Shown here one piece after another: positions 1 through 64,000 of a DNA stretch of 64,000 bases. Under the pieces are notes generated by a model. The model saw only the letters and a list, made by a program, of their open reading frames with translations, was not told the origin of the DNA and searched no databases. The translations under genes were made by a program, and so were the position numbers. Source of the DNA: Paracoccaceae bacterium (GTDB lineage Bacteria; Pseudomonadota; Alphaproteobacteria; Rhodobacterales; Rhodobacteraceae); contig JABBAP010000011.1 in the NCBI GenBank assembly GCA_018607905.1, positions 1 through 64,000 on the forward strand, written 5' to 3'. Positions within the stretch are counted from its first letter, which is position 1. The number at the start of each line of letters is the position of its first letter.

Positions 1-1
1 C

Positions 2-187
2 GGGGTAGACCCCATGCGATTTTCCGACCTTACATTTAGATTTATGCGTCGAACCGACGGACAGTCCAAAGTTATCGCTATAGTGGACCAAACAGGGTAC
101 GATAACCCTAATGAAAACAACAAATTCGAGTTGGTGAGGCGCGGTAACGGCAGGTATTTGCTGCTATCGACACCAAACTTAGGATAA
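2..187 (+). CDS. Partial open frame at left edge, unknown
   Basis: An open frame enters from the left edge and ends with TAA 24 bases before tadD. It gives about 61 residues, with a hydrophilic stretch containing KVIAIVDQTGYDNP and a C-terminus ending STPNLG. I do not recognise it. It has no membrane segment, so it does not look like the C-terminus of TadC, which often precedes tadD. An internal ATG at base 14 could make it a short complete gene instead of the tail of a longer one. The frame is short enough to be chance. Confidence 0.3.
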   Translation, partial: GVDPMRFSDLTFRFMRRTDGQSKVIAIVDQTGYDNPNENNKFELVRRGNGRYLLLSTPNLG

Positions 188-211
188 GCAGAGCAGTACA
201 GGAATAGACCC

Positions 212-1069
212 ATGGGCAAACCATTAATGGGCGCAATCGCACTCGCCAGCTTGCTGGTAATAAGCGCATGCGCAGAAAACGGCGACGCATCCAAATCAAA
301 GGATCTTGATCCAACAAGCGTTGTTGATGCGACCGACCTTAACGACATCATGCTAACCGTCGCTGATCCGAACGAAGCTGTGGAATATTTCCGCACATCG
401 CTTCAGAAAGATCCAAAACGGATTGAATTTCGCCGTGGCATGGCCAAATCGCTGATCCGCGCAAAACGCGCCACCGAAGCGGTTCCTGTTTTCGAAAAAC
501 TTGTCGAAATGAAGGGCAGCACGGATCAAGATCGCATTGATCTGGCCGAAGCGCGCATTCGCACTAATGATTGGAAAGGTGCCGAAGCAGAATTGAACAA
601 AGTACCGCCGACCGTTGAAACCTATCAACGCTATCGCCTTGAGGCGATGATCGCGGACAGCCAGAAAAAATGGAAAAAAGCCGATAGTTTTTATGAAATT
701 GCTGCTGGCCTGACGACGCAACCTTCCAATGTCATGAACAACTGGGGCTATTCCAAAATGGCCCGTGGTGATTACAAAGCCGCAGAAAAACTGTTCATCG
801 AAGCCATCACCTATGATCGCAAACTGTTCACGGCCAAAAACAACCTTGTTTTGGCCCGTGCCGCCCAGAAAAACTATGCCCTTCCCGTCATTCCAATGAG
901 CGAAGAGGAAAAGGCGCAGTTGATGTACACATCTGGTTTGTCAGCTGTGAAACAAGGCGACACCGATATTGGTCGCGGTTTGCTGCAAGATGCAATCGAC
1001 ACGCATCCACGTCACTTTGAAGAAGCGGTTCGCAGTTTAGAATCTTTGAACCGAACAGTGAAAAGCTAA
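212..1069 (+). CDS. tadD: TadD-like TPR lipoprotein, Flp pilus assembly
   Basis: A 285-residue protein starting with a lipoprotein signal: a hydrophobic run up to residue 19 and a lipobox I-S-A-C with Cys20 as the likely lipidated residue. Residues 50-270 are helical tetratricopeptide-like repeats, including a typical NNWGYSKMARGDYKAAEKLF unit near residue 180. TadD proteins of this kind act as outer-membrane pilotins or scaffolds in tight-adherence (Flp) pilus assembly. The gene lies 6 bases before a prepilin peptidase gene, which supports the Tad assignment. An AGGA-type ribosome site sits about 8 bases before the ATG. The rest of the tad locus must lie left of the window. Confidence 0.8.
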   Translation: MGKPLMGAIALASLLVISACAENGDASKSKDLDPTSVVDATDLNDIMLTVADPNEAVEYFRTSLQKDPKRIEFRRGMAKSLIRAKRATEAVPVFEKLVEMKGSTDQDRIDLAEARIRTNDWKGAEAELNKVPPTVETYQRYRLEAMIADSQKKWKKADSFYEIAAGLTTQPSNVMNNWGYSKMARGDYKAAEKLFIEAITYDRKLFTAKNNLVLARAAQKNYALPVIPMSEEEKAQLMYTSGLSAVKQGDTDIGRGLLQDAIDTHPRHFEEAVRSLESLNRTVKS

Positions 1070-1075
1070 CGCAAA

Positions 1076-1579
1076 ATGATGCTCAGCGTCCCAATTATCC
1101 TATTTCTGACAGCGTTGCCCTTTTGTATTTGGGCGGCGCTGACAGATTTGCGGCATATGAAAATCTATAACAAAACCAACATCGGCCTGTTTTTGGCATT
1201 TGTGATTGTTGGCCTTGGGATGGTCATCGCGAACATGTTTCCGCTTGATGTTTTTGCACTTCGTATCGCGCAAGGCGTCCTTATGCTTGTCGTTGGTTTT
1301 TTGCTCAACGGCTTTGGCTATATGGGCGGGGGCGACAGCAAATTCATCGGCGCAATGGCTCCCTTTATCGCCATGCAAGATGCGACCAAATTTCTGATGC
1401 TGTTGGCCGCAATGGCGTTGGTCACAGTGCTTTTGCATCGTGGTGTCGGGGCGATTGCACCGCTGCAACCCCATCTCGCTGGGTGGAAATCTTGGCAGGT
1501 GTCGAAAAAATTTCCATACGGTTTGACGCTGTCATCGGCCTTGCTGATCTATTTGGCCATGTCAATTCAGATGGCCTAA
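1076..1579 (+). CDS. Prepilin peptidase, A24 family (TadV/CpaA)
   Basis: A 167-residue integral membrane protein with about five hydrophobic segments. It carries the two aspartates of the A24 aspartic peptidases: Asp24 in the first cytoplasmic loop (ALTDLRHMKIYN) and Asp87 in the GGGDSKF motif. The length matches TadV/CpaA, which have only the peptidase domain and no N-methylation domain. It would cut the leader of Flp prepilins at the inner membrane. It follows tadD by 6 bases and is probably co-transcribed. The call to the family is firm; TadV versus a related CpaA paralogue cannot be decided here. Confidence 0.85.
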   Translation: MMLSVPIILFLTALPFCIWAALTDLRHMKIYNKTNIGLFLAFVIVGLGMVIANMFPLDVFALRIAQGVLMLVVGFLLNGFGYMGGGDSKFIGAMAPFIAMQDATKFLMLLAAMALVTVLLHRGVGAIAPLQPHLAGWKSWQVSKKFPYGLTLSSALLIYLAMSIQMA

Positions 1580-1609
1580 TAGTTCGATCTGGCGTGTTGC
1601 CAGATCGCC

Positions 1610-3223
1610 TTAACTGCCCATTTTAAACAGCAAAAATAACGGCGTTTCTTCTTCTAAAACAACACTAAGCGATTCATCTTTGGCAATTGCATCCAAGATT
1701 AACGCGCGCACCGCCTGCCCCATTGGGCATTTCGGAACAACCAAATACTGCACGTTTTCAAACCCAGGCGTTCCCCCATAATACCAAGGCGCGCCCCCCT
1801 GCAGGGATTTGGTTTTCGAAAACAGCCACAGCGCATTCACCCAATCTGCATATAAAACCTGCGTGTCAGCTGTCTGTTCAAACCCGTCAAGCGCTGCCCC
1901 CGTCTGCACCAATTCCGCGACCAAGCCATTGCTCTTTTGACAGTTTGGGAGCAAAATTCCTTCAAAAACCATGGGTTCAACTGCATCTGCCATCAACGCT
2001 GGGTGCGCAACGTTCGCAGAATATGGGCCGCCCGAAACCTGTCTGAATTTTAGACCTTTGTGAAATTCATTTGAAAATGCCGCTGAAAATCCAGCAGGCT
2101 TCAATCCGTTGTGAACCAATAAAGACTGTGCTTGCGTCACCAACAACGGCAAGCCAGCGACAAAAAACATCGCGGCAACCGTGCGCAACGCTGTTTGCAC
2201 GGGCCAACCAAACCGATTGTAAATCACGACCTCACTGCTCATCCCGATTAGAACCAGCCCTGCAATGATCAACCAATGTGGATCATTTTGCCAATTCTGA
2301 TGGCTGATCAATATCCAACCCGCGCCTAGCAATAAAAACACCAGCGATTCCGTTGCAAGCCGCGCTTGGCGCAACAAGATAAACCCAGAAAATAACGCCA
2401 AAACACCGACGATCTGCACCGGACGAAACATCATAATCGCCAACCCATCACCGGGTTTTGCCCGCGCGCTAGATTGCGACACAAACACCAAATCCTGCAC
2501 ATACCCCTGCCAATAACTGACCAATCCAAATTGGAATGTAACCGCGATCAAGAACAACACCGCGACCCCAACGCCCAACCCTAGAAGCCGAAACCGTTTC
2601 GTCAAAAGCAATGCAACCAACACCGCAGGCAGTAAGAACACCGCAAAAGTTGCTTTGGTTAAGACCAGAAAACCCATCAAACATCCTAAAAAGATCGGCT
2701 CGGCCATATCGGCATAACGACCAGGTTTTTTGTTTGGCAAAACCGTCATAACCACCACCATCGCCGCGACGGCCCAACACCAATTATTGTAATACATCGA
2801 CGCGGCAACCGTGGCATCCGTTCCACCGTGTACGAACGCCAGCAATTGAACCAAAACCAATGTGCCAAATGCGATTGCCCCGCTTGGCGCTAGGCGGCTT
2901 GTGCCAATCCAATGAATAGCAGGCACAAAAATAAGGCTCATAAAAACAGGCGCATAAGCAAACGATGCGCCAAGGCCAGCACCCAGTTTGACCAACCATA
3001 CAATCGGCAAAAATGCCATCGCCCCAAGCGGCGTTAGGAAATCTTGGTGGGGAATTTGCCCCTCGACCATGCGCAAAACAATTTGCGCCATGTGGACAGC
3101 ATCGCCATCGAAACTCAGGATCAAAATCGACCCATCATTCATTCGTGCCAAAACCAACACAGAAAGGAGACCAATTAAGAAAACCGCATACCAAAAGCCA
3201 AAAATTTGCCGCATTTTCGCCAC
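1610..3223 (-). CDS. Polytopic membrane protein, GT-C glycosyltransferase-like
   Basis: A 537-residue protein with about ten hydrophobic segments between residues 8 and 370 and a soluble C-terminal region. Near the N-terminus, after the first membrane segment, residues 39-66 contain FDGDAVHMAQ followed by EGQIPHQDFLTPLG. This acidic loop plus P-H-x-D-F-x-T-P-L-G pattern is typical of the first periplasmic loop of GT-C-fold glycosyltransferases that use polyprenyl-phosphate sugars. The acceptor is unknown. The gene is convergent with the Tad peptidase gene (30 bases between ends) and divergent from the AAA ATPase. It may glycosylate an envelope component, which is inference only. Confidence 0.55.
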   Translation of the reverse strand: MAKMRQIFGFWYAVFLIGLLSVLVLARMNDGSILILSFDGDAVHMAQIVLRMVEGQIPHQDFLTPLGAMAFLPIVWLVKLGAGLGASFAYAPVFMSLIFVPAIHWIGTSRLAPSGAIAFGTLVLVQLLAFVHGGTDATVAASMYYNNWCWAVAAMVVVMTVLPNKKPGRYADMAEPIFLGCLMGFLVLTKATFAVFLLPAVLVALLLTKRFRLLGLGVGVAVLFLIAVTFQFGLVSYWQGYVQDLVFVSQSSARAKPGDGLAIMMFRPVQIVGVLALFSGFILLRQARLATESLVFLLLGAGWILISHQNWQNDPHWLIIAGLVLIGMSSEVVIYNRFGWPVQTALRTVAAMFFVAGLPLLVTQAQSLLVHNGLKPAGFSAAFSNEFHKGLKFRQVSGGPYSANVAHPALMADAVEPMVFEGILLPNCQKSNGLVAELVQTGAALDGFEQTADTQVLYADWVNALWLFSKTKSLQGGAPWYYGGTPGFENVQYLVVPKCPMGQAVRALILDAIAKDESLSVVLEEETPLFLLFKMGS

Positions 3224-3348
3224 CTGCTGTTGCTAGTTTCCGACAAGCTAGATGAATCCGCCCAGTATCGCAAAATCTAATCCTGTTTTTATTAGGGAAA
3301 TGGTCACAAAATGCGTAACATAATTGAAAAAAGAGCAGTGGTAACAAC

Positions 3349-4647
3349 ATGAACATGCAGGCGCGAACCCCGCATCTTCCAGCGATTCCTATGACGATCG
3401 CTGCGACAGGTCTTAATCCCGTATTTGCACGCGACATTCTTATAAAAACGATGTTTCGCAAAAACGTTTCTACCCCACCCGAGGTCGAGGCGAATCTCTG
3501 TTGTTCCGCGCCAATCGCGCTCGAACTCATCGAGATGGCCCGCGCCCAAAACTTGATCGAAGTTGTCGGGCGAACGGGCACCGATCTGCGATATCAAATG
3601 TCCGAAAGCGGTAAGGCGCGCGCGCTTGACGCACTTGCCCAGTCCGAATATTTCGGCGCTCTTCCGATCCCGCTTGATGACTACAAAGAACAGGTAAAAC
3701 TGCAATCCGTGGCAGATGTTGGCATCACTCAAAGCGCCCTAGAAGGCTCGATGGGCCACCTCATTATTCCAGATAACCTGCTCAGCCAGCTTGGCCCAGC
3801 AGTAAATTCGGGCAAGTCCATCCTAATGTACGGCCCTCCTGGCAACGGTAAGTCCTCAATCTCTAACGGCATTCGTGATGCCTTGGGCGACAAAATCTTT
3901 GTTCCCAAAGTTCTGGAATATTCGGGTCAAATCATCTCCGTTTATGATCCGATTGTGCACGGCGAAGGCACCGAAAGCAGTGCCGATCCCAACTCTTTGC
4001 GCCGCTCGGGCATGCAATTTGATAACCGGTATGTCCTGTGCAAACGCCCCTCGGTGATCACGGGCGGCGAACTTACGCTTTCGATGCTGGAATTGAACTA
4101 CAACCCCAATTCCAAAACATACCAAGCCCCGCTTCAGCTAAAGGCGACGGGCGGCGTGTTTATCGTGGATGACCTTGGTCGCCAATCAGAACCTCCACAG
4201 GCGTTGATCAACCGTTGGATCGTTCCAATGGAAGGCGGCGACGATATCTTGTCCCTGCAATCAGGTGAGAAATTCCTCGTTCCGTTTGATACATTGGTGA
4301 TTTTCTCGACCAACTTCCACCCCGCCAAAATTTTTGATGGCGCGGCCTTACGGCGGATCTATTATAAGGTTCTAATCGATAGCCCAAACCGCGATGAAAT
4401 GATCCAAATCTATGCTTTGGTCGCCAAAGCAATGAAAATGCCGCTCGACGAACAAGTCCTTATTCATCTGTTCTCAAAGCTTTATCCGCAAACCGACAAC
4501 AAATATGCGGCCTATCACGCGCCGTTCTTGATAACGCAGATGAAATCCATTTGCGATTACGAAGGGCGTCCGCATAAGATGGAAATCGACCTCGTGGAAC
4601 GGGCTTGGGCCAACCTCTTTGTTGCGGAATCCGTTGTCGAACACTAA
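3349..4647 (+). CDS. AAA-family ATPase with N-terminal helical region
   Basis: A 432-residue protein. Residues 1-125 are probably a helical or winged-helix region; the AAA core follows. Walker A is GPPGNGKS at residues 162-169, Walker B is FIVDD at 271-275, a sensor-1-like STN lies near 320-322, and an Arg pair at 335-336 may be an arginine finger. A central insert (residues 190-260) separates the Walker boxes. Related ATPases of unknown role are widespread in alphaproteobacteria. It overlaps the next gene and is probably co-transcribed with it. ATG codons at 3349 and 3355 are both possible starts; no strong ribosome site distinguishes them. The client and process are unknown. Confidence 0.75.
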   Translation: MNMQARTPHLPAIPMTIAATGLNPVFARDILIKTMFRKNVSTPPEVEANLCCSAPIALELIEMARAQNLIEVVGRTGTDLRYQMSESGKARALDALAQSEYFGALPIPLDDYKEQVKLQSVADVGITQSALEGSMGHLIIPDNLLSQLGPAVNSGKSILMYGPPGNGKSSISNGIRDALGDKIFVPKVLEYSGQIISVYDPIVHGEGTESSADPNSLRRSGMQFDNRYVLCKRPSVITGGELTLSMLELNYNPNSKTYQAPLQLKATGGVFIVDDLGRQSEPPQALINRWIVPMEGGDDILSLQSGEKFLVPFDTLVIFSTNFHPAKIFDGAALRRIYYKVLIDSPNRDEMIQIYALVAKAMKMPLDEQVLIHLFSKLYPQTDNKYAAYHAPFLITQMKSICDYEGRPHKMEIDLVERAWANLFVAESVVEH

Positions 4648-5446
4648 CACGCTCATCGCTGGATGCGGCCGCATGGGGCAACCCATGTTGGCTGCTCTGC
4701 GCGCCGCTGGTTTGAACGCCACCGGCTTTGATATCCGCGCGCCAGAAACCTATCCCTTGGGCGCAGGTATCACCAACAATTCGGCAGAAATCCCGCAAAA
4801 CACCACTACTCTCATCTCGGTTGTGCGCGATATTCCCCAAACCGAGGATCTGCTTTTTGGCGCTCAAAATTTGATCAAACAGCTCCCGAACCTCACCTAC
4901 ATCGTGATCAGCTCAACCCTTTCACCGCGCTACATCAACACCCTTGCACCCCGCTTGCCCTGCACCATGATCGACGCTCCAACGTCTGGCGCACAGATCG
5001 CAGCACAACAGGCGAACCTCTCGTTTATGCTTGGTGGGTCCAAAGCAGATATCGAACATTTGATGCCGCTTTTACGGGCGATGGGCCAGCATTTCCATCA
5101 CATGGGCGACACTGGCACGGGAATGGCGGCCAAAGTACTCAACAATCTGCTCGCCGCCAGCAACACCGCAATGACTCGCCTTGTTCTGGATTGGGCAGAC
5201 GCCGCCAACATTGACGAAGACAAACTGCTCACCCTGATGCACACCTCCTCTGGTCAAAATTGGTTCGCCAGCGGTTTTAATTCGATCGAATTCGCCCGCG
5301 ACGGATACAGCACCGACAACACAATCGGTATCCTGAAAAAGGACGTTGAAAGCGCGCTTGACGCCGCCCCATCGGGAGCCGAAACAGCGCTCCCCACCCT
5401 AATCGCCACGACAATCGCAAACCTTACCCCACGCAATAATAAATAA
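4634..5446 (+). CDS. NAD(P)-dependent beta-hydroxyacid dehydrogenase
   Basis: About 270 residues of the 3-hydroxyisobutyrate dehydrogenase/6-phosphogluconate-like family. An N-terminal Rossmann motif GCGRMGQPM lies at residues 10-18, the substrate-binding DAPTSG at about 114-119, and the catalytic lysine region AAKVLNNLL near residue 167. All family landmarks are present, so it should be active, but the substrate (3-hydroxyisobutyrate, tartronate semialdehyde, glyoxylate or other) cannot be read from sequence. There is no ATG near the N-terminus; TTG codons at 4619, 4622 and 4634 are available and I chose 4634 because it begins just before the first beta strand. The gene overlaps the 3' end of the AAA ATPase gene by 14 bases. 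Confidence 0.75.
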   Translation: MSNTNTLIAGCGRMGQPMLAALRAAGLNATGFDIRAPETYPLGAGITNNSAEIPQNTTTLISVVRDIPQTEDLLFGAQNLIKQLPNLTYIVISSTLSPRYINTLAPRLPCTMIDAPTSGAQIAAQQANLSFMLGGSKADIEHLMPLLRAMGQHFHHMGDTGTGMAAKVLNNLLAASNTAMTRLVLDWADAANIDEDKLLTLMHTSSGQNWFASGFNSIEFARDGYSTDNTIGILKKDVESALDAAPSGAETALPTLIATTIANLTPRNNK

Positions 5447-5560
5447 CGACCCACGTCGCCCCTTCTTTTGAGCAACAAATGTCTGCGGGTGAATGGCCCA
5501 AAGGCCAGAGGGGCGGCGAGCCCCTTTTCAACCCGCGCGCCACAGGCTACCCCTTAATTT

Positions 5561-7957
5561 ATGACGAAGTTACCGGCAAAATTTTCTGATTGGTTCACGG
5601 CTCACGGTTGGGAAATCCATCCCCATCAATCCGATTTGCTCGCCCGTTCTCACGATCCTGCCACCCTTCTGATCGCACCTACTGGCGGGGGCAAAACCCT
5701 CGCTGGTTTCCTGCCCACGCTCACCGAATTGGCCGATAATCCCCCCGTTGGCCTGCACACACTCTACGTGTCCCCGCTCAAGGCACTGGCGGCTGATATC
5801 AAACGAAACTTAGAAACACCCATCCATGAAATGAACCTACCGATCCGTGTCGAGAGCCGCACAGGCGACACCACGCAAACCCAAAAGAAACGTCAACGCG
5901 CCGATCCCCCGCACATCCTGTTAACCACACCAGAATCCCTCGCCGTGATGTTGTCCTACGAAGACGGCGCGAAAACTTTCGCAGGATTACAAAGGGTTGT
6001 GATCGATGAAATCCACGCACTGGCCGAAAGCAAACGCGGCGATCAGCTGATGTTATGCCTTTCAGCGCTTCAATCCATCGCGCCAAACATGCGCCGAGTC
6101 GGCCTCTCCGCCACGGTCGAAGACCCGCCCGCACTTGCAACATTCCTTGCGCGAAACCCCGATCCTTGCGACATTATCCTTGCCGATCCAGGGCCAGAAC
6201 CTGACATTCAAATCTTACACACAGACAGCCCACCGCCTTGGTCTGGGGCTGGCGCTGCTTATTCAATTCCAGACGTTTTGAAGCTGGTCAAAACCGCCAA
6301 AACAACGCTCATTTTCATCAACACCCGCGCCCAAGCCGAGCTGTATTTCCGCGCAATTTGGGAAGCAATCGAAGACCAACTCCCGATCGCGCTGCACCAC
6401 GGCTCCCTTTCACGCGAAGCCCGCGACAAGGTTGAGGCCGCGATGGTTGCAGGCGCCCTTCGCGCCGTCGTGTGCACAGGAACCCTCGATCTTGGCATTG
6501 ATTGGGGCGATGTAGATTTGGTGATCCAAGTCGGCGCACCCAAAAATATCAAACGCCTCGTGCAACGCATTGGCCGCTCAAACCACCGCTACAACGCACC
6601 TTCCCGCGCCGTTATCGTCCCCGCAAATCGCTTCGAGATCCTCGAGGCTCAAGCCGCCCTAGATGCCGTAATAGAGAACGATCTGGATGGCGAGCCACGC
6701 GGCGACGGCCCCCGCGATGTGCTGTGCCAACACATCCTAATTCGCGCCTGCGCAGGCCCGTTTGACGCCGATACACTCTTTGCCGAAGTCACCCAATCTG
6801 GCCCCTACCACTCACTTACCCGCCCCGAATTCGACGCCTGCCTCGATTTTTGTGCTACAGGCGGTTACGCGTTGCGCGCTTATGATCGCTGGCAACGATT
6901 GCTGCAAAACCCCGCTGGCCTGTGGCAACTCCGCGACCCGCGCGCGACCCGCGCCATCCGCATGAACATCGGCACAATCGTCGATACTGAAACGCTCAAG
7001 GTGAAATGGCGCGGTCGCGGCGGCGCGCCGCTGGGCGAGATCGAAGAGAGCTTCGCGGCAACCCTAACCCAAGGCGACACCTTTCTAATCGGTGGCCAAG
7101 TTGTACGATATGAAGGTCTGCGCGAAATGACAGTCCAAGTCACCAAAGGCCACAAAGCCCCCAAAATCGCCACCTTCATGGGTACGAAATTCGCCACTTC
7201 AACGCTGCTTTCCACGCGCATCATCGACATTTTGCACGCAGGCGATTGGTCGCCCTTCCCCGCCCACACCCGCGATTGGCTGCAGGTGCAGAACCGTATC
7301 TCGGCCATGCCAAAACCGGGGCGCATGATGGTTGAAAGCTATTGGCGCGACACCACCGCCTACACCTGTTTTTATGGCTTTGCAGGGCGCAACGCACACC
7401 AAACCCTCGGCCTGTTGCTGACCCGCCGCATGGAAGAAGCCGGCCTTAACCCCATCGGATTTGTCGCCACGGATTACGCTGTTCTAATCTGGGGATTGGA
7501 CGCAATCACAGACCCAGCCGCCCTATTGTCCCCAGACGATCTGCGCACAGGTTTTGCGGGCTGGCTCGCAGGCAATGCCGTGATGAAACGCAGCTTTCGC
7601 AACGTCGCGACCATCGCGGGTCTGATCGAAAAGAACTTGCCTGGGAAACGCAGAACGGGCCGCCAAGCGACGTTTTCATCGGATATTTTGTACAACACGC
7701 TGTTGAAATACGACCCCGACCACCTGCTGTTGCAAATCACTCAAACCGAAGCCATGCGCGGCCTTGTGGATTTCGGGCGGATTGAGGAAATGCTGACCCG
7801 CATCAAAGGTCGCATCGATCACATTCAAGCGCCCCACGTCACACCCCTTTCTGCGCCGATGTTGCTTGAAATTGGGAAGGTTCCGATCAAAGGCGCGGCT
7901 ATTGAAAAGGCTGCTGCGGTGCGTGCAAGCGAGCTGATGCGCGAGGCGGGATTATAA
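5561..7957 (+). CDS. Ligase-associated DEXH-box DNA helicase (Lhr-like)
   Basis: A 798-residue superfamily 2 helicase. Motif I APTGGGKT is at residues 39-46, motif II DEIH at 149-152, motif III GLSAT at 181-185, and the second RecA domain contains the SRE/TGTLDLGIDWG and QRIGRSNHR motifs. The C-terminal half matches the winged-helix and Lhr-core region. In many bacteria this helicase is encoded with an ATP-dependent DNA ligase, an exonuclease and the PdeM nuclease as a DNA-repair set. Here only the PdeM gene follows, 36 bases later. A direct repair role is inferred from family and context. Confidence 0.88.
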   Translation: MTKLPAKFSDWFTAHGWEIHPHQSDLLARSHDPATLLIAPTGGGKTLAGFLPTLTELADNPPVGLHTLYVSPLKALAADIKRNLETPIHEMNLPIRVESRTGDTTQTQKKRQRADPPHILLTTPESLAVMLSYEDGAKTFAGLQRVVIDEIHALAESKRGDQLMLCLSALQSIAPNMRRVGLSATVEDPPALATFLARNPDPCDIILADPGPEPDIQILHTDSPPPWSGAGAAYSIPDVLKLVKTAKTTLIFINTRAQAELYFRAIWEAIEDQLPIALHHGSLSREARDKVEAAMVAGALRAVVCTGTLDLGIDWGDVDLVIQVGAPKNIKRLVQRIGRSNHRYNAPSRAVIVPANRFEILEAQAALDAVIENDLDGEPRGDGPRDVLCQHILIRACAGPFDADTLFAEVTQSGPYHSLTRPEFDACLDFCATGGYALRAYDRWQRLLQNPAGLWQLRDPRATRAIRMNIGTIVDTETLKVKWRGRGGAPLGEIEESFAATLTQGDTFLIGGQVVRYEGLREMTVQVTKGHKAPKIATFMGTKFATSTLLSTRIIDILHAGDWSPFPAHTRDWLQVQNRISAMPKPGRMMVESYWRDTTAYTCFYGFAGRNAHQTLGLLLTRRMEEAGLNPIGFVATDYAVLIWGLDAITDPAALLSPDDLRTGFAGWLAGNAVMKRSFRNVATIAGLIEKNLPGKRRTGRQATFSSDILYNTLLKYDPDHLLLQITQTEAMRGLVDFGRIEEMLTRIKGRIDHIQAPHVTPLSAPMLLEIGKVPIKGAAIEKAAAVRASELMREAGL

Positions 7958-7993
7958 CTTGCATCCTGCCCTGTGTTCCTGTTTTGTGCACGC

Positions 7994-8656
7994 ATGCATG
8001 GCTATTCTTTCATTTTGAAATCCACGAACCTTACTGCGCTATCCGCAGGTTTGTTGTGGTGGGCTGATCGCAAACTTCTGTGTGTTTCCGATCTACACTT
8101 GGGTAAATCAGAACGTATGGCGCGACGCGGTGGATCGCTTCTCCCGCCCTATGAAAACAAAGAAACCCTGACCCGTCTCGCACTTGCAATCAACGCGCTT
8201 GATCCTGTGACTGTCATTTGTTTGGGCGACAGTTTTGACGATTTGGCCAGCCTTGATGCGCTCGACACAGCCGATCATTCCAACCTTGCGGCGATGATGG
8301 CTGGGCGGCGATGGATCTGGATCGAGGGCAATCACGATGCAGGCCCGCTGAACATTGGCGGGACCCATTTGGCGCAATTTGAAACGGGGCCCCTTACCTT
8401 TCGCCACATTGCAAAAGTGAATTCCAATGGTGAAATTTCAGGTCATTATCACCCCAAAGCCAGCGTTAAAATCAAATCAGGCAGTTTAACGCGGCCCTGT
8501 TTCTTGATCGACGAAACCCGCGCGATCCTTCCTGCATTTGGCGCATACACTGGCGGATTGAAAACCACAGACCCTGCATTTTCACCGCTTATGGGCGAAA
8601 ATGCCATTGCGGTTTTGACTGGCGCACAAGCACTCCCAATACCGATGCCAAGGTAA
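7994..8656 (+). CDS. pdeM: Ligase-associated metallophosphoesterase PdeM
   Basis: About 220 residues with all calcineurin-like phosphoesterase motifs: D-L-H-L-G at residues 33-37, GDSFDD at 78-83, GNHD at 112-115 and GHYH at 150-153. Together they bind two metal ions. PdeM family members act with the Lhr-like helicase and an ATP-dependent ligase in DNA damage response. The frame is open from 7973 but the ATG at 7994 (M-H-G-Y-S-F) gives the usual N-terminus, so I prefer it. The partner ligase and exonuclease genes are not adjacent. The gene is followed by an RNA-like region with a strong terminator at 8811. Confidence 0.88.
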   Translation: MHGYSFILKSTNLTALSAGLLWWADRKLLCVSDLHLGKSERMARRGGSLLPPYENKETLTRLALAINALDPVTVICLGDSFDDLASLDALDTADHSNLAAMMAGRRWIWIEGNHDAGPLNIGGTHLAQFETGPLTFRHIAKVNSNGEISGHYHPKASVKIKSGSLTRPCFLIDETRAILPAFGAYTGGLKTTDPAFSPLMGENAIAVLTGAQALPIPMPR

Positions 8657-8675
8657 CAAATTCGTTAGTGTACAC

Positions 8676-8703
8676 TTGAATTTGCGCTCACTCACATTAT
8701 CTT
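8676..8703 (+). promoter_or_regulatory. Candidate sigma-70 promoter of an intergenic RNA
   Basis: A -35-like TTGAAT (8676-8681) is followed after 16 bases by a -10-like TATCTT (8698-8703). Initiation would fall near 8709-8711, exactly where the structured region begins. No protein-coding gene starts downstream on this strand before the terminator at 8811. Confidence 0.4.
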
Positions 8704-8708
8704 AATAC

Positions 8709-8848
8709 CACGGGACATATGCTGCCCCGTAGGATTGATAATTTCGAGTGGTAGGCGCAGCATCTGCGCGATCAATCCGACGGTAAACAAGTTATTGAGT
8801 ATGAGTACGAACAAGGCGTCGGATCTGCTCCGACGCCTTGTTTTTATT
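8709..8848 (+). ncRNA. Candidate small RNA between pdeM and folD
   Basis: About 140 bases with dense secondary structure and no convincing frame. First hairpin: ACGGG (8710-8714) with CCCGT (8726-8730). Second: an 8-bp outer stem GGATTGAT (8732-8739) with ATCAATCC (8771-8778) enclosing a hairpin GCGCAG-CAT-CTGCGC (8755-8769). It ends in a perfect 13-bp intrinsic terminator with a T tract. A promoter-like pair lies just upstream. It could instead be a structured 3' UTR of pdeM. I do not recognise it as 6S, SRP or tmRNA. Confidence 0.5.
8811..8848 (+). terminator. Strong intrinsic terminator
   Basis: A perfect 13-bp stem (8811-8823 with 8829-8841) and a 5-base loop TCTGC are followed by TTTTATTT. 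The T tract is on the plus strand, so it ends transcription of pdeM and/or the candidate RNA. Read in reverse, it could also help stop minus-strand transcription leaving folD. Confidence 0.85.
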
Positions 8849-8869
8849 TCAAGTCTGGTTGGTTGGCGA

Positions 8870-9769
8870 CTAAGCCGTCAAACCTTCTGGCTCTTCCAAA
8901 CCATTCGCGCGGCTGCACGCTGTCACCGTATTTGCCAACAAACACGCAATGGTCATTGGGCCAACACCCCCTGGAACGGGCGTGATCGCGCCCGTTTTTT
9001 CAACGGCAGATGCGAAATGCACATCGCCTACCAGCTTGTTTTTGCCTTCTTTTTCAGGATGCGGAATGCGGTTGATGCCCACGTCAATCACTGTCGCGCC
9101 TTCGCCGATCCAATCGCCTGTAATCATTTCAGGCCGCCCAACAGCCGCCACAACGATATCGGCCGCACGGACAACTTCTTCGATGTTTTTGGTGCGTGAA
9201 TGGGCAATCGTCACCGTACAGCTGTCTTTCAACAACAGGTTCGCCATCGGCTTACCCACAATGTTGGACCGCCCTACAACCACAGCATTCAGCCCAGACA
9301 AGGAGCCAAGGTGATCGCGCAGCATCATCAAACAGCCCAGCGGCGTGCACGGCACCATGGATTTTTGCCCAGTCGACAGCATGCCGACGTTGGAAATGTG
9401 AAACCCATCCACATCTTTTTCTGGTGAAATCGAATTGATCACCAGTTCTTCGTTCAGATGTTTTGGCAACGGCAATTGGCACAAAATTCCGTGGATCGCA
9501 GGATCGTTGTTCAACTGATCAATCAGCGCCAACAGGTCTGCCTCTGATGTGTCCGCATCGAGCTTGTGTTCGACCGAATTCATGCCAACTTCAACTGTGG
9601 ATTTACCCTTGTTGCGCACGTAAACCTCGGATGCCGGGTCTTCGCCAACCAACACAACCGCGAGGCCGGGCGTGATGCCGTGGTCTTTTTTCAAACGCGC
9701 GACGTGCTCGCCTACTTTGGCGCGAACTTTCGCTGCAAATTCTTTACCGTCGATGATTTTCGCTGTCAT
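8870..9769 (-). CDS. folD: Bifunctional methylene-THF dehydrogenase/cyclohydrolase
   Basis: A 299-residue FolD. Family landmarks include the YVRNKGK motif with the catalytic lysine near residue 55, the QLPLPKHL segment, the KDVDGFH motif, the conserved PCTPLG, and the GRSNIVGKP nucleotide-binding loop. It interconverts 5,10-methylene-THF, methenyl-THF and 10-formyl-THF. The gene lies downstream of fhs on the same strand, with a terminator between them, so it may have its own promoter in the short gap. With Fhs it links formate to the one-carbon folate pool. Confidence 0.95.
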
Positions 9770-9790
9770 TTAGTCTCTCCCAAAATGCAA

Positions 9791-9815
9791 AAAGGGGGCA
9801 AATTCTGCCCCCTTT
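9791..9815 (-). terminator. Intrinsic terminator after fhs
   Basis: A perfect 10-bp stem (9791-9800 with 9806-9815) around a 5-base loop lies 19 bases past the fhs stop. On the minus strand the stem ends in CCCCCTTTTTG, giving a short T run. It separates fhs from folD transcripts at least partly. Confidence 0.75.
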
Positions 9816-9833
9816 GAATTCTAAATGCCCGAC

Positions 9834-11510
9834 TTAGAACAAGCCCTCGATCTGGCCGTCGTCGTTCAGGTGGATCGCTTCTGCGGATGGAACCCGTGGC
9901 AGACCTGGCATGGTCATGATCTCGCCGCAGACAACCACAACAAACCCAGCACCCGCGCTCAGGCGGACTTCGCGCACAGGAACCGAATGGCCTGTTGGCG
10001 CGCCGCGCAAGTTAGGATCGGTTGAAAACGAGTACTGCGTTTTCGCCATACACACTGGCAAATGGCCGTAACCCTGCTCTTCCCACAACTTCAACTGATC
10101 GCGGATTTTCTTATCCGCAAGAACTTCGTCTGCGTGGTAAATGCGTTTCGCGATTGTTTCGATTTTTTCAAACAATGGCATATCATCTGGATAGATAGGC
10201 GAGAATTGGGATGCGCCGCTTTCAGCAATCTCAGCAACACGTTTTGCTAAAGCCTCTGAACCCTTCGATCCAAATTCCCAGTGCTGGGAAACAATCGCCT
10301 CTGAACCATGCTCAGCAACGTAATCTTTCACCGCTTGAACTTCGGCATCTGTGTCTGTCACGAAGTGGTTGATCGCAACAACAACAGGCACGCCAAATGA
10401 TTTCAGGTTGGAAATGTGGCGACCAAGGTTCGGGCAACCTGCCTGAACAGCCTTAACATTTTCTGGACCCAGATCAGCTTTGGCAACGCCGCCGTTCATT
10501 TTCATCGCGCGAATGGTTGCAACCAGAACAACACAATCAGGCGAAAGACCCGCTTTGCGACATTTGATATTCAGGAACTTCTCAGCACCCAAATCAGCAC
10601 CAAAGCCCGCTTCTGTCACAACAAAATCCGCCAATTTCAGCGCAGTTGTCGTAGCAATCACAGAGTTACAGCCGTGTGCGATATTCGCGAATGGACCACC
10701 GTGAACGAACGCAGGATTGTTTTCCAACGTCTGAACCAAATTCGGCTGCATTGCGTCTTTCAGCAGAACCGTCATCGCGCCATCTGCTTTGATGTCACGT
10801 GCAAATACTGGGGAACGGTCTCGGCGGTACGCCACGATCATGTCACCAAGGCGTTTTTGCAAATCTTTCAGGTTCAGTGCCAAACACAAGATCGCCATAA
10901 CCTCAGAGGCAACCGTGATGTCAAAACCACCTTCACGTGGGAAGCCATTGGCCACACCGCCAAGCGAGCAGGTGATGTTGCGCAGCGCGCGGTCATTCAT
11001 GTCGACAACGCGTTTCCACTGCACACGACGCACGTCGATTTCCAGCTCGTTGCCCCAATAAATGTGGTTGTCGATCATCGCAGAAAGCAGGGAGTGCGCA
11101 GATGTGATCGCGTGGAAATCACCTGTAAAGTGCAGGTTCATGTCTTCCATCGGCACAACTTGTGCGTAACCGCCCCCCGCAGCGCCACCCTTCATGCCGA
11201 AGTTTGGACCAAGCGAGGCTTCGCGGATACAAACGCAGGCGTTTTTGCCAATTGCGTTCAGGCCATCACCCAAGCCAACAGTTGTCGTCGTCTTACCTTC
11301 GCCAGCAGGCGTTGGGTTGATCGCCGTCACAAGGATCAGTTTGCCGTCTTCTTTGTCTTGAACAGAGTTGATCAAGCGCTGGCTGACCTTTGCCTTATCG
11401 TGGCCGTATGGCAGCAGATCATCCGTGCCAATGTTCAGTTTCGCGCCGATTTCTTGGATCGGGCGTTTTTTCGCTTCGCGTGCAATTTCGATGTCTGTCT
11501 TATAAGCCAT
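9834..11510 (-). CDS. fhs: Formate-tetrahydrofolate ligase
   Basis: A 558-residue FTHFS that makes 10-formyl-THF from formate, ATP and THF. The ATP-binding loop [13 protein letters not shown] is present near residue 65, as are the conserved [13 protein letters not shown] and [13 protein letters not shown] segments. The frame is open further upstream, but the ATG at 11510 ([10 protein letters not shown]) matches the family N-terminus and has an AGGGG ribosome site about 9 bases before it. In roseobacters Fhs and FolD oxidise or assimilate one-carbon units from methylated compounds; the GcvT/MttB genes at 47-49.6 kb could feed the same pool (inference). Confidence 0.95.
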
Positions 11511-11679
11511 GTGGCAGGACCCCTGTTGGTGTTTGTGTGCAGTGGAATACTCTGCCTGTTCTATGCCTAAAAACGCACCGCCTCGGGGTTGGCAAAAACG
11601 ACAATTTCCCAACCGTTATCGCCGCCCACCAGAGCGCAAGGGTCAGAAACGCCAATTCTGCATGAAAATACGAAACACT

Positions 11680-12270
11680 TTAGGCGCGGTGCGGCGCCCA
11701 AGCACGCTGATCTGGCACATGCAGCGTAAAGGTATCACCAATCGCCAGTGGCCCTTCACGCTCCACCCAAGCCGTTACGCCACGCCGATCCTTGCACGCC
11801 GATTTCAGCAACTTGCCTTTTCCAGGATGAACAGGCTCCATCGCCTCTTTTCCTGGAAACATGCACGGACGGTTTTCCATATCAATCACCAGCGTCGTCC
11901 CAGCTGCGTTTTGCAAACGGCTCGAAGGTGGGATATGCGTGAAATCAGGCAGTCCACGCACCATGATGCTCGCGCCCATCCACTCTGGCAGCACCGCTTC
12001 CACACCAATTTCTGCGGCCGCCAATTCCATTTCCTCAGCACTGATGATCGAGAATTGCCGCACGTTGCGAATTTCGGTCCCCTCAGGAAACTGGTCTTTA
12101 ACCCGCACACAAGATTTCCGCGTCAGCCCGCCATGATCCTCGCCCTCAATCCCAGCATAGCTCGCAAACGCCTGTGATAACGGCGCAGAGGCCAACGCTT
12201 CGGCGCGGCTTTTGACAAACCCAAGATAGACAATTTCGCAGGTGTAACTGGTCGGCAATAACGCTGGCAT
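11680..12270 (-). CDS. MOSC domain-containing protein
   Basis: A protein of 196 residues with the MOSC-domain hallmarks: an early GGLTRKSC segment and a conserved cysteine in the motif SACKDRRGVTAWVEREG near residue 165, the position that in MOCO sulfurase C-terminal proteins handles sulfur for molybdenum cofactor. The role is likely sulfur carriage or a reductase-like molybdenum enzyme, but the specific partner is unknown. The frame is open 17 codons further upstream; the start at 12270 (MPALLPTSY) is preferred because the extension looks non-conserved. It sits alone between fhs and ftsH. Confidence 0.75.
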   Translation of the reverse strand: MPALLPTSYTCEIVYLGFVKSRAEALASAPLSQAFASYAGIEGEDHGGLTRKSCVRVKDQFPEGTEIRNVRQFSIISAEEMELAAAEIGVEAVLPEWMGASIMVRGLPDFTHIPPSSRLQNAAGTTLVIDMENRPCMFPGKEAMEPVHPGKGKLLKSACKDRRGVTAWVEREGPLAIGDTFTLHVPDQRAWAPHRA

Positions 12271-12369
12271 GGTGATGGCTCCTGTAATCTTATCGCCATC
12301 TACACATGAAATTCGGCGCAACGGAACCCACTACCGTTCACACAAGGTTACAATCCGCTTCAAAACGCG

Positions 12370-12394
12370 AAAGGCCGCCTCAAGGGCGACCTTT
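12370..12394 (-). terminator. Probable terminator after ftsH
   Basis: A near-perfect 10-bp inverted repeat (12370-12379 with 12385-12394; one wobble pair) lies 24 bases past the ftsH stop. A TTTT run follows after a few bases on the minus strand. It probably ends the tol-pal-tilS-ftsH transcript. Confidence 0.55.
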
Positions 12395-12417
12395 CCTATT
12401 CTTCACAAACGCGCAGC

Positions 12418-14349
12418 TTAGGCTGGATCAGGTTCCATATCACCCTTTGGCGTCGCCTTGGGTTTCTTGGTTTTTGGAACAGCCGCAACACTCGGGGCAT
12501 TGCCGCCCTTGCCTGTGTCATCGTCATCATCCGCTGCCCGCGGTGATTCACCGCGAATGACCTGTTTGATCTCATCGCCAGTCAAGGTTTCGTATTCCAA
12601 CAACCCCTGCGCCAGACGTTCAAACTCCACGTTTTGCTCTTTGATGATCTTATAGGCACGATCGTAACCTTCATCGATAAGCGCCTTCACTTCGCTCTCA
12701 ATCAGCTCTTTTGTTGCTGCTGAAATTGAAAACCCACCAGCACCGCCATTTGGCGAATACCCGTCAGCCGCTTCTTGATAATCAATGTTACCAACCAGAT
12801 CAGACATCCCGTAACGCATCACCATCGAACGGGCCAACTGGCTCGCTTGCATGATATCGCCAACAGGGCCAGACGACACAGATTCCGCGCCATACTTCAG
12901 GATTTCCGCCGCTTTACCAGCCATCGTCATCGCGAGGCGGTCTTTGGCTTCGTCTTTGAACATCTGCAATTTGTCCATCTCAGGCAGGCTCATCACCATA
13001 CCCAATGCGGACCCACGTGGAATGATCGTTGCTTTGTAAACGGGGTCACAATTTGGCAAGGAAATCCCGACAATCGCGTGGCCCGCTTCGTGATAGGCGG
13101 TCTTTTCCTTTTGATCGTCCGTCAGAACCATCGAGCGTCGCTCTGCGCCCATCATGACCTTGTCTTTCGCGCTTTCAAACTCTTCCATTGTCAGGAACCG
13201 TTTGCCGTTACGTGCAGCGGTCAGGGCCGCCTCATTTACAAGGTTAGCCAGATCAGCACCCGAAAATCCAGGTGTCCCGCGCGCGATGATGCGCAGATCA
13301 ACGTCAGGGCCCAGCGGCGTTTTGCGGGCATGAACTTCCAAAATCTTCTTGCGACCATTGATGTCGGGGTTTGGCACGTCCACTTGGCGGTCAAACCGGC
13401 CCGGGCGCAACAATGCAGGGTCCAGGACATCTTTGCGGTTTGTCGCCGCAACAATGATCACGCCCTCATTGGCTTCAAAGCCGTCCATTTCGACCAACAG
13501 TTGGTTCAACGTCTGCTCACGCTCATCGTTTCCCCCGCCGTAACCCGCACCACGATGGCGGCCGACAGCGTCGATTTCGTCGATAAACACGATACACGGC
13601 GCGTTCTTTTTGGCCTGTTCAAACATATCGCGCACACGGGATGCACCCACGCCCACAAACATTTCAACAAAATCAGAACCAGAAATCGTAAAGAACGGAA
13701 CACCCGCCTCGCCTGCAATCGCACGCGCCAGCAATGTTTTACCCGTACCCGGAGGGCCAACAAGCAATGCGCCTTTCGGGATTTTACCACCCAAACGGCT
13801 AAATTTCTGTGGATCACGCAGGAATTCCACGATCTCTTCCAGCTCTTCTTTGGCCTCGTCGATACCAGCAACATCATCAAACGTGATGCGCCCTTCGCGT
13901 TCATTCAGCAATTTCGCCTTGGATTTACCAAAACCCATCGCGCCACCGCGCCCACCGCCTTGCATGCGGTTCATAAAGAAAATCCAAACACCGATCAGAA
14001 CAAGGAACGGCAACCAAAGCGACATCGCGGATAAGAAACCCGATTGCTCCTGCGCCGTGACGTTCACATTCACACCAGATTCGATCAACAAGTTGGTCAA
14101 ATCATCGCTTTCCATAACCGCACGCGGTTGGATCGTCTGGAATTTGCCACCATCTTTGTTGGTGATTGTAATCAGCTCGCCATCCATTTTCACGCCGGCA
14201 ACAACGCCGTTTTCAACAGATTGCACGAATTCAGAATACGTCAGCTGGTCTTCACTGCTGGATCGCGTTCCGTCGCTGAACATCTGAAACAGCGCGAACA
14301 CAAGCAGAAATAAGACGACCCAAAAAGCCAGATTTTTGGAATTTCCCAA
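12418..14349 (-). CDS. ftsH: ATP-dependent zinc metalloprotease FtsH, TTG start
   Basis: A membrane-anchored AAA+ protease of about 643 residues. Two membrane segments (residues 8-25 and 105-125) flank a periplasmic region. Walker A GPPGTGKT is at about 198-205, Walker B IVFIDEID near 255, the second region of homology PGRFDRQ near 316, and the zinc site HEAGH at 420-424. It degrades membrane and some cytosolic proteins, including heat-shock factors in many bacteria. The start is a TTG at 14349 giving M-G-N-S-K-N-L; AGGAG lies 6 bases before it. The TTG at 14364 would place that ribosome site inside the gene. It follows tilS. Confidence 0.93.
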
Positions 14350-14429
14350 AGTTGTTCTCCTCAAAGCGCATTACGCGCTAGATTACTTAATGAAGTGTTA
14401 CTGAATACATAAGCCTTCAGCGATCCGTT

Positions 14430-15653
14430 TCAATGCGTCACAATCGTCGCAAAGAAACTTTCAGGCCCTGTGCGCAGCTTGCACTTGCAAGCACTGTATT
14501 TATCTACAAAAGGAGCCGACTTCAATTCGTTATTGTACCATAATGACGGTGAACTCAGCAGGCTATTTCGGTGCTCGGCAACTTCGCGCCAATCAGGGCG
14601 CTGTTGCAAGCCATCCTCGCCCAAAGGCCGCCAAACCCCTTCCGCCACGTCACACGCCCAACGCCCGTCAAAACCGCCCGTTTGCGCATCGCTTTGCAAC
14701 ATGGCCGCAGGCTCGCGCGACACCTCAGCAATGTCGCCCTTTTTCGGCGCAATTAAACAGCCCGCCAACGTGTGCCCATGCCCATCAAGCACGGCCGTCA
14801 AAGCCAGCTTTAACGCGCTCAGCCGAGGCCGATATTCCGCCCCCGAAATCCACCGCAATGTATGGGCCAAAAGGCGCAACTGAATTTCGCGCGGCTCATC
14901 GCGCAACACCGCAACATTCAAACGCACAGACCCAATTTCACGCGGCTCCGCAACCTGTCGCGCCGCCTGCAAAGTTGCCGCCTCCAACGCCCCACGCGCC
15001 GTTTGCATCCGCCCCGCCGTATCGGCCAAAACATCAACGCTCAGGCCAATTTCATCCAGCATTTCCAGCGCGTTACGCATTTTTACCCGATCAAACTGCA
15101 GGTCATCATTGCTCGGGTCATCGATCCAACCAACACCTTGCGCAGTCAACATCTCTCGCAATTCAGCACGCCGCGCGTTCAGCACAGGCCGCACCCACAA
15201 AACATCGTCTTTAACGATCTGCGATGCCATGCCAGCCAGCCCGTCAACACCGCTGCCCCGTTTCAGGCGCAACAAAAACGTCTCCGCCTGATCATCGCGT
15301 GTGTGGCCGCTCGCCACTGCCGCCAATCCCTGTTCCCGCGCCCAAGCGCCAATCAACCGCTGGCGTGCCCGCCGCGCTGCATCCTGCGTATTGCCCGAAT
15401 GAACGCCGTCCCAGCGCAAAATATTATGCCCTACACCCAAGCACGCGCACAGCTTTGCCACGCCCGCCGCTTCATCCCCAGCAGCGTCGCGCAACCCATG
15501 ATCCACGGTCGCGGCCAAAACTGTGCGATCACTTTTGCGTGCCCATTCAACCGCAAGCACCAATAATGCAACCGAATCGCTGCCACCTGATACGGCAACA
15601 CCAATGGCCCCATCAGGCAGCCCGTCCATAAAATCTGAAAACGCGGACATCAC
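14430..15653 (-). CDS. tilS: tRNA(Ile)-lysidine synthetase
   Basis: A 407-residue TilS. The N-terminal PP-loop AVSGGSDSVALL (residues 18-29) binds ATP, and the conserved ATVDHGLR, SGHTRDDQAETFLLRLKRG and IDDPSNDDLQFDRVKMRN segments of the N-type ATPase domain follow. It converts C34 of tRNA-Ile(CAU) to lysidine, an essential modification. The C-terminal part (after about residue 230) is less conserved and ends in a short tail rich in basic and cysteine residues. Its place between cpoB and ftsH is common in alphaproteobacteria. Confidence 0.93.
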   Translation of the reverse strand: MMSAFSDFMDGLPDGAIGVAVSGGSDSVALLVLAVEWARKSDRTVLAATVDHGLRDAAGDEAAGVAKLCACLGVGHNILRWDGVHSGNTQDAARRARQRLIGAWAREQGLAAVASGHTRDDQAETFLLRLKRGSGVDGLAGMASQIVKDDVLWVRPVLNARRAELREMLTAQGVGWIDDPSNDDLQFDRVKMRNALEMLDEIGLSVDVLADTAGRMQTARGALEAATLQAARQVAEPREIGSVRLNVAVLRDEPREIQLRLLAHTLRWISGAEYRPRLSALKLALTAVLDGHGHTLAGCLIAPKKGDIAEVSREPAAMLQSDAQTGGFDGRWACDVAEGVWRPLGEDGLQQRPDWREVAEHRNSLLSSPSLWYNNELKSAPFVDKYSACKCKLRTGPESFFATIVTH

Positions 15654-15671
15654 ACCCGCAAACCTGCTGGC

Positions 15672-16520
15672 TTACGAACAGCCGAGCGCATCACGCTCCG
15701 CCGCTGCTTCGCCCAGAACTGCCGCGGAAGGATAGCGAATGGGAACTTCTGACAGCATCAAACAGGCTTCTTCCACCTGTCCCAATTCGCGCAGCGAAAT
15801 CCCCAAACGGTACAACGCATCTGGTGCTTTGGTACCTTGCGGGGATCCGCTAAAACTCTCCAGGAAACTGCGGGCCGCACCGTTCCAATCGCCCAAACCT
15901 GCCTGCGATGCACCTTTCCAGTAATGCGCCTCAACTGTCAGCGGACCACCTGGGAAATTTGCGACAAGCGTGTCAAACTGGCTATTGGCCGAGGCGAAAT
16001 CTTGTGCTTCAAACGCAGACATCGCTCGTTGGAACGTGGCTTTTTCGCTGTCCGTCGCACCAGACGTATCCGTCGCCGCGCTGCTAACAGTTTGCGTCGT
16101 CGATGTTTGCCCGGTTGAAACGGCACCCTGACGATCAGGGATTTTACCGCCCAGCGGCGCTGTGCGATCCAAATTGCTGATATCGCAACCTGATTCCAGC
16201 TCGCACAAACGAAACTCCAGATCGCCAACGCGGTTGGTGCCATCGCTGACAATGCGTTCGATCCAGTTTTGTTTGGATTCAATCGAACCCGTGATACGGC
16301 GCACTTCGGATTCTAGCGCGTCAATGCGTTGCAGCGCAGGGCCGTTGTTGGCCGTTTGCGCCGCACTTCCAGTGGTGGACAACTCGCGTTTCAGGTTCAC
16401 TATTTCAGCGTAAACAAACTGCAATTCCTGACGGATATCTGCCAAAGTTTGCTCGTCCTGCGCCTGCGCCCAGATCGGCGACAGAAACGTCGCTACCAAA
16501 ATTGCTCCTAAAACACGCAT
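15672..16520 (-). CDS. cpoB: Tol-Pal system protein CpoB/YbgF
   Basis: About 282 residues. A signal peptide (residues 1-20, ending AQAQ) leads into a coiled coil at about 25-100 and then a linker with Thr/Ser/Ala repeats. The C-terminal TPR domain starts near residue 165. CpoB is periplasmic, trimerises by its coiled coil, and links cell-wall synthesis with Tol-Pal constriction of the outer membrane. The ATG at 16520 (MRVLGAIL) is preferred because it gives a clean signal peptide; the frame is open a further 15 codons. It lies between pal and tilS. Confidence 0.88.
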   Translation of the reverse strand: MRVLGAILVATFLSPIWAQAQDEQTLADIRQELQFVYAEIVNLKRELSTTGSAAQTANNGPALQRIDALESEVRRITGSIESKQNWIERIVSDGTNRVGDLEFRLCELESGCDISNLDRTAPLGGKIPDRQGAVSTGQTSTTQTVSSAATDTSGATDSEKATFQRAMSAFEAQDFASANSQFDTLVANFPGGPLTVEAHYWKGASQAGLGDWNGAARSFLESFSGSPQGTKAPDALYRLGISLRELGQVEEACLMLSEVPIRYPSAAVLGEAAAERDALGCS

Positions 16521-16583
16521 CTTTGTTCTCCAAATACTTAAAATCCGCCGCCTGCCCAATCGCAAACAGCGGACCTCATTCGC

Positions 16584-17105
16584 TTAGCTTGTCAGGCCGG
16601 TTGCCACAAGCGTCACAGAACGGCGATTCTTGGACCAGCATTCCTCAGTGGAACACACAGCCAAGGGCCGTTCTTTACCATACGTCACGATATCAACACG
16701 GTTGGCGGCAACGCCACGGCTGACCAAATAATCGCGTACCGCATTGGCACGGCGCGCGCCCAGCGCAAGGTTGTATTCGCGCGTGCCCTGCTCATCTGCG
16801 TGGCCCTCGATTGTTGTGGTGTAGCTGGTGTTTGCCAGCAACCAACCTGCTTGCCCATCGAGCGTTTGCGTCGCTGTTGGGGTCAATGTGCTTTGATCCA
16901 CTTGGAACAACACACGATCGCCAATGGTTTGGTTGAAATACGCTACCGATGTTGGATTGCTTGCGTCATTGGGCCCAACAGTCACCCCGTTCGTGCCATT
17001 CACGCCCGTGCCATCCAACCCGTCATTCGCGGTTTTCCGAAAATCCTGACACGCCGTCAGTGCCAAAACACACGCCAGCGCGGTACCCATCTTTAAAATC
17101 ATCAT
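16584..17105 (-). CDS. pal: Peptidoglycan-associated lipoprotein Pal
   Basis: About 173 residues. The signal ends in a lipobox L-T-A-C, so the mature protein is a lipoprotein. After a Gly/Asn-rich linker, the OmpA-like domain carries the peptidoglycan-binding pattern TTTIEGHADEQGTREYNLALGAR split over residues 105-127 and the ARRANAVRDYL helix. Pal anchors the outer membrane to the cell wall and is released by TolB. The start could be 17105 or the next codon; both give the same lipoprotein. It lies between tolB and cpoB. Confidence 0.94.
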   Translation of the reverse strand: MMILKMGTALACVLALTACQDFRKTANDGLDGTGVNGTNGVTVGPNDASNPTSVAYFNQTIGDRVLFQVDQSTLTPTATQTLDGQAGWLLANTSYTTTIEGHADEQGTREYNLALGARRANAVRDYLVSRGVAANRVDIVTYGKERPLAVCSTEECWSKNRRSVTLVATGLTS

Positions 17106-17186
17106 CTGCTCAACCTTTCGCATGAAACGCATCTCTTGTGCGTTTATTTGTTCTATAACAGGAAATCCCCAGCATGGGAATCAACC

Positions 17187-18518
17187 TTACTCCAACAACT
17201 TTGACCAAGCGGGATCAGACCCGAATGTCGGCGTTGTCACCTTCTTCAAAAACTGTCCCGTGATATCCACGGAATGTAGGCTTGGCGCGCCGCCCGACCC
17301 CTGTGTTTCGCGGAAAAACATAATCACGCGCCCATTGGGGGACCACGTCGGCCCCTCATCAAGGAAAGAGCCCGTCAGCAGCTTTTCTTGGCTGCCATCT
17401 GTTCCCATCACACCGATATGAAACCGGCCTTTGCTGATGTTTGTGAACGCAATTTTATCACCGCGCGGCGACCAAACGGGCGTACCATACCGCCCCGTGC
17501 CAAAGCTGATCCGTTGCGCAGGGCCGCCGGTCGCTGGCATCACATAAATCTGCTGCCCACCACCACGATCGCTTTCAAACACAATGCTGTTGCCATCAGG
17601 GGAAAAGCTGGGCGCGGTATCAATTGCAGACGTATTTGTCAGCTGCACTTTTTGCCCCGTGCCAATATCGAATGAATACAGATCCGATTTCGCGCCATTC
17701 GACAGAGACATCACAACCTTGCGCCCATCTGGGCTAAAGCGCGGTGCAAACGTCATGTTGCGCTCGCTGTCCAGAACACGGCGCGACAACGTGTCGACAT
17801 TCATGAGGAAAACCTGCGGCACACCCGTTTCATAACTGGTGTAAATAATCTCGCGTGCGTTTGGCGAAAACCTCGGGGCCAAAACGATATCCGCGTCATC
17901 GGTCAAATAACGCACATTCGCGCCGTCATAATCCATCACAGCAAGGCGCTTTTTACGGTCGTTCTTTGGGCCTTCTTCGGCGATATAAACCACGCGACTG
18001 TCGAAATAAGGATCTTCACCCGTTAAACGCGCATAGACCTGATCCGCCACTTTATGGCTCATCCGACGCCAGCTTTGTGAACTTGCCGCGAATTGCAATC
18101 CAACCAGTGTTTCTTGGCCAAACACATCAAACAGACGAAATTTCACCACCATCTGGTTGTTTTCCGCAAGGCTCACCGCCCCCGTAATCAACGCCTGCGC
18201 ATTGATCGCTTTCCAATCTGGAAACGCCACAGGCGCGTTGAAATTCGTCACACTGCCGATATAGGCGGCGGGATCAATAATCCGAAACAAACCAGACCCA
18301 ACCAGATCGCTGGCGACCACTTCGCTCAATTGGGTCGCAAAGGCCTCGGCCCCGGCATTTTCCGCAACAAACGCAGGCACCGCAATCGGCATCGGCTCGA
18401 TGACACCATCTAGCAACTCGATGCAAAGTCGATTTGCACAATCACCTTGCGCTTCAACAACAACAGGCGTTGTCAAAAAGGCCATCACTGCCATCAATTT
18501 CAAAAGTATCTTCATCAT
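17187..18518 (-). CDS. tolB: Tol-Pal system beta-propeller protein TolB
   Basis: A 443-residue periplasmic protein. The signal peptide covers about residues 1-23, an N-terminal alpha/beta domain follows, and from about residue 180 there are repeated propeller blades with the WD40-like patterns [40 protein letters not shown] and [10 protein letters not shown]. TolB shuttles between Pal and the TolA domain to control outer-membrane constriction. Its start overlaps the tolA stop by 4 bases, so the two are translationally coupled. Confidence 0.95.
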
Positions 18519-19726
18519 CTTACCGCCATATCTTTGGGGTTGAAAGTCACTTCAATCTCCCGCCATTGGTCATATTTATCTTTAGGAAGGTTGTAAGGCG
18601 CGCATCGTATCAACGCACGACGCCCTGCTTCATAGGCTTGTTTAACAACACCTTGTGGATTTCCAGATGGACGCAATAATTTCGGCGATCCAACCAACTT
18701 ACCTTGTTCGTTTAACTCAACCAACAACGTTACCTTTAGTTCAGCGTCGTTTTGTACACCAATCGGCGGGTTCCAACACTGCTTAACCGCCAAAACCAAC
18801 GCACCTTTTTCTGTACCCGTCATAGGCGGGCCAGATGGTTTTGAGGCCTCAGCCGCCGCCGTTTTCACCGCATCCTCAATCGCTTTGGCATCTGCAGCCT
18901 TTTTCGCCGCTGCGTCCGCAGCCGCTTTCGCTACTTTATCGGCGGCCGCCTTTTTCGCCGCTTCTTGGCGCGCCTTGGCCTTGGCCACAACATCCGAAGG
19001 CCGCCCCTTTGGGCGCGCCGATTTAATCGGAGCCGCTGAATTTGGGTCAACCTCATCCGCCTCTGTCACAATCTCGGTTGTGCTCTCTGGCTTGGCCGCT
19101 TCTTCCGTTGTCTCTGGCTTCACCTCAGCCTGCTCTTCGCTCGGCTCAGTTTTTTGTTCTTCAACCTCGGCGCGTTCTGCGTCCGTCGGCGGCTTTTCAA
19201 CCACCTCGTTTGAAATCCGTGGCGCAGGGCGTGGTTTGGGGCGAAGCAACGCCAACTGATCGGGTTGCACCTGCCCGCTTTGATCTTGCTCACTGATTTG
19301 CGCATCTGGCGCGACAACCTCGTTGCCCGTCGCTTCTTGCGGCTGCACGGCCACTTCGGGTGCTTCCACAACCACTTCAGGTTCCGCAGGTTCTGTTACT
19401 TCTGCCAAATCAGGGGCCGCGTCTGGTTCTGCAACCTCTTGCACTTCTGGCTCAACAGGCTCTTCGCTCGGTTGTTCAATCGGCTCCGTCACCACAGGCA
19501 CATCGACCACTTGGCTCGGTTGCGCCAAATCAGATTGCTGGGGTTCTTCAATATTTGGCACAGGCGCGCGCGACATCATGCCGTCAAACGCCTCGGATGA
19601 AATAATCGACACTTCGGCAATCTGGATCGCATTGCTTTCGTCGGCATCAAACAAAGGCCCGCCAAAAATGGCGAACCCGATCATTGCGCCGTGCGCTCCT
19701 AATGATATTTTGGTGCCCAGCTCCAA
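18515..19726 (-). CDS. tolA: TolA-like protein, TonB-type C-terminal domain
   Basis: A 403-residue protein. A membrane anchor lies at residues 8-27. The middle is very long and low in complexity: a Glu/Pro/Val-rich segment (about 45-180), then Lys/Ala/Glu helices (about 230-290, AAKKAADAK-like). The C-terminal about 90 residues form the TolA/TonB domain that contacts TolB and Pal. It transmits proton-driven movement of TolQR across the periplasm. Identity rests on the operon position between tolR and tolB, because the middle is too simple for sequence similarity to mean much. Confidence 0.88.
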
Positions 19727-19729
19727 ACT

Positions 19730-20221
19730 CTACTCCACCACGCTCGCGTCCGTGCCATCCAAACGCGGTCCGCCACCATCTGTGACCAAACCAATGTTGC
19801 GAAATCCGCCCGCATTTAACGCGCCCATGACTTCCATGACCGTCGCGTAAGGCACCGATCCATCCGCACGCAAAAACACTTTGTCGTCTTCACGTTCCGC
19901 CGCAATCGCACGCAATTTCGGGATCAGCGTTGCGCGATCAATCTCGACCGTTTGCAAAACCAACCGCCCATCCGCGGCAATCGCAATCGCCAACGGCTCT
20001 TCTTGTTCGCTCGGCAATGATGTCGCCGCCGTTTTGGGCAGCTCGATCGGCACACCAACCGTCAACAACGGTGCCGCCACCATAAAGATGATCAGCAACA
20101 CCAGCATCACATCCACAAACGGCGTGACATTGATCTCGGCCATCGGCTTGCGTTTCCCGTGGCTACGGCGGCCCTTACGACCGCCCCCGCCACCACTGCT
20201 GCTAACTACACCTGCGCCCAT
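19730..20221 (-). CDS. tolR: Tol-Pal system protein TolR (ExbD family)
   Basis: A 163-residue protein. A short, Gly/Lys/Arg-rich N-terminal stretch comes before the single membrane segment at about 32-55, which contains the functional aspartate in the NVTPFVDVMLVLLIIFMV region. The periplasmic ExbD domain follows. TolR forms the proton channel with TolQ. It sits 2 bases after tolQ and 3 before tolA. The poly-Gly/Ser start (about residues 5-18) is longer than usual but is common in this order. Confidence 0.93.
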   Translation of the reverse strand: MGAGVVSSSGGGGGRKGRRSHGKRKPMAEINVTPFVDVMLVLLIIFMVAAPLLTVGVPIELPKTAATSLPSEQEEPLAIAIAADGRLVLQTVEIDRATLIPKLRAIAAEREDDKVFLRADGSVPYATVMEVMGALNAGGFRNIGLVTDGGGPRLDGTDASVVE

Positions 20222-20223
20222 GA

Positions 20224-20919
20224 TTAACTATCCAACTGGCGCGACAGGATCGTCGCAAATTCATCTGCGAAACTGTCATAGCCACTGATCAAACGATCCG
20301 CATCCGTGGACAATTTATTATAGAAAATAACCGCAGGGATCGCCGCAAGCAGACCGAGCGCGGTTGCAACCAACGCCTCTGCGATACCGGGCGCAACAAC
20401 AGCCAAATCGGTGTTTTGCTGAATTGCGATTTCTTCAAAGGCATTCTTGATGCCCCAAACCGTCCCGAACAGGCCAACAAACGGCGCAATCGCACCCACT
20501 GTCGCCAAAAACGTCAAACCATTGTTCAACTTCTCGCTCTCACGATTGATAGCCACATCCATCGAGCGATCCATCCGCGCCTGCGCACCGGCAATCAAAT
20601 TACCGTCGCTGCGATGCGATCTGCGCCATTCAACCATGCCCGCCGCGAAAATTCGTTCCGCGCCGCCCTTGGGTTCTGGCCCCAACCGATCAAACAGCTC
20701 ATCCAGCGGATCACCAGACCAAAACGCACGATCAAACCGCGCGCTGTCAGTTTTGGCCACACGATAGTTGATGAATTTCTGGATAATAATCCCCCAGCTC
20801 CAAACGCTGGCAAAGATCAGTATCAGCATCACGATCTTTACGGTGATCGTTGCTCTAAGGAACAGCGCAAGCATCGAAAAATCGATTTCTTGCACTGAAG
20901 CGAGTGTTTCAGTTTCCAT
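20224..20919 (-). CDS. tolQ: Tol-Pal system protein TolQ (MotA/ExbB family)
   Basis: A 231-residue inner-membrane protein with three membrane segments. The first spans about residues 14-45, and the pair in the second half carries the conserved GLFGTVWGIKNAFEEIA and IAEALVATALGLLAAIPAVI patterns of ExbB/TolQ. It forms the stator and proton path with TolR and powers TolA. It is the first gene of the tol set on this strand; ybgC is the next gene upstream across 129 bases. Confidence 0.94.
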   Translation of the reverse strand: METETLASVQEIDFSMLALFLRATITVKIVMLILIFASVWSWGIIIQKFINYRVAKTDSARFDRAFWSGDPLDELFDRLGPEPKGGAERIFAAGMVEWRRSHRSDGNLIAGAQARMDRSMDVAINRESEKLNNGLTFLATVGAIAPFVGLFGTVWGIKNAFEEIAIQQNTDLAVVAPGIAEALVATALGLLAAIPAVIFYNKLSTDADRLISGYDSFADEFATILSRQLDS

Positions 20920-21048
20920 GTGTCCGCCCGACTATTTTTAACGCTGCCTAATACCGCTGTTTGCCAGCGGCGTTTTTATTACGCTTAACATAGTCATTAG
21001 ACGCACAGAAAACTACGTTTCTTTGTCAACTAAGCGCTCAAATGTGCG

Positions 21049-21441
21049 TTAAAGCGCCAGTTGTGCGCGAATTTCTGCTGGCAGGCGCACAACACGCCCC
21101 GCGCCATTCATGCAAATCACTGTAATTTTTGAAGAAAACAGCATTTCATTGCCCCGCATCACATCTTGTTCAAACAGCAGCTTTGCGCCTGATAATTGTT
21201 GCAGTTTTGTAGCAATCAGCAGTTCATCATCCAGTTTCGCAGGCTTTAGATAGGTCGCATCCACGTGACGCACCGCAAATACCAGCCCATCTGCGTCTTT
21301 CATCGCGCCCTGATCAATCCCCGCTTCACGCACCATCGTGGAGCGCGCGCGTTCGATAAATTTCAGATAATTGGCGTAATACACGATCCCCGCAAGGTCT
21401 GTATCCTCGTAATACACGCGAACGCTAAACTCATGCGTCAT
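21049..21441 (-). CDS. ybgC: Acyl-CoA thioesterase YbgC, tol-associated
   Basis: A 130-residue hotdog-fold thioesterase. The motif YYEDTDLAGIVYYANYLKF near the N-terminus holds the active-site aspartate and the NYL that follows it in YbgC proteins, and RARSTMVREAG comes just after. YbgC hydrolyses short-chain acyl-CoA or acyl-ACP species and is almost always encoded before tolQ. Its start overlaps the stop of the preceding gene (21431) by 11 bases, so the two are probably translated together. Confidence 0.92.
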   Translation of the reverse strand: MTHEFSVRVYYEDTDLAGIVYYANYLKFIERARSTMVREAGIDQGAMKDADGLVFAVRHVDATYLKPAKLDDELLIATKLQQLSGAKLLFEQDVMRGNEMLFSSKITVICMNGAGRVVRLPAEIRAQLAL

Positions 21442-22087
21442 CTTCGATATCCGCCAGTAATTTCATTGCACGCGCCGAAACCCGCAGCGCATGGGCAGGG
21501 TCTTCCGTCGCGCTTGGTAACGCAGGATCATAGGCCGCCCGCACCACCGCCGCATATTCTGGTTTCACGATACAAAGGTTGTTCGACTTGATCGTCGCAA
21601 TCGGTGATTGGGTCGCAAACGCCGCCTCGCTGAAGGTCAGCAAGGATTGCAACGTCTCGCTGGTTCCGAGCGTCTGCAAAGACAACGCTTCGGTCGCTGC
21701 GTCCACACGGATCAGCACCACACACAACTGAATGGCGCCCGCTTTATCAAACCCGAACGTACGATACCGACTGGCCCCCTGATCCTTTAACGAGGCCACC
21801 ATTCGATCAAAATTCGGCAACAACTTATCAAGGTTGGGCACCTCCAACAGCTCATCCCACTCACGGCAGAAAAACCACATGAAATTTGCGCCCAACTCAG
21901 GATCGGTCTCGGCCAACGGCCCACCCGTGATCCCCACAGTCATAGAAATCGCGTCTTTCAAATGGGGCAAGCTCTCATCCCCAACCCCAAACACCACCGG
22001 CGCAATAGGCCGCCCCCACCGCGCAAAACGGTACGTCGTGTCAGAAGCAGTGAACAGCGGGGCAGGATCGTGCGTGATGTTTGTCAT
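21431..22087 (-). CDS. Conserved protein of unknown function, upstream of ybgC
   Basis: A 218-residue soluble protein with no signal peptide or membrane segment. The sequence contains a proline/glycine-rich N-terminal half (WGRPIAPVVFGVGDESL) and a long helical region with the segment NFMWFFCREWDELLEVPNL. I do not recognise a named family; similar proteins of unknown function sit beside the tol genes of other roseobacters as far as I recall. Codon use looks typical of the surrounding genes. The first 38 codons and start region are duplicated 721 bases upstream (see repeats). It overlaps ybgC. Confidence 0.75.
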   Translation of the reverse strand: MTNITHDPAPLFTASDTTYRFARWGRPIAPVVFGVGDESLPHLKDAISMTVGITGGPLAETDPELGANFMWFFCREWDELLEVPNLDKLLPNFDRMVASLKDQGASRYRTFGFDKAGAIQLCVVLIRVDAATEALSLQTLGTSETLQSLLTFSEAAFATQSPIATIKSNNLCIVKPEYAAVVRAAYDPALPSATEDPAHALRVSARAMKLLADIEDDA

Positions 22088-22099
22088 AAGGGGTATTTA
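21967..22099. repeat. Direct repeat copy A (5' end of intact gene)
   Basis: A 133-base block matches 22688-22820 without gaps at an offset of 721 bases; I count about 7-8 mismatches (near 94 percent identity). It covers the start codon, upstream bases and first about 40 codons of the unknown gene at 21431-22087. Confidence 0.9.
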
Positions 22100-22153
22100 A
22101 ACCTCCCGAACGCAGTTTTGAAGGCCCGAATGGACTGGAGTCAAAAACACTTT

Positions 22154-22684
22154 CTATTTTGATAGCCCAAGCACCACGACCCGCCAATAGTGGACGGGAA
22201 GGTACGACATAAGACACAAACCTTCCGACATGTCTAAAGAGGCCGTTTCTTCGTCATTCAGCTCATTCGCCCAAGGCTTATAAGCACCCGCAGAAAGCGC
22301 CCGCAGATACGCGCACTCTACGTTTGTCACCGCTATGGAGCGATCGACAGTTTGTTTGCGAAGATATTTTGTTAACTCTGTTACATCATCCGAAGTTTCA
22401 CCAGCGAATGCCTTCATCTTATCCAAAACCAACGAAACATTTTCTCGATGACATGCAGCCTCTTCAAGATGGTTTTGCAAAATACCATTCGAAAAATCAC
22501 TGCTAAAACAAGCGGCGCCAGTAATTTCGAAACAAACTTGTGCCTTCTCAATTGCAGTTTCATCAGTGACTTCGTGCAAACAATTCAAAGCTTCCTGAAC
22601 TGCGTTTTCCTGCGACATCGCTTTCCCTGGTGCCCAAACATTCGCTCCCAAAAGCAACACAATGAAAATTCTAATAAACTTCAT
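22154..22684 (-). CDS. Small secreted cysteine-containing protein, unknown
   Basis: A protein of 176 residues starting MKFIRIFIVLLLGAN, a clear signal peptide cut near AMS-Q. The mature part has about seven cysteines and a late segment NVECAYLRALSAG. The E-C-A motif slightly resembles DUF1311/LprI-type lysozyme inhibitors, but the family call is weak. The start lies inside the truncated duplicate at 22671-22808, so the gene appears to have been placed behind a borrowed 5' region. Base composition is more AT-rich than its neighbours, which suggests acquisition. Confidence 0.6.
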   Translation of the reverse strand: MKFIRIFIVLLLGANVWAPGKAMSQENAVQEALNCLHEVTDETAIEKAQVCFEITGAACFSSDFSNGILQNHLEEAACHRENVSLVLDKMKAFAGETSDDVTELTKYLRKQTVDRSIAVTNVECAYLRALSAGAYKPWANELNDEETASLDMSEGLCLMSYLPVHYWRVVVLGLSK

Positions 22685-22808
22685 GCGGCAAGCTCTCATC
22701 CTCAACCCCAAAAACCACCGGCGCAATAGGCCGCCCCCACCGCGCAAAACGATAAGTCGTGTCAGGAGCAGTAAACAGCGGGGCAGGATTGTGCGTGATG
22801 TTTGTCAT
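22671..22808 (-). pseudogene. Truncated 5' duplicate of the 21431-22087 gene
   Basis: An ATG at 22808 begins M-T-N-I-T-H-N-P-A-P-L-F, the same N-terminus as the intact gene at 22087. Similarity stops after about 40 codons (DESLPH), then four foreign codons (E-V-Y, stop) end the frame at 22671. It keeps the original start region, and may still be translated as a 45-residue leader overlapping the secreted-protein start at 22684. Confidence 0.8.
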
Positions 22809-22820
22809 AAGGGGTATTTA
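22688..22820. repeat. Direct repeat copy B (broken copy)
   Basis: Matches copy A at 21967-22099 at about 94 percent with no gaps. The edges are sharp on both sides: the match ends at GGGTATTTA on the right and at GGCAAGCTC on the left. The 588 bases between the copies hold the small secreted-protein gene. Confidence 0.9.
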
Positions 22821-22909
22821 GGCGGTTTAGGGGAGAGATTAAAGACGCACATGCCTCCACGTTGAAGAAAGCCTGTTTTGTCCGCTTTGCGCCCTTACAA
22901 ACATTGTAG

Positions 22910-23353
22910 TTAGAGTGTTTTTGACATGATCAAAGCATTCGCTTCTTCTCTTTGGAATCCACAGTTCACATAAAATTCCCGAGCGGTTGTCGTGCTTTCA
23001 AGCTGGCAACAGGGAACCTTGCGGGAGCGCAGTTCCTCTTCCATCGCGGCCACCATAGCTTTGCTTACGCCAGAAAAACGTGCGTCGGGGTGGACATAGT
23101 TCAACATGATTTTACCCTGCAAGCTTACCATGCCGACGCCAACAACCGTTTGATTTCTATCAGCAACTAAAACCAATACATCCTCGCGAGCGATCCAATC
23201 ATTCCAGGCCGCGACGGTCTTATTTCTAAGCCAGGCTTTGATCTCCTGCACGTCACCATCATGGTCTGCAAAGCACAGTTCAGAAATTGAGCGACGCAAA
23301 GTATTGATTGCAACTTCTGCGTCGGCTTCAGTGGCTCTCCTGATCTGTGTCAC
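22910..23353 (-). CDS. GNAT-family N-acetyltransferase, GTG start
   Basis: A 147-residue single-domain GNAT. It opens with TQIRRATEADAEVAINTL and contains the acetyl-CoA fold features NYVHPDARFSGVSKAMVAAMEEE (a variant of the Q/R-x-x-G-x-G/A loop) and a C-terminal TTAREFYVNCGFQRE, typical of the family. The substrate is unknown. The start is GTG at 23353; GAGGA lies 7 bases before it, which fixes the start. It is a single gene transcribed away from the GFA gene at 23543. Confidence 0.8.
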   Translation of the reverse strand: MTQIRRATEADAEVAINTLRRSISELCFADHDGDVQEIKAWLRNKTVAAWNDWIAREDVLVLVADRNQTVVGVGMVSLQGKIMLNYVHPDARFSGVSKAMVAAMEEELRSRKVPCCQLESTTTAREFYVNCGFQREEANALIMSKTL

Positions 23354-23542
23354 TATCGTATCCTCTTCATCAGGCCAAACATAGCAAGCCTAAAAATGCC
23401 TTCTGTTTTGCGCATTAAACCTCCCCCTCAAACAAATCCCCCCATTTGGACTTCACCACCCAACCTGATATCACCAATACCATTCATACACATGCAACCC
23501 AACACCATCATCCAAATTGCCCACACTCAAAGGATCAAAACC

Positions 23543-24349
23543 ATGACCAACCAAAACGCACCCTTTGAAGGCGGATGCGCCTGTGGATCCGTACGCTATG
23601 AAATGACTTCCAAGCCAATGATCGTTCACGGCTGCCACTGCCGTTGGTGCCAACGCGAAAGCGGCGGGGCGTTTGCCGTGAACGCCCTGATCGAAGCGGA
23701 TCGCGTCAAAGTCACCAAAGGCGAAGTCGTCGAAATTCACACCCCATCTCTCAGCGGTGTCGGCCAACGGTTCGCGCGCTGCCCAACGTGTCACGTCACC
23801 CTCTGGACAAACTACCTCGCCATGCGCGGTGGCTTGGGTGAAATCGTCCGCTTCATCCGCGTCGGCACGCTAGATGATCCCGATCCATTCGCCCCCGACG
23901 TGCATATCTTCACATCAACCAAACAGCCTTGGGTCGTTCTTCCACCCAATACCCCCGCATTTGAAGAGTATTTCAACATCAAAGACATCTGGTCACCCGA
24001 AAGCCTGAAACGCCGCGCTGTTCTTCATGAAATTGCGCGAACCCTAGCGCGCTTAGGGCGGGGCCCCTACCCGACAGTCGCCCGACAGCCGTTCAGGCCC
24101 GCCTGTTTAACGACACACCCGAGCTATTTGCACGATCTTTTGCGCGGATATTGCAGATTAGGAAACGGCTCAGGTTTGCCTGCCGCAACGGCCTTCGCAT
24201 TCGTCCGTTTTCGGGCCCTTTTGCAGGATCGCCCACAATCATCATATCGGCTGTTTTCTCTTGGCGGTGGCAGCTGCGCTAGAATGGAATTGTCCAATTT
24301 CTCGCCAATGGCCAAAAACCGCGGCTTTCCATTGGCATCTTTTGGATAA
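23543..24349 (+). CDS. GFA-family zinc protein with an abnormal run-on C-terminus
   Basis: Residues 1-155 are a normal GFA (glutathione-dependent formaldehyde-activating-like) domain: CACGSVRY, HCRWCQRESGG and ARCPTCHVTLW supply the zinc-binding cysteines. Family members usually stop near residue 150-160. Here the frame runs on to residue 268 through sequence that is antisense to the next gene and shows no domain. A stop (TAG at 24045-24047) lies in another frame just after the domain, and a one-base shift near 24011 would give a normal end, so a frameshift (real or a sequence error) is likely. Start at 23543 (M-T-N-Q-N-A) is preferred over the upstream ATG at 23396. Confidence 0.6.
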   Translation: MTNQNAPFEGGCACGSVRYEMTSKPMIVHGCHCRWCQRESGGAFAVNALIEADRVKVTKGEVVEIHTPSLSGVGQRFARCPTCHVTLWTNYLAMRGGLGEIVRFIRVGTLDDPDPFAPDVHIFTSTKQPWVVLPPNTPAFEEYFNIKDIWSPESLKRRAVLHEIARTLARLGRGPYPTVARQPFRPACLTTHPSYLHDLLRGYCRLGNGSGLPAATAFAFVRFRALLQDRPQSSYRLFSLGGGSCARMELSNFSPMAKNRGFPLASFG

Positions 24350-24746
24350 AGATTGATCAGCTTTTTGTTCAATCGTTTGTTGCGTTTGTTTTTCTGCAAA
24401 TGCAATCGGCGTTCATAAATTTCATACCCCGCCATCGCCGCGCCTCTATCGCAATGGCACTTTTCTTCTCGCTCGATCGCAGCACTTGCAGATTTCCCAA
24501 CCGAACGCGCCAATTTACGCGCTGCACCGCCAGCGATCACTGATTTCGACGTTGCAATGACCGTTAACCCACTGGCCTTAAGCGAGCCTACCGTCAGCTC
24601 AATTTAGCGCGATTCTTGGCAATAAGTTGCGTTTCAGACGCCATTTTCCGGACATCAATTACGGTGTCAGCGCCGTAAACCGGCACAGAAAACAAGCCGA
24701 TTGCCCAAGCGGTGATCGCACCACACAAAATAGATTTTAATTGCAT
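24124..24746 (-). pseudogene. Secreted protein gene interrupted by a frameshift
   Basis: An ATG at 24746 starts MQLKSILCGAITAWAIGLF, a clear signal peptide ending VYGA-D, and the frame stops after 49 residues at 24599. A second frame continues the same coding quality: I-E-L-T-V-G-S-L-K-A-S-G-L-T onward for about 160 residues, rich in Lys/Arg, to a stop at 24124. Adding one A to the AAA run at 24603-24605 would join them as a 207-residue secreted protein. The product is unrecognised. It could be a real pseudogene, a slippage site, or a sequencing error. The 3' part overlaps the GFA run-on. Confidence 0.55.
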
Positions 24747-24891
24747 TAATAAGATCCTATCCCAATTTTCATCTTACTATGGTCTTACAATCAATATGTC
24801 ATCGCCAAAATCCTATGTTGGATACAGCAAAATAGAAGATGTAGGTGTTGTTTGGGAAAAGTGCTGGTTTTGACTTCACGCCCAAAAACCC

Positions 24892-25938
24892 TCACCCCTC
24901 AAACAAATCCCCACGCAACACAACCTTGGGCGCGGCCATCCCCAGATGCGTCCACGCCTTTGCCGCCAACATCCGCCCACGGGGCGTCCTTTGGATCAGC
25001 CCCTGCTGCAATAAATACGGCTCAATCACTTCCTCAACTGCATCGCGCGCCTCGCTTAACGCCGCACACATCGTCTCAACCCCAACAGGCCCGCCTGCGT
25101 AATTCTCTGCGATCATCCGCAAATACCGCCGATCCGCACCGTCCAGCCCCAGATGATCCACACCCAGCCGCGTCAGCGAACTATCCGCCAAGCTTTGCGT
25201 GACCGTCCCATCCCCTTCAACAACCGCGAAATCCACCACACGGCGCAGCAACCGCCCCGCGATCCGCGGCGTACCCCGCGCCCGTTTCGCAATCTCCATC
25301 GCGCCATCAGGCGTACAGGCCGCCCCCATCAAACGCGCACCCCGTTCCACAATCGAAACCAACTCAGGCACCGTGTAAAACTCCAACCGCGTCGGAATCC
25401 CGAACCGATCACGCAGCGGCGTCGTCAACAACCCCAACCGCGTCGTGGCCCCCACCAACGTAAACGGCTGCAAATCAATGCGAACAGTGCGCGCCGCTGG
25501 CCCCTCACCAATCACCAAATCCAGCTCAAAATCCTCCAACGCTGGATACAAAATTTCCTCAACCGCAGGGCTAAGTCGGTGAATTTCGTCAATAAACAGC
25601 ACATCCCGCTCATCCAAATTCGTCAAGATCGCCGCCAAATCCCCAGCCTTCGCCAGCACAGGGCCAGAGGTCATGCGAAAATTGACCCCCAACTCCTTAC
25701 TGATAATCTGCGCCAAAGTCGTTTTGCCCAATCCAGGTGGCCCATAAAACAATGTATGATCCATCGCTTGGCCGCGCATCTTCGCACTCTCGATAAACAC
25801 CTTCAGATTGGCCCGCGCCGCCGATTGGCCAGTAAACTCCGCCAAAGATTGCGGCCGCAAAGCCCGATCAAAATCTTCAGGCTTGCCCGCCGCGCGCACA
25901 TCAGAACCGTCCTCAAATTCGCTCACAACACGTCCCAC
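24892..25938 (-). CDS. ruvB: Holliday junction branch migration ATPase RuvB
   Basis: A 348-residue AAA+ motor. Walker [13 protein letters not shown] is near residues 67-78, Walker B FIDEIHRL near 115, sensor 1 GATTRLG near 164, and the C-terminal winged helix ends KAWTHLGMA. RuvB drives branch migration of Holliday junctions with RuvA. It closes the ruvC-ruvA-ruvB set on the minus strand, 41 bases after ruvA. Confidence 0.96.
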
Positions 25939-25979
25939 ATTTCTTCTGGCCTAAAATATCCGAATCCCAACACCTCAGC

Positions 25980-26666
25980 CTACCCTTTCGGTGCCAACAA
26001 CCGCAGTGCCGCTTTGATCAGCGCACCACTATCCGCATTTGGCGCCTCACCCGATGCTTGTGCAACCGCACTTGCCGCATCTCCGTGTCCATAGCCTAAA
26101 TTCACCAGCGCCGACAGCGCATCCGCCTGCGCACCCGCTGCAACAGCGCCCGATGATGGCCCTGCACTGGATGCAACACTTGTGGGCGCTGCCATCGGGG
26201 GATCAATCACCACGTCATCATCCGCCTCAACCACTTCAGCCCCCTGCGCCCCCATCGCAATCACCGATGCCGCTTTGTCTTTCAACTCCACCACAATGCG
26301 CTGCGCCAATTTTGGCCCTACACCGGGTGCCGCCTTGATCGCAGGCACATCGCCCAGCGTAATCGCACGGCTCACACCATCCACACCCAACGTGCCAGCA
26401 ATCGCCAACCCAACCTTTGCGCCAACGCCCTGCACGCTCGTTAGCAAGCGATGCCATTCCTTTTCGCCCAGCGTCAGAAACCCGAACAACTGTAAATTAT
26501 CCTCACGCACCAGCAAATCGGTATACAGCGCCACAATGCCGCCCTTGGGCGCAATCGCACTTAGCGTGCGCTCGGAACAATACACCAAATACCCAACGCC
26601 CTGCACATCGACCAACACGTGATCTGCGGCCTTGTAATCCACCCGTCCTGTGATTTTCCCGATCAT
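25980..26666 (-). CDS. ruvA: Holliday junction DNA-binding protein RuvA
   Basis: About 228 residues. [20 protein letters not shown] is the oligomerisation domain, followed by two helix-hairpin-helix motifs ([12 protein letters not shown] and [11 protein letters not shown]). Domain III (UBA-like, last about 50 residues, [18 protein letters not shown]) contacts RuvB, after an Ala/Asp/Val-rich linker of about 40 residues. The ATG at 26666 is preferred over the upstream frame, since it overlaps the ruvC stop by 4 bases and gives the family N-terminus. Confidence 0.95.
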
Positions 26667-27184
26667 GCCGCGCCCCTTTGTTGATCTGCTTTTGCCAATG
26701 CCGCGTCCAACCGCCCTGAAAACCGCGCGTGATGGGCATGACACAGCGCAATCGCCAGCGCATCCGTTGCATCTGGTCCCGCGGGCTCCACACCTTTTAA
26801 CTGCATCTTCACCATGTGCAGCACTTGGTTTTTATCCGCATGCCCCACACCCACAACGACCTTCTTCACCGCGTTGGGCGCATATTCTGCCACCGCCAGC
26901 CCGTGTTGCGCTGGCACCAACATGCAAATCCCACGCGCTTGGCCCAACTTCAAACTGCCTGCGCCATCTTTGTTCACAAAGGTCTGCTCAACGGCGGCTG
27001 TCTCTGGCCTGTGCTCAATCATCACCACATCCAATTGCGTGTGCAGGCTCAACAACCGCTGCGCCAAATCACCGACACCCGATTTACACACCCCATTGGC
27101 CACATGCGTCACCTTCGAACCCTCAACATCCACGATCCCCCAACCGAGGTTTCGCAGCCCTGGATCAATCCCAATTACCCGCAT
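26663..27184 (-). CDS. ruvC: Crossover junction endodeoxyribonuclease RuvC
   Basis: A 173-residue RNase-H-fold resolvase. The first catalytic Asp is in [13 protein letters not shown] (Asp7). The acidic pair follows near Glu65 ([17 protein letters not shown]) and the C-terminal [13 protein letters not shown] holds the last aspartate. RuvC cleaves Holliday junctions with the RuvAB complex. It overlaps ruvA by 4 bases and is the first gene of the set; its length is normal. Confidence 0.95.
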
Positions 27185-27219
27185 GCCTGTTCGCCACCTT
27201 TTAAGTGCTTATTACTTTG

Positions 27220-27459
27220 TTAACCACGGCGTAGCACGAAAGGTGAACATTCAAAAGGAATTTGTTCAAAGAGCCTATTCACAAAAAACGGCCCCATCGC
27301 CGATAACGCAGACGCAACTTTTTCCGAGGCCATGTGATTCTGCGAAAATCCATGCAACATCAGCACCGGCGCGCCATTTCCGCCCACATGAACCGCGATT
27401 TTCGCCCGATCCACAGCCACAAACTGTTGCTTAAATCCCTCAATTCCAATGATCGGCAA
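27220..27459 (-). pseudogene. Truncated alpha/beta hydrolase (dehalogenase-like)
   Basis: The first about 53 residues, with FVAVDRAKIAVHVGGNGAPV then LMLHGFSQNHMASEKVASAL, match the N-terminal strand-loop of fluoroacetate or haloalkane dehalogenase-type alpha/beta hydrolases, including the H-G oxyanion-hole element. After that the protein diverges and stops at residue 79, so the nucleophile, acid and histidine of the catalytic triad are missing. It is a remnant of a gene about 280-300 residues long. It lies immediately upstream of ruvC. Confidence 0.65.
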
Positions 27460-27628
27460 CCTTCTGTCAAAACCTGACCATAGGTAAGCTTTTTAAATGT
27501 GGCAGATCAAGCGACCTAAATACGACACGTCATCCTGATAAATCGCCGTTTTACAAGCAATTAACCATCAAAAACGACCCCATGAGCGAGCTATGCAATT
27601 ACTTCATTTCGGGTATGCAAATTCAGCA

Positions 27629-27657
27629 TTTGAAACCCGACAAACTCCCACCTAAAT
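27629..27657 (+). promoter_or_regulatory. RpoH-like promoter of the first DUF1127 unit
   Basis: TTTGAA (27629-27634) and CCTAAAT (27651-27657) are separated by 16 bases, a fair match to the sigma-32 pattern CTTGAA / CCCATNT. Initiation would be about 65 bases before the DUF1127 start. A similar pair sits before the second DUF1127 gene, which strengthens the case. Confidence 0.45.
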
Positions 27658-27729
27658 GATCCTCAACAACCGACGTAAACACGTCAGAAACCATGCGCTC
27701 CTAGCGCCTCAAGACTAAGGAATATGAAG

Positions 27730-27939
27730 ATGGCTTTGGCTCCAAACACACGCACAGCACCATTCGGCGCGATTACAACATTGAACCTGATCAACATGTT
27801 CGAAGGCGCAGTGAAATCCGTTTCCGACTGGAACGCGAAACGCAAAACACACAACATCCTGTCCTCATTGACAGACCGCGAATTGGCAGACATCGGCTTG
27901 TCACGTGGTGACCTGCACGACATGCCTACAAAATTCTAA
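27730..27939 (+). CDS. DUF1127 small basic protein, CcaF1-like
   Basis: A protein of 69 residues. The C-terminal half NILSSLTDRELADIGLSRGDLHDM is the DUF1127 motif (L-x-x-L-x-D-x-x-L-x-D-I-G-L-x-R-x-x-I). In Rhodobacter sphaeroides the DUF1127 protein CcaF1 is an RNA-binding protein encoded directly upstream of CcsR small RNAs and made under stress sigma factors. The same layout is seen here: hairpins with CCTCCC loops follow 10 bases after the stop. The AAGG ribosome site favours the ATG at 27730 rather than the one at 27724. RNA binding here is by family inference. Confidence 0.8.
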   Translation: MALAPNTRTAPFGAITTLNLINMFEGAVKSVSDWNAKRKTHNILSSLTDRELADIGLSRGDLHDMPTKF

Positions 27940-27948
27940 TACCTAATT

Positions 27949-28073
27949 GGGTGCGTGGTTTTCCTCCCTGTTGACACGCACCTAACTTCGCGAACGGTTT
28001 GTTCTGATCCTCCCATCACAACAAACCGCGCAAACAGAAAAGACCGCAGTCCTCCCACTGCGGTCTTTTTTTG
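27949..28073 (+). ncRNA. Three CCTCCC-loop hairpins, CcsR/cuckoo-like small RNAs
   Basis: Three consecutive stem-loops each present CCTCCC. First: 8-bp stem (27950-27957 with 27975-27982), 17-base loop with CCTCCC at 27963-27968. Second: 9-bp stem (27995-28003 with 28020-28028) plus an inner 4-bp stem and an exact hexaloop CCTCCC (28009-28014). Third: 10-bp stem (28041-28050 with 28057-28066), exact hexaloop CCTCCC (28051-28056), then a T tract: this one is also the terminator. CcsR-type RNAs are processed from the transcript of a DUF1127 gene. Confidence 0.75.
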
Positions 28074-28097
28074 TCTCTTAAAACTGGGGTGATTGGC

Positions 28098-28421
28098 TTA
28101 CAGAACTTTTTCCTGAACAAACGCCATCACTGGATCACGCCACAACAATTTTGCAGCGATTTTGGATCCATCATCCCCGTCCGCCAGACGCGCAACTTTC
28201 TGATCAAATCCATCAACACCCAGTTCGTTTTCCATCACCACTTTGACCACCGTCATCGTGCCATACACAAACACCGCCATCACCGCGACTTTCATCCATG
28301 GCATCCGCACATTCACAGATAGCGCCCGTTTCAGCTTGTGGGTTTTGGTTGGTTTGAAATCAGGATCAACGCGCTGAAGGCGCTTATCAAACGATTTTAG
28401 ATTCTCGTCATTATGGGACAT
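28098..28421 (-). CDS. Small membrane protein, unknown function
   Basis: A 107-residue protein with an N-terminal hydrophilic part (residues 1-40, rich in Lys/Asp), one membrane segment at about 43-62 (MKVAVMAVFVYGTMTVVKVV) and a soluble C-terminus. No family recognised. It is convergent with the DUF1127-hairpin unit; the third hairpin could act as a terminator from both sides. About 200 bases upstream separate it from prmA and hold a perfect 12-base palindrome GCGCTTAAGCGC at 28453-28464. Confidence 0.6.
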   Translation of the reverse strand: MSHNDENLKSFDKRLQRVDPDFKPTKTHKLKRALSVNVRMPWMKVAVMAVFVYGTMTVVKVVMENELGVDGFDQKVARLADGDDGSKIAAKLLWRDPVMAFVQEKVL

Positions 28422-28619
28422 AAGCCAAATTCCTTGTTACTCGATACCGATGCGCGCTTAAGCGCGAAAATAAATGCGCAGCCCACATTCCACCCGCTTT
28501 CCCACACAAACACACGGGTCACACAGTCGGTACACACCGCGCAATGCCAAAGGCAAAGCGAAGAAATGCAGGCCGCTTAAGGAAAAATTAATTACAAAAT
28601 GGGGCGAAAAAGCGGCGAA

Positions 28620-29492
28620 TTACTTGCGCAATTGAAGACAGAGTGTTGACCATTCGCCAACAATCAAATGCTCCACAACACCAAATCCTTGCGCTGCATA
28701 GGCCGCTTTCACATCGTCTGCTTGCTCGTTCAATAGTCCAGACAGGATCACATAACCATCCGCAACACAGCTTGAACCCATATCTGGGGCCAAGGCAATC
28801 AGTGGCCCCTTCAGGATGTTGGCAAGGATCAAATCATAGGGCGCTTTGTCGCGCAAAATTGGATGTTCAAACCCAGCGCAGGTCACAACTTCGATGCGCC
28901 CGTCCAGATCGTTGCATTTCACATTTGCACTGGCGGTATCTGTCGCCACTTCGTCGATATCGCTTGCCAAAACCACGCCTGGCCAAATTTTCGCGGCCCC
29001 CATCGCCAAAACCGCAGTCCCGCAGCCCACGTCCACCACGTTTTTGCCCACAAACCCAGTTTCCGCCAGATTGTGCAGCGCCTGCAAACAGCCTTGCGTC
29101 GTGCCGTGATGCCCCGTGCCAAACGCCATTGCCGCTTCGATCAACAAAGGCACGCAATCAGCGGGCACATTATCCGCGTCGTGGCTGCCATACAGATGGA
29201 ACCGCCCTGCCGTGATCGGCGCCAATTCGCGCCGCACATGCGCCACCCAATCCGTTTCTGGCAGCTCAGACACCGCAAACGGGTTCGCGCCATTTGCTGC
29301 GGCCAACAAAGCCAGCCCAATCTCGTCAGGCGCTTCAACAAAATACACCCCAACTTCATAGGTCTTTGACCCGTCCTCGACCTCAAACACCCCAACGCCC
29401 GTGGGTTCAGGGATCAAGTTTTCGCACGCTTCTGCTAACGCATCCGCAGCGCGCTTGTCTTTCAAGGTGGTCAAAGCAGTAAACGTAGGCAT
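28620..29492 (-). CDS. prmA: Ribosomal protein L11 methyltransferase
   Basis: About 290 residues. The SAM-binding fold shows GTGHHGTTQGCLQAL, then VVDVGCGTAVLAMGAAKIW, and the substrate loop ANILKGPLIALAPD, all typical of PrmA. It trimethylates lysines of ribosomal protein L11 in the cytoplasm. The start ATG at 29492 has GGAG 6 bases ahead and is preferred to the ATG at 29504. The gene is alone; the next gene upstream is divergent. Confidence 0.9.
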   Translation of the reverse strand: MPTFTALTTLKDKRAADALAEACENLIPEPTGVGVFEVEDGSKTYEVGVYFVEAPDEIGLALLAAANGANPFAVSELPETDWVAHVRRELAPITAGRFHLYGSHDADNVPADCVPLLIEAAMAFGTGHHGTTQGCLQALHNLAETGFVGKNVVDVGCGTAVLAMGAAKIWPGVVLASDIDEVATDTASANVKCNDLDGRIEVVTCAGFEHPILRDKAPYDLILANILKGPLIALAPDMGSSCVADGYVILSGLLNEQADDVKAAYAAQGFGVVEHLIVGEWSTLCLQLRK

Positions 29493-29672
29493 ATCAGGCT
29501 CCATTCAAGGTTCTGCATCGCTTATGGGGCTGCACCGCCTGCGTCAAGGTGATCGGCGTTTGGAAATGCCTGTCCACGGGGCTAGATTTTTGCGTCCAGC
29601 TTGTTGTGCACGACAATAGCGAATATAAAGCGATGGAATTATTACAAATTCGCCAGAAAACGGAGAATATTT

Positions 29673-29993
29673 ATGAAAAAAGCATTTCATTTAGTTGCGA
29701 ATATTCTTGTATTTATTGCCTTGGCAACATCGGCCCATGCAACAGTCGGCTGCACGATTGTATCTCAAACCGTTGGTGCAACCACGGCCCCGCTTTTCCA
29801 AGATCCCGATGAAACATCAGACATCCTGCGCGACATTCCTCTTGGCGATATCGTGCGGTATCCAGATTCTGATTTTGCACCCTCACAAGCCGAGGGTTGG
29901 CTTTGGGTCCGCCACGACATCACCCAAGAATCGATCTGGCAGAGCGGGATTTTCGGCTGGATCAAGGAAGAGAACGCCTCGATCTGTGGCTAG
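29673..29993 (+). CDS. Small secreted SH3-like protein
   Basis: A 106-residue protein. The signal peptide covers about residues 1-23 (SAHA-T) and the mature part resembles a bacterial SH3 domain: VGATTAPLFQDPDETSDIL, then LGDIVRYPDSDF, EGWLWVRH and FGWIKEENASICG. Such domains bind cell-wall fragments or other surface ligands. GGAG lies 7 bases before the ATG at 29673. The frame is open upstream to 29601. It overlaps the upstream extension of the DUF3137 gene, which suggests a linked pair. Confidence 0.65.
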   Translation: MKKAFHLVANILVFIALATSAHATVGCTIVSQTVGATTAPLFQDPDETSDILRDIPLGDIVRYPDSDFAPSQAEGWLWVRHDITQESIWQSGIFGWIKEENASICG

Positions 29994-30040
29994 CATCCAG
30001 CCGCCATTTAAGTTCGCCATTTTATCAGGAGTCCCAAAGT

Positions 30041-31024
30041 ATCGAACACTTCACATTTAACGAACGCGAAGATTACGAAAAAGGCTTTGCCAAGCTCTAT
30101 GACCAAGAAATCGCGCCCTACTTGCGTGACAAAGAAACACATCGCCAAGCCGCAATCACGCGCAGTAAACGCTGGATTGCGCTCGTGCTCGCTATCACCG
30201 CATTTCTTGCGTTGCAGGCCTATAAAATTGATCCAATCTTGCCAATATTCCCAACCTTTTTTGGCTTGATGGGCGTCTTGTTTCTTTACCTCAGCCGAAC
30301 GGGAAAGGTGCAAAAAGAAATCACCCAAACCTTGCGTCCGATCCTGTGCGAATTCTTTCCTGATACCGAATATTCGGACCTCGCGCCAACCACCGATTTC
30401 TCGGCTGATACCCTTCGCGGGTTGAACATTATCCCAACAGCCGATCACAGCAATTTCGGGCCCTCCATCACCGGAGCATGGCGCGACACGCCGTATCTGT
30501 TGACCAAAGCCTCTTTTTACAATGAACGCCGCGACAATGACGGGGACAGCAAAAGGGAACGGGTGTTCAGCGGCATCATTTTGCAAATCGACTGTGTCAT
30601 CGACATGCCGACAATCGTGTTTTACCCCGATTTTGGCAAAACCATGAACAAACTTTATGGCTGGGCCACGCGCAACAAACGGCCCGACCATAAACTCACC
30701 CTTCCCGACCCCGAAATAGAAAAAGTGTTTGAGGTTTACACAGACGACCTTGATGAAGCCAACGCCCGCCTAAGCCCTGATTTCGGAACAAAACTGCTGT
30801 CTTTCTCGCGTGATTACCAGAAGGTGAAAAAGCACATTTCCGCAGCATTTAGGGGCCGAAAATTTTACCTCGCCATCGACTTACCCCATGATTTTATGAA
30901 CTTTGATGTTGGAAATAGACCGCTCAGCGAAGCTAACGAAGCCATTCACAAAGCCCTGTCAGATATCATGATCCCGTGCAAAATTATCGACATTCTCCTT
31001 GATCCTGAGCCTGAAATCCCCTAG
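30041..31024 (+). CDS. DUF3137-like membrane protein, start codon uncertain
   Basis: About 330 residues. After an N-terminal acidic helix (NEREDYEKGFAKLYDQEIAPYL) come two membrane segments near residues 45-85, then a long soluble domain with conserved RVFSGIILQID, WATRNKR, DDLDEANARLS and GRKFYLAIDLPHDF. This is the DUF3137 layout. The frame is open from 29897, but the only ribosome site, AGGAG at 30027-30031, is followed after 9 bases by ATC (30041), not ATG, GTG or TTG. Translation might start at this ATC, or upstream within the SH3-like gene. Function unknown. Confidence 0.6.
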   Translation: MEHFTFNEREDYEKGFAKLYDQEIAPYLRDKETHRQAAITRSKRWIALVLAITAFLALQAYKIDPILPIFPTFFGLMGVLFLYLSRTGKVQKEITQTLRPILCEFFPDTEYSDLAPTTDFSADTLRGLNIIPTADHSNFGPSITGAWRDTPYLLTKASFYNERRDNDGDSKRERVFSGIILQIDCVIDMPTIVFYPDFGKTMNKLYGWATRNKRPDHKLTLPDPEIEKVFEVYTDDLDEANARLSPDFGTKLLSFSRDYQKVKKHISAAFRGRKFYLAIDLPHDFMNFDVGNRPLSEANEAIHKALSDIMIPCKIIDILLDPEPEIP

Positions 31025-31109
31025 CGCCGTTTCGCCTTGTCTTGCGGCATCGCTTACACTGGGGCTGCTCAATCAACCTCCATGATGTGAAAGTTACAGC
31101 AACACTTCC

Positions 31110-31313
31110 CTATCCTTCACGCCCCCACGGTATTCTTGCCCAAACCACTTCGTGAACGAAATACGAAATAAAACCTGCCACCGCGCCGACCACTGCAATG
31201 CCACTACTTGCCGCAATTGAGCCCGTGAACAGAAATCCAATCAACGCCATCGAAAACAATCCTGCAATTTGCCAAGTTACCGCCTTGGTGAAGAGTCTGA
31301 GTGTGCTGTCCAT
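31110..31313 (-). CDS. DUF2061 membrane protein
   Basis: A 67-residue protein matching the short DUF2061 family: RLFTKAVTWQIAGLFSMALIG then a second membrane segment, and the end FVHEVVWARIPWGREG. Two membrane segments. The family sits in the inner membrane, sometimes beside cysteine or sulfate genes, with unknown function. The gene stands alone, 121 bases from the XRE-type regulator gene that is transcribed the other way. Confidence 0.75.
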   Translation of the reverse strand: MDSTLRLFTKAVTWQIAGLFSMALIGFLFTGSIAASSGIAVVGAVAGFISYFVHEVVWARIPWGREG

Positions 31314-31434
31314 TGGTGTGTTTCCATTAAAGTTTCGATCTTCATGGAGTATCTGCGCAAAGCAATATTGGACATTAGGTGAATTTGCTGCTTAAACATC
31401 ATTATGTGGACTTTTATCTGCATAGGTGAATTTA

Positions 31435-32277
31435 ATGGACAAACGAGATCGCGCTGAAATTTTCCGAACGCGCCTCCAACAGGCGATGTCCCTTAAAAAC
31501 GTGACAAGAAGCGCGCTTTCCAGAACAACGCAGACGGATCGCTCGACCATTGGTCAACTTCTCAAGGATGATCATCCGCGCCTCCCCAACGCACAACTGG
31601 CCGCCGATCTAGCCGTTGCCCTCAGCGTCAGCACCGATTGGCTGCTTGGGCTGACAAATCGGCCAGAAACCCCGGGCGATATCGTTGCGGCCGCAATGTC
31701 CCTCAGCCCCGCTGAACGCACCTCCGCAGATGAACAACTGCTCGCTTGGCACCAAGAGGCCGCAGGCTATAAAGTGCGTCACGTTCCCGCTACACTGCCT
31801 GATATCCTGAAAACGAAAGACATGCTGAATTGGGAATACGCGTCCTTCCAAGACCGCCGATTGCCAGAGGCATTCGATGCGATGCAAGATCAACTAGATT
31901 GGTTATCCTCAGGCGTGTCTGATTATGAAATCGCCCTACCCATCCACGAGATCGAAGCCTGCGCAGCGGGAACTGCTTACTACAAAAACGCCAGCAAAAG
32001 CATCCGTCACGAACAGCTGAATTTCATTGCAGAACATTGCGATCAGATGTTCCCAAGGCTTCGGATTTTCCTGTTTGATGCGCACACCGTGTTCAGTTCG
32101 CCAGTTACCCTGTTCGGCCCAAATCTGGCCGTTGTCTATGTCGGGCAATGTTATCTCGCATTCCGCGAAATCGAGCGGGTGAAATCTTTGACCAATCATT
32201 TTGATTGGCTCGTGCGCGAAGCGGTCATAGATGCGCGCAACGTGCCGACATACATCCGCTCACTCATTCACGTCTAA
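31435..32277 (+). CDS. XRE-family helix-turn-helix regulator
   Basis: About 280 residues. Residues 10-75 are a Cro/C1-type helix-turn-helix (SRTTQTDRSTIGQLLKDDHPRL, then NAQLAADLAVALSVSTDWLLG). The remaining 200 residues have an unidentified all-alpha/beta sensor-like domain with no membrane segment. The ATG at 31435 has AGGTG 7 bases before it and is preferred to the GTG at 31426. Targets are unknown; the gene is divergent from the DUF2061 gene and could control it. Confidence 0.75.
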   Translation: MDKRDRAEIFRTRLQQAMSLKNVTRSALSRTTQTDRSTIGQLLKDDHPRLPNAQLAADLAVALSVSTDWLLGLTNRPETPGDIVAAAMSLSPAERTSADEQLLAWHQEAAGYKVRHVPATLPDILKTKDMLNWEYASFQDRRLPEAFDAMQDQLDWLSSGVSDYEIALPIHEIEACAAGTAYYKNASKSIRHEQLNFIAEHCDQMFPRLRIFLFDAHTVFSSPVTLFGPNLAVVYVGQCYLAFREIERVKSLTNHFDWLVREAVIDARNVPTYIRSLIHV

Positions 32278-32285
32278 ACACGCCG

Positions 32286-32822
32286 TCAGTCCTTCGAATA
32301 TCTCGCACTCGCCTGCAGCTCGTCCAATGGCACCGCTCGGGCAAGGGTCTCTGACACCACAACACGTCCCAAATTTGATAGATACAGCAACACAGCACGC
32401 CCATCCGCCTGTGCATCTGGCCATCCCGCCTCGCGCAGCGTGTTTGCAAGATAGTCCAAACGCATCTGGTCCACCGCCTCAACCCGCGCCGCCACGCCTT
32501 TATTTGACGCCGCCCACGCCCTGATCCCACGTTCAAGCGATGGGTCCGCTTGATGCGCAATTTCCAGCAAACGATCCAGACGCGCCCCGCCCGGTTCCAC
32601 TTGTTCAATACGGGCCACAACATCGCCCGTCGCAAATCGAACCCACTCATCCAGCACCGCCGTTTGAAACGACGCCAAATTTTCGAAATGCCAGTAAAAA
32701 CTGCCCCGCGACACAGCCAACTTGGCCGCAAGACGATCCGCCTTCAGGGCCGCCGGGCCGTCTTTGGCCAGCGCCTGCAACCCTGCGCCGACCCAATCTT
32801 GTTTTTTCAATCGTTTGTTCAT
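32286..32822 (-). CDS. TetR-family transcriptional repressor
   Basis: A 178-residue TetR regulator. Helix-turn-helix: KLAVSRGSFYWHFENLASFQTA at about residues 33-54, a standard S-R-G-S-F-Y-W-H-F motif. The ligand-binding part is not classifiable. Divergent from the small membrane-protein gene at 32901, with two palindromes CCATACAG-N2-CTGTATGG-type between them (see operators). The layout is typical of a locally acting repressor of itself and of the adjacent gene. Confidence 0.85.
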   Translation of the reverse strand: MNKRLKKQDWVGAGLQALAKDGPAALKADRLAAKLAVSRGSFYWHFENLASFQTAVLDEWVRFATGDVVARIEQVEPGGARLDRLLEIAHQADPSLERGIRAWAASNKGVAARVEAVDQMRLDYLANTLREAGWPDAQADGRAVLLYLSNLGRVVVSETLARAVPLDELQASARYSKD

Positions 32823-32829
32823 GGCTCAA

Positions 32830-32847
32830 CCATACAGTTGTGTATTG
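32830..32847. promoter_or_regulatory. Imperfect operator at the tetR start
   Basis: CCATACAG-TT-GTGTATTG is an imperfect form of the perfect palindrome at 32874-32891: the first arm is identical and the second arm matches at 6 of 8 positions. It lies 8 bases upstream of the tetR start codon, and overlaps a possible -35 TTGACG (32846-32851) for the opposite gene. Confidence 0.65.
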
Positions 32848-32873
32848 ACGAGGCCAAGCCGATATGTCAAAAA

Positions 32874-32891
32874 CCATACAGAACTGTATGG
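32874..32891. promoter_or_regulatory. Perfect palindromic operator of TetR
   Basis: CCATACAG-AA-CTGTATGG, 8-bp arms with a 2-bp centre, 9 bases before the start of the membrane-protein gene at 32901. Arm length and spacing fit a TetR dimer site. Occupancy here would block the membrane-protein promoter and its translation start. Confidence 0.75.
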
Positions 32892-32900
32892 AGAGTAAAA

Positions 32901-33248
32901 ATGCCCCACCTCTGGACCATCGCTGGTATCCTTGTGATCGCAATTTCCGTGTTTCATTGCATCTTGGGCGTCACCCAAGTGGCACCCACAATCAAGGTCG
33001 CTCCCTCAGCCTACAAACGCTTGTTCGCGGCATTCTTTGTGATCAGCGGCGCATATTGGGCCCTTGGCGGCGCAGCGCTCGTCGCTTTTGCTAACGGCGA
33101 ACCAACGCCTCTGCGCACTGCAATCGCCATTTTCACCTGTTTTATGTTCGCCAGCGGTGCCGCCGCAAACGCTTGGGCCACACGCGGGCGTCATTTCGGT
33201 TGGGCCGCGCTCCTACTCGTCACGATCCTCGTTGCAATCGGGTATTAA
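32901..33248 (+). CDS. Small membrane protein controlled by the TetR repressor
   Basis: A 115-residue protein with four membrane segments (about residues 5-24, 38-62, 68-86, 94-113). Not a recognised transporter; resembles small integral proteins of the DoxX/DUF-type. GGAG lies 8 bases before the ATG. Divergent from the TetR gene with the two operators in between, so it is probably the repressor's regulated target. Function unknown. Confidence 0.65.
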   Translation: MPHLWTIAGILVIAISVFHCILGVTQVAPTIKVAPSAYKRLFAAFFVISGAYWALGGAALVAFANGEPTPLRTAIAIFTCFMFASGAAANAWATRGRHFGWAALLLVTILVAIGY

Positions 33249-33272
33249 CTTACATCGATCCGCCGCCCAAAA

Positions 33273-33689
33273 TCAGTGCGTCGCGTCCCAGCTTATTTTT
33301 GCAAATCCCAACTGCGTGGCCGCAGTCCTTTGGTGACCAGTCAGCCCATCCCACCCCAGTTCATCGCTCAACGGCGCTGATTTTTCACCACTCCACCGCG
33401 CCGCGTCCCAGCCCAAAACCGTCCAATTCTTGCGTTGCAGATCGCTCATATCTTCCCAAGAATAGGTTTCCCACGCCCCTACATCTGATGGGTTGGTGGC
33501 AGGTTCAGCCTTGGCAACAATTGGTTTTACGACCTTTTTCTTGACCACTTCTTTCTGTGGCGCGTCGGCCTCTTTATCGACACACACACCCCCGACAAAG
33601 CTTTTGCACTCAGCCCGCGCACCCCCCGTTGAAACGCCAAGCGTAAGGATACAAAGGCAAAGTGATCGGGACAATCCAGCACGCATCAT
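33273..33689 (-). CDS. Secreted protein with two W-QR-LG-W repeats
   Basis: A 138-residue protein. The signal peptide is about residues 1-26 (ARA-E), with two cysteines just after. After a Lys/Pro/Val-rich linker come two units of the same spacing: W78-x6-Q85-R86-x5-L92-G93-x5-W99 and W113-x6-Q120-R121-x5-L127-G128-x5-W134. Units repeat every 35 residues. I recall similar short motifs in proteins from marine organisms, but cannot name a family. Function unknown; presumably envelope or periplasmic. Confidence 0.65.
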   Translation of the reverse strand: MMRAGLSRSLCLCILTLGVSTGGARAECKSFVGGVCVDKEADAPQKEVVKKKVVKPIVAKAEPATNPSDVGAWETYSWEDMSDLQRKNWTVLGWDAARWSGEKSAPLSDELGWDGLTGHQRTAATQLGFAKISWDATH

Positions 33690-33787
33690 CGTAAATTCCT
33701 TAAATTAAAGCAGGCATTTGGGCCAAACCCAAAGCGTAATGTGCAGGCGTCCTTTCGTCCAGCTGATCATTCAAAATCAAGCGTGGC

Positions 33788-34435
33788 CTAAACCCCGACA
33801 CCAATCGGGCACGTCACCCCTGTCCCGCCAATGCCGCAGTACCCGCTGGGGTTTTTTGCCAGATATTGCTGGTGATAATCCTCGGCATAGAAAAACGTCG
33901 GCACGTCCAAAATCTCGGTTGTGATCGCACCGTACCCCTTTTCACGCAAACGCGGTGCAAAGGCCTCGCGCGATGCTTTCGCGGCCTCTGCCTGCGTGTC
34001 AGAATAGGTATAAATTCCGCTGCGATACTGCGTGCCGCGATCATTGCCTTGGCGCATGCCTTGCGTTGGATCATGCCCTTCCCAAAACACCGTCAACAAC
34101 TGCTCGTATGAAATCACGTTGGGGTTAAACACCACCAAAACCACTTCGTTATGGCCCGTATTTCCGCTGCACACCTCTTGATAGGTCGCGTTTGGCGTAG
34201 AGCCAGCCGCATAGCCAACAGCCGTCACCCAAACGCCTTCAATGCCCCAAAACATGCGTTCCACACCCCAAAAACACCCCATGCCGAACATGGCTTGTTC
34301 CATTCCTTGCGGGATCGCTCCTTGCAACGGTCGCCCGTTCACAAAATGCATTTCCGCCGTCGGAACAGGCGTTGCGCGCCCTGGCAAACAATTCGCAGCA
34401 CTTGGAACACCGGTCGGTTTTGAAGAAAAGAACAT
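33788..34435 (-). CDS. msrA: Peptide-methionine (S)-S-oxide reductase
   Basis: About 215 residues. The active motif [13 protein letters not shown] (the GCFWG catalytic cysteine) is at about residues 51-63, and the later [16 protein letters not shown] contains the resolving cysteine region. It reduces S-form methionine sulfoxide in proteins. The ATG at 34435 (M-F-F-S-S-K) gives the usual length, so I prefer it to the longer upstream frame. The next gene, yghU-like, is on the same strand 80 bases upstream; both fit oxidative-stress defence. Confidence 0.93.
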
Positions 34436-34516
34436 GGGACATCTCCTATTTGTTAGGTCAGATGTAGTCTGTTGCGGGGCGCATTTCCACCCGCCCCGCA
34501 ATTTCGTGATCAGGGC

Positions 34517-35392
34517 TTAACTTTCAGCCGCTTCAATCTTGTCTTGTGTCTTGGTGTCAAAATCAGACGCATCATGGCGTTCGCGCAATTGTTCATCTAA
34601 CGGGCCAAACGCACGGTTCACCATCCGCCCGCGAATTACCGCAGGGCGTGCGGCTATCTGATCTGTCCAACGCTTCACATTTTTATAGGATGCCGTGTCC
34701 AAAAACGTGCCAGCATCATCATAAATCTTGCCCTGTGACAGCAATCCATACCAAGGCCAAACCGCCATATCCGCAATCGAATACTCCGATCCGCCCAGAT
34801 ATTCTGCCTCGCCCAAACGACGATCCAAAACGTCCAACTGCCGCTTCACTTCCATCGCAAAACGGTTGATCGGGTATTCAAACTTTTCGGGCGCATAGGC
34901 ATAAAAGTGGCCAAAACCACCGCCCAAATACGGCGCAGACCCCATCAACCAGAACAACCAAGACATCGCCTCGGTGCGCTCTGTCGGATCTTTGGGCAAG
35001 AACGCGCCAAATTTTTCCGCTAGATACAGCATGATCGACGCGCTCTCAAAAATCCGCGTCGGCGGCGTGGTGGAATGATCCATCATCGCTGGAATTTTCG
35101 AGTTTGGGTTCACGTCCACAAACCCGCTGCCAAACTGATCGCCTTCACCGATGTTGATCAGCCAAGCATCATATTCCGCGCCGGCATGGCCCAGCGCCAA
35201 CAGCTCCTCCAACATCACCGTCACCTTCACACCGTTTGGCGTGGCCAGTGAATACAATTGCAACGGATGTTTGCCGACTTGCAGCTCTACTTCGCTCGTT
35301 GGGCCCGCAATCGGGCGGTTGATACTGGCAAACTTGCCACCGCTTTCAGTGTCCCAAGTCCAGACTTTCGGGGGTACATATTCTTCAGACAT
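34517..35392 (-). CDS. YghU-type glutathione S-transferase
   Basis: A 291-residue glutathione transferase of the YghU/Nu class: long N-terminal extension (KVWTWDTESGGKFASINRP), the thioredoxin-like glutathione site (QLYSLATPNGVKVTVMLEE; VDVNPNSKIPAMMD; ESASIMLYLAEKFG) and an alpha-helical C-terminal domain with FWLMGSAPYLGGGFGHFY, which is the conserved YghU segment. Nu-class enzymes reduce disulfide compounds or organic peroxides with glutathione. On the same strand as msrA. Confidence 0.85.
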   Translation of the reverse strand: MSEEYVPPKVWTWDTESGGKFASINRPIAGPTSEVELQVGKHPLQLYSLATPNGVKVTVMLEELLALGHAGAEYDAWLINIGEGDQFGSGFVDVNPNSKIPAMMDHSTTPPTRIFESASIMLYLAEKFGAFLPKDPTERTEAMSWLFWLMGSAPYLGGGFGHFYAYAPEKFEYPINRFAMEVKRQLDVLDRRLGEAEYLGGSEYSIADMAVWPWYGLLSQGKIYDDAGTFLDTASYKNVKRWTDQIAARPAVIRGRMVNRAFGPLDEQLRERHDASDFDTKTQDKIEAAES

Positions 35393-35658
35393 AGCTGTCT
35401 CCTTAAATGATCGTTGCCCCTAAACTAGGCCCGCATCAAAGAAAGTACAAAGCCCATTTTTGCGACGCTGCGTTGCGACTTTGGCAACCTTCCGCTCAGT
35501 CAAAAACAATCGTTACCTAAAATTGAATAGGTGTGGTACCAAGCACCATAGGTTGACCTACGCCACTCTGTGCACTAACTGCAGACATCGCGTATTCTAC
35601 TCACTTTACGGGTGTAGGTCGCTCTGGCTTGGCGTGTGGAACAGACACGTCGGGTCCT

Positions 35659-35725
35659 CGCAAATCCGACCCCAAAATGGATTTGCGATCTTGCGTGCAG
35701 GTGACATCAAGCACCACCTGCACGC
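35659..35725. other. Two strong hairpins in a 352-base gap
   Basis: The gap 35393-35744 has no convincing gene. It contains two inverted repeats: CGCAAATCC (35659-35667) with GGATTTGCG (35679-35687), and GCGTGCAGGTG (35693-35703) with CACCTGCACGC (35715-35725). A competing pairing GGGTC/GACCC overlaps the first stem. Neither has a T tract directly after it, so they do not look like simple terminators. They lie past the 3' end of the amidohydrolase gene. Possible RNA element or protein-binding sites. Confidence 0.45.
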
Positions 35726-35744
35726 CACTATCCCCATTTTTGCG

Positions 35745-36908
35745 TTATTTTAAAGGCTGCGCCTTCTCAACCAGCCGTGCAAAAACCGAGGCGCCAACAG
35801 GGCTGGCCTCATCATCAAAATCATACTTCGGATGATGTAAAAACGCCGTATCCCCGTTCCCGATGTAAAAATAACTGCCTGGAACCTGCTCCAACATATA
35901 GGAAAAATCCTCTGCCCCCATGGTTGGCGGCATGTCACGCACCACACGATCCTCCCCAACTACTTCGGCCGCCACATCACAGGCAAACGTGGTTTCAGCC
36001 GCATTGTTGATCGTCGCGGGATAGCCGTAGTTGTAAACCAACTCCGCCGATCCCCCCATCATCTCTGCCGTGCCTTTTACAATCGCTTTCATCCGCTCCA
36101 CCACCAGCGTCTGCACATCCTTGTCAAACGTGCGCACCGTTCCGCCCAGCATCGCAACCTCTGGCACCACGTTGTGGGTCGTGCCTGAATGAATCTCAGT
36201 CACCGACAAAACAACCGTCTTAATCGGGTCTACATTGCGCGTCACAATCGCCTGCAAATTTGTCGCCGTGTTCACCGCGATCATCACCGCATCCACGGTT
36301 TCATGGGGGCTGGCCGCATGCCCACCCGACCCTGTAATATGAATTTCAAAATCATCCGCCGCCGCCAACAATGGCCCCGCGCAGGTTTCAATATTCCCCA
36401 CAGGCGAATTGGGCAGCGAATGTTGTCCGTACACTTGGGTAATCCCAAAATTCTCGAACAACCCATCCTCAACCATGTAGCGCCCACCGCCCGATCCTTC
36501 TTCACCGGGCTGAAAAATCAACGCAACACGGCCTGAAAAGTTCCGCGTCTCCGCCAGATATTTCGCGGCCCCCAGCAGCATCGTCGTGTGCCCGTCATGC
36601 CCACAAGCATGCATCACACCCTCAACCGTGCTGGCATACTCCAGCCCCGTTTCCTCTGGCATCGGCAGCGCATCCATATCCGCGCGCAACCCAATCGTCG
36701 GCCCGTCGCCCTGCCCGTTGATAATCGCCACAACACCGCTCACGCCAAATTTCTCGTGTATCTCATCCACGCCAAATTCACGCAGCCGCTCCACCACAAA
36801 CGCCGCCGTCCCGTGGCATTCCATATCCAGTTCTGGATGCGCATGAATGTGGCGCCTCCACCCCTTCATCTCGTCAAAATATTCTGCAATTCGGTTGATT
36901 ACGGCCAT
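35745..36908 (-). CDS. M20 family amidohydrolase
   Basis: A 387-residue M20D metallopeptidase of the hippurate/N-acyl-amino-acid hydrolase type. Metal ligands appear in HACGHDGHTTM, QPGEEGSGG, GQHSLPN and the late TMGAEDFSYML; GLRADMDALPM is the conserved strand. It would cleave N-acyl groups from amino acids or auxin-like conjugates in the cytoplasm. The ATG at 36908 (M-A-V-I-N-R) is preferred over upstream ATGs because it gives the usual N-terminus. Divergent from mazG, 45 bases apart. Confidence 0.9.
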   Translation of the reverse strand: MAVINRIAEYFDEMKGWRRHIHAHPELDMECHGTAAFVVERLREFGVDEIHEKFGVSGVVAIINGQGDGPTIGLRADMDALPMPEETGLEYASTVEGVMHACGHDGHTTMLLGAAKYLAETRNFSGRVALIFQPGEEGSGGGRYMVEDGLFENFGITQVYGQHSLPNSPVGNIETCAGPLLAAADDFEIHITGSGGHAASPHETVDAVMIAVNTATNLQAIVTRNVDPIKTVVLSVTEIHSGTTHNVVPEVAMLGGTVRTFDKDVQTLVVERMKAIVKGTAEMMGGSAELVYNYGYPATINNAAETTFACDVAAEVVGEDRVVRDMPPTMGAEDFSYMLEQVPGSYFYIGNGDTAFLHHPKYDFDDEASPVGASVFARLVEKAQPLK

Positions 36909-36953
36909 GATTTCTGTTCCTTGTTTGGCATTCATTTTGGGGAAACCAGCACC

Positions 36954-37778
36954 ATGAGTAAAGACCAATCAGACGCGCTCTGCCTTGATCCAAATGGCGG
37001 CCTGCCCCGCCTGCTCGAAATCATGGCCCGTCTGCGCGATCCCGAAACAGGCTGCCCGTGGGACATTGAACAAACCTACGCCTCCATCGTCCCCTACACG
37101 ATAGAAGAGGCATACGAGGTCGCCGACGCCATCGCGCAAAACGACATGGCCGAATTAGAAGGCGAGTTGGGCGATCTCCTCCTCCAAGTCATCTATTACA
37201 CCCAAATGGGCTCCGAAGACGGCCACTTTGATTTCGCCTCCGTCACCAAAAACATCGCTGACAAAATGATCCATCGCCACCCCCACGTGTTCGGCGACGA
37301 ATCCCGCGATAAATCATCCGAACAACAAACCGCCGATTGGGAAAAGATCAAAGCGTCCGAGCGTGCCGCCAAAGGCGAGGTGAAAACCCGCACCCTTGAC
37401 GGCGTCGCCAAAAACCTCCCCGCCCTCACACGTGCAGTAAAGCTGCAAAAACGCGCCGCCCGCGTGGGGTTTGACTGGCCAGAAACCAGCCAAGTCCTCG
37501 ACAAGATAGCTGAGGAATCCGCCGAGCTGGTAGAAGCAAAAGACACCCTCACCCACGCCGAACAAGTCGAAGAATTCGGCGACCTCATGTTCGTCATGGC
37601 CAACTTGGGACGCCACCTCAAGATCGACCCAGAAGAGGCCCTGCGCGCCGCCAACCGCAAATTCCAAAAACGGTTCGAGTTTATTGAGGACGCGCTAGAA
37701 ACAAACGGCAAAACCCCCGCGCAATCCAACCTGCAAGAAATGGATGCGCTGTGGGATAAGGCGAAATTGGCGGAATGA
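36954..37778 (+). CDS. mazG: Nucleoside triphosphate pyrophosphohydrolase MazG
   Basis: A 274-residue double-domain MazG. The first domain has DPETGCPWDIEQTYASI then EEAYEVADAI and ELEGELGDLLLQV; the second has EESAELVEAKD and EEFGDLMFVMANLGRHL. The two E-E-x-x-E metal motifs are the active-site signature. It hydrolyses non-canonical or excess NTPs to NMP and PPi. ATG at 36954 with GGGGA ahead; the open frame further upstream (from 36588) is antisense to the amidohydrolase and rejected. Confidence 0.93.
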   Translation: MSKDQSDALCLDPNGGLPRLLEIMARLRDPETGCPWDIEQTYASIVPYTIEEAYEVADAIAQNDMAELEGELGDLLLQVIYYTQMGSEDGHFDFASVTKNIADKMIHRHPHVFGDESRDKSSEQQTADWEKIKASERAAKGEVKTRTLDGVAKNLPALTRAVKLQKRAARVGFDWPETSQVLDKIAEESAELVEAKDTLTHAEQVEEFGDLMFVMANLGRHLKIDPEEALRAANRKFQKRFEFIEDALETNGKTPAQSNLQEMDALWDKAKLAE

Positions 37779-37790
37779 ACGCTCACTGAT

Positions 37791-38549
37791 ATGGCCCGCT
37801 ATCAATCTTATATCATTTGCACCAGCCCTCGCAGCGGCAGCACGCTCCTATGCAAACTATTGGAACAAACAGGCAGAGCTGGCGCACCCGACTCCCATTT
37901 CCACGATCCATCTGTCCTAAAATGGCTGAAGTACTACGCCCTCTCCCCCGATCAATTCTCCACCCACACGGAAATGCTCGCAGCCATTTTCGACGCTGCC
38001 CGCACACAAGGATCGGGAAACACCGAAATTTTCGGCCTTAGAATACAACGCCACAGCTTTGACTATTTCCGCTCACAACTTGCCCTGCTGCACCCAAACC
38101 GCACCCGCACCAAGGGCAAAATCCAAGCTGCCTTCGGAAACACCCTGTTCATTCACCTCACGCGTCAAAACAAACTCGACCAAGCAATTTCCTACGTCAA
38201 AGCCACCCAATCTGGACTTTGGCACATGGCGCCCGATGGGACAGAACTGGAGCGTTTATCAGCTCCAAAACAACCCGAATACGATGCCAACGCCATCGCA
38301 AAACAATACGCCCAAGCCATCAAAGATGACCAAGATTGGATTGCTTGGTTTTCAAAGGAACAAATAGCACCGTTCACGATACCTTACGAAACCCTGTCCA
38401 ACGATCCTCAAAAGACACTCGCTAAAATTTCGGAAAAACTGGGTGTAGCGTTTGATCTCGCTACTGACTTTCAGCCCCCAATCGCCAAACTATCCAATGC
38501 CCAAAACCAAGAATGGGCGACACGATTCAGAGCAGAAAAGAACGTTTGA
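37791..38549 (+). CDS. Stf0-type sulfotransferase
   Basis: A 252-residue sulfotransferase of the Stf0 family. The PAPS phosphate loop TSPRSGSTLLCKLLEQTGRAG is at about residues 11-31 and the following DSHFHDP, ATQSGLWHMAPDG and PYETLSNDPQKTL regions match the family. Stf0 enzymes transfer sulfate from PAPS to sugars, best known for trehalose-2-sulfate in mycobacteria; here the acceptor is unknown. The gene follows mazG by 12 bases, but joint function is not indicated. Confidence 0.85.
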   Translation: MARYQSYIICTSPRSGSTLLCKLLEQTGRAGAPDSHFHDPSVLKWLKYYALSPDQFSTHTEMLAAIFDAARTQGSGNTEIFGLRIQRHSFDYFRSQLALLHPNRTRTKGKIQAAFGNTLFIHLTRQNKLDQAISYVKATQSGLWHMAPDGTELERLSAPKQPEYDANAIAKQYAQAIKDDQDWIAWFSKEQIAPFTIPYETLSNDPQKTLAKISEKLGVAFDLATDFQPPIAKLSNAQNQEWATRFRAEKNV

Positions 38550-38551
38550 AC

Positions 38552-38902
38552 TTACAAATGCACCAAAACATTCAACAACGTCCCCGCAGGATCACGCACA
38601 TAAAACCGGCGCACCCCCCAAGGCTCATCGACAATTCCATACTCAACACGATGCCCCGCCGCCTGAACCCGCGCATAAATCGCGTCAACATCATCCACCT
38701 CAATCGAAAGATCAGGCACCGCCGTCCCCGATCCGCCCTCTGATGCCACACTGATCTGAACAGACGCAACCTCCCCAGACGCCAACGTTGAAATCCAACC
38801 AAAATCCATCGCCACATCCAGATCGAACACCGCCAGATAAAACGCCCGCACGCCTTCAACCTCTGCCACCGCAATATTCGCCACAATCCGCTTTACAACC
38901 AT
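38552..38902 (-). CDS. VOC-family protein (glyoxalase-like)
   Basis: A 116-residue vicinal oxygen chelate protein with one domain of two beta-alpha-beta-beta-beta modules: NIAVAEVEGVRAFYLAVFDL and LSIEVDDVDAIYARVQAAGH, ending FYVRDPAGTLLNVL. The family binds metal and processes small substrates or gives resistance. The next gene on the same strand is another VOC gene, with different sequence (45 bases apart), so a two-protein unit is plausible. Confidence 0.75.
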   Translation of the reverse strand: MVVKRIVANIAVAEVEGVRAFYLAVFDLDVAMDFGWISTLASGEVASVQISVASEGGSGTAVPDLSIEVDDVDAIYARVQAAGHRVEYGIVDEPWGVRRFYVRDPAGTLLNVLVHL

Positions 38903-38947
38903 TGATGCACCCCTCTCGCTTTCTTCTGGCCAAAAATATCCAAATCC

Positions 38948-39343
38948 CTAATTCGCAAATTCTACCAAATCCCAAAGCGTGCCGTACAAGTCCTTAAAAA
39001 CCGCAACCGTTCCATAATCCGCGACCATCGGTTCGCGCACAAACTCCACCCCACGATCCAAATACACCTGATAATCGCGCCAAAAATCATCGGTGCGCAG
39101 AAACAAAAACACCCGCCCCCCAGATTGATCCCCAACCCAGTTTTCCTGATGCGGATTGGACGCGCGCGCCAACAAAATCGACGCCGCACCCTCGCCCTTC
39201 GGCTTCACCAAAACCCAGCGTTTGTCCTGCTCGGCTTGATAGTCATCCGCAACCAGATCAAACCCCAAAACATCCACATAAAACGCAATCGCCTCGTCGT
39301 AATCACGCACCACAACCGCAACATGCGCCAGCGATTGGCTCAT
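38948..39343 (-). CDS. VOC-family protein, glyoxalase-like
   Basis: A 131-residue VOC protein: LAHVAVVVRDYDEAIAFYVDV at the N-terminus, GRVFLFLRTDDFWRDYQVYL in the second module and FKDLYGTLWDLVEFAN at the end. Start ATG at 39343, overlapping the stop of the TSUP gene by 4 bases, so translation is coupled. The frame is open far upstream inside the TSUP gene but that part is not real. Substrate unknown. Confidence 0.78.
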   Translation of the reverse strand: MSQSLAHVAVVVRDYDEAIAFYVDVLGFDLVADDYQAEQDKRWVLVKPKGEGAASILLARASNPHQENWVGDQSGGRVFLFLRTDDFWRDYQVYLDRGVEFVREPMVADYGTVAVFKDLYGTLWDLVEFAN

Positions 39344-40089
39344 GCGATCAACCGCGCAAAAAATACCGCGCTCATACCAAAACCGACCACAATCACAATC
39401 CAGCGCACAACCTGTTTGGACAGCACCCGCGCAACAGGCGCTCCCGCGTATCCCCCAGCAGTCGCCCCAATCATCATCACAATCGCTTGGGGCCATTCTA
39501 CCAATCCGCTCACCGCAAACGCCGCCACAGAAATCCCCGACAACGCAAACGACAACCCATTTTTCAACCCGTTCATCTCGTGAATATTGCGCATCCCCCA
39601 CAGCGAAAACAACGCCAGCAAAACGATGCCCAAACCACCATTGAAATACCCGCCATAAACGCTGACCAAAAATAACCCAACCGCGCCAAAAGGCACAACA
39701 GAGCGCGATTTCGCCGCCGCATAATCGCGGATTTGGTCGCCAAACAAAAACACCAACGTCGCCGCGAGCAACAGGAACGGCACCACAAAATTGAACGCCC
39801 CATCGCTTGAAATCACCAACAAAACCGCGCCGATCAATCCCCCCAACAACGTGATCGCGCACAACCGCAACATCTGCTTGCGATCAAACGCAGCCAACTC
39901 GTCTTTAAACCCGACCGCCCCCGCCAAATAGCCAGGGAACACCGCCACCGCGCTTGTCGCATTTGCAATCACAGGGGGCACCCCCGTGAACACCAGCGCC
40001 GGAAACGTCAAAAACGAGCCACCACCCGCAATCGTATTTAATACACCAGCCGCAAACGCGGCGAGCGCCAAAAGGATCATATCAGTCAT
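39340..40089 (-). CDS. TSUP/TauE-SafE family anion exporter
   Basis: A 249-residue polytopic membrane protein with about eight hydrophobic segments. The N-terminal pattern AAGVLNTIAGGGSFLTFPAL and the mid segment YGGYFNGGLGIVLLALFS (the GGYFGAG-type motif) are diagnostic of TSUP. Members export sulfite, sulfoacetate or similar anions. Overlaps the VOC gene by 4 bases. Start ATG at 40089 (M-T-D-M-I-L); the longer upstream frame lacks support. Confidence 0.85.
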   Translation of the reverse strand: MTDMILLALAAFAAGVLNTIAGGGSFLTFPALVFTGVPPVIANATSAVAVFPGYLAGAVGFKDELAAFDRKQMLRLCAITLLGGLIGAVLLVISSDGAFNFVVPFLLLAATLVFLFGDQIRDYAAAKSRSVVPFGAVGLFLVSVYGGYFNGGLGIVLLALFSLWGMRNIHEMNGLKNGLSFALSGISVAAFAVSGLVEWPQAIVMMIGATAGGYAGAPVARVLSKQVVRWIVIVVGFGMSAVFFARLIA

Positions 40090-40210
40090 ACCTCCCAATA
40101 CCCAGATTTGCCCCAAACAACCACACCCTTTCACAATTCGCACATTTATACATTTAATTATTGTTTTACGATAATAAAATGCTACTAAAGACCCACATAA
40201 GGAGCCACGC

Positions 40211-40348
40211 ATGATTCCCCTTAAACAAATAGTCCCGATAATCCTGTGCCTTGCCACCAGCACAACAGCCGCCTCACCGCAAGTCATAGACGATTGTGCA
40301 ACCCGCCCAGCCCCGATCCAAGGCAGAATGCCCTGCGCCCCGCATTAG
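40211..40348 (+). CDS. Small secreted peptide, 45 residues
   Basis: ATG at 40211 follows AAGGAG (spacing 6), then a signal peptide MIPLKQIVPIILCLATSTTA and a short mature tail VIDDCATRPAPIQGRMPCAPH with two cysteines before TAG at 40348. No family recognised. It is too short to judge by codon use, but the ribosome site plus signal peptide make translation likely. It lies 56 bases before the nucleoside hydrolase gene on the same strand. The rest of the gap holds no clear feature. Confidence 0.45.
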   Translation: MIPLKQIVPIILCLATSTTAASPQVIDDCATRPAPIQGRMPCAPH

Positions 40349-40403
40349 GGCGGTTTAATACCTCTAAAAAACCGTCTAACCTGCATCCAACAAAGGATGC
40401 ACC

Positions 40404-41342
40404 ATGACCCAACCACGCAAAATCATCATCGACACGGACCCAGGCCAAGACGACGCCGTCGCCCTCCTCCTCGCACTCGCCTCCCCAGAACTTGACGTGC
40501 TCGCCATCACCGTCGTCGCGGGCAACGTGCCCCTGCCGCTTACCGAATTGAACACCCGCAAAATCGTGGAATTATCAGGGCGCACAGACGTGCCGATCTA
40601 CGCAGGATGCGCAGAACCGATGGATCGCAAACTTGTCACGGCCGAACACGTGCACGGCCGCACGGGTCTTGATGGGCCAACCCTGCCCGATCCGAAAATC
40701 CAACTGCAACCCGAACACGCCGTTGATTTCTTAATCGAAACCCTGCGCACCACACCCGATGTCACGCTCTGCCCGCTTGGCCCGCTCACCAACATCGCAA
40801 CGGCCCTGCAACGCGCCCCCGAAATTAAGGAAAACATCCGCGAAATCGTCCTCATGGGCGGTGGCTTTTTTGAAGGTGGCAACATCACGCCCGCCGCAGA
40901 ATTCAACATCTACGTCGATCCCACCGCCGCCGATATCGTGCTGCGCTCGGGCATCCAAACCACCATCCTACCGCTCGATTGCACCCATAACGCGCTCACC
41001 ACCGCGCCCCGCGTCGCCGCATTTCGCGCGCTCCCAAACCGCGCTGGCCCCGCCGTCGCCGAGCTTACCGATTTTTTTGAACGCTACGACAAAGAAAAAT
41101 ATGGATCAGAGGGCGCCCCCCTGCACGATCCAACCGTCATCGCCTATCTGCTTGATCCAACCCTGTTTGAAACCCGCCACATCAACGTCACGGTGGAAAC
41201 CAAATCCGACCTCACGCTTGGTGCAACAGTTGCCGATTGGTGGCGCGTCACTGATCGCAAACCCAATGCCACTTGGGTGCGCAACCTTGATGCAGACGGC
41301 TTCTTCAAACTGCTGACAGACCGCCTCGCGACCCTACCCTAA
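40404..41342 (+). CDS. Nucleoside hydrolase (IunH family)
   Basis: A 312-residue inosine-uridine-preferring nucleoside hydrolase. The calcium and ribose-binding N-terminus IIIDTDPGQDDAVALLLAL is at residues 8-26, and the mid EIVLMGGGFFEGGNITPAAEFN and late LHDPTVIAYLLDP complete the active site. It splits ribonucleosides into base and ribose for salvage. Single gene; the upstream 45-residue peptide gene is on the same strand. The exact nucleoside preference cannot be read. Confidence 0.92.
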   Translation: MTQPRKIIIDTDPGQDDAVALLLALASPELDVLAITVVAGNVPLPLTELNTRKIVELSGRTDVPIYAGCAEPMDRKLVTAEHVHGRTGLDGPTLPDPKIQLQPEHAVDFLIETLRTTPDVTLCPLGPLTNIATALQRAPEIKENIREIVLMGGGFFEGGNITPAAEFNIYVDPTAADIVLRSGIQTTILPLDCTHNALTTAPRVAAFRALPNRAGPAVAELTDFFERYDKEKYGSEGAPLHDPTVIAYLLDPTLFETRHINVTVETKSDLTLGATVADWWRVTDRKPNATWVRNLDADGFFKLLTDRLATLP

Positions 41343-41357
41343 CAGCTTCTTTTGGCC

Positions 41358-42278
41358 CTAAATATCCCCGCCGGAGGCATCCTGTTTCGCCAAAACTGCC
41401 TTCGGCTTGCGGTTGATCAAGACAATCCCGATGCTCACCAAAACCAGCGCGGCCAGTATCCAGATCGACACGTCTTCTCCCAGCATCAACCAGCCCAGCA
41501 GAACACCAAACACAGGGGCTAAAAACCCGAAACTCGCCATGTCACTGGCAGGGTATTTCGACAAAACCCAGAACCACGTGGAAAACCCGAACCCAACAAC
41601 CACAACCGCCTGAAACACCAGAATACCCCAGTGTTCGGGGCGCAAATCGCGCACCTGATCGCCGATCAAATACGACACAGGGATCAGCACAAACGCCGAG
41701 ACAACCAACTGATACAACAACTGCATTTCAGGCACGGATCGGTTCATCGGCGTCAATCGCGCCACCAACCCAATGCCGGCCCACATCATCGCCGCCGCAA
41801 TGCAGAAGATATCGCCCAGCAACAGGTTTTCGCCTTCACCGCGTCCCCACATGGCAACCACCACCCCTAGCATTGCAACCCCGAGGCCCAACGCGCGAAT
41901 GGGCGTAATCCGCTCCGCAGGAATCAGGAAATGCGCGCCAATCGTCATCCAAACAGGCATCGTGTAAAACAGCACCGAAACCCGCGCGACGGTAGAATAA
42001 TCAAGCGCAAGAAACATTAGCAAAAACTCTACTGCGAAAATAATGCCGGTCAAAATCCCCCACGGCAGGCTGCCATCCGAAATGGATAACCGACGACGGA
42101 AAATCAACGCTAACGCCAAAACAGGAAGGATCGCAAACGCAGATCGCACACCCGCCTGCATCGCAGGGTGCATCCCAACAGCCACCATTTTCACCAAAAC
42201 TTGGTTCAACCCCAACAGGAATGAAACCGAAACCAACAACGTCCCGCCCAGCGCGTCTATTCGATCTTTGCGTTCCAT
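41358..42278 (-). CDS. EamA (DMT superfamily) transporter
   Basis: A 306-residue protein with ten membrane segments in two five-segment repeats. N-terminal SFLLGLNQVLVKMVAVGMHP, then the conserved LALDYSTVARVSVLFYTMPVW near the end of the first EamA repeat and FGFLAPVFGVLLGWLMLGEDV in the second. Such proteins export amino acids or small metabolites. A second EamA gene is at 51112-52035 with different sequence. Convergent with the nucleoside hydrolase gene. Confidence 0.85.
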   Translation of the reverse strand: MERKDRIDALGGTLLVSVSFLLGLNQVLVKMVAVGMHPAMQAGVRSAFAILPVLALALIFRRRLSISDGSLPWGILTGIIFAVEFLLMFLALDYSTVARVSVLFYTMPVWMTIGAHFLIPAERITPIRALGLGVAMLGVVVAMWGRGEGENLLLGDIFCIAAAMMWAGIGLVARLTPMNRSVPEMQLLYQLVVSAFVLIPVSYLIGDQVRDLRPEHWGILVFQAVVVVGFGFSTWFWVLSKYPASDMASFGFLAPVFGVLLGWLMLGEDVSIWILAALVLVSIGIVLINRKPKAVLAKQDASGGDI

Positions 42279-42342
42279 TCAGTTGGCCCTTGCTGCGATT
42301 TGGGCCACCCTAGGGCTGCACACCGCGCGCAACAATCACTAA

Positions 42343-43341
42343 TCACTCGGCAGGGGTCATCGCACGTTCAGGACGCGACGTCGGGAACCCAACCATCTTG
42401 CCTCGCGCTTCATCCCACAGCTTCATGTTCATGCATTGGATCACTTTATTCCAAGTAATCCGTTGGGGCTGCATATCGTCAGACAATTCTGCGTAACAGG
42501 CCCGCAATTTGTAACACGGAATGCGCGCATTCAAATGATGCAGATCGTGAAACCCCGCATCAAACAACACGAAATTCATCACGGGCCCCAAATCCAAAAC
42601 ACTGGACCCCGCCAACGATGCCTCTTGGAAATCATACGCCTCGTCGGCCTTCCAATAGGTGAATTCATAATTATGCCCGAGGTAGACAATCAACACTCCG
42701 AAACACGCCGCAAATGCGGTTGCTCCAAGAATCATCGCCAAACCCGCCCAGCCAAACACAGCGTAGGCCACGGCCCAGAGCCCAAACATCAGAACATTCT
42801 GCGTAATCACATCGCCAACCCCCGTGCGAATGCCGCTTTTCGGGAACCGATAGCGCACGAAAAACACCAGCAACGCACCGATGCCAAACAACACAACGGG
42901 ATGGCGAAACGCGCGGTATCCTAACCGCGCCATTGGTGTCGCATCCTCATATTCTTGCAGCGTCCAGGTCATCACCTCATGCGCATCGCGGTGCGCCAAA
43001 TCCCCAACCGTGGCGTGATGGCGGTTGTGATTGTATATCATCGCCTTGAACGAATTCAACGTGATCGCACTAAGCCCCACACCGGCAATCGTGTTCATTC
43101 GCTTGGTCGAAAAATGCATCCAATGGCCGCAATCGTGCTGCGTGATGTAAATCCGAATGATAACCCCAGCCAGCACTATCATCGCTGCCAAACGCACGGC
43201 CAACACATCGTAAAACGCGATCCCAAACGCCCACAGCCCAAAGAATAACCCCAACGACAGCGCCAAATGCCCCGCCGCCACGCGATCATCCGCCTTCATA
43301 TATTTGAACGTCCGTTTTCGTAGATTTGTCGATTGCTCCAA
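42343..43341 (-). CDS. Fatty acid desaturase, membrane-bound
   Basis: A 332-residue protein with four or more membrane segments and three histidine boxes: HDCGHWMHF (residues about 70-78), NHNRHHATVGD (about 105-115) and FHDLHHLNA (about 267-275). These bind the di-iron centre. The substrate could be acyl lipids or another hydrocarbon-like compound (carotenoid ketolase and related enzymes share this fold). The gene is alone. Start M-E-Q-S-T-N at 43341. Confidence 0.8.
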   Translation of the reverse strand: MEQSTNLRKRTFKYMKADDRVAAGHLALSLGLFFGLWAFGIAFYDVLAVRLAAMIVLAGVIIRIYITQHDCGHWMHFSTKRMNTIAGVGLSAITLNSFKAMIYNHNRHHATVGDLAHRDAHEVMTWTLQEYEDATPMARLGYRAFRHPVVLFGIGALLVFFVRYRFPKSGIRTGVGDVITQNVLMFGLWAVAYAVFGWAGLAMILGATAFAACFGVLIVYLGHNYEFTYWKADEAYDFQEASLAGSSVLDLGPVMNFVLFDAGFHDLHHLNARIPCYKLRACYAELSDDMQPQRITWNKVIQCMNMKLWDEARGKMVGFPTSRPERAMTPAE

Positions 43342-43518
43342 TGTCCGAGCCCACCCTTAAAAATATTTTCCCCCATGCGCTGAAAATACAAGCACCCAAA
43401 ATGCTTAACGCGATAATCATATTTTGTCCAATATCTTCGCCAATTCAGCTGAATTGACAAAGTAAAATGATCAAGGCTACTTCTAAGTACCTTTCTTTTT
43501 CTTATTTGATGATCCCGC

Positions 43519-44235
43519 ATGACCAACCCAAAAACTGATGAAATCGACGTTCGCGAAATCACGCAAAGCTATTACCGCGTGCGCCGTTTGCTCGGCTATC
43601 TCGGCTTTGCGCTCCCCCTCGTTTTGATCCTCGGTGCACTCCTCACCCGCGCCGAACTCGAACCCTCGATCTCCGATTTTTACCACACCGTCCTGCGCGA
43701 TCTTTTCGTTGGCGTTTTGATCACGATGGGCGTTTTTCTGGTGTCCTACCAAGGATACGAGCGAAAGGAAGGCGAGCCGTTTTCCGACAACATCCTTGCA
43801 ACATTCGCAGGCATCATGGCCTTTGGCGTCGCACTTTTCCCCAATGAAACCGCCAACCAAACCGAGGTCACATTCGCGCAATCAATGATGGGCCTGAAAT
43901 ACACCAGCCTCGCCCATTACGTCTGCGCCATCCTGTTTTTGCTCTGCCTTGGCGCATTTTGCTTCGTGCGTTTTGCCCAAACCGCCAACCCGTCGCGGCG
44001 CAAAACCTATACGCGCTGCGGTTGGATCATTGTCGGCGCGGCTGTTTTCGCAATCGCTGTCTCAGTGATCAAAATCGCGAAGATCGAACCCTATTCTGAT
44101 TACGTCAATGCCTGGTCGCTGGTGTTCTGGGCCGAAACCGTTGCTGTCTGGGCGTTTTCCTACGCATGGCTAATCAAGGGCCATTTTGACGAATTAGGCC
44201 TCATCAAACCGCTCAAACTGATTGACCGCGGATGA
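43519..44235 (+). CDS. Six-segment membrane protein, unknown
   Basis: A 238-residue integral membrane protein with about six hydrophobic segments. Notable residues: TRAELEPSISDFYHTVLRDLFVGVLI, and later FAGIMAFGVALFPNE and a positively charged loop RFAQTANPSRRKTYTR. The SDFYHT-type motif occurs in small conserved bacterial membrane proteins of unknown role. It overlaps the next gene, a methyltransferase, by 4 bases, so the two are coupled. No function can be assigned. Confidence 0.65.
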   Translation: MTNPKTDEIDVREITQSYYRVRRLLGYLGFALPLVLILGALLTRAELEPSISDFYHTVLRDLFVGVLITMGVFLVSYQGYERKEGEPFSDNILATFAGIMAFGVALFPNETANQTEVTFAQSMMGLKYTSLAHYVCAILFLLCLGAFCFVRFAQTANPSRRKTYTRCGWIIVGAAVFAIAVSVIKIAKIEPYSDYVNAWSLVFWAETVAVWAFSYAWLIKGHFDELGLIKPLKLIDRG

Positions 44236-45050
44236 GCGAAATCCTCGCAGCGCTCGAAAAACACCAGTTCCACATGCAAGACATCTGGGTGTCGGGCGCA
44301 AACTTCGCCTACCGCTCGATTGAACCCACACTAGACGCCCTACCAAACGGCGCCTCTGTGCTCGAAGTTGGCTGTGGCGGCGGCATCCTGATGGCGATGC
44401 TTTCTGAGCGCCGACCCGACCTGCATTTCACTGGCATCGAACCGTTTGGCGACGGGTTCACAGGCCTTGCCGAACTGACCGATTTCCTACGCACACGCGG
44501 CATGCGCATCCACAAAACGGGCTACGAGGATTTCACCCCCCAAACCCAATACGATTTCATTTATCTGGTGAACGTCTTTGAACATCTGCCCGATTGGCGC
44601 GATTTCCTGCAAACCGTCGAACGCTGGCTCAAACCAGAGGGCAGCTGCATTATCCTGTGCCCAAACTACGATTTCCCGTTTGAACCCCACTTCAACCGCC
44701 CCACCTATGGCGGCAAATCCGCGATGGCCAAACGCTACGCCCAGCGCATCACGTTTGTTGAGGAGAAATACAAAATGCCCGGCCTCTGGGACAGCCTCAA
44801 TTTCGTCAAACTGTCGCAAGTCAAAGCAGAAATGCCCAACACCGGCCTGACCCTCACAATTGACCCAGACATCACCGATCGCATCGTGGAACGCCTGAAC
44901 TGGGACAAAACATTCGCGGACAACATGGCCTTTGTCGGTGGCATCGGAAAAGTCGTCAAAGCCCTCGGCATCACGCGGCTGTTGCGCACCAAACGGCTTG
45001 AGCATATGCACCCCTACATGTTTATATCGCTGCACCGCAGCATACCGTAG
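44232..45050 (+). CDS. Class I SAM-dependent methyltransferase
   Basis: A 272-residue protein. SAM-binding region: ASVLEVGCGGGILMAMLSERR at about residues 39-59, then the TGIEPFGDGF strand-2 acidic region and FIYLVNVFEHLPDWRDFL, where the E-H-L pattern is typical of methyltransferase motif III-IV. A late basic region LRTKRLEHMH follows. The acceptor is unknown; lipids, quinones or sugars are possible. Translated together with the upstream membrane protein (4-base overlap). Confidence 0.78.
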   Translation: MSEILAALEKHQFHMQDIWVSGANFAYRSIEPTLDALPNGASVLEVGCGGGILMAMLSERRPDLHFTGIEPFGDGFTGLAELTDFLRTRGMRIHKTGYEDFTPQTQYDFIYLVNVFEHLPDWRDFLQTVERWLKPEGSCIILCPNYDFPFEPHFNRPTYGGKSAMAKRYAQRITFVEEKYKMPGLWDSLNFVKLSQVKAEMPNTGLTLTIDPDITDRIVERLNWDKTFADNMAFVGGIGKVVKALGITRLLRTKRLEHMHPYMFISLHRSIP

Positions 45051-45132
45051 CATTCCCTTGCGTTAACCACTTTTCAACGAAATCAACACCCTAGCCTTGC
45101 AAAAAACGCATAGCGGCTTTTCACTGACTCTT

Positions 45133-45159
45133 CTTGAATTGGCCATCAACCCTCCCTAT
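45133..45159 (+). promoter_or_regulatory. RpoH-like promoter of the second DUF1127 unit
   Basis: CTTGAA (45133-45138) and CCCTAT (45154-45159) with a 15-base spacer match the sigma-32 pattern well. It sits about 30-60 bases before the second DUF1127 start. The parallel with 27629-27657 suggests both units belong to the same heat or oxidative-stress regulon. Confidence 0.55.
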
Positions 45160-45192
45160 TTCTGCAGTGCAGCATGAAAAAGGATCACCGAT

Positions 45193-45423
45193 ATGGCACA
45201 CGCTCTTACACAACACGTTTCAATTCTTAACATCGCACAAACCACAGCGATCTCGCTTTGGGATGCTTTTGTTGCCCGTATGATCGTGTCCACAAAACGG
45301 GTTCAAATCGCACAATTGACCCAAGCGTTGAATCGCATGGACAGCCAGCACTTGGCGAGCATCGGCATCACGCGCTCCGAAATTCCGGACTACGCCAGCA
45401 TGGTCATTCGCCTACACGGCTAA
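45193..45423 (+). CDS. DUF1127-like small protein, second copy
   Basis: A 76-residue protein. The C-terminal LNRMDSQHLASIGITRSEIPDYA resembles the DUF1127 L-x-x-M/L-x-x-x-x-L-x-x-I-G-[IL]-x-R-x-x-I pattern. Longer N-terminal helix than the 27730 copy, few charged residues. A hairpin with a CCTCCC loop starts 23 bases after the stop, and an RpoH-like promoter precedes it. The two DUF1127 genes share layout but are not close in sequence. RNA-binding role by analogy only. Confidence 0.7.
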   Translation: MAHALTQHVSILNIAQTTAISLWDAFVARMIVSTKRVQIAQLTQALNRMDSQHLASIGITRSEIPDYASMVIRLHG

Positions 45424-45446
45424 ATCGACCCAATCTGACACAGTCA

Positions 45447-45486
45447 AAAAACGGCCCCGTTTCCTCCCAGACGGGGTCGTTTTTCG
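45447..45486 (+). ncRNA. Single CCTCCC-loop hairpin and terminator
   Basis: A 14-bp stem (45447-45460 with 45471-45484; one wobble pair) closed by the loop TTCCTCCCAG with CCTCCC at 45463-45468, ending in a T tract. It doubles as the DUF1127 gene's terminator. Same anti-Shine-Dalgarno-like loop as the three hairpins at 27949-28073, so probably the same RNA family in a one-unit version. Confidence 0.65.
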
Positions 45487-45591
45487 TTTTCTTGATCCGC
45501 TTTCATCAACACGACGATAATCTATTGATCGCATTGCTCCCCCACGCCCCGCAGTGATATACACACCGAAAATCCTAGGGCAGAGCACACC

Positions 45592-46854
45592 ATGAACGAA
45601 CTTCAAATCGCGTCCCTCCTTATCGTCCTCGCAGGCGCATTCGGGGCCATCAACTATCTGTTCTTCAAACTGCCGTCCTCGATTGGCATCATGATCGTCG
45701 CCCTTCTCGCCTCCATCGCGCTCATGGGCGCGGATGCGCTGTTTCCCGCACTTGGCATGCGCGACACGGTCCGCACGTTCGTCATCGACCTCGAATTCTC
45801 TTCTGCCCTGCTAGAGGGCATGCTCGGCCTCCTCCTGTTCGCAGGCGCGCTGCACGTCAAACTTGGTGATCTGCGCCAACAGGCGTGGGTCGTGATGCTG
45901 ATGGCCACCATCGGCGTTGGCCTGTCCACCGTTATCGTCGGCGTCACTTTCACCTACGCGCTCGGCATTCCCCTCATGATCGCGCTCGTTTTCGGCGCAC
46001 TCATCTCCCCCACCGATCCCGTCGCCGTCCTTGGCGTTCTACGCGAAGCAAACCTGCGCAAAAGCCTCGAAACCAAAATCGCGGGCGAAAGCCTGTTCAA
46101 CGACGGCGTCGCCTACGTTGTGTTCCTCGTGCTTGTCGGCATCGCATTTCCGCTTACCAGCGGGCACGGCGGCAGCGGATCAGACGCCAGCTTTGCCTCC
46201 GTCGCAACCCTGTTCGCCCAAGAAGCATTTGGCGGCGCGCTGCTCGGCGGCGTCCTTGGTTACCTCACCTTCGCGGTGATGCGCCGTATCGACGATTATC
46301 CGCTCGAGGTTTTGCTCTCCCTCGGCCTCGCCTTTGGCGGCTACCAACTCGCGGTTTACCTGCACCTCTCTGGCCCAATCATGGCCGTGGTCGCGGGCCT
46401 GTTCATCGGTGATGTTGGCTTCAAACACGGCATGTCCGAGGAAACCCGCAAATACCTCGATGCCTTCTGGTCCCTGATCGACGAAATCCTAAACGCCCTG
46501 CTGTTCCTGCTGATCGGTGTCGAGGTTTTCGCCGTTGCCTTCAACACCAACGCCCTTTGGGGCGGCGCGCTTGCGATCATCGTCGCACTTTTCGCCCGCT
46601 TTGTGGCCGTTTCCGTGCCGATCCTGATGCTCAAACCCTTCCGCACCTTCCCGCGTGACGTGATCCCGATCATGACCTGGGGCGGCCTAAAAGGCGGCAT
46701 CTCCGTCGCCCTCGTGCTCACCCTGCCCGACGGCGAATGGAAACCACTGCTGCTGACAATGACCTACGTCGTCGTCCTGTTCTCCATCATTGTCCAAGGG
46801 CTTACCATCGCACCACTGGCACGCCGTTTGGGCCGCGAACCAGATTTGTTGTAA
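45592..46854 (+). CDS. CPA1-family Na+/H+ antiporter (NhaP-like)
   Basis: A 420-residue protein with about twelve membrane segments. The conserved motifs are FLKPLS-like LLLFAGALHVKLGDL, the functional region LVFGALISPTDPVAVLGVLRE, then KIAGESLFNDGVAYVVFLVLV with the essential N-D, and WGGLKGGISVALVLTLP at the end. It exchanges Na+ (or K+) for H+ at the inner membrane. Single gene, no cytosolic C-terminal domain. Confidence 0.88.
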   Translation: MNELQIASLLIVLAGAFGAINYLFFKLPSSIGIMIVALLASIALMGADALFPALGMRDTVRTFVIDLEFSSALLEGMLGLLLFAGALHVKLGDLRQQAWVVMLMATIGVGLSTVIVGVTFTYALGIPLMIALVFGALISPTDPVAVLGVLREANLRKSLETKIAGESLFNDGVAYVVFLVLVGIAFPLTSGHGGSGSDASFASVATLFAQEAFGGALLGGVLGYLTFAVMRRIDDYPLEVLLSLGLAFGGYQLAVYLHLSGPIMAVVAGLFIGDVGFKHGMSEETRKYLDAFWSLIDEILNALLFLLIGVEVFAVAFNTNALWGGALAIIVALFARFVAVSVPILMLKPFRTFPRDVIPIMTWGGLKGGISVALVLTLPDGEWKPLLLTMTYVVVLFSIIVQGLTIAPLARRLGREPDLL

Positions 46855-46976
46855 GCGATAAAAGCGAAACCACGCAGCACAGCAACTTTATTTCTGGCCA
46901 GTTAATTGGGGCAAGGAAACCTATTCCGTTACCCTAAAGTCCGACCGCTGGTCGTTGCACTGCGCGACCGATCCAA

Positions 46977-48071
46977 TCATCCATGCGTTCTTGATTTCTC
47001 GGGGTCATAAATCGGCGATTGAACCACTGTTGCGGTGGTTTCGAACCCATCTTCGCCGCTCAGCTTAAGAACTGTGCCAACATCAATACCGGGTTGGATA
47101 TGGGCCAAAGCAAGCGATTTCTCCATCCGATGGGAAAAGCAGGGGCTGTTCACAACGCCGACCTCTGCACCATCCAGCAACAGAGTTTCCCCACCTGCAA
47201 CCATGTCCGGATGGTCGATATCAAGGCAAACATTGTTGACTTTTTCTTGCCCCTGCGCGGCCATGACCGCATCTTTGCCGCGAAAATCGCCTTTGTTTTT
47301 GCTGATGGTAAAGCCAAGCCCGACCTCCCAAGGCGTATTCGCTTCGGTCATGTCATAGCCAAAGAACAGCAACCCTGCTTCGATACGAACCTTATCAAGC
47401 GCAGTGAAAGAACACGGCATAACCCCTGCCCCAACCAGTTCATCCCAAATATCCCCGATCACGCCAGCATCAGCAAAAATCTCATAGCCCCGCTCGCCCG
47501 AATACCCCGTGCGTGACAGACGACACGGATGGCCAAACAAATTGGCAGGGGCGTGCTGAAAATATCCCAAAGCGGACAAATCAATGTCGCAATGCGGGTT
47601 CAAAATATCGCAGGATTTTGGCCCCTGAACAGAAAGATCATGCAGATCATCCGTGAAGGTCACCGCGACATCTCGCCCTTTGGCAGAGGCCTGCAACAGC
47701 GCCATGGTATCGCCAGACCCGTGCACGATCATCCACTCATTATCGCCGTTGTTGGACACAATCGCATCATCGGCTAACCCGCCTTTTTCGTTCAGAACGC
47801 TCAGATATGCTGCTGATCCAGGTGCAATCTTTGCCATTTCACGGGTCGTTAAATGATCCAACGTGGCAGCCGCATCTGTACCGCGCACAAAAACCTTTTT
47901 AAGCGGTGACATATCGAACATGCCGGCAGCGTCACGCACCGCATCATGTTCATCGTTGGGGTCGGTATCATAACTCCACGCGGTGCCCATTCCATTCCAA
48001 TCTTCCAAGCCGGACCCTAAGGCCGCGTGGCGGGAGGCAAGCGCGGATGTGCGGCTTAATTCTTTGGTCAT
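46977..48071 (-). CDS. GcvT-family aminomethyltransferase-like protein
   Basis: A 364-residue protein of the glycine-cleavage T / dimethylglycine demethylase-type THF-binding fold. Segments: AAGMFDMSPLKKVFVRG, LTTREMAKIAPGSAAYLSVLNEKGGLADD, VQGPKSCDIL, RTGYSGERGYEIF, and IEAGLLFFGYDMTEANTPWEVGLGF, all family landmarks for THF binding. It is paired (14 bases apart) with the MttB-family gene upstream. A role transferring a methyl group from an MttB-type enzyme to THF is inferred. It is not the usual DMSP demethylase DmdA by N-terminal sequence. Start ATG at 48071. Confidence 0.8.
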   Translation of the reverse strand: MTKELSRTSALASRHAALGSGLEDWNGMGTAWSYDTDPNDEHDAVRDAAGMFDMSPLKKVFVRGTDAAATLDHLTTREMAKIAPGSAAYLSVLNEKGGLADDAIVSNNGDNEWMIVHGSGDTMALLQASAKGRDVAVTFTDDLHDLSVQGPKSCDILNPHCDIDLSALGYFQHAPANLFGHPCRLSRTGYSGERGYEIFADAGVIGDIWDELVGAGVMPCSFTALDKVRIEAGLLFFGYDMTEANTPWEVGLGFTISKNKGDFRGKDAVMAAQGQEKVNNVCLDIDHPDMVAGGETLLLDGAEVGVVNSPCFSHRMEKSLALAHIQPGIDVGTVLKLSGEDGFETTATVVQSPIYDPEKSRTHG

Positions 48072-48085
48072 GGGTATTCCTTTTG

Positions 48086-49615
48086 TTAATACCATTCATC
48101 GGGCATCGCTGCTTTGCGATTGGCCACGAATTCAGTGAGGGTTGCATAAAGAGTGTCGTCCATCGGGGGCGCTTTGTAGTCGGCCAACATTTGCTTCCAC
48201 AGTGCTGTTGCGCGTTGATCCGCACTCAATCTACCGGTCTCGCTCCATGTCTCGAACGGGCCTGCCTCAGGAAGCGCGGGCGCAAAGTTCGCGCTCGAAA
48301 AATGGCGCAAAGTATGCTGCGTAGACAGAAAGTTCTGCCCAGGCCCCGTTTCGAAATAAGCGTCACGGCCAAAGGCTTCGTCGTCCGTTGCAAACCCTTG
48401 CAGCATCGTCATCATCACACCGCAATGATCTAGGTCCATGACGAATTTCTCATAGGACATGACCAACCCACCCTCAAGCCATCCCGCCGAATGCCAGACC
48501 TGATGTGCGCCCGATAAAAGCGTCGCCCACATTGCGCCAGTGCTGTCCTGCATGGCCTGACCATCAGCTGCATTCGAAGCAGAGATTTGCCCACCACCAG
48601 AACGCACAGGAACCCCGAGCCTGTGGCCCAATTGGGAAACAGCCATGGTGACTAGGTTGGCCTCAGCCGATCCAAAAGTCAGCGCCCCAGACTTGAGGTT
48701 CATTGTGGAATGAAAGCTGCCAAAAACCACCGGGCAGCCCCGCCGCACCAGTTGCGCCAACGCAATACCTACCATCGCCTCGGCCAAGGTCTGTGCCGCA
48801 ACGCCAGCGGGCAAAAGCGGCCCCATCGCGCCTGCAAAAATTGCTGGGGACACACAGACACATTGATTGGCGGCGGCGTAAACCCGCAACGCACCTGACA
48901 TTGTCTCATCGTAAATCAGCGGTGAATTCGCGTTGATATTGCCCTGCATCACCGCGTTATGTTCCATGAACTCCGCCCCAAAAACCAGACGGGCCATCTC
49001 GATACTATCTTGCGCGCGCTCGGGTGATGTCACGCCCCCCATGAACGGTTTGCTCGACAATGTAAGATGCGCAAACACCATGTCGAGATGCCGCTTGTTG
49101 ACGGGTACATCTGTCGGCTCACACACCGTGCCCCCCGAATGATGCAACCAAGGCGAGGAATAGCTCAGCTTCACGAAATTCTCGAAATCAACGAGGGTTG
49201 CGTATCTGCGCCCTTGCTCAAGATCACTCACAAACGGCGACCCATAGCCAGGCATCAGGACAACATTGTCCCCCCCCAACGTCACGGTATTTTTCGGATC
49301 ACGCGCGTGGAGCGTAAACTCAGCAGGGGCCGTTGCGCACAACTGTCGCGCCGATCCACGCGCAAATGTAACCCTCTCGCCAATCACCGTTGCACCCGCC
49401 GCGTCAAACAATTCAAGCGCCGTTTTGTCGCCCCGAAATTCGACACCGATGTGTTCTAAAATCCAGTCAGCCTGCGCTTCGATCGCCCGTAACGCGCTTT
49501 CGTTCAACAGCGCATAAGCAGGCACCTTGCGCGCACGCGGAGCCACAATCGTAGGGCGCATTGATTGGCGCACGGCACGCCCCCGTCGCACTGATTTTCG
49601 CATCAAAGGCGACAT
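48086..49615 (-). CDS. Trimethylamine methyltransferase-family protein, non-pyrrolysine
   Basis: A 509-residue member of the MttB/MtgB superfamily. N-terminal VPAYALLNESALRAIEAQADWILEH, NTVTLGGDNVVLMPGYGSPFVSDLE, STMNLKSGALTFGSAEANL and GAHQVWHSAGWLEGGLVMSYEKFVMD are family features. There is no in-frame TAG, so it lacks the pyrrolysine of true MttB and is more like glycine-betaine or other quaternary-amine methyltransferases. No corrinoid partner gene lies nearby; a GcvT-like protein follows instead. ATG at 49615 (M-S-P-L-M-R) is preferred over an ATG at 49651. Confidence 0.82.
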   Translation of the reverse strand: MSPLMRKSVRRGRAVRQSMRPTIVAPRARKVPAYALLNESALRAIEAQADWILEHIGVEFRGDKTALELFDAAGATVIGERVTFARGSARQLCATAPAEFTLHARDPKNTVTLGGDNVVLMPGYGSPFVSDLEQGRRYATLVDFENFVKLSYSSPWLHHSGGTVCEPTDVPVNKRHLDMVFAHLTLSSKPFMGGVTSPERAQDSIEMARLVFGAEFMEHNAVMQGNINANSPLIYDETMSGALRVYAAANQCVCVSPAIFAGAMGPLLPAGVAAQTLAEAMVGIALAQLVRRGCPVVFGSFHSTMNLKSGALTFGSAEANLVTMAVSQLGHRLGVPVRSGGGQISASNAADGQAMQDSTGAMWATLLSGAHQVWHSAGWLEGGLVMSYEKFVMDLDHCGVMMTMLQGFATDDEAFGRDAYFETGPGQNFLSTQHTLRHFSSANFAPALPEAGPFETWSETGRLSADQRATALWKQMLADYKAPPMDDTLYATLTEFVANRKAAMPDEWY

Positions 49616-49740
49616 GCTTATGTCCAAATTTCCCAACTCAGGGCCTCTCAATCTCTGGATTTTGAGAAATTGATCCCATGAAGGATGAAAAACAATCGAA
49701 ATTTTCTATACACAGCGTTCAAATTATTTATACAGTAAGC

Positions 49741-50610
49741 ATGTCTATCACATTCAAACACCATGATACGCTGCGCCTGTTTGTCAAAGCTGCGCAATAC
49801 AGCAGTTTTACCGACGCGGCCCAAGCCCTGAACATGACCAAAGGCGCCATTAGCTATCAGATCAAAACCCTTGAAACCGATTTGGGCACCCTGCTTTTTG
49901 ATCGAAATGCGCGCGGCGTAAAATTGACGAAATCAGGTCAGCGCCTGTCTGCTTCCTGCCGTCCTCTGTACCGAGAGATCGAAGAAGAGCTGATCGCGCT
50001 TAAAGGTGCGGATGCGCAAACCCTGACCGTCGGGATGTCCAGCTATTTTGCGTCGCGTTGGTTGTCGCCCCGCCTGATGACCTTCATGCAAGAACACCCT
50101 GAAATTCAGCTGCGCATTCAACCAATGACAGAGCTTTTTGACCTAGAGCGTCAAAACGTAGACATCGCAATTCGCTGGGGCAACGGCAACTGGGATGATG
50201 TGGAAATAACGCCGTATATGCCCATGTCTGCTTGGCCCGTCGGCAATAAAGCAACCGCAGAGAAAGTGCGCCAACTCGGGCCTGCACGCGCTTTTTCTGA
50301 ACTGACCCTGCTCCGAGATCACGACGACAGCAATGCCTGGTCTGAATGGTTCAGCCGCGCGGGTCTGGCGCAAGATACGCGCAAGGATACCCTCATAATC
50401 CCCGATCCGAACGTGCGGGTTCAGGCGGTTATTGATGGCCAAGGCATCGCGTTAAATGACGATCTTGTCGCACAAGAGATCGCCGCCGATAAACTGGTTC
50501 GCCTGTCAGATGCAGAACTCACATCATACGGGTATTTTCTCGCAATCCCGCGAACAAAAACTCGGTCCACCAGCGTGAATGCCTTCGTCGCATGGCTACA
50601 GCAATGCTAG
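49741..50610 (+). CDS. LysR-family transcriptional regulator
   Basis: A 289-residue LysR regulator with its helix-turn-helix FTDAAQALNMTKGAISYQIKTLE at about residues 27-49 and a typical C-terminal periplasmic-binding-protein-like effector domain (MSSYFASRWLSPRLMTFMQEHPEIQLRI). Of the GcvA/AmpR-like subtype. Divergent from the MttB-GcvT genes with 126 bases between, so it is the likely local regulator, probably responding to the methylated amine. The ATG at 49741 (M-S-I-T-F-K) is preferred to 49678. Confidence 0.85.
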   Translation: MSITFKHHDTLRLFVKAAQYSSFTDAAQALNMTKGAISYQIKTLETDLGTLLFDRNARGVKLTKSGQRLSASCRPLYREIEEELIALKGADAQTLTVGMSSYFASRWLSPRLMTFMQEHPEIQLRIQPMTELFDLERQNVDIAIRWGNGNWDDVEITPYMPMSAWPVGNKATAEKVRQLGPARAFSELTLLRDHDDSNAWSEWFSRAGLAQDTRKDTLIIPDPNVRVQAVIDGQGIALNDDLVAQEIAADKLVRLSDAELTSYGYFLAIPRTKTRSTSVNAFVAWLQQC

Positions 50611-50698
50611 GCGCGAAATCACCACCCCCGTTACCGTTATCCCCCTTGCACCCCGCACCTTACCCGCTACAACCCTAATTCACTGGAAAGGCGCGGTT

Positions 50699-51115
50699 AT
50701 GACGAACCAAACAATCATCCAACGCTGCGAGGCTGCCGGCCTGCGCATGACAGAACAGCGCCGTGTGATTGCCCGTGTCTTACAAGCCTCTGATGATCAC
50801 CCCGATGTCGAGGAACTCTACGCCCGCGCCTCCAAAGCGGACGCCAGCATTTCCATCGCAACCGTCTATCGCACCGTCAAATTATTCGAGGAAAGCGGCA
50901 TCCTAGATCGTCTCGAATTTGGCGATGGCCGCGCGCGGTATGAAGATGCCGAACGCGATCACCACGATCACCTGATCGACCTCACCACAGGCCGAGTCAT
51001 CGAATTTGTCGATCCTGACATTGAAGAGCTGCAAGAACGTATCGCCGCCAAACTCGGCTACACTCTGCGCGGTCATAAACTGGAACTTTACGGCGTCCCG
51101 AAAGACAAAAAATGA
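50699..51115 (+). CDS. Fur-family metal regulator
   Basis: A 138-residue Fur-type regulator: LRMTEQRRVIARVLQASDDHPDVEELY and SISIATVYRTVKLFEESGILDRLEFGDGRARYE make the winged helix, then the metal-binding DHHDHLIDLTTGRVIEFVDPDIEELQ. In Rhodobacterales this branch acts as Fur or as the manganese regulator Mur; the sequence alone does not decide. The ATG at 50699 gives the family N-terminus. It overlaps the EamA transporter gene by 4 bases, so they form an operon. Confidence 0.9.
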   Translation: MTNQTIIQRCEAAGLRMTEQRRVIARVLQASDDHPDVEELYARASKADASISIATVYRTVKLFEESGILDRLEFGDGRARYEDAERDHHDHLIDLTTGRVIEFVDPDIEELQERIAAKLGYTLRGHKLELYGVPKDKK

Positions 51116-52035
51116 GCCGCCCGCCCGCGTCCGACACCCTGCGCGCGATCGGCTTAATGGTTTTGTCGATGGCAGGGTTCGCCACCGCAGATAGTTTTAT
51201 CAAACTCAGCGCCGACCACCTCCCAGCCTCCCAAGTCCTCACCGCGCTTGGCATTGGGGGCACCGTCGTTTTCGCCAGCATTTCGCTGGTGCGCGGCGTT
51301 CCCTTAATTTCCAAACGCATCATCCACCCCGCCGTCCTGTCGCGCGGCGTCGCCGAAATTGTCGCCACCTGCGGATTTCTGATGGCGCTCACCCTGCTCG
51401 ATTTCTCCGTCGCCTCCTCCATCCTGCAAGTCGCGCCGCTCATCGTAACGCTTGGCGCAGCGGTCCTTTTGCGCGAAGCCGTCAGTTGGCGGCGTTGGTC
51501 TGCTGTGATTGCAGGGCTGATCGGCGTTCTGATCATCCTCAACCCCACAGGCACCGACACCAACCTGCTGCAAGCCAACCCGACAGGCGCAATCCTCGCG
51601 CTGATCGGCGTCACGGGCCTTGCTGGGCGCGATCTCGCCACGCGGTTTATCCCCAAAGACGTGCCAAACCTACAGGCTGCCACTTGGGGCTTTGTTACGG
51701 TGATCCTTGCGGGGTGTATCCTCGTTTTGTTCGGCGACCCGTGGGTTTGGCCGACGCCTCTCACGTGGGTCTATCTTGGCGCATTGATCGCCTTCGCCTG
51801 CATCGGATATTTCGCCATCACCGCCGCCATGCGCATCGGCGATGTCTCCGCTGTTGCCCCGTTTCGCTATTCGCGCATCGTGTTTGCCTTCATCCTGTCG
51901 GTCGCCCTGTTTGGCGAAACCCTCACCCCGCGCATCCTTATCGGGGCGGCAATCATCGTCTCCGCTGGCCTGTACGTTTGGCTGCGCGAACGAAATCGCG
52001 CCGCCCCCCTTCAATCCACGCAACAATCGCGTTAA
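51112..52035 (+). CDS. EamA (DMT superfamily) transporter, fur-linked
   Basis: A 307-residue ten-segment membrane protein with two EamA repeats. N-terminal MVLSMAGFATADSFIKLSADHLPASQVL, LLDFSVASSILQVAPLIVTLGAAVLLRE at the end of repeat one and AVAPFRYSRIVFAFILSVALFGE in repeat two. Substrate unknown. It overlaps the Fur-family gene by 4 bases, which suggests co-expression and possibly metal-linked control. Sequence differs from the EamA gene at 41358-42278. Confidence 0.83.
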   Translation: MSRPPASDTLRAIGLMVLSMAGFATADSFIKLSADHLPASQVLTALGIGGTVVFASISLVRGVPLISKRIIHPAVLSRGVAEIVATCGFLMALTLLDFSVASSILQVAPLIVTLGAAVLLREAVSWRRWSAVIAGLIGVLIILNPTGTDTNLLQANPTGAILALIGVTGLAGRDLATRFIPKDVPNLQAATWGFVTVILAGCILVLFGDPWVWPTPLTWVYLGALIAFACIGYFAITAAMRIGDVSAVAPFRYSRIVFAFILSVALFGETLTPRILIGAAIIVSAGLYVWLRERNRAAPLQSTQQSR

Positions 52036-53346
<1,311 letters not shown>

Positions 53347-53478
53347 GCCTTTGGGGTGCTGGAAACGGCACCCCACCAAACACCCTATTCAACCCATCCG
53401 AATTCGATTACCCTAGCCTCCATTATAGGTAGCGGGCAGTTTTCGCCTGCGAAATACATTTCATTCGGAGGATTTTTT

Positions 53479-55023
53479 ATGGCTAATATCCTGATTTGCT
53501 GCGACGGCACGTGGAACACGCCAGAAAACATGGACAAAGATCGCCCTGCCCCCACAAACGTGCGCAAAATGTTCGCCTCGCTCAGCACCACAGATGCAAA
53601 CGGCGTGTACCAAAAGAAATATTACGGCAAAGGCGTTGGCACGACAGGTTGGAAAGTGAAACGTCTTGTCGAAGGCGGCTTGGGCAAAGGCATCGAAATT
53701 GATATCCAAAACGCCTACCGCGCCCTCGGCGATTTGTACGAAGAGGGCGACAAAGTCTTCATCATCGGCTTTTCACGCGGCGCGTTTACTGCCCGCAGCC
53801 TGACGGGCATGATCGCGGTCAGCGGCCTCGCGGCCTTTCACGGCGGTGCCATTTCGGATCGAAAAAAACGCCAAGTCACAAAATACGCCTTCAATTATTT
53901 CCACCGCAAAAAGAACAAAGCCATGCTCGCCGAAACCCTGATGTACAAATCCGTGGACGTGGAGTTTTTGGGCGTTTTTGATACCGTTGGCGCACTTGGC
54001 GTGCCCAGCGAATTTAACTATCTTTTGCCCAAATTCATGTCAGGCACGCGCTATCGCTTCCCCGACACCGATCTTGGCGCAACCATCAAACACGCACGCC
54101 ATGCCATTGCAATTGATGAACGTCGGCGCACGTTTTCCCCCACTCTTTGGACGAAGTGGAAAAAAAGCCAAGACGTTGTGCAAATGTGGTTTCCAGGTGT
54201 GCACGGCGATATCGGCGGCGGCTATGCAGAAAATGGATTGTCAGATTTCCCGCTCGCGTGGATGATCGGCGAGGCCCGCAAACGTGGCCTCGCGTTTGAG
54301 GATAATTTCGTCAACCAGATCAACGGCAACTCGCAGGGGTTTCTGCACCAATCCGCAACATCGATCTTTCAACGCCTGCGCCTGCGCCCCCGCGCGGTTC
54401 CCCACTTCAACGAAAGCGAACACGGCGCATCCGTTTCACCAGCTGCGCGCAATCGCCAACAAAACCCACCGATCAACCAGCCGTCCTATTGGCAGACCAA
54501 AACCTTAAAGCCAGGCGAACAGCACACGGTCTTGGTAAACGCAAAATCACGCTGGCACCCCACGGGATTGTACTTAAAGACCGGTCAGTCCTATTCGTTC
54601 CACGCGACGGGGAAATGGCTCGATGCAACCATCGAAACTGGGCCCGAGGGCAGCAGCAGCACGTTCAAACATTTCAACCCGCTCATCGCCTTGCTAACAG
54701 GCGCGTTCCAATTCGTTGCCAACATGACTTGGGGAAATGGCCCCAAAGGGTTTTTCCCCTTCACGCGTCGCCAACCCACCATGCCGTGGTTCGCGCTTGT
54801 GGGCTGTATCGCGAACGGACAGGGCGTCAATCCCGTGGATCACAAATTGGCCGAACACGAGCATTTTGAAATCGGCGAAGGCCACCCCGATGATCGGCGC
54901 AAAGATCACAAACCAACCGCCGATGGGTTTCTGTACTGCTACGCAAACGAGGTGTGGCGCATGTATCGCAACAACAAGGGCACGGTACGTTTAACAATCA
55001 CCAACACAACACCCGAAAATTAA
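53479..55023 (+). CDS. DUF2235 alpha/beta hydrolase-like protein
   Basis: A 514-residue protein. Residues 1-300 form the DUF2235 domain: ILICCDGTWNTPENMDKD, the nucleophile elbow GFSRGAFTARSL (serine in G-F-S-R-G), FLGVFDTVGALGVP and FPGVHGDIGGGY with the acidic/histidine residues. DUF2235 is the core of T6SS phospholipase effectors and related hydrolases. The C-terminal 200 residues are unassigned. No secretion partner or immunity gene is adjacent. ATG at 53479 with GGAGG 7 bases ahead; the open frame upstream is not used. Confidence 0.78.
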   Translation: MANILICCDGTWNTPENMDKDRPAPTNVRKMFASLSTTDANGVYQKKYYGKGVGTTGWKVKRLVEGGLGKGIEIDIQNAYRALGDLYEEGDKVFIIGFSRGAFTARSLTGMIAVSGLAAFHGGAISDRKKRQVTKYAFNYFHRKKNKAMLAETLMYKSVDVEFLGVFDTVGALGVPSEFNYLLPKFMSGTRYRFPDTDLGATIKHARHAIAIDERRRTFSPTLWTKWKKSQDVVQMWFPGVHGDIGGGYAENGLSDFPLAWMIGEARKRGLAFEDNFVNQINGNSQGFLHQSATSIFQRLRLRPRAVPHFNESEHGASVSPAARNRQQNPPINQPSYWQTKTLKPGEQHTVLVNAKSRWHPTGLYLKTGQSYSFHATGKWLDATIETGPEGSSSTFKHFNPLIALLTGAFQFVANMTWGNGPKGFFPFTRRQPTMPWFALVGCIANGQGVNPVDHKLAEHEHFEIGEGHPDDRRKDHKPTADGFLYCYANEVWRMYRNNKGTVRLTITNTTPEN

Positions 55024-55072
55024 CGCCTCGTTACCGTGCTGTGCGTTAATTTTGGCCCCGCCCGAATCCAAA

Positions 55073-55132
55073 GTGCCATACAGGTGCCATACGCTTTGCA
55101 TACCATTTGCATACGCTTTGCGGACGTTTTGC
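55073..55132 (+). repeat. Array of five 11-bp units before the ThiE-like gene
   Basis: An 11-base period runs from about 55078 to 55132: ATACAGGTGCC, ATACGCTTTGC, ATACCATTTGC, ATACGCTTTGC, GGACGTTTTGC. The first two units are preceded by GTGCCATAC twice at the same 11-base spacing. The period is one helical turn, so repeated protein contacts would face the same side. It ends 4 bases before a possible -35 (55137). Confidence 0.65.
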
Positions 55133-55136
55133 TTTT

Positions 55137-55165
55137 TTGCGCTGGTCCGCGTTAACGACTAGACT
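55137..55165 (+). promoter_or_regulatory. Candidate promoter of the ThiE-like gene
   Basis: TTGCGC (55137-55142) and TAGACT (55160-55165) with a 17-base spacer. The 11-bp array lies immediately upstream, where an activator would bind. Confidence 0.4.
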
Positions 55166-55213
55166 GAACGCCACGCAACGGCTAAATATCCACGACAAAT
55201 TAGGGGTGAACGC

Positions 55214-55837
55214 ATGGCCGACGAAGAACAAACACAGATCTATCTGATCACCCCTCCGCAGTTTGAACTCTCTACTTTCTCAAACGATCTCAGTGGCTTA
55301 CTCGATAAATTCGAAATCGCCTGCGTCCGTTTACGCTGTGCATCTGAAACCGCCGAAGACATTGGCCGCGCCGCAGATACCTTGCGCGAAGTCTGCCACG
55401 CCCGCGAAGTACCGCTTGTCGTGGAAAATCATGGCAAAATCGCGTTAAATCATGGTTTAGACGGCGTTCACCTCACTGATGGCGCACGCCAAATTCGCTA
55501 CATGCGAGAGATGCTAGAAGACGACGCCATCATCGGAAGTTTTTGTGAAAATTCAAGACATTACGGCCTTTCTGCTGGTGAAGCAGGTGCCGATTATGTG
55601 GCCTTTGGACCAATGGCAGAAACCCCGTTATCCACCAATGATCCTGCCGATTTTGAAACCTTTGAATGGTGGTCTGAAGTCGTCGAAGTTCCAGTGGTCG
55701 CAGAAGGCGCTATCTCATTGGAATTGGCCGAGAAATTGGCCCCAATTACCGATTTCCTCGCCCTCGGATCAGAGCTGTTTTCCGCGCCCGAAGGCCCGCA
55801 AAAAGCCTTGTCATCCTACGTCGAACGCATCCGCTAA
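55214..55837 (+). CDS. ThiE-like protein, probably not classical TMP synthase
   Basis: A 207-residue protein of the thiamine phosphate synthase fold. Recognisable: YLITPPQFEL at the N-terminus, DGVHLTDGARQIR, SRHYGLSAGEAGADYVAFGPM and LEWW-like FEWWSEVVEVPVVAEGAIS. The normal GPVFPTxTK catalytic/phosphate segment is replaced by GPMAETPLSTND, so the key lysine is missing and activity as TMP synthase is doubtful. Such divergent ThiE proteins are common in Rhodobacterales. It overlaps the end of olsA by 27 bases tail to tail. The 11-bp array precedes its promoter. Confidence 0.7.
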   Translation: MADEEQTQIYLITPPQFELSTFSNDLSGLLDKFEIACVRLRCASETAEDIGRAADTLREVCHAREVPLVVENHGKIALNHGLDGVHLTDGARQIRYMREMLEDDAIIGSFCENSRHYGLSAGEAGADYVAFGPMAETPLSTNDPADFETFEWWSEVVEVPVVAEGAISLELAEKLAPITDFLALGSELFSAPEGPQKALSSYVERIR

Positions 55838-56623
55838 TCCCGCCGCAACACTTTCTTGCGTAGCCCGCGCCAAAACCTTGCGATCTGCCATGTCACTAAC
55901 CCGCACTGGCGGGTGAAAAACCACCCGCACCGAACCTTGCCGGAACTGCCCTAACACATTGAAAAAATGTGGGAAAAAATCCGCATCCCCCCACCAGCCA
56001 TAGTATCTTTCGTCGCGTCCATCAGGGGCGAAATAGGCAACTGTGACCGCTTGAATCCAGACATCATTTTGCACTTCTGGCGCGAAAAAAGCTGCAAATA
56101 AGGTCGGTTTAAACGCCAAAACCCGCCGCCCATCCGTGCTTGTTCCCTCAGGAAAAAACAACAGCCGATGTCCCGTCCCTAATCGGTCTTGAAACACATC
56201 ACGTTGCTTAATCGCATCACTTTGTTTTCGCTCAATAAAAACAGTTCCGACGGAACGTGCAATCATCCCAATCAAGGGCCATTTCGCCACCTCTGCCTTC
56301 GATACAAACAGCACCTTTTGTACCGCGTTCAGCACAAAAATATCCAGCCAAGTCGAATGGTTCGCCACCACCCCGCCCGGCATCTGCATCGGGCTGCCAA
56401 CCGTGTTAATCTCCAGACCCATAACCATCAGAATTAAACGGCACGCCACCTGCACAAGCCTTTGTGAAGATTGAATAAAACCCAACAACCGCAGCAAAAG
56501 CATTGGCCCCATAAACCCGAAAATAACCACCGCAATTGCCAGAACCCGCATACCCGCAACGGCCATATTTGCCACCCCCAACGGCGCATCGCGTGGCTTA
56601 CTGCCATCATCCCAAGTGCTCAC
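55811..56623 (-). CDS. olsA: Lyso-ornithine lipid acyltransferase (PlsC family)
   Basis: A 270-residue 1-acyl-glycerol-3-phosphate acyltransferase-type protein with an N-terminal membrane segment (about residues 25-48). The acyltransferase motifs are present: NHSTWLDIFVLN (the N-H-x4-D box, with S-T-W-L) and FPEGTSTDGRRVLAFKP. It is encoded directly after olsB with a 4-base overlap, the arrangement that identifies OlsA: it adds the second acyl chain to lyso-ornithine lipid at the inner membrane. A PlsC role in phospholipid synthesis is the alternative. Confidence 0.87.
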   Translation of the reverse strand: MSTWDDGSKPRDAPLGVANMAVAGMRVLAIAVVIFGFMGPMLLLRLLGFIQSSQRLVQVACRLILMVMGLEINTVGSPMQMPGGVVANHSTWLDIFVLNAVQKVLFVSKAEVAKWPLIGMIARSVGTVFIERKQSDAIKQRDVFQDRLGTGHRLLFFPEGTSTDGRRVLAFKPTLFAAFFAPEVQNDVWIQAVTVAYFAPDGRDERYYGWWGDADFFPHFFNVLGQFRQGSVRVVFHPPVRVSDMADRKVLARATQESVAAGLADAFDVG

Positions 56624-57396
56624 GCGGTAAGCCCTTGTTCTAATTGCAAACGCTGCTTTGCAGGGATCAAGTAGCGGTCCAATATCACGCAGACATCGAT
56701 CACGTTGAAATCATGGTCCAGATAGGCATCTTGCCCGACAAATCCACCCAATCGTAGGTACGATTTTATCAGCGTAGGAATTTGGCGAACGGCTTTGGGG
56801 CGGTCAATTTCATTTAATGTTTTCAATGCCATAGAAACGGCGTGGTCAGGTCGAGCCGTCACGCGCAGTGCCTCGGGCGCAAGGTGATTGTGATGTAAAA
56901 ACGCCAATCCATCGGCATACTCTTGGGGCGAGGTTCCCGCAAAAGAAGCCACCCCAAATAGCAGCTCTATTTCGTTTTTCTGCACATAATCCGCCACACC
57001 TTGCCACAACAAATGCAGCGCCAAACTGCCGCGATACCGCGCATCCACGCAACTGCGCCCCAATTCCAAAGCACGACGGCCCGAACTGGTGATCTTGCTT
57101 AAATCATATTCGCTTGCGCCATAAAACCCGGGCCCCGCCGCGGCGGTTTCGCTCTGCATTAAACGGTACACACCGACCACATTTTCACGGTCATCCTCGA
57201 TGCTTTCGTCCTTTAAAATAAGGTGATCGAAGAATGGATCAAACGCATCCGCTTCTTGCCCAGCGCCATTCGGTTCATGCGCAGGACGCGCGCCCATTTC
57301 TTCCACAAACACGCGATACCGCAGGCGCTGTGCTGCAGATAGTTCTGCCTCAGATTGGGCAATTTTTAGCGTAAACTGGTCGTGATTTAGGATCAT
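56620..57396 (-). CDS. olsB: L-ornithine N-alpha-acyltransferase OlsB
   Basis: A 258-residue GNAT-type acyltransferase of the OlsB family: RLRYRVFVEEMGARP, DPFFDHLILKDES, FYGASEYDLSKI, ALELGRSCVDARYRGSLALHLLWQGVADYV and SYLRLGGFVGQDAYLDHDFNVIDVCVILD. It transfers a 3-hydroxyacyl chain from acyl-ACP to ornithine, the first step to ornithine lipids, and olsA completes them. Ornithine lipids are phosphorus-free membrane lipids often made under phosphate limitation. No Pho box was seen upstream. Start ATG at 57396. Confidence 0.9.
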   Translation of the reverse strand: MILNHDQFTLKIAQSEAELSAAQRLRYRVFVEEMGARPAHEPNGAGQEADAFDPFFDHLILKDESIEDDRENVVGVYRLMQSETAAAGPGFYGASEYDLSKITSSGRRALELGRSCVDARYRGSLALHLLWQGVADYVQKNEIELLFGVASFAGTSPQEYADGLAFLHHNHLAPEALRVTARPDHAVSMALKTLNEIDRPKAVRQIPTLIKSYLRLGGFVGQDAYLDHDFNVIDVCVILDRYLIPAKQRLQLEQGLTA

Positions 57397-57521
57397 CTAT
57401 TGGCTCATTCCGGGCTTTAGGATTTTCTTAACTCAATTTGATTAAAAATAAAACTTTCAGGTTCAAGGGGAATTATCTTGATTACTCAACCAAAAGTAGC
57501 ATAACGTGACCTACACGCCAG

Positions 57522-57686
57522 CTACACCAGTTCCAGAGCAACGTGGTGAGAGTCAATTACGACCTTGCCAAGCTCTTCAAAGTTAACGGTTATTTTGCCG
57601 CTAACAACAGATTGAACTTGGCCCAGACCCCATTCCGGGTGGTCTGGGTTTCGCACCAATTGTCCAGGTGTCAGAAATTCGTTCAT
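57522..57686 (-). CDS. DUF3553 protein
   Basis: A 54-residue protein: N-terminal MNEFLTPGQLVRNPDHPEWG, then LGQVQSVVSGKITVNFEELG and the end DSHHVALELV. This matches the DUF3553 family, short beta-rich domains resembling the CarD/TRCF RNA-polymerase-binding domain. It is too short to appear as a long frame but is well conserved in character. Divergent from ChpT, 33 bases between starts. A transcription-related role is inferred. Confidence 0.7.
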   Translation of the reverse strand: MNEFLTPGQLVRNPDHPEWGLGQVQSVVSGKITVNFEELGKVVIDSHHVALELV

Positions 57687-57719
57687 GTCGCCTCGGTTAT
57701 AAAAACAGGGATCACCTCA

Positions 57720-58322
57720 ATGTATAACGGTTCACAGGAACTTACAGCCCTGATCAGCGCGCGTATTTGCCACGATTTAGCAAGCCCGCTTGGGGCAATC
57801 GCAAACGGGCTGGAATTGCTAGAATTGACGGGTCTTGGCGACACACCAGAGGTGACTTTGCTTTCAGACAGCGTCAATTCCGCCACTGCGCGGATCGAAT
57901 TCTTTCGCATCGCCTATGGCCCAGCCAACCCAAAGACATTGATTTCTCCAGCTATCGCTCAGAAAACATTGGCGAAAAATTTTGCAGAGCGAAAAATCTC
58001 AATCAACTGGACGCCCGTGTTGGATTGCCCCCGCCCAATTGCCAAGCTTTTGTTTTTACTGATCCAAGCCACTGAAACCGTGCTTCCTTATGGCGGAGAG
58101 GTCGAAGTTTCACAAACTGAGCGCCGGTGGTCAATCGTTTGCACTGCCCGTGAAACGCGGGTGAACGCCCACCCGTGGGATCATTTAACAAACGACGAAA
58201 ACGCGGATCCGTTGCAATCTTCACAAGTGCAATTTGGATTAGCACGCCTGCAAGCCGCAGAATTAGACGTGGATATTTCCTACACGAACACGCCAAAAAC
58301 CTTAACAGTTACAGTGTCTTAA
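57720..58322 (+). CDS. chpT: Histidine phosphotransferase ChpT
   Basis: A 200-residue HPt protein of the ChpT family: [32 protein letters not shown] at the N-terminus includes the phosphorylated histidine (H in I-C-H-D-L). A dimerisation and pseudo-kinase part follows. In alphaproteobacteria ChpT passes phosphate from CckA to CtrA, which controls cell cycle, motility and, in roseobacters, gene transfer agent genes. Start ATG at 57720; the longer frame overlaps the DUF3553 gene antisense. Its stop overlaps the carbonic-anhydrase gene stop (4 bases, convergent). Confidence 0.88.
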
Positions 58323-58852
58323 GCCGCACCTGTTGCAATCAACCCCTTGCGAAAACGGCGCATATTCATCTGATAGGATTCGGCGGATTTGATCAGGCCC
58401 ATCTTGGCCGTTTCATCCAATTCGCGCACCACTTTGCCAGGGGACCCCACGACAAGCGAGCCATCGGGAATGACTTTGCCTTCGGTAATCAAGGCGTTTG
58501 CCCCGATCAAACAATTCTTGCCAATCACAGCCCCGTTCAAAACCGTGGCCCCCATCCCGATCAGCGAATTATCCCCGATCGTGCAGCCATGCAGCATCGC
58601 TTTATGCCCGATAGTACAATTCGCTCCAATCGTCAGCGGGAACCCCATATCAGTATGCAGAACCGAATTTTCCTGAATATTCGAGCCAGCGCCAACCAAG
58701 ATCAACTCGTTATCGCCGCGCAAAACGGCGCCAAACCAAACAGACGCGCCACTTTCAATGCGGATTTTTCCCATCAAATGCGCACCCGGCGCGATCCAAT
58801 AATCGCCATCCGCAGCCAATTCTGGCGCGATGCCATCCAGTTCGTAAATCAT
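58319..58852 (-). CDS. Gamma-class carbonic anhydrase-like protein
   Basis: A 177-residue left-handed beta-helix protein with hexapeptide repeats: [72 protein letters not shown] and [16 protein letters not shown]. The metal histidines in LHTD and IGHKAMLHG are conserved. The family is annotated as carbonic anhydrase or acyltransferase-like; activity is unproven. The start overlaps the gmk stop by 4 bases, and gmk follows yicC, so yicC-gmk-this gene form an operon. Confidence 0.83.
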
Positions 58853-59496
58853 AGCAATTCCTCGTATTCGGTATTTAACGCGCGCACCCGTGCCATCAAT
58901 TCTGGCTGGCGGTCACGGCGCAACCTTTCCGCCGTAACAATCGCACGAAGCTGGGCCTCGCAGGCATCCAAATCTTCGTTCACCAGAACATAATCGTATT
59001 CCGCCCAATGGCTTATCTCATCGCGCGACTTTGCCATCCGTCCTGCAACAACCTCTGCACTGTCTTGGCCACGTGCCTTTAATCGCGCTTCTAATTCGGT
59101 GATCGATGGGGGGAGAATGAACACAGACACCACATTTTCGCGCAGGTTTGACGCACGAATTTGTTGTCCGCCTTGCCAATCCACATCGAACAACACGTCA
59201 TGACCTTGATGAATCGCATCCGAAACGGGCCCCAAAGGCGAACCGTAAAAATTATCAAACACCTCGGCATGTTCGAGCATTTGATCGGCGGCAACCATCG
59301 CCTGAAACTCTTCGCGGGTTTTGAAATAGTAATCTTTGCCCTCCACCTCGCGTGGGCGCATGGCCCGCGTGGTGGCGGAAACGGAGAAACTGATCTTGTT
59401 ATCATCCGCCAACAATCGCTTGGCCAATGTGGATTTCCCGGCCCCAGAGGGGGATGAAATGATGATCAAAAGACCAAGGCGCGTGTTAACTGACAT
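58849..59496 (-). CDS. gmk: Guanylate kinase
   Basis: A 215-residue guanylate kinase: P-loop [17 protein letters not shown] at residues 14-30, [21 protein letters not shown] (GMP-binding lid and base loop), [16 protein letters not shown] and [15 protein letters not shown]. It phosphorylates GMP to GDP. Lies 2 bases after yicC and overlaps the downstream gamma-CA gene by 4 bases. Confidence 0.95.
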
Positions 59497-59498
59497 TG

Positions 59499-60383
59499 CT
59501 ACTCCACATTTTGCACTTGCTCGCGCATCTGGTCGATTACCGTTTTCAGGTCAAGCCCGATTGACGTGAGCGTCGTATAGTTCGCTTTGGAACACAACGT
59601 ATTCGCTTCACGGTTAAATTCTTGTGTCAGAAAATCAAACTTGCGCCCCATCGGCCCGTCAACCGCCAGTAATTCATGCGCCGCGGTTACATGCGCGCCC
59701 AGCCGATCCAACTCCTCTGCCACATCGGCCTTCACCGCGATCAACGCCAATTCTTGGGCAATTCGAGCATCATCAATGGCATCAGTTTGCTCCAAAACCC
59801 TTGCCACATTGATCTTGAGCGTTTCAGCCACATGTTCGCGTCGCCCCTCCAACACCGCAGCCGCGGCGGTGCACAGGCGTTCAATCTCGTTGATTTGATC
59901 AGTCAGAATACCGCGCAAAGCGGCGCCTTCACCTGCACGGGCATCGCAAAATGATGCGATGGCCGTTTCTAAATCGGCCTGAACCTTGGGCGCAAACGCG
60001 GCCAAATCATCTGGTTCCGCGTCCTGCATTCCATAAACACCGGGCAAGGATAACACCGCAGCCACATCCAAAGGCGCAATTTCCACCGCTGCGGCCTCGC
60101 TTGTTGTGCGCACGGCCGCCAACGCGCGCTCCATGGCATCTGCGTTCAGCTGCGCACCACGTACCACTGAACCACGTTTAACCTTTAGCCCGACGGTGAT
60201 TGTGCCCCGTTTGCATTTCGCGCCGATTGATTTGCGCAAAGCAGGTTCGAGCCCTTCAAACCCGTCCGCAATACGGGTGCGAATATCAAGCCCACGCCCG
60301 TTAACGCCGCGAATTTCCCATGCCCATGTCAGGCCGGCTTCGTTGCCATTTACCGACGCGAACGCCGTCATTGAGTTAACCAT
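59499..60383 (-). CDS. yicC: YicC-family endoribonuclease
   Basis: A 294-residue YicC: N-terminal [20 protein letters not shown] and [33 protein letters not shown]-terminal [33 protein letters not shown]. YicC proteins cleave RNA, including small regulatory RNAs in E. coli. The N-terminal M-V-N-S-M-T matches other YicC starts. First of the yicC-gmk-CA set; a long 113-base region separates it from the divergent PAS gene. Confidence 0.92.
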
Positions 60384-60496
60384 TTAAGAAACTTTGCCTC
60401 ACTATTAGATTAAATTTATGCCATTTAAGCGGCGCGGGGACGGTTAAAGAACAGTTATCAAAATACACTGCATTTCTCAACAAATGCATGTAAACA

Positions 60497-61234
60497 ATGG
60501 ATGGGTACATTATGGGATACATTACGCGAGACGTCGGAGTGGGTGACAATCAGGTCACGCAGCTGTTTCAGAAAGACCGCTTTATGCAAGATCCGATCAT
60601 TATCGATCTGCTAAGTTACTGGGAAAGCCTGCGGGCTGGACGGGTTGCGCCCATGCGTTCTGAATTGGACCCCCGTGAAATTAGCAGCGTTCTCGAACAT
60701 ACTTTTGTTTTGGAATACAATCACGCTTTGGATGTGCGGTTTCGTTTGGCGGGGATTAAACTGTGCGAAATGATGGGAATGGAATTGCGTGGCATGCCTG
60801 CGCGTTCGCTCATTGAACTTGGCCACCGCGATGAGCTGAGCCGCATCGTTGACGATTTGATCCATGACCCCAAGATCGTTGAGCTGCAACTTCGATCCAA
60901 CGAAAACAAAGGCGGAATGACGGCACGGATGCTGCTTCTGCCGATGCAGGATCAAAAGGGCAAAATCGCGCGGATTTTGGGGTGTTTAACATTCAACGGC
61001 GCAAACATGCAGCACCCGCAACGGTTTGAAATTGAAAAAGTGAAAACCACGCGGATCGTTGGTGTGATGAACACCACGGCACCGCAGCAAGTTACTGGTT
61101 TTGCTGAAGATACTGATGCCTTCGAAGGCCCAACGTCGTTCACGAAACCTACGATGCCCACCAAGACGGGTGGTAACCGTACCCCCCGTTTGGTCGCTGG
61201 CAAACCGTACCTGCGTTTGGTCAAAGGCGACTAA
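60497..61234 (+). CDS. PAS_5-domain protein
   Basis: About 240 residues. Residues 25-170 resemble a PAS_5 domain (found in alphaproteobacteria): PIIIDLLSYWESLRAGRVAPMRSELDPREISS, then FVLEYNHALDVRFRLAGIKLCEMMGMELRGM and ARILGCLTFNGANMQ. The remaining 75 residues are low in complexity (Thr/Pro-rich), ending RLVAGKPYLRLVKGD. Related single-PAS proteins include MopJ of Caulobacter, a cell-cycle modulator. Start could be 60497 or 60512. Terminated by the hairpin at 61267. Confidence 0.78.
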   Translation: MDGYIMGYITRDVGVGDNQVTQLFQKDRFMQDPIIIDLLSYWESLRAGRVAPMRSELDPREISSVLEHTFVLEYNHALDVRFRLAGIKLCEMMGMELRGMPARSLIELGHRDELSRIVDDLIHDPKIVELQLRSNENKGGMTARMLLLPMQDQKGKIARILGCLTFNGANMQHPQRFEIEKVKTTRIVGVMNTTAPQQVTGFAEDTDAFEGPTSFTKPTMPTKTGGNRTPRLVAGKPYLRLVKGD

Positions 61235-61266
61235 TTCATAGCGACCTCATAAACCTGATTCCATAA

Positions 61267-61296
61267 AAAAACGCGGCCCCGAAAAGCCGCGTTTTT
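61267..61296. terminator. Bidirectional terminator
   Basis: A 7-bp GC-rich stem ACGCGGC/GCCGCGT (61271-61277 with 61286-61292), extended by A/T pairs on both sides (61267-61270 and 61293-61296). Loop CCCGAAAA. The A tract and T tract fit termination of the PAS gene on plus and of the DAHP synthase gene on minus. Confidence 0.8.
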
Positions 61297-61316
61297 CTGT
61301 TTTGCTGCTTGGCGAA

Positions 61317-62687
61317 TTAGCCGGCTTTACGCTGCGCCACCACTCGCTGTTCCAATTCCTCAGACACCAAGAACGCCAATTCCAATGCTTGGGAGGCGTT
61401 CAAACGTGGGTCGCATGCTGTGTGGTACCTATCCGACAGGTCCTCGTCCGTAACCGCGCGCACACCACCTGTGCATTCTGTTACGTCCTTGCCGGTCATC
61501 TCGAAATGCACACCACCTGGCACCGTGCCCTCGGCATTATGAACACCAAAGAATTCACGTACTTCGCGCAGGATGCTATCAAACGGGCGTGTTTTATAAC
61601 CCGATGTGGATTTAATCGTGTTGCCGTGCATTGGATCACAAGACCAAACAACATTCGCGCCTTCTTCTTTTACGGCTTTAACCAGATGCGGCAGATGATC
61701 ACCAACAGAACCCGCACCGAAACGCGCGATCAACGTCAAACGACCCGCTTCGTTTTCTGGGTTCAGCTTTGACATCAAGATTTTCAAATCCTCGGCAGTG
61801 GTGGTCGGGCCACATTTCAAACCGATCGGGTTTTGAACACCGCGTGCAAATTCAACATGCGCACCGTCAGGCTGACGTGTGCGATCACCGATCCAGATCA
61901 TGTGACCGGACCCCGCAACAGGCAGGCCAGAGGTGGAATCGATCCGACACAATGCTTCTTCGTACTCCAGCAGCAATGCTTCGTGGCTGGTGTAAAAATC
62001 AACCGTGTGCAGCGAATTTGTGTTGTCCGAATTGATGCCAGCCGCCGTCATGAAATCGAGGCTATCGGAAATTCGGTTCGCAAGTTGTGTGTATTTCGCG
62101 GCCGCCCCTGCCGAATTGGCGAAGCCCAGGTTCCATTCGTGAACACGGTGAATATCGGCAAAACCACCCATCGAAAATGCGCGCAACAGGTTCAACGACG
62201 CCGCAGCCTGTGTGTAAGCTTCGAGCATACGATCAGGATTTGGAATGCGGGCTTCTGGCGTGAAATCAATGTCGTTGATGATGTCGCCACGGTAAGACGG
62301 CAATTCCACACCATCAATCGTTTCCATATTGGCAGAACGCGGTTTTGCGAATTGCCCCGCAACACGACCAATTTTCACGACAGGAACTTTGGCGCCATAG
62401 GTCAGTACAACCGCCATTTGCAACATCACTTTGTAGGTGTCGCGCAGCATGTCAGCGTTAAATTCTGCAAAGCTCTCTGCGCAATCGCCGCCTTGCAACA
62501 GAAAGGATTCCCCGCGCGAAACTTTGCCCAGTTTAGCCTTCAAAGACCGGGCTTCGCCTGCAAAAACCAGCGGTGGATAGCTAGACAAACGCGTCTCAAC
62601 CGCCGTCAAAGCAGCATGGTCGGTATAGTCAGGCATCTGAATCCGCTCTTTGTTGCGCCAGTCAGATTTTTTCCAAGCCGAAGTCAT
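61317..62687 (-). CDS. Class II 3-deoxy-7-phosphoheptulonate synthase
   Basis: A 456-residue class II DAHP synthase (plant/mycobacterial type, not the E. coli AroFGH type): [33 protein letters not shown] at residues 41-73, [20 protein letters not shown]-like, [27 protein letters not shown] and [25 protein letters not shown]. It starts the shikimate pathway. A cysteine in LLQGGDC is the metal-site residue. Single gene between the PAS gene and the GlxA-type regulator gene. Confidence 0.93.
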
Positions 62688-62906
62688 CGGGTCTCTCCTT
62701 GGTTATTTTTCAAGAGGTTAGTGTTAACCCGCTCTGGCACGTTTGGCTAGAACCGCAACGCCCTGAACCTGCTCAATTAGGCTGATTTTCACGTGAAAAT
62801 AATTTACTGTGACAAAAACGTTAATGTCTTGAAGCGCAAATACAATTCTTCCAAGTTGAGCGGATCGAAATGATCCGAGTGATTCGGCCACAGTGAGCAA
62901 TGTGAA

Positions 62907-63896
62907 ATGTCAGCACAGCAATCCGTTCCAGCAGAAATAAAGACGCGCAGATTCGTCTTCTTGTTGCTTGACCAATTCTCGTTGTTACCGTTTTCCAGCG
63001 CGCTCGACACGTTGCGAATCGCCAATCGTTTCGACAAATCCCCCCGTTACTCTTGGGCGCTTGCCTCTGAAAACGGTGAACCCGTGGCCTGTTCAAACGG
63101 CACCCAAATTGTTGTCGATATGGGGTTGGATGAAGTTGCACGTGAAGACACAGTTATGGTGTCTGGTGGGTTGGACATTGATCGCTGTTCCACCAAAAAA
63201 GTAATGAACTGGTTGCGCCGCGAAGCCCGAAAAGGCGCCTCAATTGGCGGCCTGTGCACGGGTGCCCACACCCTTGCCAAGGCAGGATTGCTGGACGGTA
63301 AAAAATGCACGATCCACTGGGAAAACTATGACAGCTTCACCGAAGAATACGACGATGTTGAACTGACCAAAGCCGTTTACGTGATCGATGGCAATCGGTT
63401 CACCTCTGCTGGTGGTACGTCATCGCTTGATCTGATGCTGAAGCTTATGGCGACCCGCGACGGCGAAGAGATCGCCAATTGGGTGGCCGATCAATGTCTG
63501 CATACCAACATTCGCACGGAACGCGACGAACAGCGTTTGTCGATCCCAACACGGATCGGCGTGCGACATCCAAAACTGTCGACCGTCATTCAGATGATGG
63601 AAGGCAATATCGAAGAACCTGTTTCCCCTTCAATTTTGGCCCAAGATGTTGGCATGTCGACACGGCAATTGGAACGTTTGTTCAGTCGGTATCTCAGCCG
63701 CTCGCCTAAGCGGTATTACATGGAATTGCGTTTGCAAAAGGCTCGTAATCTTCTGATGCAAACGGAAATGTCTGTGATCAATGTCGCGCTGGCATGTGGG
63801 TTTGCATCGCCGTCGCATTTCTCCAAATGTTACCGCGCCCAATATGACACGACACCGTACCGCGAACGCGGATCACAGGCGTCCAAAACGGCTTAA
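62907..63896 (+). CDS. GlxA-type AraC-family regulator
   Basis: A 329-residue protein. The N-terminal half is a DJ-1/PfpI-like domain (residues 15-190) with the nucleophile-elbow cysteine in GLCTGAHTLAKAGLLDG. The C-terminal half is an AraC DNA-binding domain: SILAQDVGMSTRQLERLFSRYLSRSPKRYYMELRLQKARNLL and VINVALACGFASPSHFSKCYRAQYDTTPYRER. The architecture matches GlxA, GbdR and CdhR regulators of quaternary-amine and arginine metabolism. The effector is not known. Its stop overlaps that of the next gene on the other strand. Confidence 0.85.
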   Translation: MSAQQSVPAEIKTRRFVFLLLDQFSLLPFSSALDTLRIANRFDKSPRYSWALASENGEPVACSNGTQIVVDMGLDEVAREDTVMVSGGLDIDRCSTKKVMNWLRREARKGASIGGLCTGAHTLAKAGLLDGKKCTIHWENYDSFTEEYDDVELTKAVYVIDGNRFTSAGGTSSLDLMLKLMATRDGEEIANWVADQCLHTNIRTERDEQRLSIPTRIGVRHPKLSTVIQMMEGNIEEPVSPSILAQDVGMSTRQLERLFSRYLSRSPKRYYMELRLQKARNLLMQTEMSVINVALACGFASPSHFSKCYRAQYDTTPYRERGSQASKTA

Positions 63897-64000
63897 CGAC
63901 TGATCCGAAACAGCCCGCGACGATCCACACTTAGAAACCAGATTGATCCATCTGGCGCTTCTCGAACATCGCGCACCCGCTTTGTTTCGCGTGACTTCAG
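63893..64000 (-). CDS. Partial PQQ-dependent sugar dehydrogenase-like C-terminus
   Basis: 35 codons ending at 63893 give ETKRVRDVREAPDGSIWFLS, then VDRRGLFRIS and R stop. The R-V-R-D-V-x-x-A-P-D-G-x-I-W-x-L pattern is the conserved end of soluble aldose sugar dehydrogenase (YliI/Asd) beta-propellers. The rest of the gene is outside the window. It is convergent with the GlxA-type regulator gene, sharing the stop region. Confidence 0.65.
   Translation of the reverse strand: MKSRETKRVRDVREAPDGSIWFLSVDRRGLFRISR

Follow-up and report, generated by a model that had tools for sequence, protein, structure and literature searches.

Cuckoo motifs, in the passages of PMC4504443 that describe them, comprise two to four hairpins in which the loop is conserved and the helices are variable, and CIN1 loci are presented in part of PMC10253847 as pairs of DUF1127 and CcsR-like RNAs. 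In Rhodobacter sphaeroides the CcsR RNAs are released by RNase E from the 3' UTR of ccaF1 and depend on an RpoHI/RpoHII promoter (passages of PMC10253847 and PMC8625941), while the CcaF1 protein binds RNA and influences CcsR maturation (passages of PMC10253847 and PMC8307010). NfeR1 of Sinorhizobium meliloti carries three redundant anti-Shine-Dalgarno (anti-SD) loops that block ribosome-binding sites, and its candidate targets are mostly concerned with ABC transport (excerpts of PMC10746234). In addition, AbcR1/2 of alphaproteobacteria combine anti-SD-type seeds with transporter targets, according to the same excerpts, and LysR-type (VtlR) control of abcR1 and a small-protein gene is described in part of PMC7486931.

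The locus studied here lies in a window of 64,000 nucleotides, by which we mean the whole stretch of DNA that was analysed, and consists of three hairpins behind a DUF1127 gene. Compared by description with passages on the cuckoo family and CIN1 (Reinkensmeier and Giegerich 2015), it agrees in the number of hairpins, the conserved loop, the variable stems and the DUF1127 neighbour, and as at CIN1 loci the gene adjoining the hairpins is short. The full anti-SD loop CCUCCUCCC, which on our reading of passages on relatives (PMC3927594, PMC10746234) is the cuckoo-defining word, is not present in the window loops, which hold CCUCCC. With CcsR1-4/CcaF1 of R. sphaeroides the locus shares anti-SD-loop hairpin RNAs behind DUF1127 and a 3' terminator, and the RpoHI/RpoHII promoter reported for CcsR in part of PMC10253847 may have a counterpart in an RpoH-like sequence; it differs in its loop (CCUCCC instead of CCUCCUCCC), its three hairpins, its other DUF1127 paralog and its ruvC/prmA neighbourhood. 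Similar to ar14/NfeR1, it has three consecutive anti-SD-loop hairpins of which the last is a terminator, and part of its set of genes led by GGGAGG resembles the transport targets of NfeR1; however, the loops are shorter and the array stands behind a coding gene, whereas NfeR1 has its own promoter (excerpts of PMC10746234). The likeness to AbcR1/2 extends to the anti-SD-type seeds and, putatively, to transporter targets and LysR-type control; the window holds no match at cut-off to any Rfam family. A literature search found no paper combining Amylibacter, to whose group the organism's lineage belongs, and sRNA.

Our analysis demonstrated that the locus is a real and conserved cuckoo-type cluster of anti-SD hairpins whose associated DUF1127 gene is not of the CcaF1 type, and that it differs from its known relatives in this non-CcaF1 DUF1127, in its shorter loops and in the extended loop core of hairpin 1. 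Judged from sequence comparisons, positions 27947-28071, in the 3' UTR of the DUF1127 gene, probably encode a trio of cuckoo-type small RNAs that would act by anti-SD silencing, in an array gained outside the ccaF1-CcsR locus.

The three-hairpin array and its upstream region

The locus comprises the following features:

27605 to 27618, minus strand: GCATACCCGAAATG, one base off the VtlR/LsrB box GCAT-N3-TG-N3-T, a pattern match and a lead only
27630 to 27657, plus strand: putative RpoH-type (heat-shock-sigma) promoter, TTGAAA-N15-CCTAAAT, read from the sequence
27724 to 27939, plus strand: DUF1127 gene, 71 aa, of the ruvC-linked type and not the CcaF1 type (PF06568, E 1.4e-11)
27947 to 27985, plus strand: hairpin 1, 11 bp with a 17-nt loop, GUUUUCCUCCCUGUUGA, that contains CCUCCC
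27990 to 28031, plus strand: hairpin 2, CCUCCC hexaloop on 4 bp, then a C/A mismatch, 9 bp, a bulge and 3 bp
28036 to 28071, plus strand: hairpin 3, 15 bp with an exact CCUCCC hexaloop, then a U-tract; intrinsic terminator

The array is compact, with 7 nt between the DUF1127 stop codon and hairpin 1, all three hairpins inside 125 nt, and CCTCCC words at 27963, 28009 and 28051. The fold of 27940-28073 consists of exactly three hairpins at -56.6 kcal/mol, compared to a mean of -26.5 kcal/mol (sd 3.1) in 200 shuffles (z = -9.6), and when the entire window was dinucleotide-shuffled 60 times, three CCTCCC loops never fell inside a span of 200 nt on the plus strand. Fold and shuffles thus confirmed a preliminary description of three consecutive hairpins behind a DUF1127 gene, two of them with an exact CCTCCC hexaloop; the range of 27949-28073 that it had assigned to them covers a real array, although its start falls 2 nt inside hairpin 1. 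When hairpins with a looped CCTCCC and a stem of 7 bp or more were counted on both strands, the shuffled windows (n = 60) contained on average 0.8 and at most 3 looped CCTCCC words, while the real window has four such hairpins, three in the array and the fourth at 45463. Since the window shows no excess of the word itself (18 occurrences against 25.5 expected), the unusual feature is the looped arrangement of CCTCCC and not its frequency.

A simple promoter scan of 27450-28120 gave no sigma-70-type match, and co-transcription of the array with the DUF1127 gene is therefore the simplest reading. On the plus strand of the same region hairpin 3 is the sole terminator-like site, hairpins 1 and 2 being without U-tracts. 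As a pattern match, TTGAAA-N15-CCTAAAT resembles the consensus of RpoH promoters, and a similar block (TTGAAA or TTGAAT, N15, CCTATCT or CCTAAAT) is present in five array-bearing relatives. The LysR-type box, likewise a pattern match, follows the VtlR/LsrB consensus GCAT-N3-TG-N3-T given in part of PMC7486931. In its strict published form the VtlR box does not occur in the window; of 30 regions upstream of this DUF1127 gene, 11 contained it, versus 2 of 30 control stretches; a box expression drawn from these loci occurred in 9/30 upstream regions versus 0/30 control stretches. LsrB/VtlR is described as restricted to Rhizobiales in a passage of PMC11975290. Half-sites of the VtlR/LsrB LysR-type-like form, GCTATGCAA and TGCATAGC, were also seen upstream of DUF1127 genes and arrays at many loci. 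Four PF06568 genes are present in this genome, two of which (L003, L004) have no such hairpin downstream, and a DUF1127 gene with leader attenuation, described in part of PMC12218461, is a case of a 5' leader.

The preliminary description had made its reading depend on covariation of the stems in related species, and the stems of both the terminators and hairpin 1 did covary around fixed loops. Among nine CCUCCC or CUCCC terminators 99.1% of cells were paired and 10 of 12 pairs had changed on both sides, and none of 500 shuffles attained their covariation score; because these sequences were drawn from three kinds of loci, the covariation partly reflects paralogs. Similarly, 7 of 9 pairs of hairpin 1 had changed on both sides in an alignment of seven sequences, in which the 15 loop positions of the core TTTTCCTCCCTGTTG were invariant. 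This alignment, in which a sequence common to several species is represented once, excludes the ruvC-linked (locus 1) copies of the congeners G004, G016 and G031, whose hairpin 1 shows one or two differences from the 15-nt core and, in G004 and G016, one unpaired stem position. Length-matched alignments were used, as MAFFT versions misplaced or gapped the hairpin arms. Hairpin 2 is restricted to the three-hairpin species, and its three sequences gave no covariation count. Moreover, the 15-nt core of hairpin 1, UUUUCCUCCCUGUUG, recurs at a second locus of the same genome, on contig C36 (locus 2), and every one of the six array genomes has the exact 15-mer at locus 2, the three with three hairpins having it at locus 1 too.

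Searching with a model of the terminators returned four strong matches in this genome (43.6-49.6 bits), all of which are members of the training set and adjoin DUF1127 or DUF1127-like genes. A fifth match of 26.7 bits (L196, G000:C47:42423-42455) is a CUCCC-loop terminator that follows a 22-codon ORF with no recognised DUF1127, indicating that DUF1127 is not the sole neighbour of such terminators, and the same terminator is present in G005 (L213, G005:C36:10288-10322). Six still weaker matches in this genome had no CUCCC at the match centre. Of 11 listed congener matches from outside the training set, 10 carried CUCCC in the loop.

With respect to described RNA families, nothing in the window matched Rfam at curated thresholds. 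ar14/NfeR1 (RF02344) aligned with the array from end to end at 43.0 bits (E 1.2e-6), which is below its gathering threshold of 58.8 bits, and CcsR1 (RF02791, gathering threshold 65.3 bits) was absent from the matches with E up to 10 in 27650-28200. Weak matches to MicC, Phe_leader, Thr_leader and similar families were taken as chance terminator likenesses. The words CCUCCUCCC and CCTCCTCCC occur at three places in this genome, none of them in a hairpin loop.

These results bear on two readings in which the CCUCCC loops would carry no message. That the CCTCCC words, 18 of which are spread over the window, came to be arranged in this way by chance is hardly credible, given that no shuffle reproduced the arrangement and that the array is conserved in relatives. 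It is also improbable that the hairpins represent a terminator and two RNA-stabilising stems in which CCUCCC is incidental: hairpin 3 is a good terminator, and many congeners have a single plain terminator at the array position (by eye), but the missing U-tracts of hairpins 1 and 2 and the fixation of the loops while the stems vary argue against it.

Distribution of the array and the ccaF1-CcsR locus

Relatives were selected by DUF1127 similarity. A protein search of 61 genomes gave matches in 39, and the loci of 30, all from one genus and one per genome, were read. The array was found at the ruvC-linked DUF1127 locus in 6 of these 30 congeneric loci, in the three-hairpin version in the genome studied here, G003 and G005 and in a two-hairpin version in G004, G016 and G031, so that the earlier suggestion of an RNA set distinct to this organism did not hold. 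The other 24 loci keep the ruvC-linked DUF1127 gene without the array; among these, a single weak CUCCC loop is seen in L017, and in four (L021, L024, L027, L033) the CUCCC word is present but unlooped. Among 68 named loci, a hairpin with CCTCC in its loop at a distance of up to 450 nt was seen in five and a CCTCCC array in four, all four being also among the 30 congeneric loci; the four best named loci belong to an Amylibacter MAG, Neptunicoccus sediminis CY02, a Rhodobacteraceae MAG and Amylibacter cionae m18, the two named species carrying the two-hairpin version. The fifth locus (L092), whose only such loop is a CCTCCA at a distance of 227 nt, was counted as chance. Since ruvC was recognised next to the gene in 96 of the 98 loci (30 plus 68, with 14 contigs common to both sets), the DUF1127 loci are orthologous places.

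In an 80-row RuvC tree the rows with an array grouped together with a support of 94/85, the group holding five of the six array genomes because the G005 sequence is too short, and in the DUF1127 tree the six array-linked proteins formed a group with a support of 91/80. As the six array loci among the 30 thus group on two trees, the array, confined in the genomes read to that lineage, was probably gained there, within the Amylibacter/Neptunicoccus group and behind a second DUF1127 paralog. A single gain would be the simplest history on these sequences, and loss in the other lineages may be an alternative one.

The ruvC-linked locus is not the only place of this kind in the genome. The DUF1127 tree, which comprises 73 columns only, placed the copy on contig C36 together with the CcaF1 type and the congeners' array-linked DUF1127 in one clade that was split from the ruvC-linked type with a support of 100/99 on a branch of 1.28. 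In line with this, the C36 locus is flanked by ORFs, read from their sequence as UvrD and Mrp, that match the flanks of the CcsR array of Cereibacter ovatus (68% over 523 aa and 65% over 208 aa), with transporter-like ORFs also lying between them. The order at the C36 locus (L212, L037) is a hairpin with the shared 15-nt loop core, a CUCCC terminator, the DUF1127 gene and a second CUCCC terminator. Both marks of the ccaF1-CcsR locus, a CcaF1-type DUF1127 and the uvrD/mrp neighbourhood, belong to contig C36 and neither to the window locus, where the neighbours are ruvC and prmA. The initial view of the window locus as CcsR/cuckoo-like was consequently upheld with regard to a cuckoo-type anti-SD array co-directional with a DUF1127 gene and had to be abandoned with regard to homology to the ccaF1-CcsR locus, given the 100/99 branch and the syntenic locus on C36.

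Altogether, DUF1127 or DUF1127-like loci with CCUCCC-type hairpins exist at three places in this genome, linked to ruvC, to uvrD/mrp and to an antiporter, respectively. A second unit in the window lies 17 kb downstream of the ruvC-linked array:

45193 to 45423, plus strand: divergent DUF1127-like ORF, 76 aa (PF06568, E 0.034, below cut-off and the only family found)
45447 to 45484, plus strand: 16-bp terminator hairpin with an exact CCUCCC hexaloop and a U-rich tail, behind the DUF1127-like ORF

A similar pair of ORF and hairpin precedes the same antiporter-like ORF in G003. At the same spot G031, G004 and G016 (L203, L204, L205) hold a CcaF1-like DUF1127 gene followed by an array of hairpins with CCUCCUCCC loops, of which G031 has at least six in tandem in units of about 94 bp, and the second unit of the window therefore looks like a reduced form; the DUF1127 tree cannot place its ORF (branch 4.1). 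Matches to ar14 with E up to 0.1 were obtained in 30 of 61 genomes, one of them over the cut-off (1/14 in a control search), suggesting that CCUCC-type arrays are present elsewhere in many congeners. Likewise, the CcsR1 model matched in 14 of 14 named genomes, four times over the cut-off, compared to 5/14 and none over the cut-off in its control search. Among the 14 best CcsR1-match loci, a CcaF1-type DUF1127 gene precedes the array in 12 (L135-L146) and none was detected in L147 and L148. At four further loci (L208-L211, in G010, G019, G015 and G029) two CcaF1-like DUF1127 ORFs were seen by eye between two CCUCCC-type arrays.

Candidate targets and proposed function

The pattern GGGAGG-N4-9-ATG occurs 90 times in this genome, versus 27 times for the reversed pattern, and upon reading of all 90 places 40 were found to lead plausible genes. 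Pfam assigned 11 of these 40 genes to solute-binding proteins (five DctP, three SBP_bac_5, two Peripla_BP_6 and one SBP_bac_1) and one to a TctA permease. A partial control with AAGGAG, in which 30 of 146 places were read, 22 were plausible and 20 were scanned, and which includes ribosomal protein genes (two unscanned genes also look ribosomal by eye), gave no solute-binding-protein domain among the 20 scanned genes (11/40 versus 0/20, one-sided exact p 0.007). A crude signal-peptide test was positive for 18 of 40 GGGAGG-led and 3 of 22 AAGGAG-led genes (p 0.011). This contrast between the two motifs represents support, not proof, for the targeting of solute-binding proteins, and it provides a simple list of candidate targets.

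A longer predicted pairing involves CAATAGGGAGGAAAA. In G004, G016 and G031 this sequence precedes the start of a gene whose product we read as a solute-binding protein of the TctC type, and it is complementary over 15 nt, with one G-U, to the loop core of locus-2 hairpin 1. The predicted pairing energy at this site is -23.5 kcal/mol versus -10.7 kcal/mol for a generic site. A search of the genome studied here at up to two mismatches did not recover this TctC-type site of 15 nt. Among non-self matches to the hairpin-1 complement, of which 33 of 68 were read, this genome has four with two mismatches, and one of these lies just before the start of an AMP-ligase-like gene (-19.8). A different sequence, CAACAGGGAGGTGAA, is complementary over 11 nt to the hairpin-1 loop and is present in all six array genomes (G000, G003, G004, G005, G016 and G031), lying at the 3' end of a coding ORF in the genome studied here (G000:C16:32611); as it does not stand just before a plausible start in any of the four genomes read (L234, L233, L254, L260), it was rejected as a target.

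The transcription, processing, targeting and stress control of the array, and the direction of its copying, we infer as follows. One transcript would begin upstream of the DUF1127 gene, probably at the putative RpoH-type stress promoter, and end at hairpin 3, and RNase E-type processing would free stable hairpins. By analogy with the described systems, the exposed CCUCCC loops would base-pair with Shine-Dalgarno sequences of the form GGGAGG and so prevent translation. The main targets would be mRNAs of periplasmic solute-binding proteins and catabolic enzymes, and stress would lead to lowered nutrient uptake; the longer seed of hairpin 1, UUUUCCUCCCUGUUG, would probably give some targets a higher affinity. 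The array itself was probably copied from a ccaF1-type locus, and a role in oxidative stress would be one carried over from R. sphaeroides.

Two alternatives give the neighbouring gene a different weight. If the hairpins mainly served the DUF1127 protein, as a platform for binding or autoregulation or as a protein sponge in the 3' UTR, silencing of mRNAs would be secondary. The RNA binding of CcaF1 and its influence on CcsR maturation (passages of PMC10253847 and PMC8307010) are in favor of such a role, as are the arrays adjoining DUF1127 genes of at least two subfamilies in this genome and a 15-nt loop core conserved further than SD pairing requires. We nevertheless regard it as unlikely, since the conserved word is an anti-SD sequence, many solute-binding proteins are found among the GGGAGG-led genes, the ruvC-linked DUF1127 gene is kept without the array in 24 of 30 congeneric loci, and the L196 terminator has no recognised DUF1127 neighbour. 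Less likely still is that the window holds the ccaF1-CcsR locus of this species, inherited vertically. Although the DUF1127 protein in front has 71 aa like the CcaF1 reported in part of PMC10253847 and the same direction, the loop motif is of the CcsR kind and ar14 aligns from end to end, the DUF1127 tree parts the ruvC-linked from the CcaF1/locus-2 type (100/99), and the uvrD/mrp-flanked locus that is syntenic with C. ovatus CcsR sits on C36 with its own DUF1127 gene and hairpins. Moreover, CcsR1-model matches in all 14 named genomes stand against CCTCCC arrays at only 4 of 68 named loci of the ruvC-linked DUF1127 gene.

An anti-SD array that was gained beside a non-CcaF1 paralog would have wider consequences. 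A non-CcaF1 paralog with its own array in one lineage means that the partnership of DUF1127 and hairpins is separable from one inherited locus, and the 24 of 30 loci that have the gene without the array offer a natural comparison, with and without, for the role of DUF1127 with these RNAs. A bolder proposal, which we consider possible but doubtful when all its parts are taken jointly, is that CCUCCC hairpins are copyable cassettes recaptured beside DUF1127 genes in a co-selected partnership of protein and RNA, that GGGAGG serves as a regulon code for shutting down the synthesis of solute-binding proteins, and that the 15-nt core is a dedicated high-affinity seed.

At locus 2, a conserved CAGTTCCTCCC was observed upstream of hairpin 1 (L035-L038, L045, L046). 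Next to it comes a short stem capped by a GCAA or GAAA tetraloop, and by eye the bases of this stem seem to covary; the CAGTTCCTCCC element may be a further anti-SD element in the leader of the locus-2 RNA.
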